64,000 nt of DNA, taken from assembly GCF_965363235.1 (NCBI RefSeq), contig NC_134843.1, forward strand, positions 92,041,795-92,105,794, in the 5' to 3' direction. This document shows positions 1 through 64,000 of the stretch, piece by piece. This DNA comes from Mytilus galloprovincialis (Eukaryota > Mollusca > Bivalvia > Mytilida > Mytilidae). The notes beneath the pieces are model-generated. The model made no database searches and was not told the DNA's origin. It saw only the letters and a list, made by a program, of their open reading frames with translations. Position 1 is the stretch's first letter. Every line of letters begins with the position of its first letter. The translations under genes and the position numbers were made by a program.

Positions 1-451
1 AATTACATACAATTGATTATAATTGGTAACAAAAATGGCGGCGGCTAGAGAAATGGCAACAAACTTTTACAATGGCGGCGTTAATTTGGCGATGGCGGAA
101 GATAATTTAATAATTGCAGGAATAAATTGACGGTGGTGGCAGATATTCAACGCACCATCATGAAATATGTTATTGAGATCCCTGTCATTATAACTTTGTA
201 TGTTTTTGGCCAATACAATGTTCGAATGGCACTAAAGGTAACTTTTTCCGGAATCATTTTCAAAAACTTTCGAAATGATTTCACATTAACAGACATTCCA
301 TGCGCGCAGGCAAATAATGCATGGTAATTTACACAAAAGAAAGGTAGAATGATAGAAAGAACACCCTGTTTTTGTAGTATTAAAGATATGTTGGCAAACA
401 ACAAAATCGAAAATTGACTCATCATAGGTTGCAGGATTAAATTTGGTATTT

Positions 452-498
452 ACGTCAGAAGCGCGTTTCGTCTACAAAAGACTCATCAATGACGCTCG
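452..498 (-). ncRNA. Hammerhead ribozyme, unit 1 (core base changed)
   Basis: This has the same layout as unit 2 but the core reads TTGATGA, so the invariant C3 is lost and cleavage is expected to fail. GAAA and stem II are kept. Confidence 0.6.
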
Positions 499-693
499 AA
501 TCCATAAAAAGTTAAAAAGGTCAAATAAAGTACAAAGTTGAAAACATTGAGGACCAAACTTTTTAAAGCGTTAAATTATTTTGTATAATGTCTAAACAAT
601 CTATTCAGAATATCAAAAAATCTAAAATAGTAAATGTAACATTTTTGTTTTTGTTTTTACCCCCTTTTTACAGGAATTAAATTGTGTACATTT

Positions 694-740
694 ATGTCAG
701 AAGTGCGTTTCGTCTACAAAAGACTCATCAGCGACGCTCG
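694..740 (-). ncRNA. Hammerhead ribozyme, unit 2
   Basis: Read on the minus strand: CTGATGA, GTC-TTTTGTA-GAC stem-loop II, GAAA, then CGCACT and the TTC cleavage triplet. Stem I pairs GCGTC with the TGAC after the cleavage site for four base pairs, one of them a wobble. All invariant core bases are present. Confidence 0.65.
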
Positions 741-1189
741 AATCCATAACAAGTTAAAAAGGTCAAATAAAGTACAAAGTTGAAGAACATTGAGCACCAA
801 ACTTCTTAAAGCGTTAAATTATGTTTTATAATGCCTAAACAATCTATACAAAATATCAAAAAATCTAAAATAGTCAATGTAACATTTTTGTTTTTGTTTT
901 TACCCCCTTTTTACAGGAAATAAATTGTGTACATTGTGCTTCACACAGTGGCATAATGCATTAGACGCTTTGGAAATAACATTGAATGAATGTGTTTATC
1001 AAAAATGTTTCAAACTTAGTATCTTATAAAAAAGAAGATGTGGTATGATTGCCAATGAGACAACTATCCACAAAATACCAAAATGACACAGACATTGTTT
1101 AGATATCTCGTTTTCATCATTGTATAGCGCAGACATTTGGTTAATTTGCGCGTTTTTGCCTTATTAATTTGATTTGACTGAAAGTATGT

Positions 1190-1515
1190 GTAAAAGAGGG
1201 ACGAAAGATACCAAAGGGACAGTCAAACTCATAAATCTAAAACAAACTGACAACGCCATGGCTAAAAAATGAAAAAGACAAACAAACAACAGCACACACG
1301 ACACAACATAGAAAACTAAAGAATAAACAACACGAACCCCACCAAAAAACTAGGGGTGATCTCAGGTGCTCCGGAAGGGTAAGCAGATCCTGCTCCACAT
1401 GCGGCACCCGTCGTGTTGCTTATGTGATAACAAATCCGGTAAATGGTCTAATTCGGTAGGTCACATTCATGAAAGGGAAGGGGATTGTAGTTACGACGTA
1501 AGGAACATATCCGAT
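1190..1515 (-). repeat. 3' tail of a reverse-transcriptase element
   Basis: Shares GACGAAAGATACCA, AGACAAACAAACAAC, ACTAGGGGTGATCTCAGGTG and CACCCGTCGTGTTG with 19105-19400, where coding remnants continue beyond it. It is therefore probably the 3' end of the same retroelement and not an independent SINE. Confidence 0.5.
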
Positions 1516-3626
1516 ATATTATGCTCACATATAAGCGTAATATCTAGTATTTAGATAAATTGTAAACAGAAATCACGAAATTGTCCCAATGACCACTGTT
1601 TTAAGAAAAATTAAAACATTACGCTGATAATTACAAATCTCCAAATGGGATTTCTATAAAAAAAAAAATATATAACTTGCTTGGTTTATGATTGACATGC
1701 AAGAGGTCATCCACAGTATATCGTGAAAAAGAGACAATATGTATAATTTTCATATATACTAGGCTAGCATGTGCACAATAGGAATATTAGGAGGATTATG
1801 TAAATAATTGTTGCTAAATTAAAGCGATAAAGGTTTACAGATGTTCAGTATAAGTAGACTTGAATCGATGGTAATTGCATCGTCTGATTACAATAATTAC
1901 TCAAAGATTCCAAATTCAACAGACTTATCAGTGACGCTCGAACCAACTAAGAATAAATGTTAATTCAAGTACGACGTTGACGAGAATTGAGGATATGAGG
2001 AATAAGTCCAAATATTTGCTTAATAGAGCGTTTGTTATTTATATCTGGGTAGAAAATCTATTTTATTACGAACAATTTGAAGTTTTGTAAACAGTTGATT
2101 TTTAATTTGACCATAAATGAATGTTCATATCCAAGCTCAAATCAAATATGCAATCATTAATTTATTAATATCAGTGGTGTCTTTTTCAACAACACCATAT
2201 ATTAGTGTTAGTCACAAATTTTCTATAAAATAATGTGTTATCATCCATGTATTTCAAAAGAGTTTTACATGCATGGTGGTAACTGTTGACCCCTCCGGAA
2301 CATATGAGTTCACCGTCGCTTTTTATGGTTCGTTTTGATCAATTTTGAGTTTTATGCGAAGTAATTCGTTTTTTGTTTGTCTCTAGTCCTTTTTCTAATA
2401 CCATGCTGATGTCTGTTTATTATGTGTAACTATCACGGGATTTTTATTCTGATTATTCAAAAAGACATGGTTCATATTTGTGCCTTTTTTGTTTGCAATT
2501 GTTTGTAAAATACATCGGTGTTGTACATTACCCTCTCACTGATAATATTCTTAGAATACTTGTAAATATAATAGCTAATTTTTACTCATTTATTATCTTT
2601 ATATTTAAGATAATGTGTTTCTAACATACTTTTTTGTTTTCATAATTTAAACCCCCCCCCCCCCTTTTTCTTCTCCGTTTTCGGTAATGTTTACTTCCGT
2701 AAAGCAAAGTTATGCACAGAGCTTTATATTCAGCCAAGTTTGACGTTAATGTTACACAAATTTCGAAACTAATTAATAATGTATGCGCTTTCACACTCAA
2801 TAAAAGAAATTTGATATTTACCGAGAAATTGACGAACACCTAACAATCAAAAGACGTACAAACACACATTTGTTTGACAAGTTATCAAAGTTAAGATCTA
2901 AAAAACATCTTTAGATCTTACTTGTAAAGAATTGAATTTAAAAATTCCGAATTTTGAAATTGAAATGGGTAAAGGTCACTGTTATTTAAAAGCTCTTTGA
3001 AAATTTCAAATTTGCACATTATACTTTAGATAATTGTTAAATTTAAAGACTTGTTTGGCGATAAGAAATAAAATAAGTTCTGAATTTAGAAACAAAAGAT
3101 ATTTTTCTTTGAATTTAAGTTAGTTTTTTTTTTTCATTTTGCTCTTAACGCATATATGTAGAAACAACAAACTATGCTAATGTGACTGCATTTTCCTGGA
3201 ATTTTTGCTTTGACCTTTGACCATGATTTAACAAAAATGTGACCACTACAGACAACGACACAACAGTATTTCGATGAGGCACCATCTCCTCTTTATTTGA
3301 TAAATAAAATAAAGCCGTGTGTTATTCCATTAACCCAAATCGATCAAATCCGTTGATTGGGCACCTTACTAATATAAACGTTTAGGAAAAGGAACCAGAT
3401 TTTGTAAATATGTTTTGTGGATAAGTTTAAAAATTGTTTACAAATATCGTTTATGGGATATTTGGCCCAGATTTCTTGATAATGAGTAGAAATATCTTAC
3501 TAGAAGGTTACATGATAACCTTAAGAACAATAAATTTATTCAAGAGACCAATGAGTGTACACACGGTTAACTTTAGATACGCAATTTGATAAATCGACTG
3601 ATATAGTAATCTGTTTGTTATACTGA
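1516..3626. other. Gene-free stretch
   Basis: AT-rich with no supported gene. It holds the hammerhead fragment at 1921-1945, a diverged inverted copy of the RT-element tail near 2280-2480 and a C run at 2652-2664. The 5' UTR and promoter of the B-box/SH2 gene should lie at its right end, but no TATA box or initiator can be singled out. Confidence 0.6.
1921..1945 (-). repeat. Hammerhead repeat fragment (5' half)
   Basis: On the minus strand it reads GAGCGTCACTGATAAGTCT, the stem I strand and core of the hammerhead repeat with one core change; the rest is absent. Confidence 0.4.
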
Positions 3627-4013
3627 ATGAGGTTTATGTCCAGTAATATGTCGTCAGATTCAATTATACAAGGACAAATTCCTATCGTATGTCACCTTTG
3701 CGATCAATCGGGATCCATTAAATGGAAATGTTTGACCTGTGAACTACTAATGTGTGGTAAATGTCGCGATAACGTGCACTCCAGATTCAAAACAGCAGAG
3801 CCTCATGAAATAGTCGACATAAAAAATGTTGGTTTGCCTAAAAAAAGGAGATCATTTAATTTGATTGCTAGATGTGAATTCCATAAAGGTTGGAAATGTT
3901 GCCTATATTGCACCGACTGTAGCGTTGCCGTTTGTCCTAATTGTATTGCTGGAAGACACAAAAAACATGACATGATAAATTTCGCTGAGTTCGTCAATGA
4001 TGTAGAAAACGAC
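3627..4013 (+). CDS. Exon 1: double B-box zinc finger
   Basis: This exon codes for 129 residues and ends at a GTATGT donor in phase 0. B-box 1 ligands are C22, C25, C35, C38, C43, C46, H51 and H60. B-box 2 ligands are C83, H86, C95, C98, C103, C106, H111 and H114, the usual spacing of TRIM proteins. Bivalve genomes carry many B-box proteins that continue into a coiled coil and NHL repeats; here the frame stops at 4037 if read through, so splicing onward is expected. Alternative reading: a truncated B-box exon of a separate gene. Confidence 0.85.
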
Positions 4014-7000
4014 GTATGTAATCATAATGTTTGTTAGTGTGCTTTCAATTTTTATCTTTACGTTTTGGTAATTTTATTATTGTTATCCTAAATAATGTGT
4101 CTATACTTTATTTTTGTTGTTAACCTAGAAAACACATAATGTTTACTGGCAAAACTTTGTTGTTCAATGGCATTGGCCATGCTTCCATTCGGGAGCTAGT
4201 CAATTTGTACTTGCCAAACCGATCTCTCTGGTCAAGCTCTTCACAACTACTTACCGTTCCAAAGTTGCGGACGGAGATGTACGGCGAAAGACGATGTGAA
4301 TGAACAGCAGCATCTTTTTGGAACAAGTTTGAGACCATGCAAGTTCCTAAGCTTAAAACACATTTTTGAATCTCAGCTTAAAACTCGTTTTTGAATCTCA
4401 ACGTTAACCTCATTTTTATTGCATTGCTTTTTAATCAGATTGATTTGTTTTCTTTTACGGGTTTTTATTATTGTGCATCTACTTTAAATGCATTTTTGTA
4501 TTCTTTCTTAAGTTTTTGTTTTTGTTTTGTATGATTTGAGCCTCAAATGTTAATTGTTAATACTTTGTTTTGATATTTATTTTAATATCGTTCTTTTTAA
4601 TGGTAGGCATTTTTTTGTAATTTTATTTCAGTATTTTAATCTGACATAGTTTGTTTTTGCACTTCAGTGTTCTGTTGTTTTGTTGTTTTCCTCCATTAGT
4701 TGATGTTTTCCCTCGGTTTTAGTTTCTAACCCGGAATTTTTTTCTCTCAATCCGTTTATGACTTTTGAACAGCGGTATACTACTGTTGCCTTTATTTATA
4801 GTGTATGTTTTAAATTTATGTTTATGTCTTTGTCTTTGATTTGTTTTAATTACATTTCTGCATGCACAACGCATTGGAGTAATTTCTATTTTTTATATCA
4901 GGCGCTTTATAAATTTTCATTATTATAATTTTCAATATTATTGTTATGAAATATTTTTGCACAACAGGAGGCCTAAGTTTCATAATTTCTGATTATTAGC
5001 TTAATAGAACAAAAGTTACAATTATTATAATAATTAAATTTATGTTTTTGCTATGGCTTGACATGACCAGTTTTTCAAGGACACATATTGCATATAATAA
5101 TTTATGCAAAAGATTTGTTTTGATAGTAATACAAGAACGGCCTTTCTTAGATTCAATATGATTTACTGTCGTTCACGATACATTCAAAAAATATGCAATA
5201 GAACAGAATGTTAAGGCAATGCCTTTTCTAAAAGGGTATCATTCACACAAAGAAATACAAGCTAAATGCATACAGGCACAGTTCATAAAACAACAGACAA
5301 AATCTAATGTTATGATTAAACCACGGAAAACAACATGTTCTTAGCTTGGTACAGATATTTTCCGAAAAATAAATTTGGATTTAACTGGTTTTATAGTTAG
5401 CAAAACCTCCCACTGGCATTGCGGTTGTTTAAAATTATACCGACAAAATTGGGTTGGCAACCTAATAAAACCTAATAGGCTAATGCGACAATGTTTATAT
5501 AACAATAAACACAACTGACTAAAAGGTTCAAACTAAAAATAGAAATTAATGTGTCAAAGACGCCAGCAAAAAGGTGTAGAAGTTGATAGTGAACTAGACA
5601 AATACTCCAGCAAAAGAGTTTTGTAGTTCATAGTAAATTGACAAAGACGCTAAAACATTTTTTGTAGTTTTTATGCCGTATAAAGTATACACTTTCGCAG
5701 TAAAGTAAACATTAAAGTAAAATTTTAAAACAAGGGTTAACAAAATGGATATCAAATACAAGTTCAACTCAGATCGCTGTCTGCACAAAGCGACTTTAAA
5801 AAAAGTTCTGTAAAAAGTAAAAACACAAAAATACTGAACTCCGAGGAAAATTCAAAAAGGAAAATCAAAAGGCAAAATCAAAAGTCCAAACACATCAAAC
5901 GAATGGATAACAACTGTCATATTCCTGACTTGGTACAGGCATTTTCTAATGTAGAAAATGGTGGATTGAACCTGGTTTTATAGCTAGCTAAACCTCTCAC
6001 TTGTATGACAGTCGCATCAAATTCCATTACATTGTCAACGATGCATGAACAAAACAAACATACTCAAAGAGTAAAAATGTCAAAAATAGGGGTACAACAG
6101 TCAATATTGTGTTATCATCTTAATATCACTACATAAACAACAAATGTAACAAAGTAGCACAAAAAGGCATACATCAAATTTAATATTCTCATTTTGCTTT
6201 TCTTATACGGCTGAATTTATCTATGTAAAGTCTACCCATAAATGAAAGAAGGTTTTCATTACTGGTGTAAAATTGCGCGTTTGAAATTCGCACAGGTAGA
6301 CATAAAAATAATTTTGTCGTATGACGGCATACATAAATGCAGACTCACGTAAAGTAGATATAACAAAAAGCAGACTTACAGTAAAAATAATAAATAAAAT
6401 AATGGTGTGGTTCAAAGCATGACGGGACACATAAGTACAGTTTCACGTCAAATACGGCTGAATTTATCTATGTAAAGTCTACCCATAAATGATAGAAGGT
6501 TTTCATTACTGGTGTAAAATTGCGCGTTTGAAATTCGCACAGGTAGACATAAAAATAATTTTGTCGTATGACGGCATACATAAATGCAGACTCACGTAAA
6601 GTAGATATAACAAAAACCAGATTTAACAGTAAAAGTAATAATAATAAATAAAATAATGGTGTTGTTCAAAGTATGACGGGATACATAAGTAAAAGAGAAG
6701 AGTGAAAAACTAGTAATTTTGTAAATATTTCTTTGTTTGTAGTCCAGTAGTGATGACTCTATGAATAGGATAGATTTAAGCTCGGATTTTGAACAACCAG
6801 AGGATTCAAAGGGTAAGTACTTGCCAAATGTAATGCCATATCGGCAAATAAATGCATTGCAAATGGGGGAGCTTCAATAAATGCAAAGTGTTTTTTTTTA
6901 TTGTTACGGTACTGACACAATTTATTCGTTCGAGGCATATAGATTTTTAAAATATGCCACACAGCTTTAAGGTTGGACCTGAAATGCAACAGGAGTGCAC

Positions 7001-10000
7001 ATCAACTTGCCATTGGTATATATAATTTTTTTTCACAAAACTTCATAGTAAAAGTAGCGCTAACTAAGCCATAAAAGGAGTCATATGGGACATTGCATTG
7101 TCTATTAGAACAGAAATGCAATCTTTGATATCTTAGTTATGTTTTTTTTTTTGTTGTCTTAAAATTCGAAGTGTGGTTGTTCCTAATTTAAAAATGGTAT
7201 AGGCCACGCATGACGAAGTTAATTTGGCAAGTGAATTGAAACGATTTTGTTTCACTAAAAAACAAACTTGGTTTTGCCGTTATCTGATTGGTCTATCTTC
7301 TTTTCGAGCTAATACAAAATTATAACGACATCGAAAATCGGTTGTAATTCAGCTCTCAAAACGAAATTTTTAAAAATTATGCAGTCCCTTTCTTGATTTA
7401 CCTTCATCAGGAATGTTCATGCTCGCTGGAAGCCAAGGATTAAAACTTCCTAAACCTGTGATATGATACAAAAATTAAACAAACTATCTGATTTCAATTG
7501 GTTGAGTGAGTTGGAACCTTAGCTGTTTTTTATGCCCCACCTGCTATAGTAGAGGGCATTATGTTTTCTGGTCTGTGTGTCCGTTCTTCTGTTCGTCCGT
7601 CTGTCCTGCTTCAGGTTAAAGTTTTTGGTCGAGGTAGTTTTTCATGAAGTTGAGGTCCAATCAACTTGAAACTTATTACACATGTTCCTTATGATATGTG
7701 TTTTCTAATTTCAATGTCAAATTAAGAGTTCTTATCCATTTTTCACGGTCTACTGAACACAGAAAAGGATATTGTGGATGAGGCATCCGTGTACGAGGGA
7801 CACATTCTTGTTTAAAATGTTTAACATTACCGTATCTGTTTTTATTAGAATATCTTAGTTTTATTTCATTTTCATTCTTTTTATACAAATATTTCGTCTG
7901 CTTTTTCTATTTCAGATTTGATATCTCCAACATTTAATACCCTGGACTATGTAGAAAAGACAGCAAACTTTTGGTTTATGCCAGATATAAATAAAACCGA
8001 AGGTTCTATATATTATGTTTTTCTGAGTTATTTGAACACTTTTTTTCACTTTCAATCAACATTAATTGCAATTACCGTAATATTGGTTATACAAAATGTC
8101 TGAACAGTTTTGCCTTAAAATACTCTGACAATTACAGGCTTAACCGGTAACAGATGTACAAAATGTTAAGTTAAATTTGCCTCTTGTTTACTTGTCGGAT
8201 GTCTTTATATAGATGTGATACCGTGTGGATAGAATCATTTCCAATTATTGAAGAATAAGATACACTATTTATTTAGATTTATTGTCAAAACGTAAAATTA
8301 ACAGTCATTTTACCATCAATGCATTACATTACAGAATTTATAAAAAGTAATGTTTTTGAAAACGAAAACTAATCTGCTCAACATCGCAAATTTATAATTC
8401 CACTTCTTAAAATATATCTAATACATTGTTTCGTTGATAAGTATACAACAAAAGACCACGTGATTTGAATTAACTAACTGAGGCATTCTTATTACAGATC
8501 TCACGGTATCCTTTATATCAAATGATATAATAAACGGGACGACCGATTTCATTAGATCTATATAAATTGGAAAACAAACACATTATAAAGTTACGTCAGG
8601 AGCGCTTTCTCCTAAATAGGATTTTATTTCGACTTCTTCTCACGGAGTTTGCAATTTTTAGCTTGTTAATTATCTTTTTTTAATGTCTGTCATATCCTTA
8701 TCATTGAAAATTCTCAATCAGGTCACCATCTATCCGGATATAAAGATATTTTGAAGGTATCGTCTTTTGATAAAGGCAATGTATGGTGCAATTTAATTTA
8801 AAGCTATTTATACAAAAACCAAAGTAAATTGACTACCCCTTTCAAAACTCCATTATATGTACAAGATCTGTTTGGAAACCACTGTAGCGAACCCCCATGT
8901 ACCAATACAAACTTACAACTTTCATGTAGAATATTGTCAGTTACAACCTTTTCAAACCCATTGGAAAATATAAAAAGGAGAAAAGATCATTTATAAAACT
9001 TATCTTTAGCAGCAAAGGTTTCGATGCCATCAACTTTGGAAATACTCTTGTCATGAAAGAAGGTTAAACATGCCAAAGGGACATTTAATTTGATTTCTTT
9101 AAATGTTTAAATGTTTTTAAATTTATAAAAGTAAACCAATAAATGTCAAAATACAGTCTTTAACAGACTGCATTGGCTCACACCGAACAGCAAGCTATAA
9201 AGCACCCCAAAAGTTACTAGTGTAAAACCATTCATACGGGAAAACCAACGGTCTAATCTATATAAAAATCGAGAAACGAGAAACACGTATATACCACATC
9301 AACAAACAACAACTACTGAGCATTAGAGTACTGACTTATGACAGGTGAAAACAATTGCAGCGGGTTTTAACGTTTAAATGGTACAAAACTTTCACCCTTA
9401 TCTGAAACAATAGTGTAACATCACAACACAGAAAGACACACTATAGAATATCAATTGAAATGACTGAACATAATAAAAAGACATAACTACATTATCACTG
9501 GTGGCTAAAATATTGGCATAGCAGTTCTTCAATCCCATTAACATCACAATGTAGTTAGAACTATTTTAATGCTATTTCAGCTCTGCTTACGCTTAAAGCC
9601 ACCACACCTGGAACATTTTTGATAAGGAAGTCAAAAACCAAAGTTGATTGTTTTGCTCTCGTTTTGCGGACAGAATACGACCCAGTGTACGATAACCCAA
9701 CAGAAATTTCTTTGGAAGATTGTGTCTCTACATATCGTATCGAGAAAACAACAGAAAACAAGTATCAATTCACTTTCACAGAGCAAATGTTTGGTAAGAT
9801 TTAACATTAAACAATTTAGCTAGATATATAAGATCAAACCGTTAATTCCAAATATGGAACGAAAGATATTTTGCATACACCTAATGTATATAGACTGTAA
9901 AAGTAAAATCACAAAAATACTGAACTCCGAGGAAAATTCGAAACGGAAGGTTCCTAATCAAATGGCAAAATCAAAGATAAAAACATCAGACCATGGATAA

Positions 10001-13000
10001 CAACTATCATATTCCTGACTTGTAACAGGCATTTTCTTATGTAAAAAAATGGTGAATTGAACCTGATTTTATAGCTAGCTAAACCTCTCACTTGTATGAC
10101 AGTCGTATCACATTCCATAATATTGACAACGATGCGTGAACAAAACAAACATATATATTAGGTAAAATGTCAAAAATAGGGGTTTAGCGGTCAATATTAT
10201 GTTGTGATCTTAACAAGTACAACAAGTATTTTAATCACAATAAAAACTAACAAATGAAGCACAAAAAAACATATAAAAAAATTTAACAACCTCATTCATT
10301 GCTTTCTTAATTTTTAACAGAGTCGTGCGTTTGACGTCAGAATGAAAACATCACTGTAGAGATATATAATAATTTTGTCGTTAAGAGATCGGCAAGGAAA
10401 AGCGCACAGTTCGTTCCCATAGAAATGCCGACAATTTGTTGAAAAAGTCTACCTTCAAATTAAACAAATATTTTGTTGATAAGAAACTCCAGCATACTGA
10501 TCACTTGTTCCTCTATGTTTTACCCTTTTGTACACTATTGAAAAAATATACCTTATGGTATCCCAAAGTAATAAAGTTATAACGTATGCTACCATTTTTA
10601 TGTTGAAAGGCATTATCAATTATTTCCCATTTCAAACTTTCAAACTATAGTAATATGATGAAGCAATGCATATTGTTTGCTTATTGGTATTTAAATCGAC
10701 ACAAGTATTTAGAGATATAACTAAATGGATAAAAATCCAAAATCGATCCCAATTTTATAGAAATGTACAATGCCTGATGTTAAATTTTAAGAATTCACTA
10801 TTTTCATGCTTTATTTCCGGGGTTTGTTTGTTGGTTTTTTTTGGTGCTTATCGGTTCGTTTCTTAAATGTTTTTCCATGCATAGTTTTTTATGTTCAATT
10901 TTAGCCATGTCTGCCATGTAGGTTGGCAGGTGGGGTCAGCGGACACATTTTTAAAACTAGATAGTCTAAAGCTAATTTTATCTGCTTGTGTAGTAAAGAG
11001 ACAATAATAATATATTGCACCAAAATTTATAAAGCTGATACCTTTCAGATTGAAAATTATATTCTATTTTATGGAAAGCTGGGAAGGAATTTTAATCCTT
11101 CAAGATAATTTCAAATCACTTCAGATTATTTGTAAGTTTCTATATTTTTTTCAAAATGTGAAACTGCTGACTCTTCCGGGCCAATTGTGTTTATTGTTCA
11201 GTAATTAATTCAATATTGCTTTTCTATTCTTTTCTTTTCCTTTTGCTTAATGTGTTGTGTTTTTTATTCGACATATGGATAGGTTTTGTTTACCCATTTG
11301 ATATCCATTCTCTTATTCTCATTTCGAATCCATTCTCTTATGCATGTTCTAAAAAGAAAATTATTAACTGTATACTCGTTGATTTATATAAGAAATAAAA
11401 CATGCTCCAGATAGCCTTATTATTAATGTATTGAAGAAATTACCAGCAATCTACAAGTTATCAATCAAACACCAAATAATCGAAGAGGAATTGTGAATAC
11501 CTAAGCAAACCGAAATAAACGAAAAATGTTCAAACGTTTCAGAGAAAACAAACTAAAACCTACTTGATACCACCAATTAAATCTGGGTATTTATTAATGA
11601 TACTAATTATGATATCTAATCTGATATCAGGTACCTGCTTACATTCCGTTTGTTGAAATAATTGAAATTGCTTTTTCTTATTAACTGGTCAAAGGTTAAG
11701 TTGCACTTTTCGTCTAATGTTAAGTTACAATTTTCGTCTACTATATAGACAAATATCTATGATCTGACTAGAAGTCTATTTATGAAGTACTTCATCAATA
11801 GTTACTAATTGAAGATCTTAACAGAATCCTTCTACAACAATGTTTTAAATATATATTTTAGACACCCTCGGATCACTGGTATTCAATCACACAGAAGCAC
11901 AAGGCATACTGCCATGTAAATTAAATATTCCAACAACTGGTAAGAAACACGTATCTTATAAATTGTATAGCCTTAGCCTGTAAACGCAATATTTCTACGA
12001 CAAGCGTCACTATTAGCAAATTTATCAATAAAAATACTAATGTAAACAGTGTTATCAAGTTGACAAGGTTTTGATAACGAATATCAGAACATATCCGTTG
12101 TAATCTGTAAATTAGATATTCCAAAATGATAACCAAACTTATTTTACAATGAATATACTTACGACGCTGTTGTCAAGTCAATAAAGTTGGCATTTTTTTT
12201 AATTAATGATTCACTCATATGGTCTTTGAATTGGAAATAAAAGTACTAAATCCATCTCAAGGTCAACTTTGCCTGAGTGAGAATGAGTGAACACATTTGT
12301 TTCTTTATAAATTTCAAAACTATAAACGGACTTTAGAAATGTTAGTTTAAGATCGTGTCAGTATCGAACTACTAACTGCTGAGTAGATACCCTTGGGGAC
12401 TGATAAATCACCAGTAGAGGTAACGACCTAGTGGTGTAAATAAAGGGAAAACAACACTTTATAAATGTCATGAGTCTGAAACGCTATTCTGGATTGACTA
12501 AAGTTTTTTTTAATCATATCATAACCTTAATACAAAGGAGAGTTGGACAGATTACAGGTATTCTAAAACATACTCTATCTTAAATGATATACGGGTATAT
12601 TTGGAAATCCAAGTTAAAAATTCAAAGTGACATCACAAAATTACTGTGTGACTTATCACTTGATTTGTACTTTAATGAACAACAGAACGCAGTGCTACTT
12701 GTGAAACAAGATCTGCTAACACATTCGGATAACAAGAGATCCCACTCGGTTTTTTGGTGGTGCTCGTATTGCTTTGTATGTTAACTTTGGCTAGTTTTGG
12801 TGTTTTTTTCGGGTATTTTGTTGGCATGGCCATGTAAATTTGTTTTCGACTTATAACTTTGCTGATCCCTTTGGAATATTCCGGGGTGTTTTACAGAGAT
12901 TCTATATAGTTGTTTTGTGCATGTTAAACAATATTATTTGATTCTTTGTTTGCTGAACAACAATATGTGTATGGTGAACAGAAGATGAGATATTTACAAT

Positions 13001-15910
13001 CTCAGGCTTCTTGAATAAGTTAGACTGTTTGACTGATAACAACTGCCATATTTCTGATTTGGTATTTGACATTTTGAGAAAAATAAAGATTCTTGAACCC
13101 GGTTTTATGGCAAGCCAAATGTCCCGCTTATATGGCGATGTTGAAAATATCCCTAAAATGGCAACAGTACGTGATAGGAATACAGTACAAATACATGCAA
13201 GAACTGTCAGGACAGAAAAATATATTAATGAATAATATAAAAGTACATAACAACATGAAGACCATAGAATAACAACGGACACTTCCTCTGAATCTACTAC
13301 AGAACAGTTGATTTTGGTAGTGTTTGTATATTTTTAATGCAATTATTGGTTATTGCGCGTTTTACAACATTTTCATTTCATCATTGTTAGTGTATGATAT
13401 TAGAGTAAACGAAATAAACTCATCAAAATCGATAAACTCTATGTATATTAAATACCATCTGATTACGGTGAAATTACAAATGATAGTTTCACTGTTTGTT
13501 CTCATAAAATTAAAGTGCAATATTTAAATATAGTCCAAAATCTGGTTTTGGCTTTGAATCCATATTATAAGAGAATATCCTTAGGGAGTTGTATATAAAA
13601 TCCCAAAGTATAGTTATTTTCATACATGTATTTTACATTTTAGATTTGAGACTTGGAGTAAATTTGAGTATTGAATCTTTGCAAGCAATAAAGCAGTATT
13701 GGTACTTCCCTGATATTTCCAGAGACGAAGGTTTGACACTAACATTACATTTGAAGCATTGTCTTTATCTATTTGGATCAACAAGTTTTACCACACCAAT
13801 AAATGAATTTAGATTGTATTTTCGTTCCAGTTTGATGTTTTAATTTGATGCCTTTCTTCTAAACCAACCATATTATTAATATTGGTTATATTCCTATCTT
13901 TCTTTGTACTTGTTTCTTCTGTTTACGTTTTTTTTTTTCACCTTCCTATTTCCATGCGAAACTCCGTCTTAAGTCTGCTTTCTATAAAATGATATCAAAT
14001 TGTAAACCAATATCGTGTTTATTCTATCTTTAAGTATTTTATTTGTAAAAAAAATATTTCAAACATATTTGTCGAATTATTTGAGAGATACCTTAAATGG
14101 AAATAAAATAGATATATATATATATATATATATATATATCAAAAGACAAACAATGAATAAGTAACACGGACATTTTTTTATATCATTTATAGATAAGTCT
14201 TTTTAAAGTCTTTTTATTTTTATATTGCATTAGGAATTTGGGATTTTTTTTAAATACAATTGTATTACCTCGACTATCTTTAAAATATACAGTAAATGTA
14301 ATTTTTTGTTCCTTATTTTATATATTTGCTTTCATACTCATATCTCTGTTATTTCATTTCTTCTAGCAATTGGAAAAATAAAACTCAAAGTTGTAGGATC
14401 ATTTTTGATAAGAAAATCATCCAGTGAAGAAGGAGGGTTTGTTTTAGTTGTGAATGAAACCAAAACAGATAATCTGTGCAACAGCAACAATAATACTGTT
14501 GTTAGAAATTTTTTGATTCATTCAACAGATAGAGGATTAACTTCGATACAAGGCACAGAAACATTTGGTGAGTAGTTAAAATCCGTTATCATAACAAGCA
14601 ATTATTTAATCACCAGCAAGGAATTTTTATTTTAATATCACTTCGGTTTTATCATGTATATCTATTGTATAGTCATTTTATAAAATTTACTGTTTGCAAA
14701 AGTATGAATTATTCTAAATAATAAAGATGTTCTTATCCCAGGCAGAAAACCTTAGCCGTATTTGGCACAACTTCTTCGAACTTATGGTCCTCAGTGCTCT
14801 TCAACTTTGTACATTTTTTGGCTTTCTAACTTTTTTCACATGAGCGTCACTGGTTAGTCATGTGTGGACAAAACCCACGTCTGGCGTATCAAATTTTAAA
14901 CTTGGTACCTTCTGTTAGCTATTATCCGTGTGTTTCTCTGTTCTAATGTTCTCCCTTTTATTTGTATTATAGTCCTGTCATGTAATGTTGTCATTTTAAT
15001 GTTATATTTAACATTGCCATAAAACGGTCAGCTTTGGCATGCCACAAAACCAGGTCCAACCCACCATTTGTTTTTCTTAAAATGTCCTGTACCAAGTCAG
15101 GAAAATGGCCATTTTTATATTATAGTTCGTTTCTGTGTGTGTTACATTTTAATGTTGTGTTTCTGTTGTGTCGTTGTTCTCCCGTTATATATTTGATGCG
15201 TTTCCCTCAGTTTTAGTTTGTAACTCGGATTTGGGTTTTTTTTCCTCAATCGATTTATGAGTTTAGAACAGCGGTATACTACTGTTGCCTTTATTAAATA
15301 TTATCCTTAAATTGTTGTTATATGTGTAATAATGAAAAAGATATCCTACCTTCAAATAAAAAGTTGAATTAAATTTCTGACTCACGTTTTTTTATGTGAA
15401 AATGATCTATTTACGATTATTTGCCGGAAGTCAATAGCAAATATGTTGTGCATTTTCAAGTAAAGAAAACGTTAACAATAATCTCAATTGGACGGTTTAC
15501 AGATGAAAGGCCAGTAATACGAATATAAGATATGATAATGTGTGATAGGATAAATATTGTGCAACATACTGACCCACCAAGGCGTATTACTATCCTTACA
15601 CAACATACAGCCAAGAGACGACTCTTGATAAAGAGGTTTTAACTCCGGGACGGAGGTCTAGGTGAAGATATATGTAAGTGTCGGAGTGTCCTTCAAAATG
15701 TACTATGCAAATGTTTTAAGTATCAGGTCTGCCTAAAAATTTAGTTTATAGTAAGAAGCATATCAACAAAACTCAGATAAGAAAATGATAAAATGTACAT
15801 AAAAATAAATAAGTGTTGTCTTATCTTTTTCAGACAGCATTGTTTCATTAGTTCACTATTATGCTACGACTGATACAACAGACTTGTCGTGTAGACTAGC
15901 CTTACCTTAA
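3627..15910 (+). CDS. B-box / tandem SH2 domain protein, 8 exons
   Basis: Reconstructed exons are 3627-4013, 6743-6812, 7916-8002, 9581-9793, 11862-11939, 13644-13730, 14367-14567 and 15834-15910 (TAA). Every junction has GT/AG and matching phase (0, then phase 1 throughout), giving 1200 nt or 399 residues. Residues 22-60 and 83-114 are two B-box zinc fingers, 130-152 an acidic Ser/Asp-rich linker, about 172-275 SH2 domain 1 and about 298-398 SH2 domain 2. Both SH2 domains keep the FLIRKS form of the FLVRES motif, with the phosphotyrosine-binding arginine at 197 and 323. An in-frame TGA directly before the ATG fixes the start within this exon. There is no RING, coiled coil, NHL repeat or kinase domain. 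SH2 domains bind phosphotyrosine peptides and B-boxes bind zinc and mediate protein contacts; an adaptor role is inference. I know no named family with this order. Transcript support is needed for the joins. Confidence 0.75.
4130..4950 (+). mobile_element. 3' fragment of a CR1/L2-like LINE
   Basis: Within intron 1 of the B-box/SH2 gene the plus strand reads LVNLYLPNRSLWSSSSQLLT, a tyrosine-glycine-basic YGERR segment and FWNKF, the typical C-terminal tail of L2/CR1 reverse-transcriptase proteins. A 3' UTR follows, with the common LINE ending GGCGCTTTATAAATTTTCAT and an ATTATT tail near 4945. It is 5' truncated and decayed. Confidence 0.5.
5808..6080 (+). repeat. SINE-like repeat B
   Basis: Shares ACTGAACTCCGAGGAAAATT, TGTCATATTCCTGACTTG and GGTTTTATAGCTAGCTAAAC with 9896-10185, and more distantly with 5340-5480, 13025-13215 and (inverted) 4655-4800 and 15010-15295. 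No coding frame. Confidence 0.6.
6205..6698. repeat. 247-bp direct duplication
   Basis: ATACGGCTGAATTTATCTAT begins at 6205 and again at 6452; the two copies are nearly identical through ATGACGGGA.ACATAAGTA. It lies in intron 1, just before exon 2 of the B-box/SH2 gene. Confidence 0.75.
6743..6812 (+). CDS. Exon 2: acidic linker
   Basis: A 70-nt exon lies between a pyrimidine-rich AG and a perfect GTAAGT donor. In the phase set by exon 1 it reads 23 open codons rich in Ser, Asp and Glu, then passes phase 1 to exon 3. It resembles a flexible linker and is not a known domain. It is short, so the call rests on the splice signals and phase agreement on both sides. Confidence 0.6.
7530..7812 (+). 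repeat. Interspersed repeat, TATGCCCCACC family
   Basis: TATGCCCCACCTGC...GGTCGAGGTAGTTTTTCATG...GAGGCATCCGTGTAC is shared, inverted, with 43078-43345. It holds the simple tract TCCGTTCTTCTGTTCGTCCG. Intron 2 of the B-box/SH2 gene. Confidence 0.6.
7916..9793 (+). CDS. Exons 3-4: SH2 domain 1, first two thirds
   Basis: Exon 3 (7916-8002) gives the start of the domain, with the motif WFMPDINKTE corresponding to the SH2 strand A / helix A start. Exon 4 (9581-9793) continues with GTFLIRKS and the strand C/D region. Both exons begin after a good AG and keep phase 1. The donor of exon 3 (GAAG then GTTCTA) is weak, but the paralogous exon 6 has the same GAAG/GTT junction, which supports both. The usual strand D histidine is replaced by Thr (VSTYRI). 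An insert carries two tyrosines in an Asp/Pro setting (YDPVYDNP). Confidence 0.75.
9105..9445 (+). repeat. SINE-like repeat A, uninterrupted copy
   Basis: Contains AGCAAGCTATAAAGCACC, ACTAGTGTAAAACCATTC and AATCTATATAAAAATCGAGA. It is the uninterrupted relative of the copy split at 58862/60639. Intron 3 of the B-box/SH2 gene. Confidence 0.6.
9896..10185 (+). repeat. SINE-like repeat B, second copy
   Basis: Close match to 5808-6080 over its length (AGTAAAATCACAAAAATACT through ATGTCAAAAATAGGGG). It starts about 100 bp after exon 4 of the B-box/SH2 gene. Confidence 0.6.
10900..11010 (+). repeat. Old fragment of the composite repeat
   Basis: TTTTAGCCATGTCTGCCATG, then GTTGGCAGGTGGGGTCAGCG and GACACATTTTTAAAACTAGA match the unit segment with GGCGGCCATCTTGG in the composite copies, with many differences. 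It lies in an intron of the B-box/SH2 gene. Confidence 0.5.
11862..11939 (+). CDS. Exon 5: SH2 domain 1, C-terminal helix
   Basis: A 78-nt exon sits between a TTTTAG acceptor and a GTAAGA donor. It reads DTLGSLVFNHTEAQGILPCK and onward, matching the SH2 C-terminal part (SL..LV..H...ADGL...L). It joins exon 4 and exon 6 in phase 1. It lies 2.07 kb downstream of exon 4. Confidence 0.75.
13644..14567 (+). CDS. Exons 6-7: SH2 domain 2, first two thirds
   Basis: Exon 6 (13644-13730, 87 nt, the same length as exon 3) carries YWYFPDISRDE, including the helix A arginine that is absent from domain 1. Exon 7 (14367-14567) carries GSFLIRKS with the binding arginine, then VVRNFLIHSTD, where Asn takes the place of the usual strand D histidine, and TETF. 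Acceptors are TTTTAG and TTCTAG; donors are GTTTGA (weak) and GTGAGT (good). All junctions are phase 1. Confidence 0.8.
14108..14139. repeat. (AT)n microsatellite
   Basis: About 30 bp of uninterrupted AT dinucleotides in intron 6 of the B-box/SH2 gene. Confidence 0.9.
14735..14930 (+). mobile_element. Hammerhead-bearing repeat, decayed copy
   Basis: Shares GCCGTATTTGGCACAACTT, the GAGCGTCACTG entry and GGTACCTTCTGTTAGCTATT with the unit at 17529. The ribozyme core is mutated at several positions (CTGGTTA in place of CTGATGA, AAAA in place of GAAA). It lies between exons 7 and 8 of the B-box/SH2 gene. Confidence 0.6.
15010..15295 (-). repeat. SINE-like repeat B, inverted copy
   Basis: CATGCCACAAAACCAGGTCC, CCTGTACCAAGTCAGGAAAA and GTTTTAGTTTGTAACTCGGA are the reverse of repeat B; it ends AGCGGTATACTACTGTTGCC. 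Intron 7 of the B-box/SH2 gene. Confidence 0.55.
15834..15910 (+). CDS. Exon 8: SH2 domain 2 C-terminus and stop
   Basis: After a TTTTTCAG acceptor the exon reads DSIVSLVHYYATTDTTDLSC, then ends ALP and TAA at 15908-15910. It is the direct counterpart of exon 5 and completes the second SH2 domain, so the protein would end with the domain. AATAAA signals occur downstream (near 16160 and 16814), but none can be assigned with confidence. Confidence 0.75.
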
Positions 15911-17528
15911 TTGAGATAATCTACAAATATTAAGGTACATGGAATATGTCATGCATAACAAACAATTAAACATTTACTGTTAATTCATGTATATTAGCTG
16001 TCAAATTAGTGCATACTTTGAATCGACAAAATATCAATTGAGAACTTATTAAAAACATAAGTGCTTTGTTTATGAAATTAACTTTATATCACAAAATACG
16101 TAGAGAAAACATATTGTACTATTTTCTGTCAGCAGGATAGTCACGATTTTTAATCCAAAAATAAACTTTATATCATAACTCGTAAGAAACTGTTTTACAC
16201 ATGTAAAAATACTGATTTAGTGTTAAAAACGGGAACATATTATACATAAAATGACAACAGGAATCACCAATAAAGCAATAGAATACAACAGATCACTTAA
16301 AGACATTAAATCCTAACGTTTCTACGAAAATCATGTTTTGCAGTACAAAACTATAAATCAATGAAAAAATATGTTATGTCATCCTCAGTACTCTACTGGA
16401 CGTATTAAGAGCATACAGTCTATATTTTTCATTTTCTGTTTGACCGTATCACTTTTATTATACAAGAATGTATAATGACATACCTTCTCAAATGTACATG
16501 TTAACGGATACGACATTAGGTATACTAGGTAACTTTAATTTTATTTCAGTGTATTACTTCGTCTACAAACACAAAATCACATCTATTGTATCGTGTTTGT
16601 ACGCCTGAACATTAATCCCTTGCTGCACACGTCCAGGTAATGCTACCTCGTTACAAATTTAGGATCATTGTTTATTGCTTCCCTATACTGATCGTTGTTC
16701 AAGAACATCTCCCTCAAACGTTTAAATAATATTTTCAATGACCCAAAATCGTAAATGTTGTCGGTCTATTATGATTCCACGTTGTTTCGGTAAACATATT
16801 TTACAATATTATGCAATAAAACTGATAACCATCCACACCATTGTATCTCTTGGTGAGTGTTTTCTCATTGGCAATTATACCACATCTGCTTCTATTTATG
16901 TGTGTAAAACAAAGCCTGTGCATTTATTATGTTAAATCATCGCTATTTGAATATCACCGGGTTTGTGTTAACATGAGCAACACGATGGGTACAAGTGTGG
17001 TGCATAATCTGCTTATTCTTCCTGAAAACCTGAGATACTCCCCATTTTTTATATGATTCGTGTTGCTAAGTCTTTTGTTTTCAATATTCTGTTGTGAACT
17101 GTTGTTTGTTAATGTCTTTTTGTGGTTTTCATATTTTATTATTCTTGAATATTAATGTCCCTTTTCAATGTATTGTGATATAATCTATGAACATATACAG
17201 TGTTGAAAAATACATTATTGGTTTGGCCGAGCTATACAGATAAAGCACTTGCAATGTTTGGGACATATAAATTATCGTTCATTGGTCAAATTTAAAACAT
17301 GTTCACATGCCACACCTGATCACTGTACTCAAAATAATTAAAGAATGTATCTTTTAAGTTATATATAAAGATGATAGTAAAGTTTTAAAACAGCAAATCG
17401 TACCCTTTCGTGGTTATTCAAAATTTAAAACAAAATTACAGCAAACGTGTAAATGAATTCAATCTGATCTACTTGCTATTTGTATTTGTTTTTGTATATT
17501 TAAAACTTAACTTTAATTTAATTTTCTT
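15911..17528. other. Gene-free stretch after the B-box/SH2 stop
   Basis: AT-rich, with only a SINE-like repeat A fragment (16845-16905, inverted). It may hold the 3' UTR of the main transcript (AATAAA near 16160 and 16814). Confidence 0.5.
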
Positions 17529-17722
17529 ATCCCAGACATAGATAACCTAAGCCGTATTTGGCACATTTTTTTGGAATTTTGGATCCCCAATGCTCTACAA
17601 CTTTGTACTTGTTTGGCTTTATAAATATTTTGATATGAGCGTCACTGACGAGTCTTATGAAGACGAAACGCGCGTCTGGCGTACTAAATTATAATCTTGG
17701 TACCTTTGATAACTATTAACTG
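17529..17722 (+). mobile_element. Hammerhead-bearing repeat unit (retrozyme family), best copy
   Basis: This unit of about 190 bp starts near TATCCCAGACATAG and ends GGTACCTTTGATAACTATT. Related copies lie at 14735-14930 and 47735-47915 on the same strand and in part at 43770-43860 and 47525-47580. The hammerhead lies in the last third. No open frame, and no obvious tRNA-type promoter boxes. Confidence 0.65.
17637..17684 (+). ncRNA. Intact hammerhead ribozyme
   Basis: Stem I strand GCGTCA (17639-17644), core CTGACGA (17645-17651; position 7 is free in hammerheads), stem II GTC/GAC with loop TTATGAA (17652-17664), GAAA (17665-17668), CGCGCG as minimal stem III (17669-17674), cleavage triplet GTC ending at 17676, and stem I strand TGGCGT (17677-17682). 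Stem I makes six pairs, two of them G-U. All invariant positions are met. A stem III this short suggests activity mainly as a dimer, as reported for schistosome and retrozyme hammerheads. Confidence 0.75.
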
Positions 17723-18027
17723 TTGAGAACATTTTTGATAATATTCTTTTGGAGTTGCTCGGTTTTCATACATCCCGGCATTGTGTTATTGTGAAGAAAA
17801 AAAAACAGATGAAATATGTTATCACTTTTTCTACCTTTCTAAGGAAGCATTAACATGTTTTAATTGTTGATTCCTTGGTATTTTGTTATTGATATACGAT
17901 AAACTGGGTTGATAGTTTTATATAAAATGCTGGAACTCTTTATTTACTAGACTTACATAATCATGGCATTTTCCATTTTTTTTGGTTTTTTTTGTTTTTT
18001 TTTTTTTTTTTGTTTATGATTTTATAG

Positions 18028-18492
18028 ATTGTTATCCAGTTTCCAAACAGGAAGTACTAGCGTTGAAAAATGAAATTTTACTTGTTGGTGATATTTACTT
18101 TACTTTCTTTAACATGTTTATTACTTTTTATATAGACAATATTCATGTTAAAGTCCGATTTAGAAAATGTCTCAGCTGCTGAAATAGAAAGATTTGAAAC
18201 TTTAATGGAGTAATATAACAACATATAAGTAGATATTAATTATGCTGTTCTTTATTTAAATTGCAGATTTAGAAGGCCTCGCAACCAGATTAGTGCATGG
18301 TTTTATAAAGAACCAAGTACTGTTAAGAATTGTCCTTTAAAACTCGCTGTTGTGCTTACTTGGCTTGGTGGAGGGTATCATTCATTTGTATGAAATTTTT
18401 GAAATCATTGCGTTTTGATATTTCTTATATAACTGTTGTATGATATTGTATATATGATATAAAGGTATATCTGTATGTAAATTTGTAATAAA
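18028..18492 (+). other. Candidate alternative 3' exons of the B-box/SH2 gene
   Basis: Two possible exons follow the main stop. The first, 18028-18087, comes after a long T-rich tract and ATAG, with a GTGATA donor. The second starts at 18267 after TTGCAG, reads 24 codons to TAA at 18338-18340, and is followed by a 3'-UTR-like stretch with AATAAA at 18487-18492. Both are phase 1, like every SH2 exon. The peptides look like degraded pieces of an SH2 domain start (YPVSKQEVLALK) and end (LVHGFIKNQVLL). They could be an alternative C-terminus or the wreck of a third SH2 unit. Confidence 0.35.
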
Positions 18493-18498
18493 AGTATG

Positions 18499-18522
18499 TA
18501 TGTATGTCTGTCTGTCTGTCAT
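18499..18522. repeat. TATG/TCTG microsatellite
   Basis: TATGTATGTATGTCTGTCTG and one further TCTG, directly after the AATAAA at 18487. Confidence 0.8.
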
Positions 18523-19104
18523 TATTAAAATTGTTACATGCAGCTCGAAAATATTTGTTTATATGCATGTTTCAGTTAGTCATATGCGTACAACTAAACA
18601 GAAATAAACAAAAAAAAAATAAAAACTATAATAATTGGAAATTCTAGTTATTTTTGCGGGAAGAAACTTAATTTTTTATTTATAAATATCAAGTAAATAT
18701 AGTTCGAAATTACATATAAATAAAAAAAAACTTCTACTTCTACTATAATTTTTGTACAAACACTAACATATTATTTTTAGGTTAATCCGCAACGATAAAG
18801 GAAATTAAGCTACAGCAATAATGGATTTTGTGATAAAATTATAAAGGAAATTCAGTTAAAATGATACAGAAATTAAACTTTATTGAAAGTCTCTGTAACA
18901 CAGAGATTTGGAAGCTCGTCTATTATATACGTTTTTAGAGTGTTTTTGAGAAAATGACAATAACACTTTATAAATTTGATACGTCCGAAGTACTTTTTTT
19001 TAGATCGAACTTCATCATAAACGTTGAAAGCCAAGGATGTTAAAACAAATCGAAACAATTGAAGAGCTAAATGACAAAACAGGACCAAACAAAAATATTC
19101 AATG

Positions 19105-20095
19105 TTATATAAAAGAGGTACGAAAGATACCAGAGCGACAGTCAAACTCATAAATCGGAAAGAAACTGTGCCATGTCTAAAAATGAAAAGGACAAACAGA
19201 CAAACAAAAGAACACATGAAACAAAACAGAAAACTAAAGAATAAGCAACACGAACCCCACCAAAAACTAGGGGTGATTTCAGGTGATCCGGAAGGGTAAG
19301 CAGTTCCTTCTCCACATGTGGCACCCGTCGTGTTGTTCAAGTTATAACAAATCCGGTAAATAGGGATTGTGGAAGATATCCGATATCATCTGTGAAACGG
19401 TTAGGGAGCTACCATTTGATTTTTATGGGGGGGGGGGGGGGGGGTGGCTAGGATGAAATTTGAAAAAAAAATAGACAGGACAGGAGTTTTGAGTAAAAAA
19501 AAAGTCAGGACGACAATTTAGGTAAAACAAAGTCAGGATAAACTAAAAAAAAAAAAAAAAAAAGCAGGACCAAACAGAGTGAAAAATAAAAAGGCAGGAC
19601 AGAGATTACAGCTAAAAAAAATGCAGGACAAAATTTTTTATCCTAGCCCCCCCATAAAAGTCAAATGGTAGCTCCCTTATTTCATAACGGTCAACCAACT
19701 CGTGATGGCGTCCGTAAATATACGAAGGGATGATTCCAACTTCATCAGTTGGAACTCTTGGTTTAATAGCTTGCTTGTGAGCAGCAACCCTCTATCAAGA
19801 AAATCGTGATAGGAAATACAGGCACGAGAATATCGGATCAATTGGGAGATATATACCCCGTATGCAGGTGCTGCTGGAATGTTGCTACTTTATTGGAAAG
19901 CTGAAATCATCTCTTTTATCGTAAAGTTTTGTTTTCAACTGACCCTCATTGTCAATTTCTAGATGTAAGTCAAGATATGAGGCCGACATAACTATATATG
20001 TAGTATCCTTTATCGCTAGTTCGATGGGATAGATCATCTATATAGCGGAAAGTAAAGTTGAAGGATATTGCTAACTTCTTATCTTTCTTCCTAAG
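19105..20095 (-). mobile_element. Reverse-transcriptase element fossil (3' part)
   Basis: On the minus strand from about 20060 to 19690 the coding remnant includes APAYGVYISQLIRYSRAC and HDFLDRGLLL, a motif set seen next to reverse transcriptases in molluscs (Penelope-like or related; family uncertain). The part 19105-19400 is its 3' tail, shared with 1190-1515. It is broken and is interrupted by a MITE at 19404-19676. Confidence 0.5.
19404..19676. mobile_element. PIF/Harbinger-like MITE with TTA duplication
   Basis: Perfect or near-perfect inverted ends of about 35 bp, GGGAGCTACCATTTGA...TCAAATGGTAGCTCCC, extend through ATGGGGG.../...CCCCCCAT and GGCTAGGAT/ATCCTAGCC. TTA flanks both sides (19401-19403, 19677-19679), the 3-bp duplication of PIF/Harbinger. 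The interior is a run of six GCAGGAC-type short repeats with A-rich spacers. It is inserted in the RT element fossil. Confidence 0.75.
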
Positions 20096-20129
20096 AAGTT
20101 ATAAAATTCGTAAGGGTTCTACGTTTGCT

Positions 20130-20965
20130 GTTAATAGCAGACTCAACAAAAATGAGGAAAAACATCAATAAAAATTTCCCTCTCGATACTGTCTTTTGAT
20201 TGAAAGAAGCTTCCAAGTTTGTTAAAAAAATCCAGGATAGTTTATGAATCTAATAAACGTTTTATAAACTTTAACTGGAGACTGTATGTAATGTTAACTG
20301 GAAGAAAAACTAAGTCCATTTATAAGTAAAATACGGAAAAGGTGATTTTTTTTTTTACAAAATTTACTTCTGAATAATATCTTATGATCAGAAACAAGCT
20401 TTTGTCTAAGTTTGGTAGAAATCCAGGATAGTTTAAGAACATTATAAAAATTTTAAAAACTTAAACCACAGAGTGAATGTTTTGTTTCTGGCAAAAAAAC
20501 TAAGTCCATTTATAAGTAAAATACGGAAAAGTGGAAATTTATTTTTACAAAATTTTCTTCTTGATACTATCTTATGATCATAAACAAGCTTCTGTCCAAG
20601 TTTGGTACAAATCAAGGATAGTTTATGAAAGTTATTAAAATTTTAAAAACTTTAACCACAGAGTGAATGTAATGTTTCCTCGCAGAAAAACTAAGTCCAT
20701 TTATAAGTAAAATACGGAAAAAATGGAATTTTATTTTTACAAAATTTACTTCTGGATACTTTCTTGTGATCATAAACAAGCTTCTGTCCAAGTTTGGTAG
20801 AAATTCAGTATAGTTTAAGAAAGTTATTAAAATTTAAAACACTTTAACCACAGAGTGAATATTTGTGGACGCCGCCGACGACGACGACGACGACGACGCC
20901 GACGACGACGGAATGTAGGATCGCTTAGTCTCGCTTTTTCGACTAAAGTCGAAGGCTCGACAATA
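20130..20965 (+). mobile_element. Tandem-unit repeat with GACGAC tract and hairpin end
   Basis: Three to four units of about 190 bp are marked by CTAAGTCCATTTATAAGTAA near 20308, 20497 and 20690. They are followed by a GACGACGACG tract (20874-20910) and a hairpin end around GTCTCGCTTTTTCGACTAAA. The plan is the same as in the composite repeat at 28338 although the sequences differ. Confidence 0.6.
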
Positions 20966-22619
20966 AAGCCAACTTTGCCTGAGGAAGTTCGAACCTCAGT
21001 TTCTTTATAATTTTAAAACTTATTAACGAACTATTTAAAAAAAGTTTTGTTTTAAAAAAAATGACATATCAATACCAAATCACTGACTACTGGGCTGGTG
21101 ATGCAAGTTCGTCAAAACCAGCACTATAGCAGTTAACAATTTATAATATAACATTTACATCATGCTCATTCACGAACACTGGCTATTTCAATTTAAATCA
21201 CAACTTATAAATGAGACTAGTACCATATCAATCGTACTTGAAAAAATGTAATAAGTACATAAATAATCATGGGCAAATACCATCATTATATCAGCAATAT
21301 CGAACATAAAAATATCGAACATAAAAAATTCTTCTAAAACAAGCCCATTGTGGCGGAAAGATGATAAAATGTGTTTTCATATATAGCATGTCAAATGATT
21401 TATTAATTTATTTATTTATTTATTGGTAGTTTGAAAATAAATTACCTGACTTGCAATGTATTGAAAATAAATAACTCAGCAGGTCTAATCAAAAGTATGA
21501 GATGGCACAAGATTCGTCATAAATTCATCCTTTTCCCCAAAAAAAATCTTGCATTTTTAGGTTATGAAAGGGTTATCAATGTTATCAAATATGTTTGCCA
21601 ATACTTTTAAAAGCGGCTAGTTACAACCAAACTTTAATACTATGTATGTATGCAATACATGTATATGCAGTTGCGAATATAAAAGATTAATTTCTGCAGA
21701 GGATGATGATTAATTCTGATTAGATGGTACATAATGACTTGACTATACATGTATTATTTATAATAAACAAATCATTTAAAAATTGTGTGTTTTCAAATAT
21801 CATAAATATAGTTGTGAAGATGAATAATCAGTCCCTTGCTTTAATGAAAATTAAAAATCTTGCTTCAATAGTGCAGAAAATAAATAATCTGTCCTAGTTT
21901 ACAAAAATAAATAACCGATCAAAAACAAATCCTGCTGCTTCATTTATCAAAAGGGGTTTCCTTAAATTGACACAATCACAAATTTTAACATTATAACTAG
22001 TTAAAAATTTCAAACTAAATAGACTATGAGAGTGAATACAAGGTCGAAAATTTTCAAAAGAAAAGTGCCTATGTTCAAACAACTTCTTATCTAATGTCAT
22101 GATCTGAACATATTTGTCTAGAATTTCCAGGCAAGGCAAAAACAAAAACCAAAATCTAGAAAGAGTCTACCCCTCGTAAAGATATTGTATTAAGCAGAAA
22201 CCATCCACAATAATGCTGTATATATCAAATTTTTGGGTTGTTGTTTTGTACATAAATCAGGTTCATTAAATATATCATTTTTTGGAATTTAAACTGATTT
22301 ATGTGTAAGGTTTTTGCATAGGAAATAAACATTTTTCTTCTAAAACCAGATGTTGGCAAGATATGGGTTCTGTTCTTCTCATATATTTTACATGTTTTAT
22401 GAGGATATGGTTCTAAACTGATAACAGGAGGTATTGTGCTCGATATTCTTTTCATACCTTTCAGTTATACTAAATGAGGTCTGGAGCTGGCATGCAAGTA
22501 ACTGATAAATTAATAGTGCCTTGGTAACTTGTGTTGATTATAATTGCAATTTTGCCTAGTTTCTTCTGTTACATGTTCAAATATCAGACACAGACTCCTT
22601 TTGAACTGAGTTTTACTGT
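20966..22619. other. Gene-free stretch
   Basis: AT-rich with a short TTTA tract (21401-21425). No coding frame with splice support and no named repeat seen. Confidence 0.5.
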
Positions 22620-22900
22620 GCAGATTGCTGTGTCTGATTATTCCACATTGGTACTTGTATTTGTGGAGTGTTGAGATCACACAAAACATGTTAAACCGAC
22701 TGAATGTTTGTGCCTGTCACAAGTCAGGAACCTCTGGCCATTTGTTAGTCCTGTGTTTTTGGGAGGGTTTTTGGTTTTTTTTTTATTTTGGCTCCCTCGT
22801 AGGTTAGTGTAACATCCGTTTTCGCTGAACTAGTACACATTATTATTGAGAAGCCGGGTGAGATTTTCTCGTAGTATTGATGACTCATCAGTGGCCTTCA
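22620..22900 (+). repeat. Interspersed repeat C
   Basis: GTGCCTGTCACAAGTCAGGA, GGTTAGTGTAACATCCGTTT and TCGCTGAACTAGTACACATT look like a third interspersed family. The block GAATGGAAATGGGGA at 32955-33070 and 55255-55310 may be its inverted end. Low certainty on boundaries. Confidence 0.35.
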
Positions 22901-22988
22901 AAAGATTTGTGATCACTGATGAGAAAATTGATTTCAACTTTTTTATAACATTTTTTTTTCTTTTCAATTACCTTTATCAATCCAAAAA

Positions 22989-23165
22989 CACATGAGGTAA
23001 ATATTGATGAGGTAGTTACCAATTGACACAAAATTAAAAAAACACATGAGGTAAATATTGATGAGGTAGTTACCAAATGACACAAAATTAAAAAATTACA
23101 CGAGGTAAATATTGATGAGGTAGTTACCAAATGACACAAAATTTAAAAAACATGAGGTAAACAGT
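22989..23165. repeat. 54-bp tandem repeat, three copies plus a part
   Basis: CATGAGGTAAATATTGATGA starts at 22991, 23045, 23099 (CACGAGG) and in part at 23151. On the minus strand it gives an 18-residue repeated peptide frame, but there is no sign of a real gene. Confidence 0.75.
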
Positions 23166-25437
23166 ATCTACCAAACTACAGAGGTAAATACAGAATTGTA
23201 AGAACTAAATTGCCCTATGTGTAGAAAGATTGTCTTCTTAAGTTTTCAAGACTTTTAGATCATCTTAATCAAAATGAGAGAACTGATGAAGACTATACAA
23301 AATAAATCATATAGCAACAGATTCTTTAAAAAGTAAATAATAAAGAGACTATACACATTATTTTAAAAACTTTAATACAGTTAACTTTATAATAAATTGT
23401 ATTATTTTTTTCTGAAAAAATTATTTATTAGTACATCAATAGTAAAAAATCTCATATTGAAAAACAAACTTTTATTCAATTCAATAAATATAAAGAAATA
23501 TATGAAGCTGTTTAAATAACATCTATGAGACAGCAACCTATGTTTATAAAATTTTGTTATATAAACATAAACATGAAAATATTTTACTAGGGGTTTACAC
23601 AAAATAATTATAAATTCATTAAACAATACAAAAGTTTACATCAAAACATATTTTTTAGTTGGTCTATTTATTATTTTTTATAGAATTCAATTAAATGATG
23701 CATTTTCATGCCGAACACCTGATTCCCCTGTCCACTACTGCAGGGACATAAATATCACTCAGTTAGGACACACAGCATTTAAATACAAGTCACAAAAAAA
23801 TATAATACATGCATCTTCAATAAATAAATCTAATAATCACTAATTTCTTAATTTTTGTCCTATGGACAATGTCACATGATCATGATGCTGGGTGATATTT
23901 CTGTTTAATAATTTTCCATCTCAAGGTACTCAACTGAGAATGGGTTTTCTCAGTTTTGCAGAGTAAGAAGATGGTGAAATATATCACTGAAGATGAGTAG
24001 CAAAAATGTAAAATCACAATAATGCTGAACACCAAGGAAAATTCAAATTGAAGAGTTCCTAATTAAATGGGAAAATCAAAAGCTCAAACAGAAAATAGTG
24101 ATAAACTGATAATCTATTAACTCTACCAATTCCTCAGCTACATCTTATATCAGGGCAAACCCCCTTTTTAAAAGTTTATTTATAATATTGAAGATGATGA
24201 CCTCCCTCTTGGTTTCACAGTAATAAATATTATTTAATAAATTAATATCAAAATCACATAAATATATATATGGTCCCATATTGCATAAAAATCACACAAC
24301 TTAATTACATGTATTTACAAAGCAGTTTACATCTCAAATATCTTGTTATATAGTATATTTATCTTGAACATTCCATGTAAATACAGTAAACCTTTTTGAA
24401 AGGAGAACTGATTGAGTTTTACATACTATAAAATTGTATAGAGTTAACAATACTTTAGAAAGTATCTTACAGAAGGAGTTTACCCTGCAAGAATACTTTT
24501 ACTCAAATACATAGAGCTAGAGTTAACCCAGGACCTCTTTCAGATTTTTGAAAGAAGACAGTTTTGTTTTACATGTATGATGTTACACTCTTAGTTACCA
24601 AAGTTCTAGCAACTTAGAAATTATGGATTTTGAACATCAAGAAGATATATTTTTATGTTCTTGTACTATCATGACTATAATAATGCATCAAAAGTACAAA
24701 TCAAATTTAAACTTTTTAAAACAAATTAAAGCCAAAGTCAGTTAAACTTTCTAAACATTTAGAAAATAGTGGTAGCTAATATCAATATAGGACTGCTAGT
24801 AGTGAACACCTATCAAGGATATACATACATTATATCTGATTCTGTGTGCATCTTAGTATCTAAGTTCTCTTCATGCCCAACTTATTCTGTGAAAAGCTGG
24901 ATAGCCATAAGATATTGTGGGTATTATATAATATTATAATTATAACTTATTTATTCTTTAGCAAATGAACACAGATAGTTAGAAAAAAATATAATCACTG
25001 AGGCCCTCACATATAACTTGTATAGTGACATCAACTTGGTATTAGATGTTACTTTAGCCCAGCCATGATTTATAATATATATTTTGATAAATTCAAAGCA
25101 AATGACTTTATAATTCTTATTAAAGCTAACCTTCAGACAACATAAAAAATGCATCGTTTCCTACATTAGTAACTTTTTGAAACTAATGATTTCAGACTAA
25201 TGCTCTTAGGGCAAAAAAAATGTTATATGTATGATTTTGATACACATTTTTGTAGAAAAAGAATTGAAAAAACTTTGATGATAATAGATAATCTTTTAAC
25301 AAGACAAATCCATATTCATAACTTTTATATAAGATTTTCTTATTTTTTGTAAAATTGAGATCGTTGAAAAAAAGAACATCCAAGTTATAACAAGGTACAC
25401 CAAAAAAATAAAAAAAAACTATGTATTTACAAAACAA
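23166..25437. other. SLC52 3' flank
   Basis: Very AT-rich; holds a fragment of SINE-like repeat B near 23995-24110 and probably the 3' UTR of the SLC52 gene nearest 25437. Nothing else recognised. Confidence 0.5.
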
Positions 25438-25638
25438 TTATGACTGACATGTAGGAGCACTTTCAAACATCTCATACACATTAACCAATACAAATGTGAC
25501 TATTGCTCCCACGGCTGAACCAACTTGAGATATGCCACCAATCCATAATAAAGCCTTTTTACCTTCTTCTCTGAAGATGCCAGCAATGGAAACTTTTACA
25601 AAGGTTAATGTGAACACAACCAATATCCAGGCAGCAAT
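25438..25638 (-). CDS. SLC52A: SLC52 terminal coding exon
   Basis: The exon reads IAAWILVVFTLTFVKVSIAG and onward through a Gly-rich membrane segment to a hydrophilic tail ending TCQS and TAA. It corresponds to the last two transmembrane segments of the family. The downstream sequence (to about 23.2 kb) is AT-rich; a TTTATT (AATAAA on this strand) at 24950 is one possible poly(A) signal. Confidence 0.85.
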   Translation of the reverse strand: MAAWILVVFTLTFVKVSIAGIFREEGKKALLWIGGISQVGSAVGAIVTFVLVNVYEMFESAPTCQS

Positions 25639-28280
25639 CTATATATAGAAAATAAACATGGTGAAGAAATAATAATTAAATTAAAAACATATTGACAGAG
25701 AGTTTACGATGTTATTGTCAAATAATGATGACTATGTTAAATATCAAATTGTTATTGAAATGTTGAGAGGATATCGATTGGTTTGAAATTTTTTGCACTT
25801 TTTATCATGTTAAGATACTGGTAATTAAGCTCGTCTAATGTAAATAGATAAAGTAATACATACATGTATACATGTATTCAATTTATCTTATGTCAATTTT
25901 AGGTCACTCATTTGTTGGTGCATAAGTATTAGGGTGTTTAACAAAAAGGGTTATTAAGTGGAAACTTTTGTCCTACATTATAACTTAAAATTAAAATGAC
26001 TAAGATGTGGTCTTACTAAAATTTAAAGTTTTAAATATATCACATACTGAAATTCAATAATTTATTGCAATTTTATGAATTTAGGCCAAATAAATAATAC
26101 ATGTGTTTCCACTAACCCTACCTTTATTCAGTCTATTTTAATTTTAAGTTATAATGTAGGACTTAATAACCCTTTTTGTTCAATACCATAATACTTAGGT
26201 ACCAACAAATGATTGACCTAAACATTGACACAAGAGGTCTTTGCTCATGTGCTAATTTCTCAAATATTACAAAATTACAAAAACCATTCTCATAGAGACC
26301 TAAAAACAATGAAAACAATGGTTCCACAGCTGTCATGATTGTATATATGTAGTTACAGTACCGAAATCATATTTCTGTTAAATAAGTTGCAACATTTGTA
26401 TTTCTTTCTGTCCATTCAGAGTAAGACTCGGCATGCTCAGGAATTAGAGGTTGACATTTTGTTTAGACATCTGCCTATAGTTGTAGACTGTTGCCCTGAA
26501 GTTGTCTTTTGGTTGCTTGTCTCATCAACGTATACCCAACATCTCCTTTTATTCATATAAGAGAAATCTATTTATAAAACCAATCACCTATATATATAAG
26601 CTATAATAAGCTATATTAGATCGTTCTTATATTGTACTGTTAAACCACTGTCCCAGATTAGAGGAGGGTTGGGATCCAGCTCCGCCACATTATTTATGTA
26701 TATGCCTGTCCCAAGTCAGGAGTCTGTAATTCAGTGGTTGTCAGTTTTTTATGTGTTACATATTTGTTTTTCGTTCATTTTTTTATACAAATAAGGCCGT
26801 TAGTTTTCTTGTTTGAATTGTTTTACATTGTCATATTGGGGCCTTTTATAGCTGACTATGTGGTATGGGCTTTGCTCATTGTTGAAGGCTGTATGTACAT
26901 GACGTATATGGTGACCTATAGTTGTTAATGTCTGTGTCATTGTGGACAGTTGTCTCGTTGGCAATCATACCACATCTTCTTTTTTTATATATACATTGTA
27001 CATACATACCACTATTACAGAGCCTGCTGTTGTGTTATACAGGACTGGATTAGGACTCTCTACAGCTGTAGATATAATATACCCAGCTATGGCAGTTCCT
27101 AGGAATGTTAAAAACGATATCACAATGCTTGATTTTACTGTAACAAAAAATGCCACCAAACAGGCAAGAGGATTGGCAATGTTTGCCAAAGTGGCAGACA
27201 AATGATAAGCATCATTCCCAAAAGGCAAGGTTGAGTATGTCTGTAGAGATGGCAGTGCTCCATTTGAAAGACAGTTTACCCATGCAGTTAAGACTAAATA
27301 ATATATAAATAGCTTTGTTGACAATATTTCACGGAATTGAATTATATCTACTGATTTTGAATTTATATCTAATTGCTTGTTCTTCTTCATCAGCTGATTT
27401 CTTGAACTTAATGCTGAAGGATTTATAAATTCATTTGAATGATTTCCAGAGTTTTGAGCTGATATACTATAAGGTTGATCTGGGTTCAGTTCATAACTAC
27501 TCATCATTTGATTATCATTGCTTGACTCTACTTCTTCATAGTCATCTTGATGTTTGACTTTCTCCTTCTTACAGTATGACGTGTAATTCAGAATGGTGAA
27601 CGACACAATGGAAATGATTAACATTGCACATAGAAAATAAAAGAATTCCTCTACACTAAAACGAATGCTATGATAAATAGGCTGTATACTATAACTCGTC
27701 ACATTTGTCGTGGAATTAAAGCTAGATATATTTTTACACGTAAGTTGACCAACTCCTTGACCAAGAGCTACAACACTTGGAACAAGTCCACTCAGTCCTT
27801 CACCAATGAAATAACCTGTCATGTATTCAGCTTTAAATGTCGCCATGAAAGGTAAAAATAAAACAGATGTTGTACAATCTGTAAGAGCTAGGAAAAACTG
27901 AAGAACTAATAATGCTGTGCTGTGAAAATCTCCAGCGATGTATGTTGTTTCCTTCCAGAAAAACGACATAAGTAAACACGAGGTTGCTCCGATGCCCAAG
28001 ACAGCATAAACTGCAACTCTCTCTTTCATATAACTTTTACAAAACACATACATTGCCGTTACCAAGAGTGGTCCAATGTTAGCCATTTGTATAATGACGG
28101 ACAAATATGAAGGTAATTTCCATCCCTCTGGGAGGTGTGGCACCATCACTGGAAGTTCTACCCATAATCCATTTATATCTACCCAGGATCCAATACCAAA
28201 CAGGGCTACTAGAACATAAACTAGGATATTTATGTTTTTGCACTGAAATATATCCACTGCCATGTTGCATCAAATTTCAC
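25438..28280 (-). CDS. SLC52A: Riboflavin transporter, SLC52 family
   Basis: There are two coding exons. Exon 1 (28263-27010, 418 codons) begins at ATG and ends at a GTATGT donor in phase 0. Exon 2 (25638-25438) begins after TATATAG in phase 0 and ends in TAA, giving a 484-residue protein. The N-terminus GSWVDINGLWVELPVMVPHL and the segment FLPFMATF...YFIGEGLSGLVPS are hallmarks of RFVT/SLC52 carriers, which move riboflavin across the plasma membrane. About eleven hydrophobic segments are visible. An extracellular-type loop has N-glycosylation sequons (NIS, NST, NVT), and a long polar loop rich in Asn/Ser follows. A CAG acceptor at 28281-28283 just before the ATG shows that the 5' UTR continues in an upstream exon to the right, so promoter and first exon are not identified. 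Length is slightly above the vertebrate members (about 450-470). Confidence 0.9.
25891..26230. mobile_element. MITE with 110-bp inverted repeats in the SLC52 intron
   Basis: The left arm, TGTCAATTTTAGGTCA... through TTAACAAAAAGGGTTATTAA to ATAACTTAAAATTAAAAT, matches the right arm in reverse over about 110 bp, ending TGACCTAAACATTGACA. The central 110 bp is unique. The target duplication is unclear. Confidence 0.65.
26600..26985 (-). repeat. SINE-like repeat A, full copy in the SLC52 intron
   Basis: On the minus strand it starts at GATGTGGTATGATTGCCAAC and runs through TAAAAGGCCCCAATATGACA to CCTCCTCTAATCTGGGACAG. It ends about 24 bp from the donor of SLC52 exon 1. Confidence 0.6.
27010..28263 (-). 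CDS. SLC52A: SLC52 coding exon 1
   Basis: This exon codes for residues 1-418, including the conserved N-terminal motif, six or more membrane segments, the glycosylation loop and the polar central loop. The ATG is the first in the exon, 17 nt after the acceptor. The donor is GTATGT. A SINE-like repeat tail begins only about 25 nt into the intron. Confidence 0.9.
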
Positions 28281-28337
28281 CTGAAAATAAATAACTTTCA
28301 ATTAAGTCAAGCAATTATACCTAGTTTTTTTCCAAAA

Positions 28338-30634
28338 CTAGAGGCTCTAAAGAGCCTGTGTCGCTCACCTTGGTCTATGTGCATATTAAACAAAGGACAC
28401 AAATGGATTCATGACAAAATTGTATTTTGGTGATGGTGATGTGTTTGAAGTTCTTACTTTACTAAACGATTTTGCTTCTTACAATTATATCTATAATGAA
28501 CTTTGCCCATTAGTAACAGAGAACTATATTTGGTAAAAATTTACATATATTTACCAAATTAATGAAAATTGTTAAAAATTGACTATAAAGGGCAATAACT
28601 CCTTAAGGGGTCAATTGACCATTTAGGTCATGTTGACTTATTTGTAGATCTTACTTTGCTGAACATTATTGCTGTTTACAGTTTATCGCTATCTATAATA
28701 GTATTCAAGATAACCAAAAACGGCAAAATTTCTTTAAAAATTACCAATTGGAGGGCAGCAACCCAACAACCAGTTGTCCAATTCATCTGAAAAATTCAGG
28801 GCAGATAGATATTGACTTGATTAACAATTTAACTTCTTGTCAGATTTGCTCTAGATGCTTTGAATTCATAGTTATAAGCCAAAAACTGCATTTTACCCCT
28901 ATGTTCTATTTTTAGCCGTGGCGGCCATCTTGGTTGAATGGCCAGGTCATTGGACACATTTTTCAAACTAGATACCCCAAAGATGATTGTGGCCTAGTAG
29001 TTTCAGTGGAGATTTTGTAAAAGATTACTTAGATTTATGAAAAATGGTTAAAGATTGACTATAAAGGGCAATAACTCCTAAAGGGGTCAACTCACCATTT
29101 TGGTCATGTTGACTTATTTGTAGATCTTACTTTGCTGAACATTATTGCTGTTTACAATTTATCTCTATCTATAATAATATTCAAGATAATAACCAAAAAC
29201 AGCAAAATTTCCTCAAAATTACCAATTCAGGGGCAGCAACCCAACAACCGATTGACCGATTCATCTGAAAATTTCAGGGCAGATAGATCTTGACCTGATA
29301 AACATTTTTATCCCATGTCAGATTTCCTCAAAATGCTTTGGTTTTTGAGTTATAAGCCAAAAACTGCATTTTACCCCATATGTTCTATTTTTAGCGGTGG
29401 CGGCCATCTTGGTTGGTTGACCAGGTCACGCCACACATTTTTTAAACTAGATACCCCAAAGATGATTGTGGCCAAGTTTGGATTAATTTGGCCCAGTAGT
29501 TTCAGAAGAGAAGATTTTTGTAAAAGATTAATTTAATTTATGAAAAATGGTTAAAATTGACTATAAAGGGCAATAACTCCTAAACGGGTCAACTGACCAT
29601 TTTGGTCATGTTGACTTATTTGTAGATCTTACTTTGCTGAACATTATTGCTGTTTACAGTTTATCTCTATCTATAATAATATTCAAGATAATAACCAAAA
29701 ACAGCAAAATTTCCTCAAAATTACCAATTCAGGGGCAGCAACCCAACAACCGATTGACTGATTCATCTGAAAATTTCAGGGCAGATAGATCTTGACCTGA
29801 TAAATATTTTTATCCCGTCAGATTTCCTCAAAATGCTTTGGTTTTTGAGTTATAAGCCAAAAACTGCATTTTACCCCTTTGTTCTATTTTTAGCCGTGGC
29901 GGCCATCTTGGTTGGTTGACCAGGTCATGCCACACATTTTTTAAACTAGATACCCCAAAGATGATTGTGGCCAAGTTTGGATTAATTTGGCCCAGTAGTT
30001 TCAGAGGAGAAGATTTTTGTAAAAGATTACTTTAATTAACGAAAAATGGTTAAAAATTGACTATAAAGGGCAATAACTCCTAAACGGGTCAACTGACCAT
30101 TTTGGTCATGTTGACTTATTTGTAGATCTTACTTTGCTGAACATTATTGCTGTTTACAGTTTATCTCTATCTATAATAATATTCAAGATAATAACCAAAA
30201 ACAGCAAAATTTCCTCAAAATTACCAATTCAGGGGCAGCAACCCAACAACCGATTGACCGATTCATCTGAAAATTTCAGGGCAGATAGATCTTGACCTGA
30301 TAAACATTTTTACCCAATGTCAGATTTGCTCTAAATGCTTTGGTTTTTGAGTTATAAGCCAAAAACTGCATTTTACCCCTATGTTCTATTTTTAGCCGTG
30401 GCGGCCATCTTGGTTGGTTGACCGGGTCACGCCACACATTTTTTAAACTAGATACCCCAATGATGATTGTGGCCAAGTTTGGTTTGATTTGGCCCAGTAG
30501 TTTCAGAGGAGAAGATTTTTGTAAAAGTTAACGACGACGGACGACGACGACGACGACGGACGACGGACGACGACGGACGACGGACGCCAAGTGATGAGAA
30601 AAGCTCACTTGGCCCTTCGGGCCAGGTGAGCTAA
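28338..30634 (+). mobile_element. Composite repeat, copy 1 (four 500-bp internal units)
   Basis: Starts CTAGAGGCTCTAAAGAGCCT (a hairpin) and ends with the hairpin GCTCACTTGGCCC...GGGCCAGGTGAGC plus TAAAAA. Inside are four tandem units of about 500 bp, marked by TATAAAGGGCAATAACTCC near 28583, 29058, 29561 and 30061. A GACGACGGACG microsatellite (30531-30590) precedes the end hairpin. There are no coding frames. The terminal hairpin and lack of clear target duplication suggest a non-autonomous Helitron/Helentron-like element; this is inference. Confidence 0.7.
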
Positions 30635-30854
30635 AAAAAGAGTAAAATGTTAGGTGTGTACTGATTTATATTTACGTTTTAGACATCTGATTAATTATAA
30701 ATTGTTATCAGCTTTGAACTAACTATCAGTAACTGTGAGTACTCTCAGATCTGTACTTAGTGTCTTTTTGATGTTGGGATATGTAAGTACCCTGCCACAT
30801 CCACTCTGTGTCTTTGTTAGATCTATTTTTATTTGCATTATGAATCTGATAAGT

Positions 30855-32915
30855 TAAGCTTTATTCAGCTGATTTTTATAGTTAGTTCTTATGCTGTACT
30901 ATTTCACCACTGTGCAAGGTTAGAAGGAGGGTTAAGCACTCACAAACATATTCAACTCCACCACATGCTTAATATGCCTATCCCAACTCAGGAGCCAGCT
31001 GTAGTTCATTGGTTGTCCTTAGTTCATGTCTGTCATATTCGTTTTTTTATAAATATTTTGCTATAAATTATGCCATTAGTTTTCTCAATTGGATTGTTTC
31101 ATTGATCAGTATCCCATATGTATACAGCATGGGTTTTTTCATTGTTGAAGGTCATATTGTTGGCTTTTTTTAGCTCACCTGGCCTAAAAGGCCAAGTGAG
31201 CTTTTCTCATTACTTGGCGTCCGTTGTCGTCAGTCCAAGATGGCCACCATGGCTAAAAATAGAACATAGGGGTAAAATGCAGTTTTTGGCTTATAACTCA
31301 AAAACCAAAGCATTTAGAGCAAATCTGACATGGGGTGAATTGTTAAATAGGTGAAGATCTATCTGCCCTGAAATTTTCAGATGAATCGGATAACCCGTTG
31401 TTGGGTTGCTGCCCCTGAATTAGTAATTTTAAGGAAATTTTGCTGTTTTTGGTTATTATCTTGAATATTATTATAGATAGAGATAAACAGTAAACAGCAA
31501 TAATGTTCACCAAAGTAAGATTTACAAATAAGTCAACATGACTGAAATGGTCAGTTGACCCCTTTAGGAGTTATTGCCCTTTATAGTCAATTTTTAACCA
31601 TTTTTCGTAAATCTTAGTAATGTTTTACAAAAATCTTCTCCTCTGAAACTACTGGGCCAAATTAATCCAAACTAGGCCACAATCATCTTTTGGGTTAGCA
31701 GTTTGAAAAATGTGTCCGGTGACCCGGTCATCAAACCAAGATGGCCGCCATGGCTCAAAATAGAACATGGGGTAAAATGCAGTTTTTGGCTTATAACTCA
31801 AAACCCAAAGCATTTAGAGCAAATCTGACATGGGGTAAAATTGTTTATCAGGTCAAGATCTATCTGCCCTGAAATTTTCAGATGAATCGGACAACCTGTT
31901 GTTGGGTTGCTGGCCCTGAATTAGTAATTTTAAGGAAATTTTGCTCTTTTTGATTATTATCTTGAATATTATTATAGATAGAGATAAACTATAAACAGCA
32001 ATAATGTTCACCAAAGTAAGATTTACAAATAAGTCAACATGACTGAAATGGTCAGTTGACCCCTTTAGGAGTTATTGCCCTTTATAGTCAATTTTTAACC
32101 ATTTTTCGTAAATCTTGGTAATCTTTTACAAAAATCTTCTCTGAAACTACTTGGCCAAATTAATCCAAACTTGGCCACAATCATCTTTTGGGTTAGTAGT
32201 TTGAAAAATGTGTCCGGTGACCCGGCCATCCAACCAAGATGGCCGCCATGGCTAAAAATAGAACATGGGGTAAAATGCAGTTTTTGGCTTATAACTCAAA
32301 ATTTTTAAACCCAAAGCATTTAGAGCAAATCTGACATGGGGTAAAATTGTTTATCAGGTCAACATTTATCTGCTCTGAAATTTTTAGATGAATCGGACAA
32401 CCCGTTGTTGGGTTGCTGACCCTGAATTGTTAGTTTTAAGGAAATTTTGCTGTTTTTGGTCATTATCTTGAATATTATTATTGATAGAGATAAACTGTAA
32501 ACAACAATAATGTTCAGCAAAGTAAGATTTACAAATAAGTCAACATGACCGAAATGGTCAATTGACCCCCTTAGTAGTTATTGTTCTTTATAGTCAATTT
32601 TTAACAATTTTCATAAAATTTGTAAATTTTTACTAACATTTTCCACTGAAACTAATGGGCCAAGCTCATTATAGATAGAGATAATTTTAAGCAGCAAGAA
32701 TGTTCAGTAAAGTAAGATGTACAAACACATCACCATCACCAAAACACAATTTTGTCATGAATCCATCTGCTTCCTTTAATATTCACATAGATCAAGGTGA
32801 GCGACACAGGCTCTTTAGAGCCTCTAGTTTTGGTTGCCTATAATTGCTTACAATCACTTCTTATAAACGTTCATGGATAGCTGTCTCATTGGCAATCATA
32901 CCACATCTCAGTTTT
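30855..32915 (-). repeat. SINE-like repeat A split by composite copy 2
   Basis: The parts 30855-31169 and 32829-32915 (ending CATTGGCAATCATACCACAT) belong to one repeat copy separated by the composite element at 31170-32828. Confidence 0.55.
31170..32828 (-). mobile_element. Composite repeat, copy 2 (inverted)
   Basis: Same family as the element at 28338, in the opposite orientation: begins TTAGCTCACCTGGCC and ends AGAGCCTCTAG on the plus strand. Three internal units remain and most of the microsatellite is lost. It is inserted in a SINE-like repeat whose two parts flank it (30855-31169 and 32829-32915). Confidence 0.7.
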
Positions 32916-34129
32916 TTCATATTAGACATGAAAATGTATTTCAACTTTTATATTCATATAAAATTGAGAATGGAAATGGGGAAGGTGTCAAAGAGACAAC
33001 AACCCAACAAAAGAGCAGAAAACAGCTGAAGGCCACCTAAGGGTCATCATCACAGCGAGAACATCTGTGTTATATGCATTATTATTTACAAGCTAACATG
33101 TACATGTACATGATCTGTCACATGCTGTATTGATTGATCATTTGTGCATGACAAATTGTTAAAAACATGTAAAAGTCAAGCTGAATTTAAAATTCAGAAA
33201 ATTTATTGCCTAAAAAATCATATCATATAAGTGATACGTACAATAAACGTTATGCCTATCAAATCATTTCATCTTTATATATGTATGTTCGATAAATTTT
33301 ATCAACATTCAATCAAATATGTTTACTACTTACAAAAGGTTAACACCAGTTTATATTCCTTGGTTGCTATCACATAAAACAAATAAACTGTGTAATATGT
33401 AATGTTTTATTTTAAACTATATCTAATGTTAGCTTTTAGACTATATTAAACAACATGTGGCACTTGTAATTGTATGTAGGTTGTACAAAAATAAAAGTAG
33501 CATATATTTTCAAACATTAATTGTTGACTGAACAAAAATGTTAGATATTCGCCATTCCATTTAAACTGATAACTTTAATATATATGTAACAGTGGATCTT
33601 TTACAGTAGTGTACCCCCTCCCCCCCTTTTAATACTTATTAACTAGTATATAGGTAAAGAATCATCATTTGCATGTCACATATATGCATCAACATGATCA
33701 ATCATGGTTTGTTTTTTAAAAGTATTTTTTTTTTTTTGCAAAATTTAAATATTTATCACATGATTAAAAGATATGTGATCTAACTACCAAATATGTAATG
33801 CAACGCACAGGAATTTTTTAGACGCAGTAAGATGACAACTCCACTGTAGTTACTGTACAATGCTGTACATTGTACAGCATGTACATTAATTATTTACATA
33901 TTCCTAAATGCAAGAGAGGACAAGTAAAATAAAATGTTTAACTGTTGGATAAGTGTTAAACAAGTGATTATATTTTTTCCCTTAAAAATGTATATAATAA
34001 ATTAATAATTTGCTGGATTACTTTATAACCAAAAGTTGCTTCTATTGATCAAAACAGATGTTGGTTTTTTTTTAGAGATTCCAATTTACTTTTTATAGTT
34101 ATTGGTTTTTATTTTCATTAAACATTAAA
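32916..34129. other. Gene-free stretch
   Basis: Contains the GAATGGAAATGGGG repeat block (32955-33070), a C run at 33611 and a perfect hairpin ATGCTGTAC-ATT-GTACAGCAT at 33862-33882. No gene seen. Confidence 0.5.
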
Positions 34130-34330
34130 TAAAGAGCTGCTGAACCAACACCTCTTATGTATTGTGCTGGTAGAGTTCCCTTAAGTGGATACCAGATGGT
34201 ATGCAGGGTTGTCAGATAAAAAAATCAAATACCGCTACATTGACAACAACACTTAAGTAAACTGCATCTTTTATTGTTGACATGTTTCGCCGATTAGATC
34301 GGCTTCATCAGGACGAAGTATACAAAATTA
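34130..34330 (-). repeat. Second hammerhead-like repeat (Penelope-type motif), copy 1
   Basis: On the minus strand near 34315-34283: CTGATGA, an A, a strong stem GCCGAT-CTA-ATCGGC, GAAA and CATGTC. This CTGATGA...GAAACATGTC layout is like hammerhead motifs described in Penelope-like retroelements. Adjacent sequence does not form a good stem I, so activity is doubtful. A left block AATAAAGAGCTGCTGAACC recurs at 35197 and 62175. Confidence 0.4.
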
Positions 34331-35195
34331 GAACCCCTGAAGTACAAAAAAATGGTATCATGTATGTGACGTCATAATTGTCCATTGTTGACGTTGCTAT
34401 GGGATACTCTATATCATTATGTAATGTTGAACAGAAAATGAATCAAACATAGTACAATGCAAATGAAGTTACTAAATATAGAGTTAATCTATAATTTTTC
34501 GAATTGTCGTTAACTTTAAAATGGTTGTAAACTATTATAATGGTAAGTGTATAAATAAAATGTGTTTTTAAACAGAAATTAAATTTGTGTAACATGAATG
34601 TAAGTACAATGTCAGTGTACAGTTTTATAAAGTTTCTTCCTAATTTGGACACACTTATAGGGCACACCCCTACCACTTCGACTGGGTTCCCTTTGGCCGG
34701 AGGTACTACTTCCAATCGCGTCGGGAATGCCGTAAAGTGGTTTACTGTCGCAAAATTTCTTGGCAATGTTGGTTGAACTGGAAATGGTGGTGGGAAGGAT
34801 TTATGTTCTTTGTATCTTACTTCTTTTAACTTTAATTTCCTGCAGGTTTTAAATAGTACTGGAAATCTATCTTGGCTGTTTTGTGTCTTTGAAAGATCCT
34901 TTTTAAGGTTTCACACTAAAATAATTTTACATTTAATTTTCTGATGGCACAGAATGATGGTACATATAAATCTTGATATATTGGCAGTCCTGTTGTAGGA
35001 ATGTAGTCCTCTGTTTGTTCTTCATATAAGTTTCCTTTTGTTTGGTGGTTTCTTGGCAGTAATTGATGGTATCAGTTGTTTGTTGGCTTCTTGGAATTCT
35101 TCGTTCTTGCTCGGTATAGAGATGGCCGTGGGGTCGGCGCTGTGTGGTATAGGCGGATCCGGGGATGCAGGGGTTCAGATGGAATATCAAAAGAT

Positions 35196-35535
35196 AAATA
35201 AAGAGCTGCTGAACCAACGCCTCTTATATTCTCAACATTTTGGTGCTGTGATCAGGATTTGAATAAACTGAAATCGATTTGGAAAGCGAACACAATGGAA
35301 CAGAAGTGTTGTTACAAGACATTTATGATAATTCAATGATTTGAAAAACAGAGCTTCATCCTATCAAACATGGAATTATAAAGCATCACCTTTTATTCCA
35401 ACTTCATGTTTTGAAAATCACAATGCCTGCAGAATTAACTTTGCCAAATTTCAGTGGAAATATTTTCGATTGGCAATCTTTCCAGGACTCTTTCAAATCA
35501 TCAGAACATATGAACCCAAGTCTACCCTGGCTTAA
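35196..35535 (+). mobile_element. BEL/Pao-like LTR retrotransposon fossil (leader and gag piece)
   Basis: The stretch holds a putative LTR end, a leader with TTTGGTGCTGTGATCAGG and a gag-like segment reading LPNFSGNIFDWQSFQDSF, typical of BEL/Pao elements. Only this small part remains and it is broken; no pol region or second LTR was identified. Looks old. Family call tentative. Confidence 0.45.
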
Positions 35536-35754
35536 CTCACATAATCCATACAGCAAGTATGTACATATGTATGTATGAAAGGAAAGGGGGCACCTGTTAT
35601 TTTATTTTTTTCATCTGACCTATAAACCATCCAGCGTCAGTGGCAGTACCAGAGAATTAATTCCTACCAGCACAGTTCCCATCATAAGATTTACTTGTCA
35701 ATTGGGGGAATGAAAGAGTCAAAAAGAGTTTTGAAAGATCCCTCTTGAAAAAAA

Positions 35755-35975
35755 CAAGGAAGGAGCCTCAGGCTCAGGTACCGTGAGTGGGGATTGGACC
35801 TTTATGGGGACTTCGGGATCAGGTGTTTTTAAGCTTGGGATTTCGTGATTGACCCTTTCGGGATGTGGGAATTCTTTTTCTAATTTTGGGAAGTCAGGAT
35901 TTAAATTTATTAAAATTTTTTGACCTCAAGATTTCGTGTTTTTAAGCCAGGGATTTCATGATCAGGACCCCCTCT
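35755..35975 (+). repeat. GGGATTTCG-motif repeat, copy 1
   Basis: GGACTTCGGGATCAGG, TGTTTTTAAGCTTGGGATTT and CATGATCAGGACCCCCTC are shared with 43408-43580. Rich in short GGGAT-type motifs; no frame. Confidence 0.5.
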
Positions 35976-37225
35976 ATTGTTGCTGGTGGTGGTATTATAA
36001 CAGCTCCAACTGTGTGTGCAAGTCTCAGAAGGACAAATCGGACACACAGATGCATAGTTAAACATAAACCCAGTATTTCTAGAACCACCGCGATGGCGTC
36101 ATTACATATGATTCTCTTTCAAATGATCCAGACTTCACGACATAAATTTTGACCTTCAATCGTGTATCAGTAAAAGGCCAAAAAAAATTTTTGTTGACAT
36201 ATTTTTTGTTAAAATAAATTACTAAGTGACATATATTCAACTTTATAAACCCATTGTTACCTTTTTCCTTTTACATTAATGATGATGGGTGAATAATGAC
36301 CTTTAAAAGTTTATTACGCAAGTCACTCAAAATAATCCGGTTTCCACATGCCGGAAATATAAATAAATAAAATAATAAAAGAATCTTATACGGTCTGGGT
36401 CTTAAATTTCGGAAACCTATAAGTATCCCTTTTTTACCAATAATTTATAGAAATAAGTTTTAATGACCCTAGTGTCCCTTTTTTACTAAATTTTTAGAAA
36501 TAAGTTTTAATGAGCCTAACAACTGTATAGTCTCAAACGACATGAAGCTAATATGAGGCAGGCATTACCTGTAAATGGGGACGAAGTCTGTATGAATTAT
36601 TTTTTTGTAACTTTTATTTTATTTGTCAAAAAAAAAGAAACGGAAATACCGTAACGTTTCCGATTTTGGTTCTGTTGTTAGGGATTTTAGTTGTGACGTT
36701 ATTTAAATTATGACGTCATATGCAATGTAAACAAAGAAACGCTATCATCAGGTAACGTTTTTTCATATCAAGGAATTATTAAAAATGAAATTGGTATTGC
36801 GCGTTTCTTCCTATTTTATACTAGACTGATAAATATATATTTTACTCAAAGTTTCATACAAACGAGACCGGAAAAAGGAAGTATATTGTACATTTCTGCG
36901 CAGGTCCGGGATTTCAAAACATGACATAAAAAAAATTGAACGATTTTGAGTTCATTAGTACAATGAAAAATTCGGGAAATTTTCCCGAATTTTTTTTTTT
37001 ATTGAATTTTCTACTGTTATTGGGGACTTCGTCCCCATATAATAGGTACATGGGGAAAGGATTTACTTTATTAAGCCCTCCCCCTTTTTTCTTCATTATT
37101 TTTTATTCTTTTTTTTTTATATTTCACTGTATTTATATGTTTTAATTTCAATTATCTTCACATGAAAAAAATGGATATGACATGTATTCACTATGTCTCT
37201 GCTGGTACCTATGAATGCTATGTGG
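35976..37225. other. Gene-free stretch with hairpins
   Basis: Holds the 50-bp tandem at 36422, a hairpin AAAAATTCGGGAAA/TTTTCCCGAATTTTT (36963-36995) and GGGGAC-TTC-GTCCCC (37021-37036), whose sequence recurs inverted near 36577. It may be one small element, but the ends are not defined. Confidence 0.4.
36422..36520. repeat. Two-copy 50-bp tandem repeat
   Basis: AGTATCCCTTTTTTACCAAT...AAATAAGTTTTAATGACCCT is followed by AGTGTCCCTTTTTTACTAAA...AAATAAGTTTTAATGAGCCT. Confidence 0.55.
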
Positions 37226-37230
37226 AGTTT

Positions 37231-37389
37231 CAGTGGCGGATCCGGGGGGGGGGGGGGGGGGGGTTCCGGGGGTTGGACCCCCCTTTTTTTGGCTGATCAA
37301 TGCATTTGAATGGGAGCATATAGTTGGAACCCCCCTTTTACTCTGTGTTTGGGAACCCCCCTTTTTTAAAATGGCTGGATCCGCCAGTG
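37231..37389. mobile_element. MITE, CAGTGGCGGATCC ends, copy 1
   Basis: Ends CAGTGGCGGATCC and GGATCCGCCAGTG, with a perfect 5-bp duplication AGTTT on both sides (37226-37230, 37390-37394). The interior has a long G run (19 or more), GGACCCCCC and ATGCATTTGAATGG. The proline- and glycine-rich frames here come from the G/C runs. Confidence 0.7.
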
Positions 37390-37615
37390 AGTTTATTACA
37401 ATAATGTATGTGTACAATAAGAGCTCAAGACCATGGATACCTGAACAGAGAGAATCTTATTGTTGTGTAAAAAAAAATAGGTACATGTAGGCTATTGATA
37501 ATTAACCAATTGAAGTGTTTTTGATTGATTGATTCAGAATGACGGAACCGACTTCTGTACGCTGTCTTATTGTCTTTTGAACAATGTGCCGAAATGTCTT
37601 GATACCTTAGTGTCT

Positions 37616-37740
37616 CATTGGTGGATCCAGAGAGAGCCCCCCCCCCCCCCCCCTTTATGGGAAAAATATGGCAGATTATTTAGGGAATCACTGAAGCATG
37701 ACTGGAGCGCCCCTTATAAAAAGTTCTGGATCCGCCATTG
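37616..37740. mobile_element. MITE, CAGTGGCGGATCC family, copy 2
   Basis: Ends CATTGGTGGATCCAG and CTGGATCCGCCATTG, flanked by TGTCT / TGTAT (4 of 5 match). It contains a C run of 16 or more. Interior diverged from copy 1. Confidence 0.6.
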
Positions 37741-38420
37741 TGTATTGTTACCAAGACAGATAAATGTCACATAATTGTATTACTCTGCTTGTCAGTGTTT
37801 CTATAGTTGTAACGGTCTATGAGCACTATATATCTGAGACCGTTCACAGACAATCTTTCATTCTTCGTGAAATTGTTTTTATCATGTGTATATAAATGTG
37901 GCCTACAGAAGTTCAAGAATGGTTATTACCTTGCTATATGTGCTGTTCAAACCCTTAATTTTAATTGCATACAAATACTAATAAGATGTAATATTCTATA
38001 CTATTAAACGAGAAGACCTCATTTTGTGTGTCGCTTCTCTTCCTTCCACAATAAATCAATCATCATGCCTCTGTGTCCTATAGGTAACATGCATAGTTGC
38101 ATTTGTCATCCATTCTTATGATTATTCAGATTGAGTTATTTTGTGAGGAAAACGACAAAAAAGGAGTCCGGATATGATTCCGTCATCACACTGACTTTGA
38201 GTCATAGATAAGACTTCCGGTTTCAAACATGCACAAATACAACCAATCGTATGATAGATGACAAAAAATGAAAAATAAATAAGCCAATCAGAGCGTTCTC
38301 CATATCATGGTGTTTAGATCGCAAGAACAACAACTATGTGGGTCGTTTTCAAAAAATGTCGATTTTTCAGTACACCCATGCTAACTTTTTTATTTCTAAT
38401 GGAAATTTCAGTTGTAATGG

Positions 38421-41400
38421 TTTCTTCTTCTTCTTTCAGGTAAGGAACCGAATTCAAATCTTGAATGTATGAGGTCCCGCGAAAACTAACGCAATGTCGG
38501 ACAACACAGAAAGTTTTCTCTTGGCTATTTACAGGATAAAACGTTCTCTATATATATACAAATAAAACTATTTACAGGATGTTACTGTCTAAATTTTAAC
38601 AGAGCATGCCTTCAGGGCAGCTCTGAATCCATCAACTGTGTCAGCTGATGTTGCGGATGTTGGCAGTTGGTTCCAGTCTCTAATGGTCCTTGGAAAAAAT
38701 GATTGTCCGAAGGCGTCTGTTGTGGCCCTTTCTTGGAAGAAGCGGTTTTTACCTCTGGTCCGGCTATCGTTTGGCGTTAGATATTGGTGCCTATCTATGT
38801 CTATCAGATCATGTTTGATTTTGAATAGCATGCATAGCCTATTTTGTTTCCTGCGGTCTTCAAGGCTTTCCCATTTCAAAGATGTTACCATTTTTGTTAC
38901 ACAGCCAGGTGTGCGGTCTGTGTAGTTGTTGTTAACAAATCTAGCTGCTCTTTTCTGTACCTGCTCGATTGCTTTTATTTTAGCCTGTTTCGTAGGATCC
39001 CATACTGTGCTAGCATACTCAACTGAAGGTCTTACTATTGTTGAATATGCTGCTGCTTTGACCGGTTTAGTGCAATCTTTTAGGTTACGTCGTATGAAGC
39101 CTAGTGTTTTGTTTCCTTTTCCCACTATGTTGTCGATGTGTCTGTCCCAGGTTAGATTATTGCTGATAGTAACTCCCAGGTATTTACTAGCTTCAACGGT
39201 GTCCAGTGTGTGTCCGTGTAATTTGTAATTAGTTGGTATTACAGGACGGTTCTTGGGTTGTATTCTAATTACAATGCATTTTTTTGCATTGAAGCTCATT
39301 TGCCACTTATCTTCCCAATCCTCTAATGATGTGAGATCTTTTTGTAGTAGGTCACTTTCTGCTTGGTTACTGATGGTTCGATAGAGGAGGCTGTCGTCTG
39401 CAAAAAGTTTGGTCTCTGATGATGTTGCTGTTTCTGGCATGTCGTTTATGTAGGCCAGGAACAGTAGGGGTCCAAGGACTGTTCCTTGAGGAACACCAGA
39501 GAGTACTGGTACTTGTTCAGAGACAGCTCCTTCTAGAATAACGCTTTGCATTCTGTTTTGTAGGAATGATCTTATCCACCTGTTTGCTTTAGGATTTACT
39601 CCGTAGTACTCAAGTTTATGTAGTAGGCGATGGTGTGGCACTTTATCAAACGCTTTAGCAAAATCTAGTAGTATGATATCTACCTGGCTGTTACCTTTTA
39701 ATTTCGATGCAATATCATGAATGGTGATGAGTTGGGATTCGCAAGATCGTCGTTTGCGGAATCCATGCTGTGCATTTGTGAGGATTTTGTATTTGTCGAA
39801 ATGGTCCATTACGCTGCTGTGTACAATGTGTTCTAGGACTTTGCATGTAATGGAGGTAAGTGATACAGGCCTGTAATTTGATGCCAAGTGTCTTTCATCC
39901 TTTTTGAAGAGTGGGACTACATTTGCATCTTTCCAATCTTGAGGGACTTCTCCGGTGTTGAGGGATGCTTGGTACAGTTTTGTAAGAATTGGAGCAAGTT
40001 GGTCTGCTGCTGTCTTTAGTATACAGGATGGTATAGCATCTGGTCCAGTAGCCTTATGTGGTTTCAGGTTCTTCAATAATTTATGAACTCCTTTTACATT
40101 GATTTGTATGTCAGCCATGGTGGTATATGGACTTTTCCCTTTATTTGGGAAGTTGTTCAGGTTCTCTTTTGTAAATACGGACTGGAATTGGTCGTTAAGG
40201 ATATTAGCTTTGCTTTTGTTGTCGCTTTGGAGGAATCCCATTTTGTTCTTCAATGGTGCTACTCCTGTCCATTCCTGACCTTTGCTTTTAATATAGGACC
40301 AGAATTTCTTGGAGTTGTCCTTGTAGTTGGAGCTGACTTCTTCCATGTATTTCTTATTGGCTTGTCGTATTTCCCATTGTACTTCTTGTCGTAGTCTCTT
40401 GTATCTGTCTTGGTCTCTTTTCTTTTTGGTTTTCCTAGCTTTCTTGTGCGCTTTTTGTTTTTGGTTGATTTTGCGTCTTATTGCTGTGTTCATCCATGGG
40501 TGGGTGTGTCTACCTTGAGTCATTTTTGTTGGTACTCGCTTCTCAATGGTTTTTTGAATTTCTGATTTGAAGCTTTGCCACATGGATTCTACAGTTCTGT
40601 TGCAGGTGTTTTTAAAGGATGTCTTGAATGTTTCGAGGTCTTCCTTTATCTTATATATATCTGCTTTTTTCCACAGGTATATCTTTCTTTTAACTGGTTT
40701 GGGTTTTAAAGGTTTACATGCTATATCAAGTAAGACGATGTCATGGTCGCTGTTTCCTATTGATGGTAATGGTTTACATCTTAGTTTGAATGATGGATGA
40801 GAGGTAAGTATTAAATCCAAGGTGTTTTCTTTACGTGTTGGGAAATCTACGATTTGTTCTAAACCATTATCAGCTACGGTGTCTAAAAAAGCTTGACTGG
40901 TTCTTGTGGGGTACTGTCTATGTGTGATGGTCTGTTCTTGCCAATTTATATCTGGTAGGTTGAAGTCACCTCCAATCAAGAAGATGTTTTTTTGATGTTT
41001 TGATTTGATGGTACTTATTTCCTCTTTAACTGTATTAAGGTAGGTGTCATCCGTTTTATCTGGAGGGCGATAAAATGCACCAATAAGCATTTTCTTTTTT
41101 CCTTCTAAGGCGATTGTACCAGTTAATAGTTCTATCTCACCGCTTTTTGTTATGTTCCCTAGTTGTAATGTTTGTTTGTCTGCTATCAAATCTCCCCCAT
41201 GTGGGTCTTTGGGACGATCCCTTCGTTCAATATCATATTTAAGGTAATCAGGAAAAATTTCACTTGATTTAATGTTTGGATCTAGCCATGTTTCTGTGCC
41301 TATTATTATGTCCGGATCAGTTGACTCTATAATTGCCTCCAGAAGTTTACCCTTTTTTCTTAGACTCTGGAAGTTGATGTTCAGCAGTCTTAGTTGTTTC

Positions 41401-41440
41401 TTAGGGGTTGGTTTCGTTTTGATGAAAGCTTGTCAGATTT
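38421..41440 (-). mobile_element. CR1-like LINE with open endonuclease/RT frame
   Basis: The minus strand is open from 41432 to the TAG at 38589, about 947 codons. From the N-terminus it has the endonuclease motif GTETW (metal-binding Glu), GDFNLPDINW and SDHD, then reverse transcriptase motifs RPVSLTS, FRKRRSCESQL, LLDFAKAFDKVPH, SGVPQGTVLGPLLF and the catalytic FADDS, then the usual C-terminal tail. All catalytic residues I can name are present and there is no frame break. There is no in-frame ATG near the start and an in-frame TGA lies at 41435-41433, so the copy is probably 5' truncated. The 3' part has a short GAA run near 38421-38440 that may be the end. It resembles CR1/L2-type LINEs; the clade is tentative. 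Confidence 0.85.
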
Positions 41441-41711
41441 GTGATTCAGAACATTAATAATAAACACACCTTACATTTATTTTGATAAGATTAAACTGCA
41501 TTTAAGACCCATTTTGGGGGTATTTGTCTGCGTACAGTGTCAGAAAATCACATTTCAAATGATTTTTTTGCGATTTTCTGATCGGCTTGATATCTGCAAA
41601 AGGGACTTTTTAAGAACGTTAAATATTAATACTTTAACGAAAAATCGTAGCTTCTATATCATTGTATGTAACATATTATCTACAAACTAAATCGAATCTG
41701 CGTACAGGAGG

Positions 41712-42680
41712 TTCATGTCTTTCCTGTTACCGCTACTTAAATCAGCCGTTAAATTATTCTCCCTATGAATATTGAATCAGTCAGTGTTGATCTCAAAAGT
41801 ACAAAGTAATCTTTACATTTAAAACGCCTCGTTTCCTGAACGACAGTGTAGAGAAAAGAAATTTCAAGACATTTAGTGAAAAAAATATAGCGTACTTTTT
41901 TTCATGTCTATGCTGTTACCACCAATTTTGATTAAATACACCAACAGTACACTTGTAAAAAGTGCAATAACGTGTTGGAAACCAAATTCACAATAGAAAA
42001 ACATAATCACTTCACCAAAGGGAGTAGTTATTTCACAACAGCATTCAAAAACGAAGAAATTTGTCTATCCTGTTATGTCTATCCTGTTACTATGGTTGCT
42101 ATGGTTACAGTAACAGGATAGACAATTGTAGACAAAAACGTCGTTAATTTTTTTATCTTAACATATAGGTGCAAAACGAATGAAATATTTCGTTGTTTGA
42201 AGTCATCTTAAGGTTATAACGTCTTAATCTTCCCAATTAAGCATTCGCAGGTGCAATACTGATATCGGTAACAGGATAGACAAATAGGTAACAGGATAGA
42301 CTTTTGTATAGTAATATATCAGAAACGTACGTTCCTGTTACCAATGAAATATAGAGAAAAGTAAACTAACTTATGAGGGATTTACTTGATGTTGGGTTTA
42401 TTTGAAAGGGTGAAAAAATGCCGAACAATATAAATTGCTATCTTAGACTTGCATTACTGGTGGTAATTTTTACAACCTTTGAAAACCAATTTTTAGAGGC
42501 ATTTTTCAGTACAACCTGGAAAATTGGCAAATAATCTATCATATTACAGAATGAATATATATAGAAGTTTATTCTCTTGAAAACCATCTATTTGTCTACG
42601 TAAAACAAGCTTAACATTTTATCTAAACTTTTTCTTAATAACCCAAAATGTCTTTTGAAAATGGTAACAGGATAGACAAA
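41712..42680. repeat. Cluster of GTAACAGGATAGACA motifs
   Basis: Nine exact or near-exact copies of GTAACAGGATAGACA occur in about 970 bp, in both orientations: near 41714, 41906, 42063 and 42078 (reverse), 42110, 42270 and 42291 (forward), 42332 (reverse, partial) and 42663 (forward). There is no constant spacing, so this is not a tandem repeat or CRISPR array. Subterminal clusters like this occur in some DNA transposons as transposase-binding sites; that role is inference. Confidence 0.6.
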
Positions 42681-43077
42681 ATAATGTACCACCGATCAAA
42701 AAATGTTTCATCATATTCTTGTATGACATAATTAAGATTGCATCTTTTAATATGTTGTTCTTAAAGAAATGTTTGTTTTGATTTGCTTATGTAGAGGGTT
42801 GTTTGAATAAGTAACTTTTAATATTTTTTTCAATTTCAAAATTCGACATTTTTTGAAAATGACCCATATACCTCCTTACAGAGGACAATTATTTTTCGCG
42901 TTTATCTACATGTGAACTACGATTATACAAAATTAATATATAGAGACTCTCTGTATTCTGTCTACTGTTTTCTTTGAAATGATTACTATTTAAGGGGTCA
43001 TACCATTTGCATATATATATATTAAAATAAGTATAACATGTGACACATTTACAACAAATCGCATGATAGATAACAAC

Positions 43078-43345
43078 AAGAACGTGTCCCAAGTACACGG
43101 ATGCCCCATCTGTACTATCATTTTCTATGTTCAGTGAACCATGAAAAAGGGGTAAAATTTCCAATTTGGCATTAAAAGATCATATCATAGGGAACATGTT
43201 TACTAAGTTTCAAATTGATTGGACTTCAACTTCATCAAAAACTACCTCGACCAAAAACTTTAACCTGAAGCGGGACGAACGGACGAACGAACGTTCGGAT
43301 GCCCAGACTAGAAAACATATTGCTCATAAATGGGGCATAAAAATT
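43078..43345 (-). repeat. Interspersed repeat, TATGCCCCACC family, inverted copy
   Basis: Matches 7530-7812 in reverse: GTACACGGATGCCCCATCTG, ACTACCTCGACCAAAAACTT, a GGACGAACGAACG tract and CATAAATGGGGCATAAA. Confidence 0.6.
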
Positions 43346-43407
43346 TATTGTTGAAAGGGAAAATAGTGATTTGGCAAAAATGAAAGTAAGATATGGATTA
43401 GAGGGAG

Positions 43408-43580
43408 ACAGGACCTTTTTCGGGGCGTCGGGATTGGGTGTTTTTAAGCTCGGGATTTGGGGATTGGTCCTTACGGGATCCTGGAATATATTTTTCGATT
43501 TCAGGATTTTGGGATATTAATTTCTTTAAATTCTGCACCTCGGGATTTCGGGATCAGGATCCCTCCGACCACCCCTCAAA
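43408..43580 (+). repeat. GGGATTTCG-motif repeat, copy 2
   Basis: GGGCGTCGGGATTGGGTG, TTTTTAAGCTCGGGATTTGG and GGGATCAGGATCCCTCCGAC match copy 1 at 35755. Confidence 0.5.
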
Positions 43581-43769
43581 TAAACCTTAGTCAGTCATAG
43601 TCATCTATACAAGATTCATATCCTACTATTAAGGCTCTCAAAAGAAAAAGCACTGGTGGATTGTCCTTGAAGCATATTTTATTAGACTTATAATGGTCTA
43701 TATATATTTACAGTTACATTTATTTGATGTTTGAAACGGAGCAAATTTTTAATTTGATTTGCCTTTTTT

Positions 43770-43860
43770 TTATTCGAGCGTCACTGATGGGTCTTTTGTA
43801 GACGAAACGCACGTCTGGCGTAAGTGTAAAATTTATTCCTGGTATCTATGATGAGTTTAT
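43770..43860 (+). mobile_element. Hammerhead repeat, partial copy
   Basis: The hammerhead segment 43776-43823 keeps stem II (GTC TTTTGTA GAC), GAAA and the GTC cleavage triplet, but the core reads CTGATGG, losing A9. Only the 3' half of the repeat unit is present. Confidence 0.6.
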
Positions 43861-44063
43861 TTACCAAAAGAAGCATAGAAGTAAAGGAGAAGAATAATTG
43901 TGGTCTGAGGCCAGAAACACGAAAACAATTGAATTTAACAGAAAGGAATCAAATATCGGATTTTTGGAAAAAGGGAGAGGGCTTTTGATACCTTTTATGA
44001 AAATCTCCATACATATTATCTTTTACAAAAAATCATCCTACAACAGTTCACAAGCTGTATATG

Positions 44064-44089
44064 CCCGCGATTTCGCGGGTGTGTTCTAG
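44064..44089 (+). mobile_element. Helitron-like 3' terminus
   Basis: A perfect hairpin CCCGCG-ATTT-CGCGGG (44064-44079), six bases, then CTAG at 44086-44089 followed by T. A hairpin just before CTRR with insertion before T is the Helitron 3' signature. The element probably extends left to near 43880; its 5' end was not found. Confidence 0.45.
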
Positions 44090-44299
44090 TATTTTTGAAA
44101 ATAAAACAAATATATCCACAGAAGACCAAGGGACAAAGATTATCGGAAGACAGCAACAAGAGGATTTACAATGATTGTGTGTCGTTATACACGCGTTGTA
44201 AAACAGTTGTCACCACACTGTTCCTGCGATAGAACATCATTCAAATAGTTATCAAAAGTACCAGGATTATAATTTAGTCAAAGCTAAAACAAGGAAGAA

Positions 44300-47200
44300 A
44301 GAACAATACCCACAGAGTCTTCCGAGAGGGGGAAGATGAGATACATGCAATTGCGCAGGACCAAACGGTAACAGCTCAGCTTATCCAACGGACTTTGACT
44401 GGAACAACGGCTGAAATCAAGTGGCATTGTGGGAAGGTTTGCATGAACTTAAATGGTTTAACTTTAAAGATACATCAGATAAGAACTAATTATAAGTGCG
44501 GATCTGAGAAGCAACAGAGGAAACTCACAGTTAGCACTGATGAGACCAAGGAGGACCACAGACAGGAAGCACACTACATTGTTGGGGACCTTTTACCTAA
44601 TGAAGCTACTTAGATCAACATTAAGGAGGAGCGATGGAGTCAAAACCAACAGAAAACAGCGACACTACCTTCAACAGATAGCAGGAAAGAAAAGATACAA
44701 TGGCCAACAACAGATGCTAGGAGATGGGAGATAGTTGATGAAGACCTAGACAAGATATTAGATAACACGCTAACTGGAGATCTACAGAGGAAGATATCAT
44801 CATTGTCAACAATTGTACATTAAGCAGAATGACAAGAACGATTTTGATTTAGTAACACCAAAACCAGATAAGGCACTCAGGGTAACACCAAAACCAGAGA
44901 ATGCATGCACTTCGGATAACCTCAAAACCAGAGAAGGCACTCAGGGTAACACTCAAACCAGAGAAGCACTCAGGGTAACACCAAACATAACCGACGTCAA
45001 CAAGAAATACACTCAGAACCGAAATAAACGATGTAACAAAGCAGTATAGAAGAGCAAATTTAACGAGGAGAAAAAAGAAGGGTTAAATGAGCTAATATCA
45101 ATACTAAGGAAGAGATAAAACAATCTGCATACAGCAGAAAGAATCAGAAAAGCAAGGAGAGAAAGGGGAAAGAAGAGATCAATATGTGTTGCCAACCCAT
45201 ACAAGTTTACCAAAGCAACAATGGACGAAACAAAGGCGGGATCAGAAAAACTAAAAAGCAAAAAGAGGACGTAGGAAAACATCTAGCAGAGACACACAGC
45301 AACGAAATGCAGTGGGAACATCTAGGAAACTGCGAAAGGATAGAAAATGTGCCAGAACCAGAAATACCAATGAATAGCAAGGAACCATCATGGAAAGAAC
45401 TGTCATATGTAGTGAAGAAATTTAGCTATATATATATATAGGTCTGCGTCATCACCAGGACCAAATTGTAATATACCATATAAGGTATATTACAATTTTC
45501 CAAAGATTTTGAAAACACATGTGGAGGCTACTAAAAGTGATGTGGAGGAAAGGGAAGATACCATCATGTTGGTAGAAAGCAGGGGGTGTTTTATTCTAAA
45601 AGAAGAAAAATCAGAAGACCCCATGCACATAATATCGAACAATCTTTCTAAATGTAGAAGGAAAGGTCGTTTTGTCTATCATAGATAGAATGAGGACATC
45701 ATATATGACAGATAGCAACTATGTATACACTTCAGTACAGAGAGGCGTAGTACCAGGATTCTCAAGTTACATTGAACATACAAGTATCATTTCACAACTG
45801 ATCCAAGACACCAAAGCGATCAAGAAAGATCTTACAATAGTGTGGTAGTGTGGTAAGATTCGCCCAACGCCTTTCGTCCGCACATGCTGATACAGGAGTC
45901 ACTAGATCAGTACCATATTCCAAACCACTTCAAGCGAGTAATAAGAAGTTATCTCAGTGGTATTGAGCTCCGGTTTACAACCATATTCCAGACAACCTTA
46001 AGCCAGTAATAAAAAGTTATCTCAGTGGTATTGAGCTGCGGTTACAACAACATGGCAGAAACTACAAAAAAGGAATAGTTACTTGATGTACCATCTCAGT
46101 TATCTTTTTTTGTCATGGAAATGCATATGATTATAAATCTGGAGAGAGAGAAACTAGAGGCCCAAAACATCAACTAACATTAGGCAACCACCAAATAGAG
46201 GGTTCATGGACGATGTAACCATCACTACAGATGATACCTATGTCCAAGCTAGATGAGTATTAAAGGCCATGGACGAGACAGTTACATGGGCTATGATGGC
46301 TTTCAAGCCAAAGAAGTCAAGAGCTCTAATAATTATAAAATGGAAGAGCACATTCCAAGTTGAACTGAAGTTTCCATCGACAATTGACAATCCTACATGT
46401 ATCAAGTGCTTAGAAAAATGGTATGCTGACTTGTTAAGTGACAAGAAAAATATCAGGAGAATCGAACAACATATTTCAGAGGGAATGAGGAACATCGACA
46501 AGACAGGTCTACCAGGAAAATTAAAAGCATTGATATACCAACATGGACTCCTGCCAAGGATATCATGGCCTATTATAATTATGTTATACGAAATTACATT
46601 GACAACAGCTTGAAAAACCATCAACAGACATATAATGAAATGGTTAAGTGTTACCAAGAGGTCTAGTGAAAAATGTCTGACGGGCACCAGGACCGTGCAA
46701 GGTACGGACATACCAAATATAGTTATCCTATTACTTATACTAGTAATAAGAAAGAATTCAACAATACAAAACATCTGAACTTTTTTCAAGTAGTCACTGA
46801 ACCATAAAAATGAGGTCAAGGACATTGGACATTGGACTGACAGAAACTTCGTAATATGAGACATCTATATACAAAGTATGAAGCATCCAGGTATTCCACC
46901 TTCTAAAATATAAAGCTATTCATATGTCGAGCTTTCTGCGACAAAAATCGCAGGCTCGACAACATATATCAAAATCAAGTTTGTGAAGGAGAGGGAACTA
47001 TATCGAAAAGTAAACAGAACACATCAGGAATATAAAATCAGGCGAGACATTGACAGTTGAAAGTTGTTTTATGAAAAAAGCTGCAATTTCCTGACATTGT
47101 AAAAACCAACCAGACATGGTACTTTGGTCTTCCAGTAGTAAACAAATAGCAATTATAGAGCTGAAGGTTCTCTAAGTGGAGGGATATGGCGAAGCCAATG

Positions 47201-47410
47201 AAAAAAAGAGGACACAGCATGATTGACTGTTGACAGAGTGCAGAAATAGAGGATGGCAGGCATGATACTTTTTTGTTGAGTTTCGCATGCAGTCAGTGTG
47301 GATGTTGTTTTCTGCAATAGGAGTGACAGGCCGGTATAATAGAGCAGCAATTCAGAAGCTGTACCAAGCAGCAGAGAAGTGTCTTCATGGATATGGATCA
47401 AGAGAGAGAG
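44300..47410 (+). mobile_element. Decayed LINE with zinc finger and FMDD reverse transcriptase
   Basis: Coding remnants in order on the plus strand are: a zinc-finger-like segment (WHCGKVCMNLNGLTLKIHQI, 44422-44490), a linker with HLAETHSNEMQWEH (45270-45320), RT segments with VPGFSSYIEHTSIISQLIQD (45745-45815) and HIPNHFKRVIRSYLSGIELR (45925-45975), the catalytic FMDDVTITT (46205-46235), FKPKKSRALIIIKWKS (46305-46350), LPGKLKALIYQHGLLPRISW (46510-46570), and a C-terminal YNRAAIQKLYQAAEKC (47335-47385). This order is known from non-LTR elements of molluscs and fish. The frame is broken many times (stops and shifts), so this copy is dead. The antisense frame of 46238-46864 is a shadow of it. 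Confidence 0.65.
46925..46965. repeat. Solo terminal hairpin
   Basis: GTCGAGCTTTCTGCGA...TCGCAGGCTCGAC forms a long hairpin and resembles the end hairpin of the element at 20130-20965. Confidence 0.4.
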
Positions 47411-47524
47411 AGAGAGAGTAGTAGCTGGAAACCCACCACACATGCAGTAATTGATACCACTGTAATCCCCCATCCGGAGTGTAAAGAGCTATGGGTCGAA
47501 ACACATGAGGACATTGATAATGTT

Positions 47525-47580
47525 TGCAGACGAAACGCGTGTCTGGCGTATTGAATTATAATTGTGGTACCTTTGATAAC
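47525..47580 (+). mobile_element. Hammerhead repeat, 3' half only
   Basis: Begins inside the ribozyme at GACGAAACGCGTGTCTGGCG and runs through GTGGTACCTTTGATAAC. The core CTGATGA half is missing. Confidence 0.55.
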
Positions 47581-47734
47581 ATTTTAACCCAATGGGTTGA
47601 TGGCACTACTGGTGGACATTTCGTCCCCGAGGGTATCACCAGCCCAGTAGTTAGCACTTCGGTGTTGACATGAATATCAATTATATGGTCACTTTTTATA
47701 AATTTCCTGATTACAAAACTTTTATCCCAGTAGT

Positions 47735-47915
47735 ATATTACCTTATCCGTATTTGGCACAAGTTTTTGGAATTTTGGGTCCTACATGCTCTTCAACTTAG
47801 TACTTGTTTGTCTTTTAACTGTTTTGATCTGAGCGTCACTGGCGAGTCTTATGTAGACAAAACGCGCGTCTAGCGTATTAAATTATAAGCCTGGTCCCTT
47901 TGATAACTATTTGCA
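47735..47915 (+). mobile_element. Hammerhead-bearing repeat, full-length decayed copy
   Basis: Full-length unit with CCGTATTTGGCACAAGTTTT, the ribozyme at 47831-47874 and the end CCCTTTGATAACTATT. The core reads CTGGCGA and the GAAA is AAAA, so two invariant bases are lost. Confidence 0.6.
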
Positions 47916-47989
47916 GTAATCCACCAGTACTGTATGTAAGTAATCAAAACATCAATTTAATTTGAGTTTTGCAGAAGTTATTGAATTCT

Positions 47990-48400
47990 GACCATTTCTA
48001 TTGTACTGTAAAAGACACCTTGTGTACACATCCTATCTTCTAAGGTTATATGTTTGAATGATTTTTTCTAAATCAAATGGCTTCTCGTTTAAGGTCATGT
48101 TTTTAATGTGAATAATTTCATACTGATTGGGATTGTCATCATGTTTAGTTGCCCACATTAAATTGAAAACCTTGTTAAACTGCTGTGGCAGTTGTTAGAT
48201 TTTGATCATTTGGGCCTTTTGCATCATGACACTTTGTGACGCTACATCTTCTAGACAATGGGATTGGAAGCTTTGATACGATTTCTTTTATTGTGTAGTC
48301 AGGAAATGAATTGTGTCTTTTGTGTAGTTGACCATACAATATTGCCATTTTATGACATTTTTTGCAGTAGTTATGAGACTTCAACCATGTTTGGCTAACT
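47990..48400 (-). pseudogene. Unrecognised coding remnant
   Basis: The minus strand has a clean stretch KCHKMAILYGQLHKRHNSFP through LSRRCSVTKCHDAKGPNDQN (48384-48175) and, in another frame further on, HDDNPNQYEIIHIKNMTLNE through EKIIQTYNLRR and a stop (about 48155-48040). The composition and consistent strand suggest a former C-terminal coding region, probably of a mobile element, now frame-broken. I do not recognise the family. Confidence 0.4.
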
Positions 48401-48599
48401 AGCAGATTTCAAACCTTGTATGCTAGTTTTGCTGACCAACTGTCATTTTTCACAGTACACTTTTCATGAACTAATTTTGTAGGTCATCAAGTGCAGTTGA
48501 CCATAGAATATCTGATTTTTATTTTTGTTGCACTAGTTTTAACTTGTGTTTTTTTTTTTACTTAGTTCACTTTTCTTGCATGTAATAAATGATTTGATG

Positions 48600-49322
48600 T
48601 GACAGCTTGTTTTAGGTGTATGAACAAATCTTTCAAAGAACCCCAAGGATTCAATTTTTGTTGAAATAAAACAAAGTTTAATTTTGGACCCCGATTTGGA
48701 CCAACTTGAAAACTGGGCCCATAATCAAAAATCTAAGTACATGTTTAGATTCAGCATATCAAAGATCCCCAAAAATTCAATTTTTGTTAAATTCAAACTA
48801 AGTTTAATTTTGGACCCTTTGGACCTTAATGTAGACCAATTTGAAAACGGGACCAAAAATTAAGAATCTAGATAAACGGTTAGATTCGGCATATCAAAGA
48901 ACCCCAATTATTCAATTTTTGATGAAATCAAACAAAGTTTAATTTTGGACCCTTTTTGGCCCCTAATTCCTAAATTGTTAAAACCAAAACTCCCAAAATC
49001 AATTCCAACCTTCCTTTTGTGTTTATAAACCTTGTGTTTAAATTTAGATTTCTATTTACTTATACTAAAGTTATTGTGCGAAAACCAAGAAAAATGCTTA
49101 TTTGGGCCCTTTTTTGGCCCCTAATTCCTAAACTGTTGGGACCAAAACTCCCAAAATCAATCCCAACCTTCCTTTTGTGGTCATAAACCTTGTGTTTAAA
49201 TTTCATAGATTTCTATTAACTTAAATTAAAGTTATAATGCGAAAACCAATGTGTCTTCGGACAACGACGACGCCAATATATGACCAAATATTTTTCAATT
49301 TTTGCGGTCGTATAAAAATTCC
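48600..49322 (+). mobile_element. Repeat with two kinds of internal tandem units
   Basis: Three units of about 120 bp (marked AAAGTTTAATTTTGGACCC near 48673, 48792 and 48934) are followed by two of about 140 bp (marked GGCCCCTAATTCCTAAA, 48958 and 49115), then GGACAACGACGACGCC and a GGTCGTATAAAAATT end. There is no coding frame. Same modular plan as the composite repeat. Confidence 0.6.
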
Positions 49323-49349
49323 TCAACTTTGTAACTTATTCAGCCTTCC

Positions 49350-49430
49350 AGAAGATGTGGTATGATTGCCAATGAGACAATTCTCCACAAGAAACCAAAT
49401 GACACAGAAATTAACAGCTATAGACCACTG
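49350..49430 (+). repeat. SINE-like repeat A head fragment
   Basis: GATGTGGTATGATTGCCAAT, then AACCAAATGACACAGAAATT, then CTATAGACCACTGTAC; the rest is missing. Similar head fragments lie at 1030-1100 (plus) and 16845-16905 (minus). Confidence 0.5.
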
Positions 49431-50573
49431 TACAACATTCATCTTACAGAAAAGTATCCTTTTTCCCAACCATAAAACCAGGAGTCCATTTAAGGGATTT
49501 AATGGAGGTCTAGTAGGGCAGAGAAAAACATCCAATGTTAGATTTATAAAATATTTAATTTCAGTCTGTTTGAAAAAACTTAAGAATTTAACTTAGAATC
49601 ACACATGAATAAATAATGATAAATCATGATGCCTATCCCAAGCAATGAAGAGAACATTACAAACAAGAAATCTATTCAAAGGCCATTATCTGTATGTCGT
49701 CTTGACACCTTTAGACATGTTAGACAATAACAATGTGCCAATCCCACCACACCTTATGTGTGATCTTACATATAGTTTGTTTACATAATTAAGCAATTTT
49801 AAAATACAACACCTGGTTTGTGACAAATTTCTACATTATCTGATTATATGTAATAATGTGAGGAGAAGTACATGAATACATTTCTGTCATTTTTCTTCTG
49901 AAATTCATCTTTTATCTAAATCTAAACCATAAAAAAAATCTGAAGAATGACAATTGTTTGTGCAGAGTGACAGTAAACATTTCTCCGATACTACCTTGAT
50001 TAGGTAAAAACAACATTTCTACAAATCGTACCATTTGTTTATAACTATCTTTATAGAATAAAACGTTAAATACAGAAATACGTTTATTTTTGTAGTTTTT
50101 TAGTTTGGAAATAACGGAAAAAGATAAAGCTCAGACATCATCTTGCTCTCCTAATAAATACTACGAGATTTTAAGCGATGACCGAACCAATACTCAGGAA
50201 ATAATTGAACATCTATCTGTTTATTACACTCATTCTTTTTAAACAATTAGCCACTTTACAGATTCATAAACAGATACAACAGTGGCTGTTCTTGTCGGTA
50301 GACTGATTATGCTATTGCAAATTAAAAAAAACACATGCATAGGGACTTTTAAAGAAACAAACAAATGAATAATTTTTGATAATTAAACAGACAATAATTT
50401 TATAAAAGACTGAAATATTACATCAATATTTTACATGTACATCTTTTATTTATCATAGCTTTCAAATGAATGTATTGTCGTTTCTCAGTTTATATAAAAA
50501 CATCATTTATAAAATTTATATTTACAATAGAATGTTTAAGGTGTGACAGTACATATATTACTGATGAGTCTCA
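49431..50573. other. Gene-free stretch
   Basis: AT-rich, no repeats or frames recognised; probably the 3' UTR and flank of the minus-strand exon at 50574-50825. Confidence 0.4.
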
Positions 50574-50825
50574 TCATTGTCTTTTCTTCTTGGCATACCA
50601 CTCAAATGTGAAATACAAACTTTCTGGCATGCTCGGTATTGTTGGATAAAACTTATATGCTAAGGAAATAGCCATCTCTGTATGAGGGTGTTCATGACAA
50701 TACAACTTCATCAATTCTTCAAGCGATTTTGGGGATTTATCTTGATCATGTACCCTCAATCCATAAAAAATCCAAGAATGAATGAAGACTTCCTTACTTG
50801 TGTGAATTTTACAACCAAAATGAAC
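50574..50825 (-). CDS. Terminal exon of an unrecognised gene
   Basis: After a CTATAG acceptor the minus strand is open for 83 codons in phase 0 and ends in TGA at 50576-50574. The peptide begins VHFGCKIHTSKEVFIHSW, is rich in aromatic and His residues, and ends in a basic AKKKRQ tail. I do not recognise the family. No upstream partner exon is evident between 50826 and 55006, where the HECT ligase ends on the same strand, so it may be a distant exon, an alternative 3' exon or a decayed gene piece. Base composition is richer in GC than the flanks, which fits coding sequence. Confidence 0.5.
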   Translation of the reverse strand, partial: VHFGCKIHTSKEVFIHSWIFYGLRVHDQDKSPKSLEELMKLYCHEHPHTEMAISLAYKFYPTIPSMPESLYFTFEWYAKKKRQ

Positions 50826-53800
50826 CTATAGAGAGGAGTGTTATAAATTCAAAGTACCAACAGATCACACAACTATAGTAATAGTCTAAAACACCTATAT
50901 TTATCCATATCATAATAACAAAAGCTCATTAAAAAAGAATAAAGTTCTTTATATATAGGTAGCTTTTAAAACAATTACTTTTAAAATAATTTATAATTAC
51001 AATAATGGCTTTGCCTTCATATTTACTCAGCCATTAACATTATTTATTACCATTTAAGCATATCGTATGACAGAGGAGGCATTTATAAAATAGGAAAAAT
51101 CATAAAACTTTTAAGATTTTTTTAATGGGGGAGAAGCAATTTCCAAAAAATGTGGCCTACTGATACATCAACCTAAAGCAGCAATATTAATAGTTGCCTT
51201 TCCTGAAGACAAACAATTGTTAATGGAATGGTCCAAAGCAGATTGTTATAAAGCTACGAAATGTTCTCCTGACAATAAAACAATACAGATCTGTCAGTTA
51301 CTAAGACAAGGGCAGACAAATATAAGCAAAGATTTATGTATGCATGACTATAGCATCATTCAAATTTAAAATTTATAATAAATTATTCATGGTTATTTAA
51401 AGTATATAAAGTAAAGGAGAATAATTGAATGAATTTTAAAATGTTGTTTTTTCAGTAAATGTTGCATAACCAAGAAAGCACAATAAACATTTTAGTTTTT
51501 GAAAGTTTCAAATGAAATACTGTCTACAATATTTTCATGATAACTTCACATTAAACTGTAATATTTATACTGTTTCAACTGCCTTTTGGATGTTACAAGA
51601 CACTGTATGTGAACTGTGTTTTTCAAGAGCAATGCAACATTTTACAAGAAAGAATAACCCTTCAAACTTCAAAATAACATTCATGATATTATGATATATA
51701 CAATGATCAGATACAAGTATCTATTTACAAATCACAATTAAATACAACTGTTCATTCATGTATTACAATTCAGATGACATTTGAAGCACATCATTTCAAC
51801 AAATGTAAAATGTGCAGACAACAAAGAAATTTCAGTTTTCCTGTTGTAAGAGAGAGCACATACATATCAAACTGCACATTTTCTAAGAGTAAATACAAAT
51901 ATATTTAAAATTTTCTTACTTAATGAAACTCAATTAAATTCGCTGACAAATGCAATTAATTTGTTTTATAAAAAAAAAGTTAGAAAATGACTTGATTTTA
52001 ATTAGAAGCATAAGAATGTTAAAAGAAAATACAAAATTCATTAGAGGCAGAGGACAAATTAAATTCCCCCATAACATTAAGCCAATATCAAACATTTAAG
52101 TACATAAAACTGTACTCTACTCCAATAAATAATCTACACATGTAGTCAATGTACCCAAGCAAGAAAGGAACACAAACCATTGCATGTTAGTAATAAAGTT
52201 CTGTACCTATATAAGAAATGAGATTGTATTTAGTGGTCTCAGTTTGGAGGATTTCCTAAATATTTGATGTTAATAAATATTGGGTAGATCTTATTATAGT
52301 TATCCATCTGTCAAACCTCAACTGTAATGCATCACAACAATCTTGACAATGCCATTCACCCAACAACGTTTTTATTTTTCCTTTTCCAAATGTCAACTTC
52401 ATTAACAAGTTTCACCTCTTTATACAAACAAAATCATAGTGTTCATGTGCTCTAATGAAACATTACCACAGCTCACTAGTTTTAACAATTGTGTAGTAAC
52501 ATTACAATAAATCTGTGAATCAACAACTATTGGTAAAATATTTTGTATGAAATGTTTTTGTATTCCTTTCCTGTTAAGGTTATGCCCATGAAATCTCTAT
52601 CACAAACTAAGCATGATATGTGGGAACAAAGAAAATCAATCATATCCTAAATCTAAAACAAAATCATAACCTCAATTAGTTCGTTATGTTGGAAGATGTC
52701 AAATTTTCTGGAGTATTTATTTAATGAATATACAAATCAATTTGCACTCATTACAAGCATCTTGTTAGTTATGCCGAGACACAAGGAAGTAGGTCATAGA
52801 ATAATCAATTTGTATTTCTACCTATTTTGTTTCAACAGAGTGTTGTTACATGCTGTTTACTTCTCTGAACAAATATTTATTATAACTTCAACTGTCAAGT
52901 TTTAAATTCTCCATATTGTTGCACATTTGTGTATTTGAAGTAAAATTTGAGAAAAACACAACAAAACTCCATACAACATATGCTAATTCAGAATTAAAAT
53001 GTAAACAACCAAAGCAACTTCATGCATTAAAATAAGCCAATTAAACATGCAATAATGCAAAATAATGGGTAAATTTATCATATAAAAGGTAGTTTTATGT
53101 TGCCAAAAACTTATAATTGACAAAAGTCTTTTGGACTATAAATAGGTGTAATTCTTTTCATAAATCTATTATTTATTTTCTACATGATCTCATACTGACA
53201 GACGTCACATCCTCATTCAGATAACATTCATGCAAAGAACAAAACAATGAAACACACCTAGTACAACTTAAAAGAAGAGTAAATTACACAGTTTTCTAAG
53301 CTTTCTTTATGTAGTTTTAAAAAGCTATGTACAATATATGTATATATATATTTTTTAAACAACAACATAACAAAACAAAACCTATCTGACTTCAACTAAA
53401 CTAACTTACTAATAAAATCATGAATCTGTTAATGCAGTAATTATGTTTTTTTCCCCAGTTCTAGTTCTATACAGTTCATGTATACTACAAATTTCAATCA
53501 AACATTTGATTTTTATCTTTTTTTCATATTGATCTCAGAATTCAGACATGTATAAAAGTTGAAAATCTATACCATTGAGAATGTGAAATTTTATTAGAAA
53601 TTATAATTTTTCTCTGTTCTAAATTTTATGTCAACAAAAATAATTAATAATACATAAATACAAAGTTCTGGAAATGATTCCTTTATCGATAACTACAAAA
53701 ATGTCATGCAACTTACATAATTCTTCAAACAAAATTGAAAGAAAAGAAAAAAATTAACTATGATTGAGGAGTAAAAGTGCACTATATCATAGATCTGTCA

Positions 53801-55006
53801 TGCAAAGGTTTTCTACGTCTTTACATAATCATTGTCAACGGCTGTGTTCAATTATACAACAAAATCAGATGATGCAATTCAAAAATTTATTTGGAAAAAA
53901 GACTTTCTTAATCTTTGGAAAATCTCAATTAAAATATAACATTTTAGCAGCAAGTCTGCCCATGGAGACTGAAACCCCAATTAAAAGCATGCAACACCAT
54001 ATTTACATAGTAAAACAAATTTGATCATGATCTGACTAGCTGTTCTGTATAGTTGAAGTTAGATAAGACAACAATAATTAACAATTAAGATCACAGAAAT
54101 GTAGAGGTTACAACCATTATCATGATTATTCCACCAATCAGAATCATTTAGAACTAGTATCCCACAATTCTCTATAATTTTTTTTACTACTTTCTGTTTC
54201 TATTTTTATATCAATTATTAATTAAAAGAAATAAAACATGGGATAATTTTTGCAAATTAACTGGTTCAAGCACTTGGAAAAGGCACCTTGTAAATACTTG
54301 TTAATGAAATGAAATAAAATTTTAATATTACCTGAGAGAAAGAATCAGCAGTTAATAAAGGAAGTCACAATATATAAAGCCTGATGAGACTTACAAAACT
54401 AGCTCCTTTAATTTTAATCAGAAACCGCGAGGAAAGGCTTACAAGCAAACCAGTTTGAGTTTAGCAAGTACATAATTGTGACAAAGCAGTACTAAACAAT
54501 CCTAATTAGCAGAATAATATGAATAATCTGATATTTCTACCAAATCAGACTATATTTCCTTGTATTTTTACAACCAAGATCAACCATACAATATTATCCT
54601 AAAGCTCAGTAGAAATATTAGGATTTGAACAACACAGGTTAACTACAACAAAATATGAAATATACAAATTGTATGTTTATTATTAACCCCAAAAGAAAAG
54701 TGTGAAAACATCCATTCTGAATTGCTCAGCTTTTTCTCTATGTTAATTTAAGTTATATCAAATTGTCAAAAGAATAGTTTTCAAAGTTGAAAAAAACCCA
54801 AATCAATTGAATTTATAAACTAAATGCCACATAAATCACAGAGAACTGTTTACTATACTATAGAAATAAGTCTTATTTAAGGTACACATATGGAATCATA
54901 CAACTACTATGCACAGAAATACAAGAAAATAGGTCTTTGGTTTTTGGCTTGTGCCTCTAACATTAAATTGTTTACAATGTTTAAGAAAGACTATGAGTTC
55001 CTTTTC
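50826..55006. other. Long AT-rich stretch downstream of the HECT ligase
   Basis: There are 4.2 kb with no named repeats, unlike the rest of the window, and no splice-supported exons. It could be a long 3' UTR of the HECT ligase (minus strand) or an intron leading to the exon at 50574-50825. Absence of the common interspersed repeats favours transcribed UTR; this is inference. Confidence 0.4.
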
Positions 55007-63926
<8,920 letters not shown>

Positions 63927-64000
63927 CTGAAATAAAAAAGAATATAGTTTTAGGAGATGAAAAGCATTATCATGATCATATTCATATAACCTGGAAGAAA

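Follow-up and report, generated by a model that had tools for sequence, protein, structure and literature searches.

A duplicated B-box/tandem-SH2 gene, most likely an old chimera, in the mussel Mytilus galloprovincialis

The window analyzed here, a stretch of 64,000 nucleotides of the Mytilus galloprovincialis genome (C6:92041795-92105794; assembly of 1.385 Gb in 331 contigs), contains an eight-exon gene on the plus strand (3627-15910 of the window) with a predicted product of 399 residues. The order of the product is B-box1, B-box2, a short acidic linker, SH2-1, SH2-2 and stop. Judged from its sequence and from two neighboring copies, this gene is most likely an old, duplicated chimera.

The gene model has GT-AG at every exon border, a phase 0 first intron and phase 1 introns 2–7, and its frame is open as far as the TAA. 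Exon 1 (3627-4013, 129 codons, ending in phase 0) carries the ATG, which is immediately preceded by an in-frame TGA in all three copies, and encodes B-box1 (C22-H60) and B-box2 (C83-H114), each with a complete eight-ligand Cys/His zinc pattern. By the ligand patterns that we take to define the two B-box types, a type-1 pattern (22-60) precedes a type-2 pattern (83-114). Exon 2 (6743-6812) encodes the Ser/Asp-rich acidic linker and ends in phase 1; it is also found in the neighboring copies A (3 nt shorter) and B. Each SH2 domain is spread over three exons with a similar layout (87/213/78 nt and 87/201/77 nt). SH2-1 opens in exon 3 (7916-8002, FWFMPDINKTE), has its core with FLIRKS (R197) in exon 4 (9581-9793) and closes in exon 5 (11862-11939) with ILPCKLNIP, a tensin-like ending. 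SH2-2 opens in exon 6 (13644-13730, YWYFPDISRDE), has its core with FLIRKS (R323) in exon 7 (14367-14567) and closes in exon 8 (15834-15910) with LSCRLALP and the TAA; copy B has its stop at the equivalent place. Exons 3 and 6 have weak donors (GTTCTA and GTTTGA), yet these are identical across the three copies. In a Pfam search, the product matched zf-B_box (E 2.9e-10) and SH2 (E 6e-27) above the curated cut-offs, each in two stretches, while one B-box-like model and DUF3284 matched below the cut-off. The original prediction, that two B-boxes are joined in matching splice phases to a linker and two SH2 domains with intact FLIRKS arginines, is borne out by the model and by Pfam, and the two junctions it proposed (4013/6743 and 6812/7916) are exact in the model. 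The neighboring copies, the tensin resemblance of the SH2 domains and the relation of the B-box head to an uninterrupted B-box/NHL-like family go beyond that prediction.

The same unit recurs nearby. A genome search with exon 1 returned three close relatives (84, 81 and 78% identity, with the next at 51% among the 150 matches listed), all on C6, 61–92 kb upstream of the window exon 1. The SH2 query gave 17 matches in the genome, of which 16 lie in this region of C6; the B-box and SH2 matches listed genome-wide fall on contigs C1-C14 only. An exon-by-exon search of the contiguous 120 kb identified two further units with the same order and orientation. Copy B (C6:91980620-91999383), 46–65 kb upstream of the window exon 1, has all eight exons at equal lengths, with 7/7 GT donors and 7/7 AG acceptors. 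Copy A (C6:91953211-91960676) has six of the eight exons, with 6/6 donors and 5/5 acceptors among the exons present; exons 7 and 8 were not found in the 120 kb. The window copy (copy C) and copy B are 84% identical in exon 1 and 76–92% identical across exons, compared with 47–69% in introns 2–7. The intron alignment starts at intron 2; intron 1 differs in size, with 2.7 kb in C against 9.7 kb in B. Copies A and B share a second AG 12 nt 5' of exon 2, likewise in frame. Since exon order, phases and splice sites are the same in two tandem copies, the arrangement is more than chance, and the proposed fusion of a B-box pair to two SH2 domains gains support from a gene structure conserved in three copies.

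Both neighbors are damaged in this assembly. Exon 1 of copy A is split by a 538-nt insert, followed by a frame break. The insert (C6:91953499-91954036, L039) has inverted ends of ∼30 nt and a flanking repeat of ∼10 nt, by eye, and resembles a non-autonomous DNA transposon. In copy B, exon 7 is interrupted by an in-frame stop, and there is an additional, incomplete exon 1. The latter (C6:91984625-91984879, L042), a partial second B-box exon of 85 residues with an intact donor, sits between exons 1 and 2 of copy B; it is possibly an exon duplication or an alternative exon. The window copy is the sole intact unit found.

The alternative to a fusion is the joint duplication of two adjacent genes, a short B-box gene (136 residues) and a tandem-SH2 gene, with splice borders that match by coincidence. 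In C and A, exon 1 read through its donor does stop at the eighth codon, as would suit a separate B-box gene. In B the read-through is frame-shifted and longer, yet the GTATGT donor is kept there, as it is in the other two copies and in the extra partial exon 1 of B. That partial exon also indicates that exon 1 can be duplicated apart from the SH2 exons, which favors separate genes, and so does an in-frame Met in exon 3 that is common to the three copies. However, this Met, the sole in-frame ATG shared by the three copies in exons 2–3, belongs to the SH2-1 motif FWFMPD, and translation begun at it would lose the conserved Trp of SH2-1; a truncated SH2-only start at this position is conceivable. 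Exon 2 contains an in-frame ATG in C, which is absent from A and B. Both C and B have in-frame stops within the 90 nt preceding exon 2, a stretch that is open in A. Thus, an SH2-only gene would lack a good common start. The phases of exons 1 and 2, moreover, match in all three copies. Two separate genes appear very unlikely on these grounds, and we consider the B-box/SH2 unit to be, with high probability, a single chimeric gene that formed before the local duplication.

We also compared 54 SH2 matches with B-box match lists (150 of 3307 and 150 of 1229) for other fusion loci. Among these listed matches, B-box and SH2 lie within ∼50 kb of each other, by eye, only in the C6 cluster and in one pair on C12. 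The C12 pair, in which the intervening stretch is partly N, was rejected as a second fusion: its SH2 precedes the B-box frame, which has its own ATG.

Selection on the single gene was assessed with pairwise dN/dS estimates by approximate counting, with one-sided Fisher P-values. Between C and B, dN/dS is 0.38 for the whole protein (p 2.4e-8), 0.19 for exon 1 with the B-boxes (p 6.8e-8), 0.44 for both SH2 domains together (p 3.1e-4) and 0.32 for SH2-2 (p 3.5e-4). SH2-1 alone (0.62, p 0.10, not significant) and exons 2–3, the linker plus exon 3 (0.65), show no clear constraint. The corresponding values for exons 3–6 and for the first 96 codons are 0.36 and 0.22 between C and A, and 0.23 and 0.42 between A and B. 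The dS between C and B is ∼0.3, and the fusion would predate the split between A/B and C. The interruptions in copies A and B may mean that the family is in decay. The gene could be real but a dying, unexpressed relic in this lineage, the open frame in the window being transient, a reading compatible with a single gene. It draws on the two of three copies that are broken in this assembly and on hemizygous (presence/absence) variation, which is reported in M. galloprovincialis (PMC11183127). The window copy, however, is intact across eight exons, and the ratios for exon 1 (0.19) and for the whole (0.38) would agree with both branches having been constrained through much of the period after duplication. 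A relic is, in our estimate, rather improbable.

The B-box head can be traced within the same genome. Exon 1 corresponds to the N-terminal part, both B-boxes included, of a large B-box family, with ∼50% identity over residues 4-115 to one member, L021; many frames of this family, among the matches listed, are stop-free over ∼550–600 residues. L021 itself, the one frame scanned, is uninterrupted over 559 residues; its NHL match is sub-threshold and it has no RING. A second frame (L022) resembles it by eye. Such RING-less B-box/NHL-like frames presumably resemble TRIM2/3. The N-terminus and both B-boxes of L021 are shared with the window protein, which runs into the SH2 domains where L021 continues for ∼440 further residues. 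The splice donor of exon 1 is located 15 residues past the last B-box2 ligand, just ahead of the long middle region of L021. No remnant of the NHL-like tail was detected by tblastn with this one relative in the window and in the 120 kb around the copies.

The description of this head as TRIM-like holds in part: it has ∼50% identity to a RING-less B-box/NHL-like frame, but no RING was detected and there is no room for a coiled coil. A RING is absent from the 399-residue product by Pfam, and an upstream exon spliced inside exon 1 is conceivable. The 56 residues between His114 and the start of the SH2-1 motif at 171, partly acidic and Ser-rich, do not accommodate a TRIM coiled coil. The B-box2 of TRIM/RBCC proteins is present (zf-B_box, two stretches); by Pfam, no known TRIM C-terminal domain follows the B-boxes, only SH2. 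By its predicted domains, the protein is not a TRIM.

Several lines of evidence relate the two SH2 domains to tensin. Each is 34–35% identical to the SH2 of a tensin-like gene of the same genome (C14:3.15 Mb), compared with 29% between SH2-1 and SH2-2, and the positions and phase of both internal SH2 introns are those of that gene. The C14 gene is called tensin-like from its SH2 alone, which has 60% identity to tensin2 over 78 residues. Among known structures, the nearest match of SH2-1 is tensin2 (tensin-like C1 domain-containing phosphatase, PDB code 2kno, E 1.2e-9). SHP2 is the top PDB match for the SH2 pair and the best whole-chain match for SH2-2 (7.5e-10), and it leads for SH2-2 because its two SH2 domains sum; the best single stretch for SH2-2 is from tensin2 (35.6 bits, E 6.8e-8) compared to 25.2 bits for SHP2. 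From these best matches and the intron positions and phase, both SH2 domains are classified as tensin-type. A parental tandem-SH2 gene was not found elsewhere in the genome, the sole match outside C6 (1/17) being on C9 with 31% identity (E 0.14).

Within this tensin-like gene, the first exon of the SH2 is repeated (L051:2500-2925, minus strand), occurring three times at a spacing of ∼79 nt, with a fourth, decayed copy ∼220 nt further on; the SH2 used for the comparison includes one of these repeats. They are possibly alternative exons or decaying duplicates.

The window protein shares with tensin the SH2 type, the intron positions and phase and, in SH2-1, an ending of the LPCkL type. However, tensin has one SH2 domain, whereas the window protein has two, with B-boxes in front, and lacks the PTB, PTP/C2 and C1 domains (Pfam). 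No PTB was found by Pfam after SH2-2, where the stop codon follows immediately. Without a PTB, the predicted product is not a tensin.

The tandem-SH2 signaling proteins SHP2, p85, SYK and ZAP70 (for ZAP70, PMC8152464) resemble the window protein in having a pair of neighboring SH2 domains that keep the FLxR arginine. Unlike them, the window protein is devoid of catalytic domains, whether phosphatase, kinase or other. A functional analogy is offered by c-Cbl and Hakai, which combine a phosphotyrosine-binding module with a RING-related zinc module (PMC3507883). These two proteins carry a RING, whereas the window protein carries B-boxes; strong ligase activity would not be expected of it.

In bivalves, newly formed domain combinations are not uncommon, and TRIM genes are known to acquire C-terminal domains, as in TRIM5-CypA. 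TRIM genes with such additions keep their RING and coiled coil; the window protein, in contrast, keeps the B-boxes alone. PMC2533329 mentions a case from New World monkeys in which, likewise, a TRIM head came to carry a binding domain of other origin. The same survey ties TRIM B-boxes to a small set of partner domains, and the word SH2 occurs 0 times in its main text. In a study of animal-specific domain combinations (PMC2394772), SH2 has 19 partners and zf-B_box has 8, with the pairs unnamed in its accessible text; a B-box/SH2 pair may be among them. No described B-box/SH2 family was found in the literature searched, which consisted mostly of non-subscription sources. The components are ordinary, and their pairing appears to be undescribed in this partial literature.

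In the favored reading of its origin, the first exon of a RING-less B-box protein became spliced onto a gene with two tensin-like SH2 modules. As no enzyme domain was found, the protein would most likely act as an adaptor, or else as a competitive decoy. In a possible scheme, the B-box pair would fold compactly around zinc and bind either itself or TRIM/B-box partners. The tandem SH2 domains would dock on a doubly phosphorylated, or tensin-ligand-like, tail of a receptor or adaptor. Activated tyrosine-kinase complexes could in this way receive a B-box assembly and, possibly, a ubiquitin ligase that a partner contributes. The tandem B-boxes of MID1 form a unit similar to a RING dimer and the RING-less TRIM16 has weak ligase activity (PMC6468550), which leaves room for weak activity in the window protein or for recruitment of a ligase partner. 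Tandem SH2 domains of the ZAP70 type read double tyrosine motifs (PMC8152464).

Whether the SH2 pair reads phosphotyrosine bears directly on this scheme. Retention of both FLIRKS arginines makes the phosphotyrosine signaling role put forward in the original prediction plausible. On the other hand, both domains are tensin-like, and the histidine usual in the phosphotyrosine pocket is apparently replaced, by eye, with Thr in SH2-1 (STYRI) and Asn in SH2-2 (RNFLI), at a position that we assume to be betaD4. The SH2 domains of tensin and SAP also bind unphosphorylated ligands (PMC3507883) and that of tensin2 binds PIP3 (PMC8152464). The pair could thus be mainly phosphorylation-independent or lipid-binding, and the protein, still from a single gene, a cytoskeletal or adhesion scaffold and not a phosphotyrosine reader. 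Against this, the FLIRKS arginine is kept in both SH2 domains of C and B and in the sole remaining SH2 core of A. We regard such a scaffold as somewhat unlikely. An adaptor that links B-box assembly to tyrosine-phosphorylated or tensin-ligand-like partners is a better candidate, which falls a little short of an even chance.

For a role in innate immunity, also raised at the outset, PMC8382680 includes, among bivalve expansions, a B-box orthogroup annotated with interferon-beta production; such a role is only a suggestion. The most far-reaching reading, at somewhat less than even odds, is a protein family of the mussel lineage whose TRIM-type B-box head came to be joined to tandem tensin-type SH2 domains when a donor arose behind B-box2. 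Its members would be RING-less adaptors that directly link tyrosine-kinase receptors to B-box assemblies, perhaps in immune cells.

The duplicated gene indicates that a B-box head can be joined to SH2 modules and be constrained for some time, and it provides a test case for exon capture out of a highly amplified B-box family. It also supplies a concrete protein for asking if B-boxes alone bring ubiquitin or immune machinery to tyrosine-kinase complexes.

Elsewhere in the window, the minus strand contains a reading frame for an SLC52 riboflavin transporter (26971-28269, Pfam E 5.4e-137) and a stop-free endonuclease/reverse-transcriptase frame of 946 residues (38595-41432), which is probably a LINE-type element.
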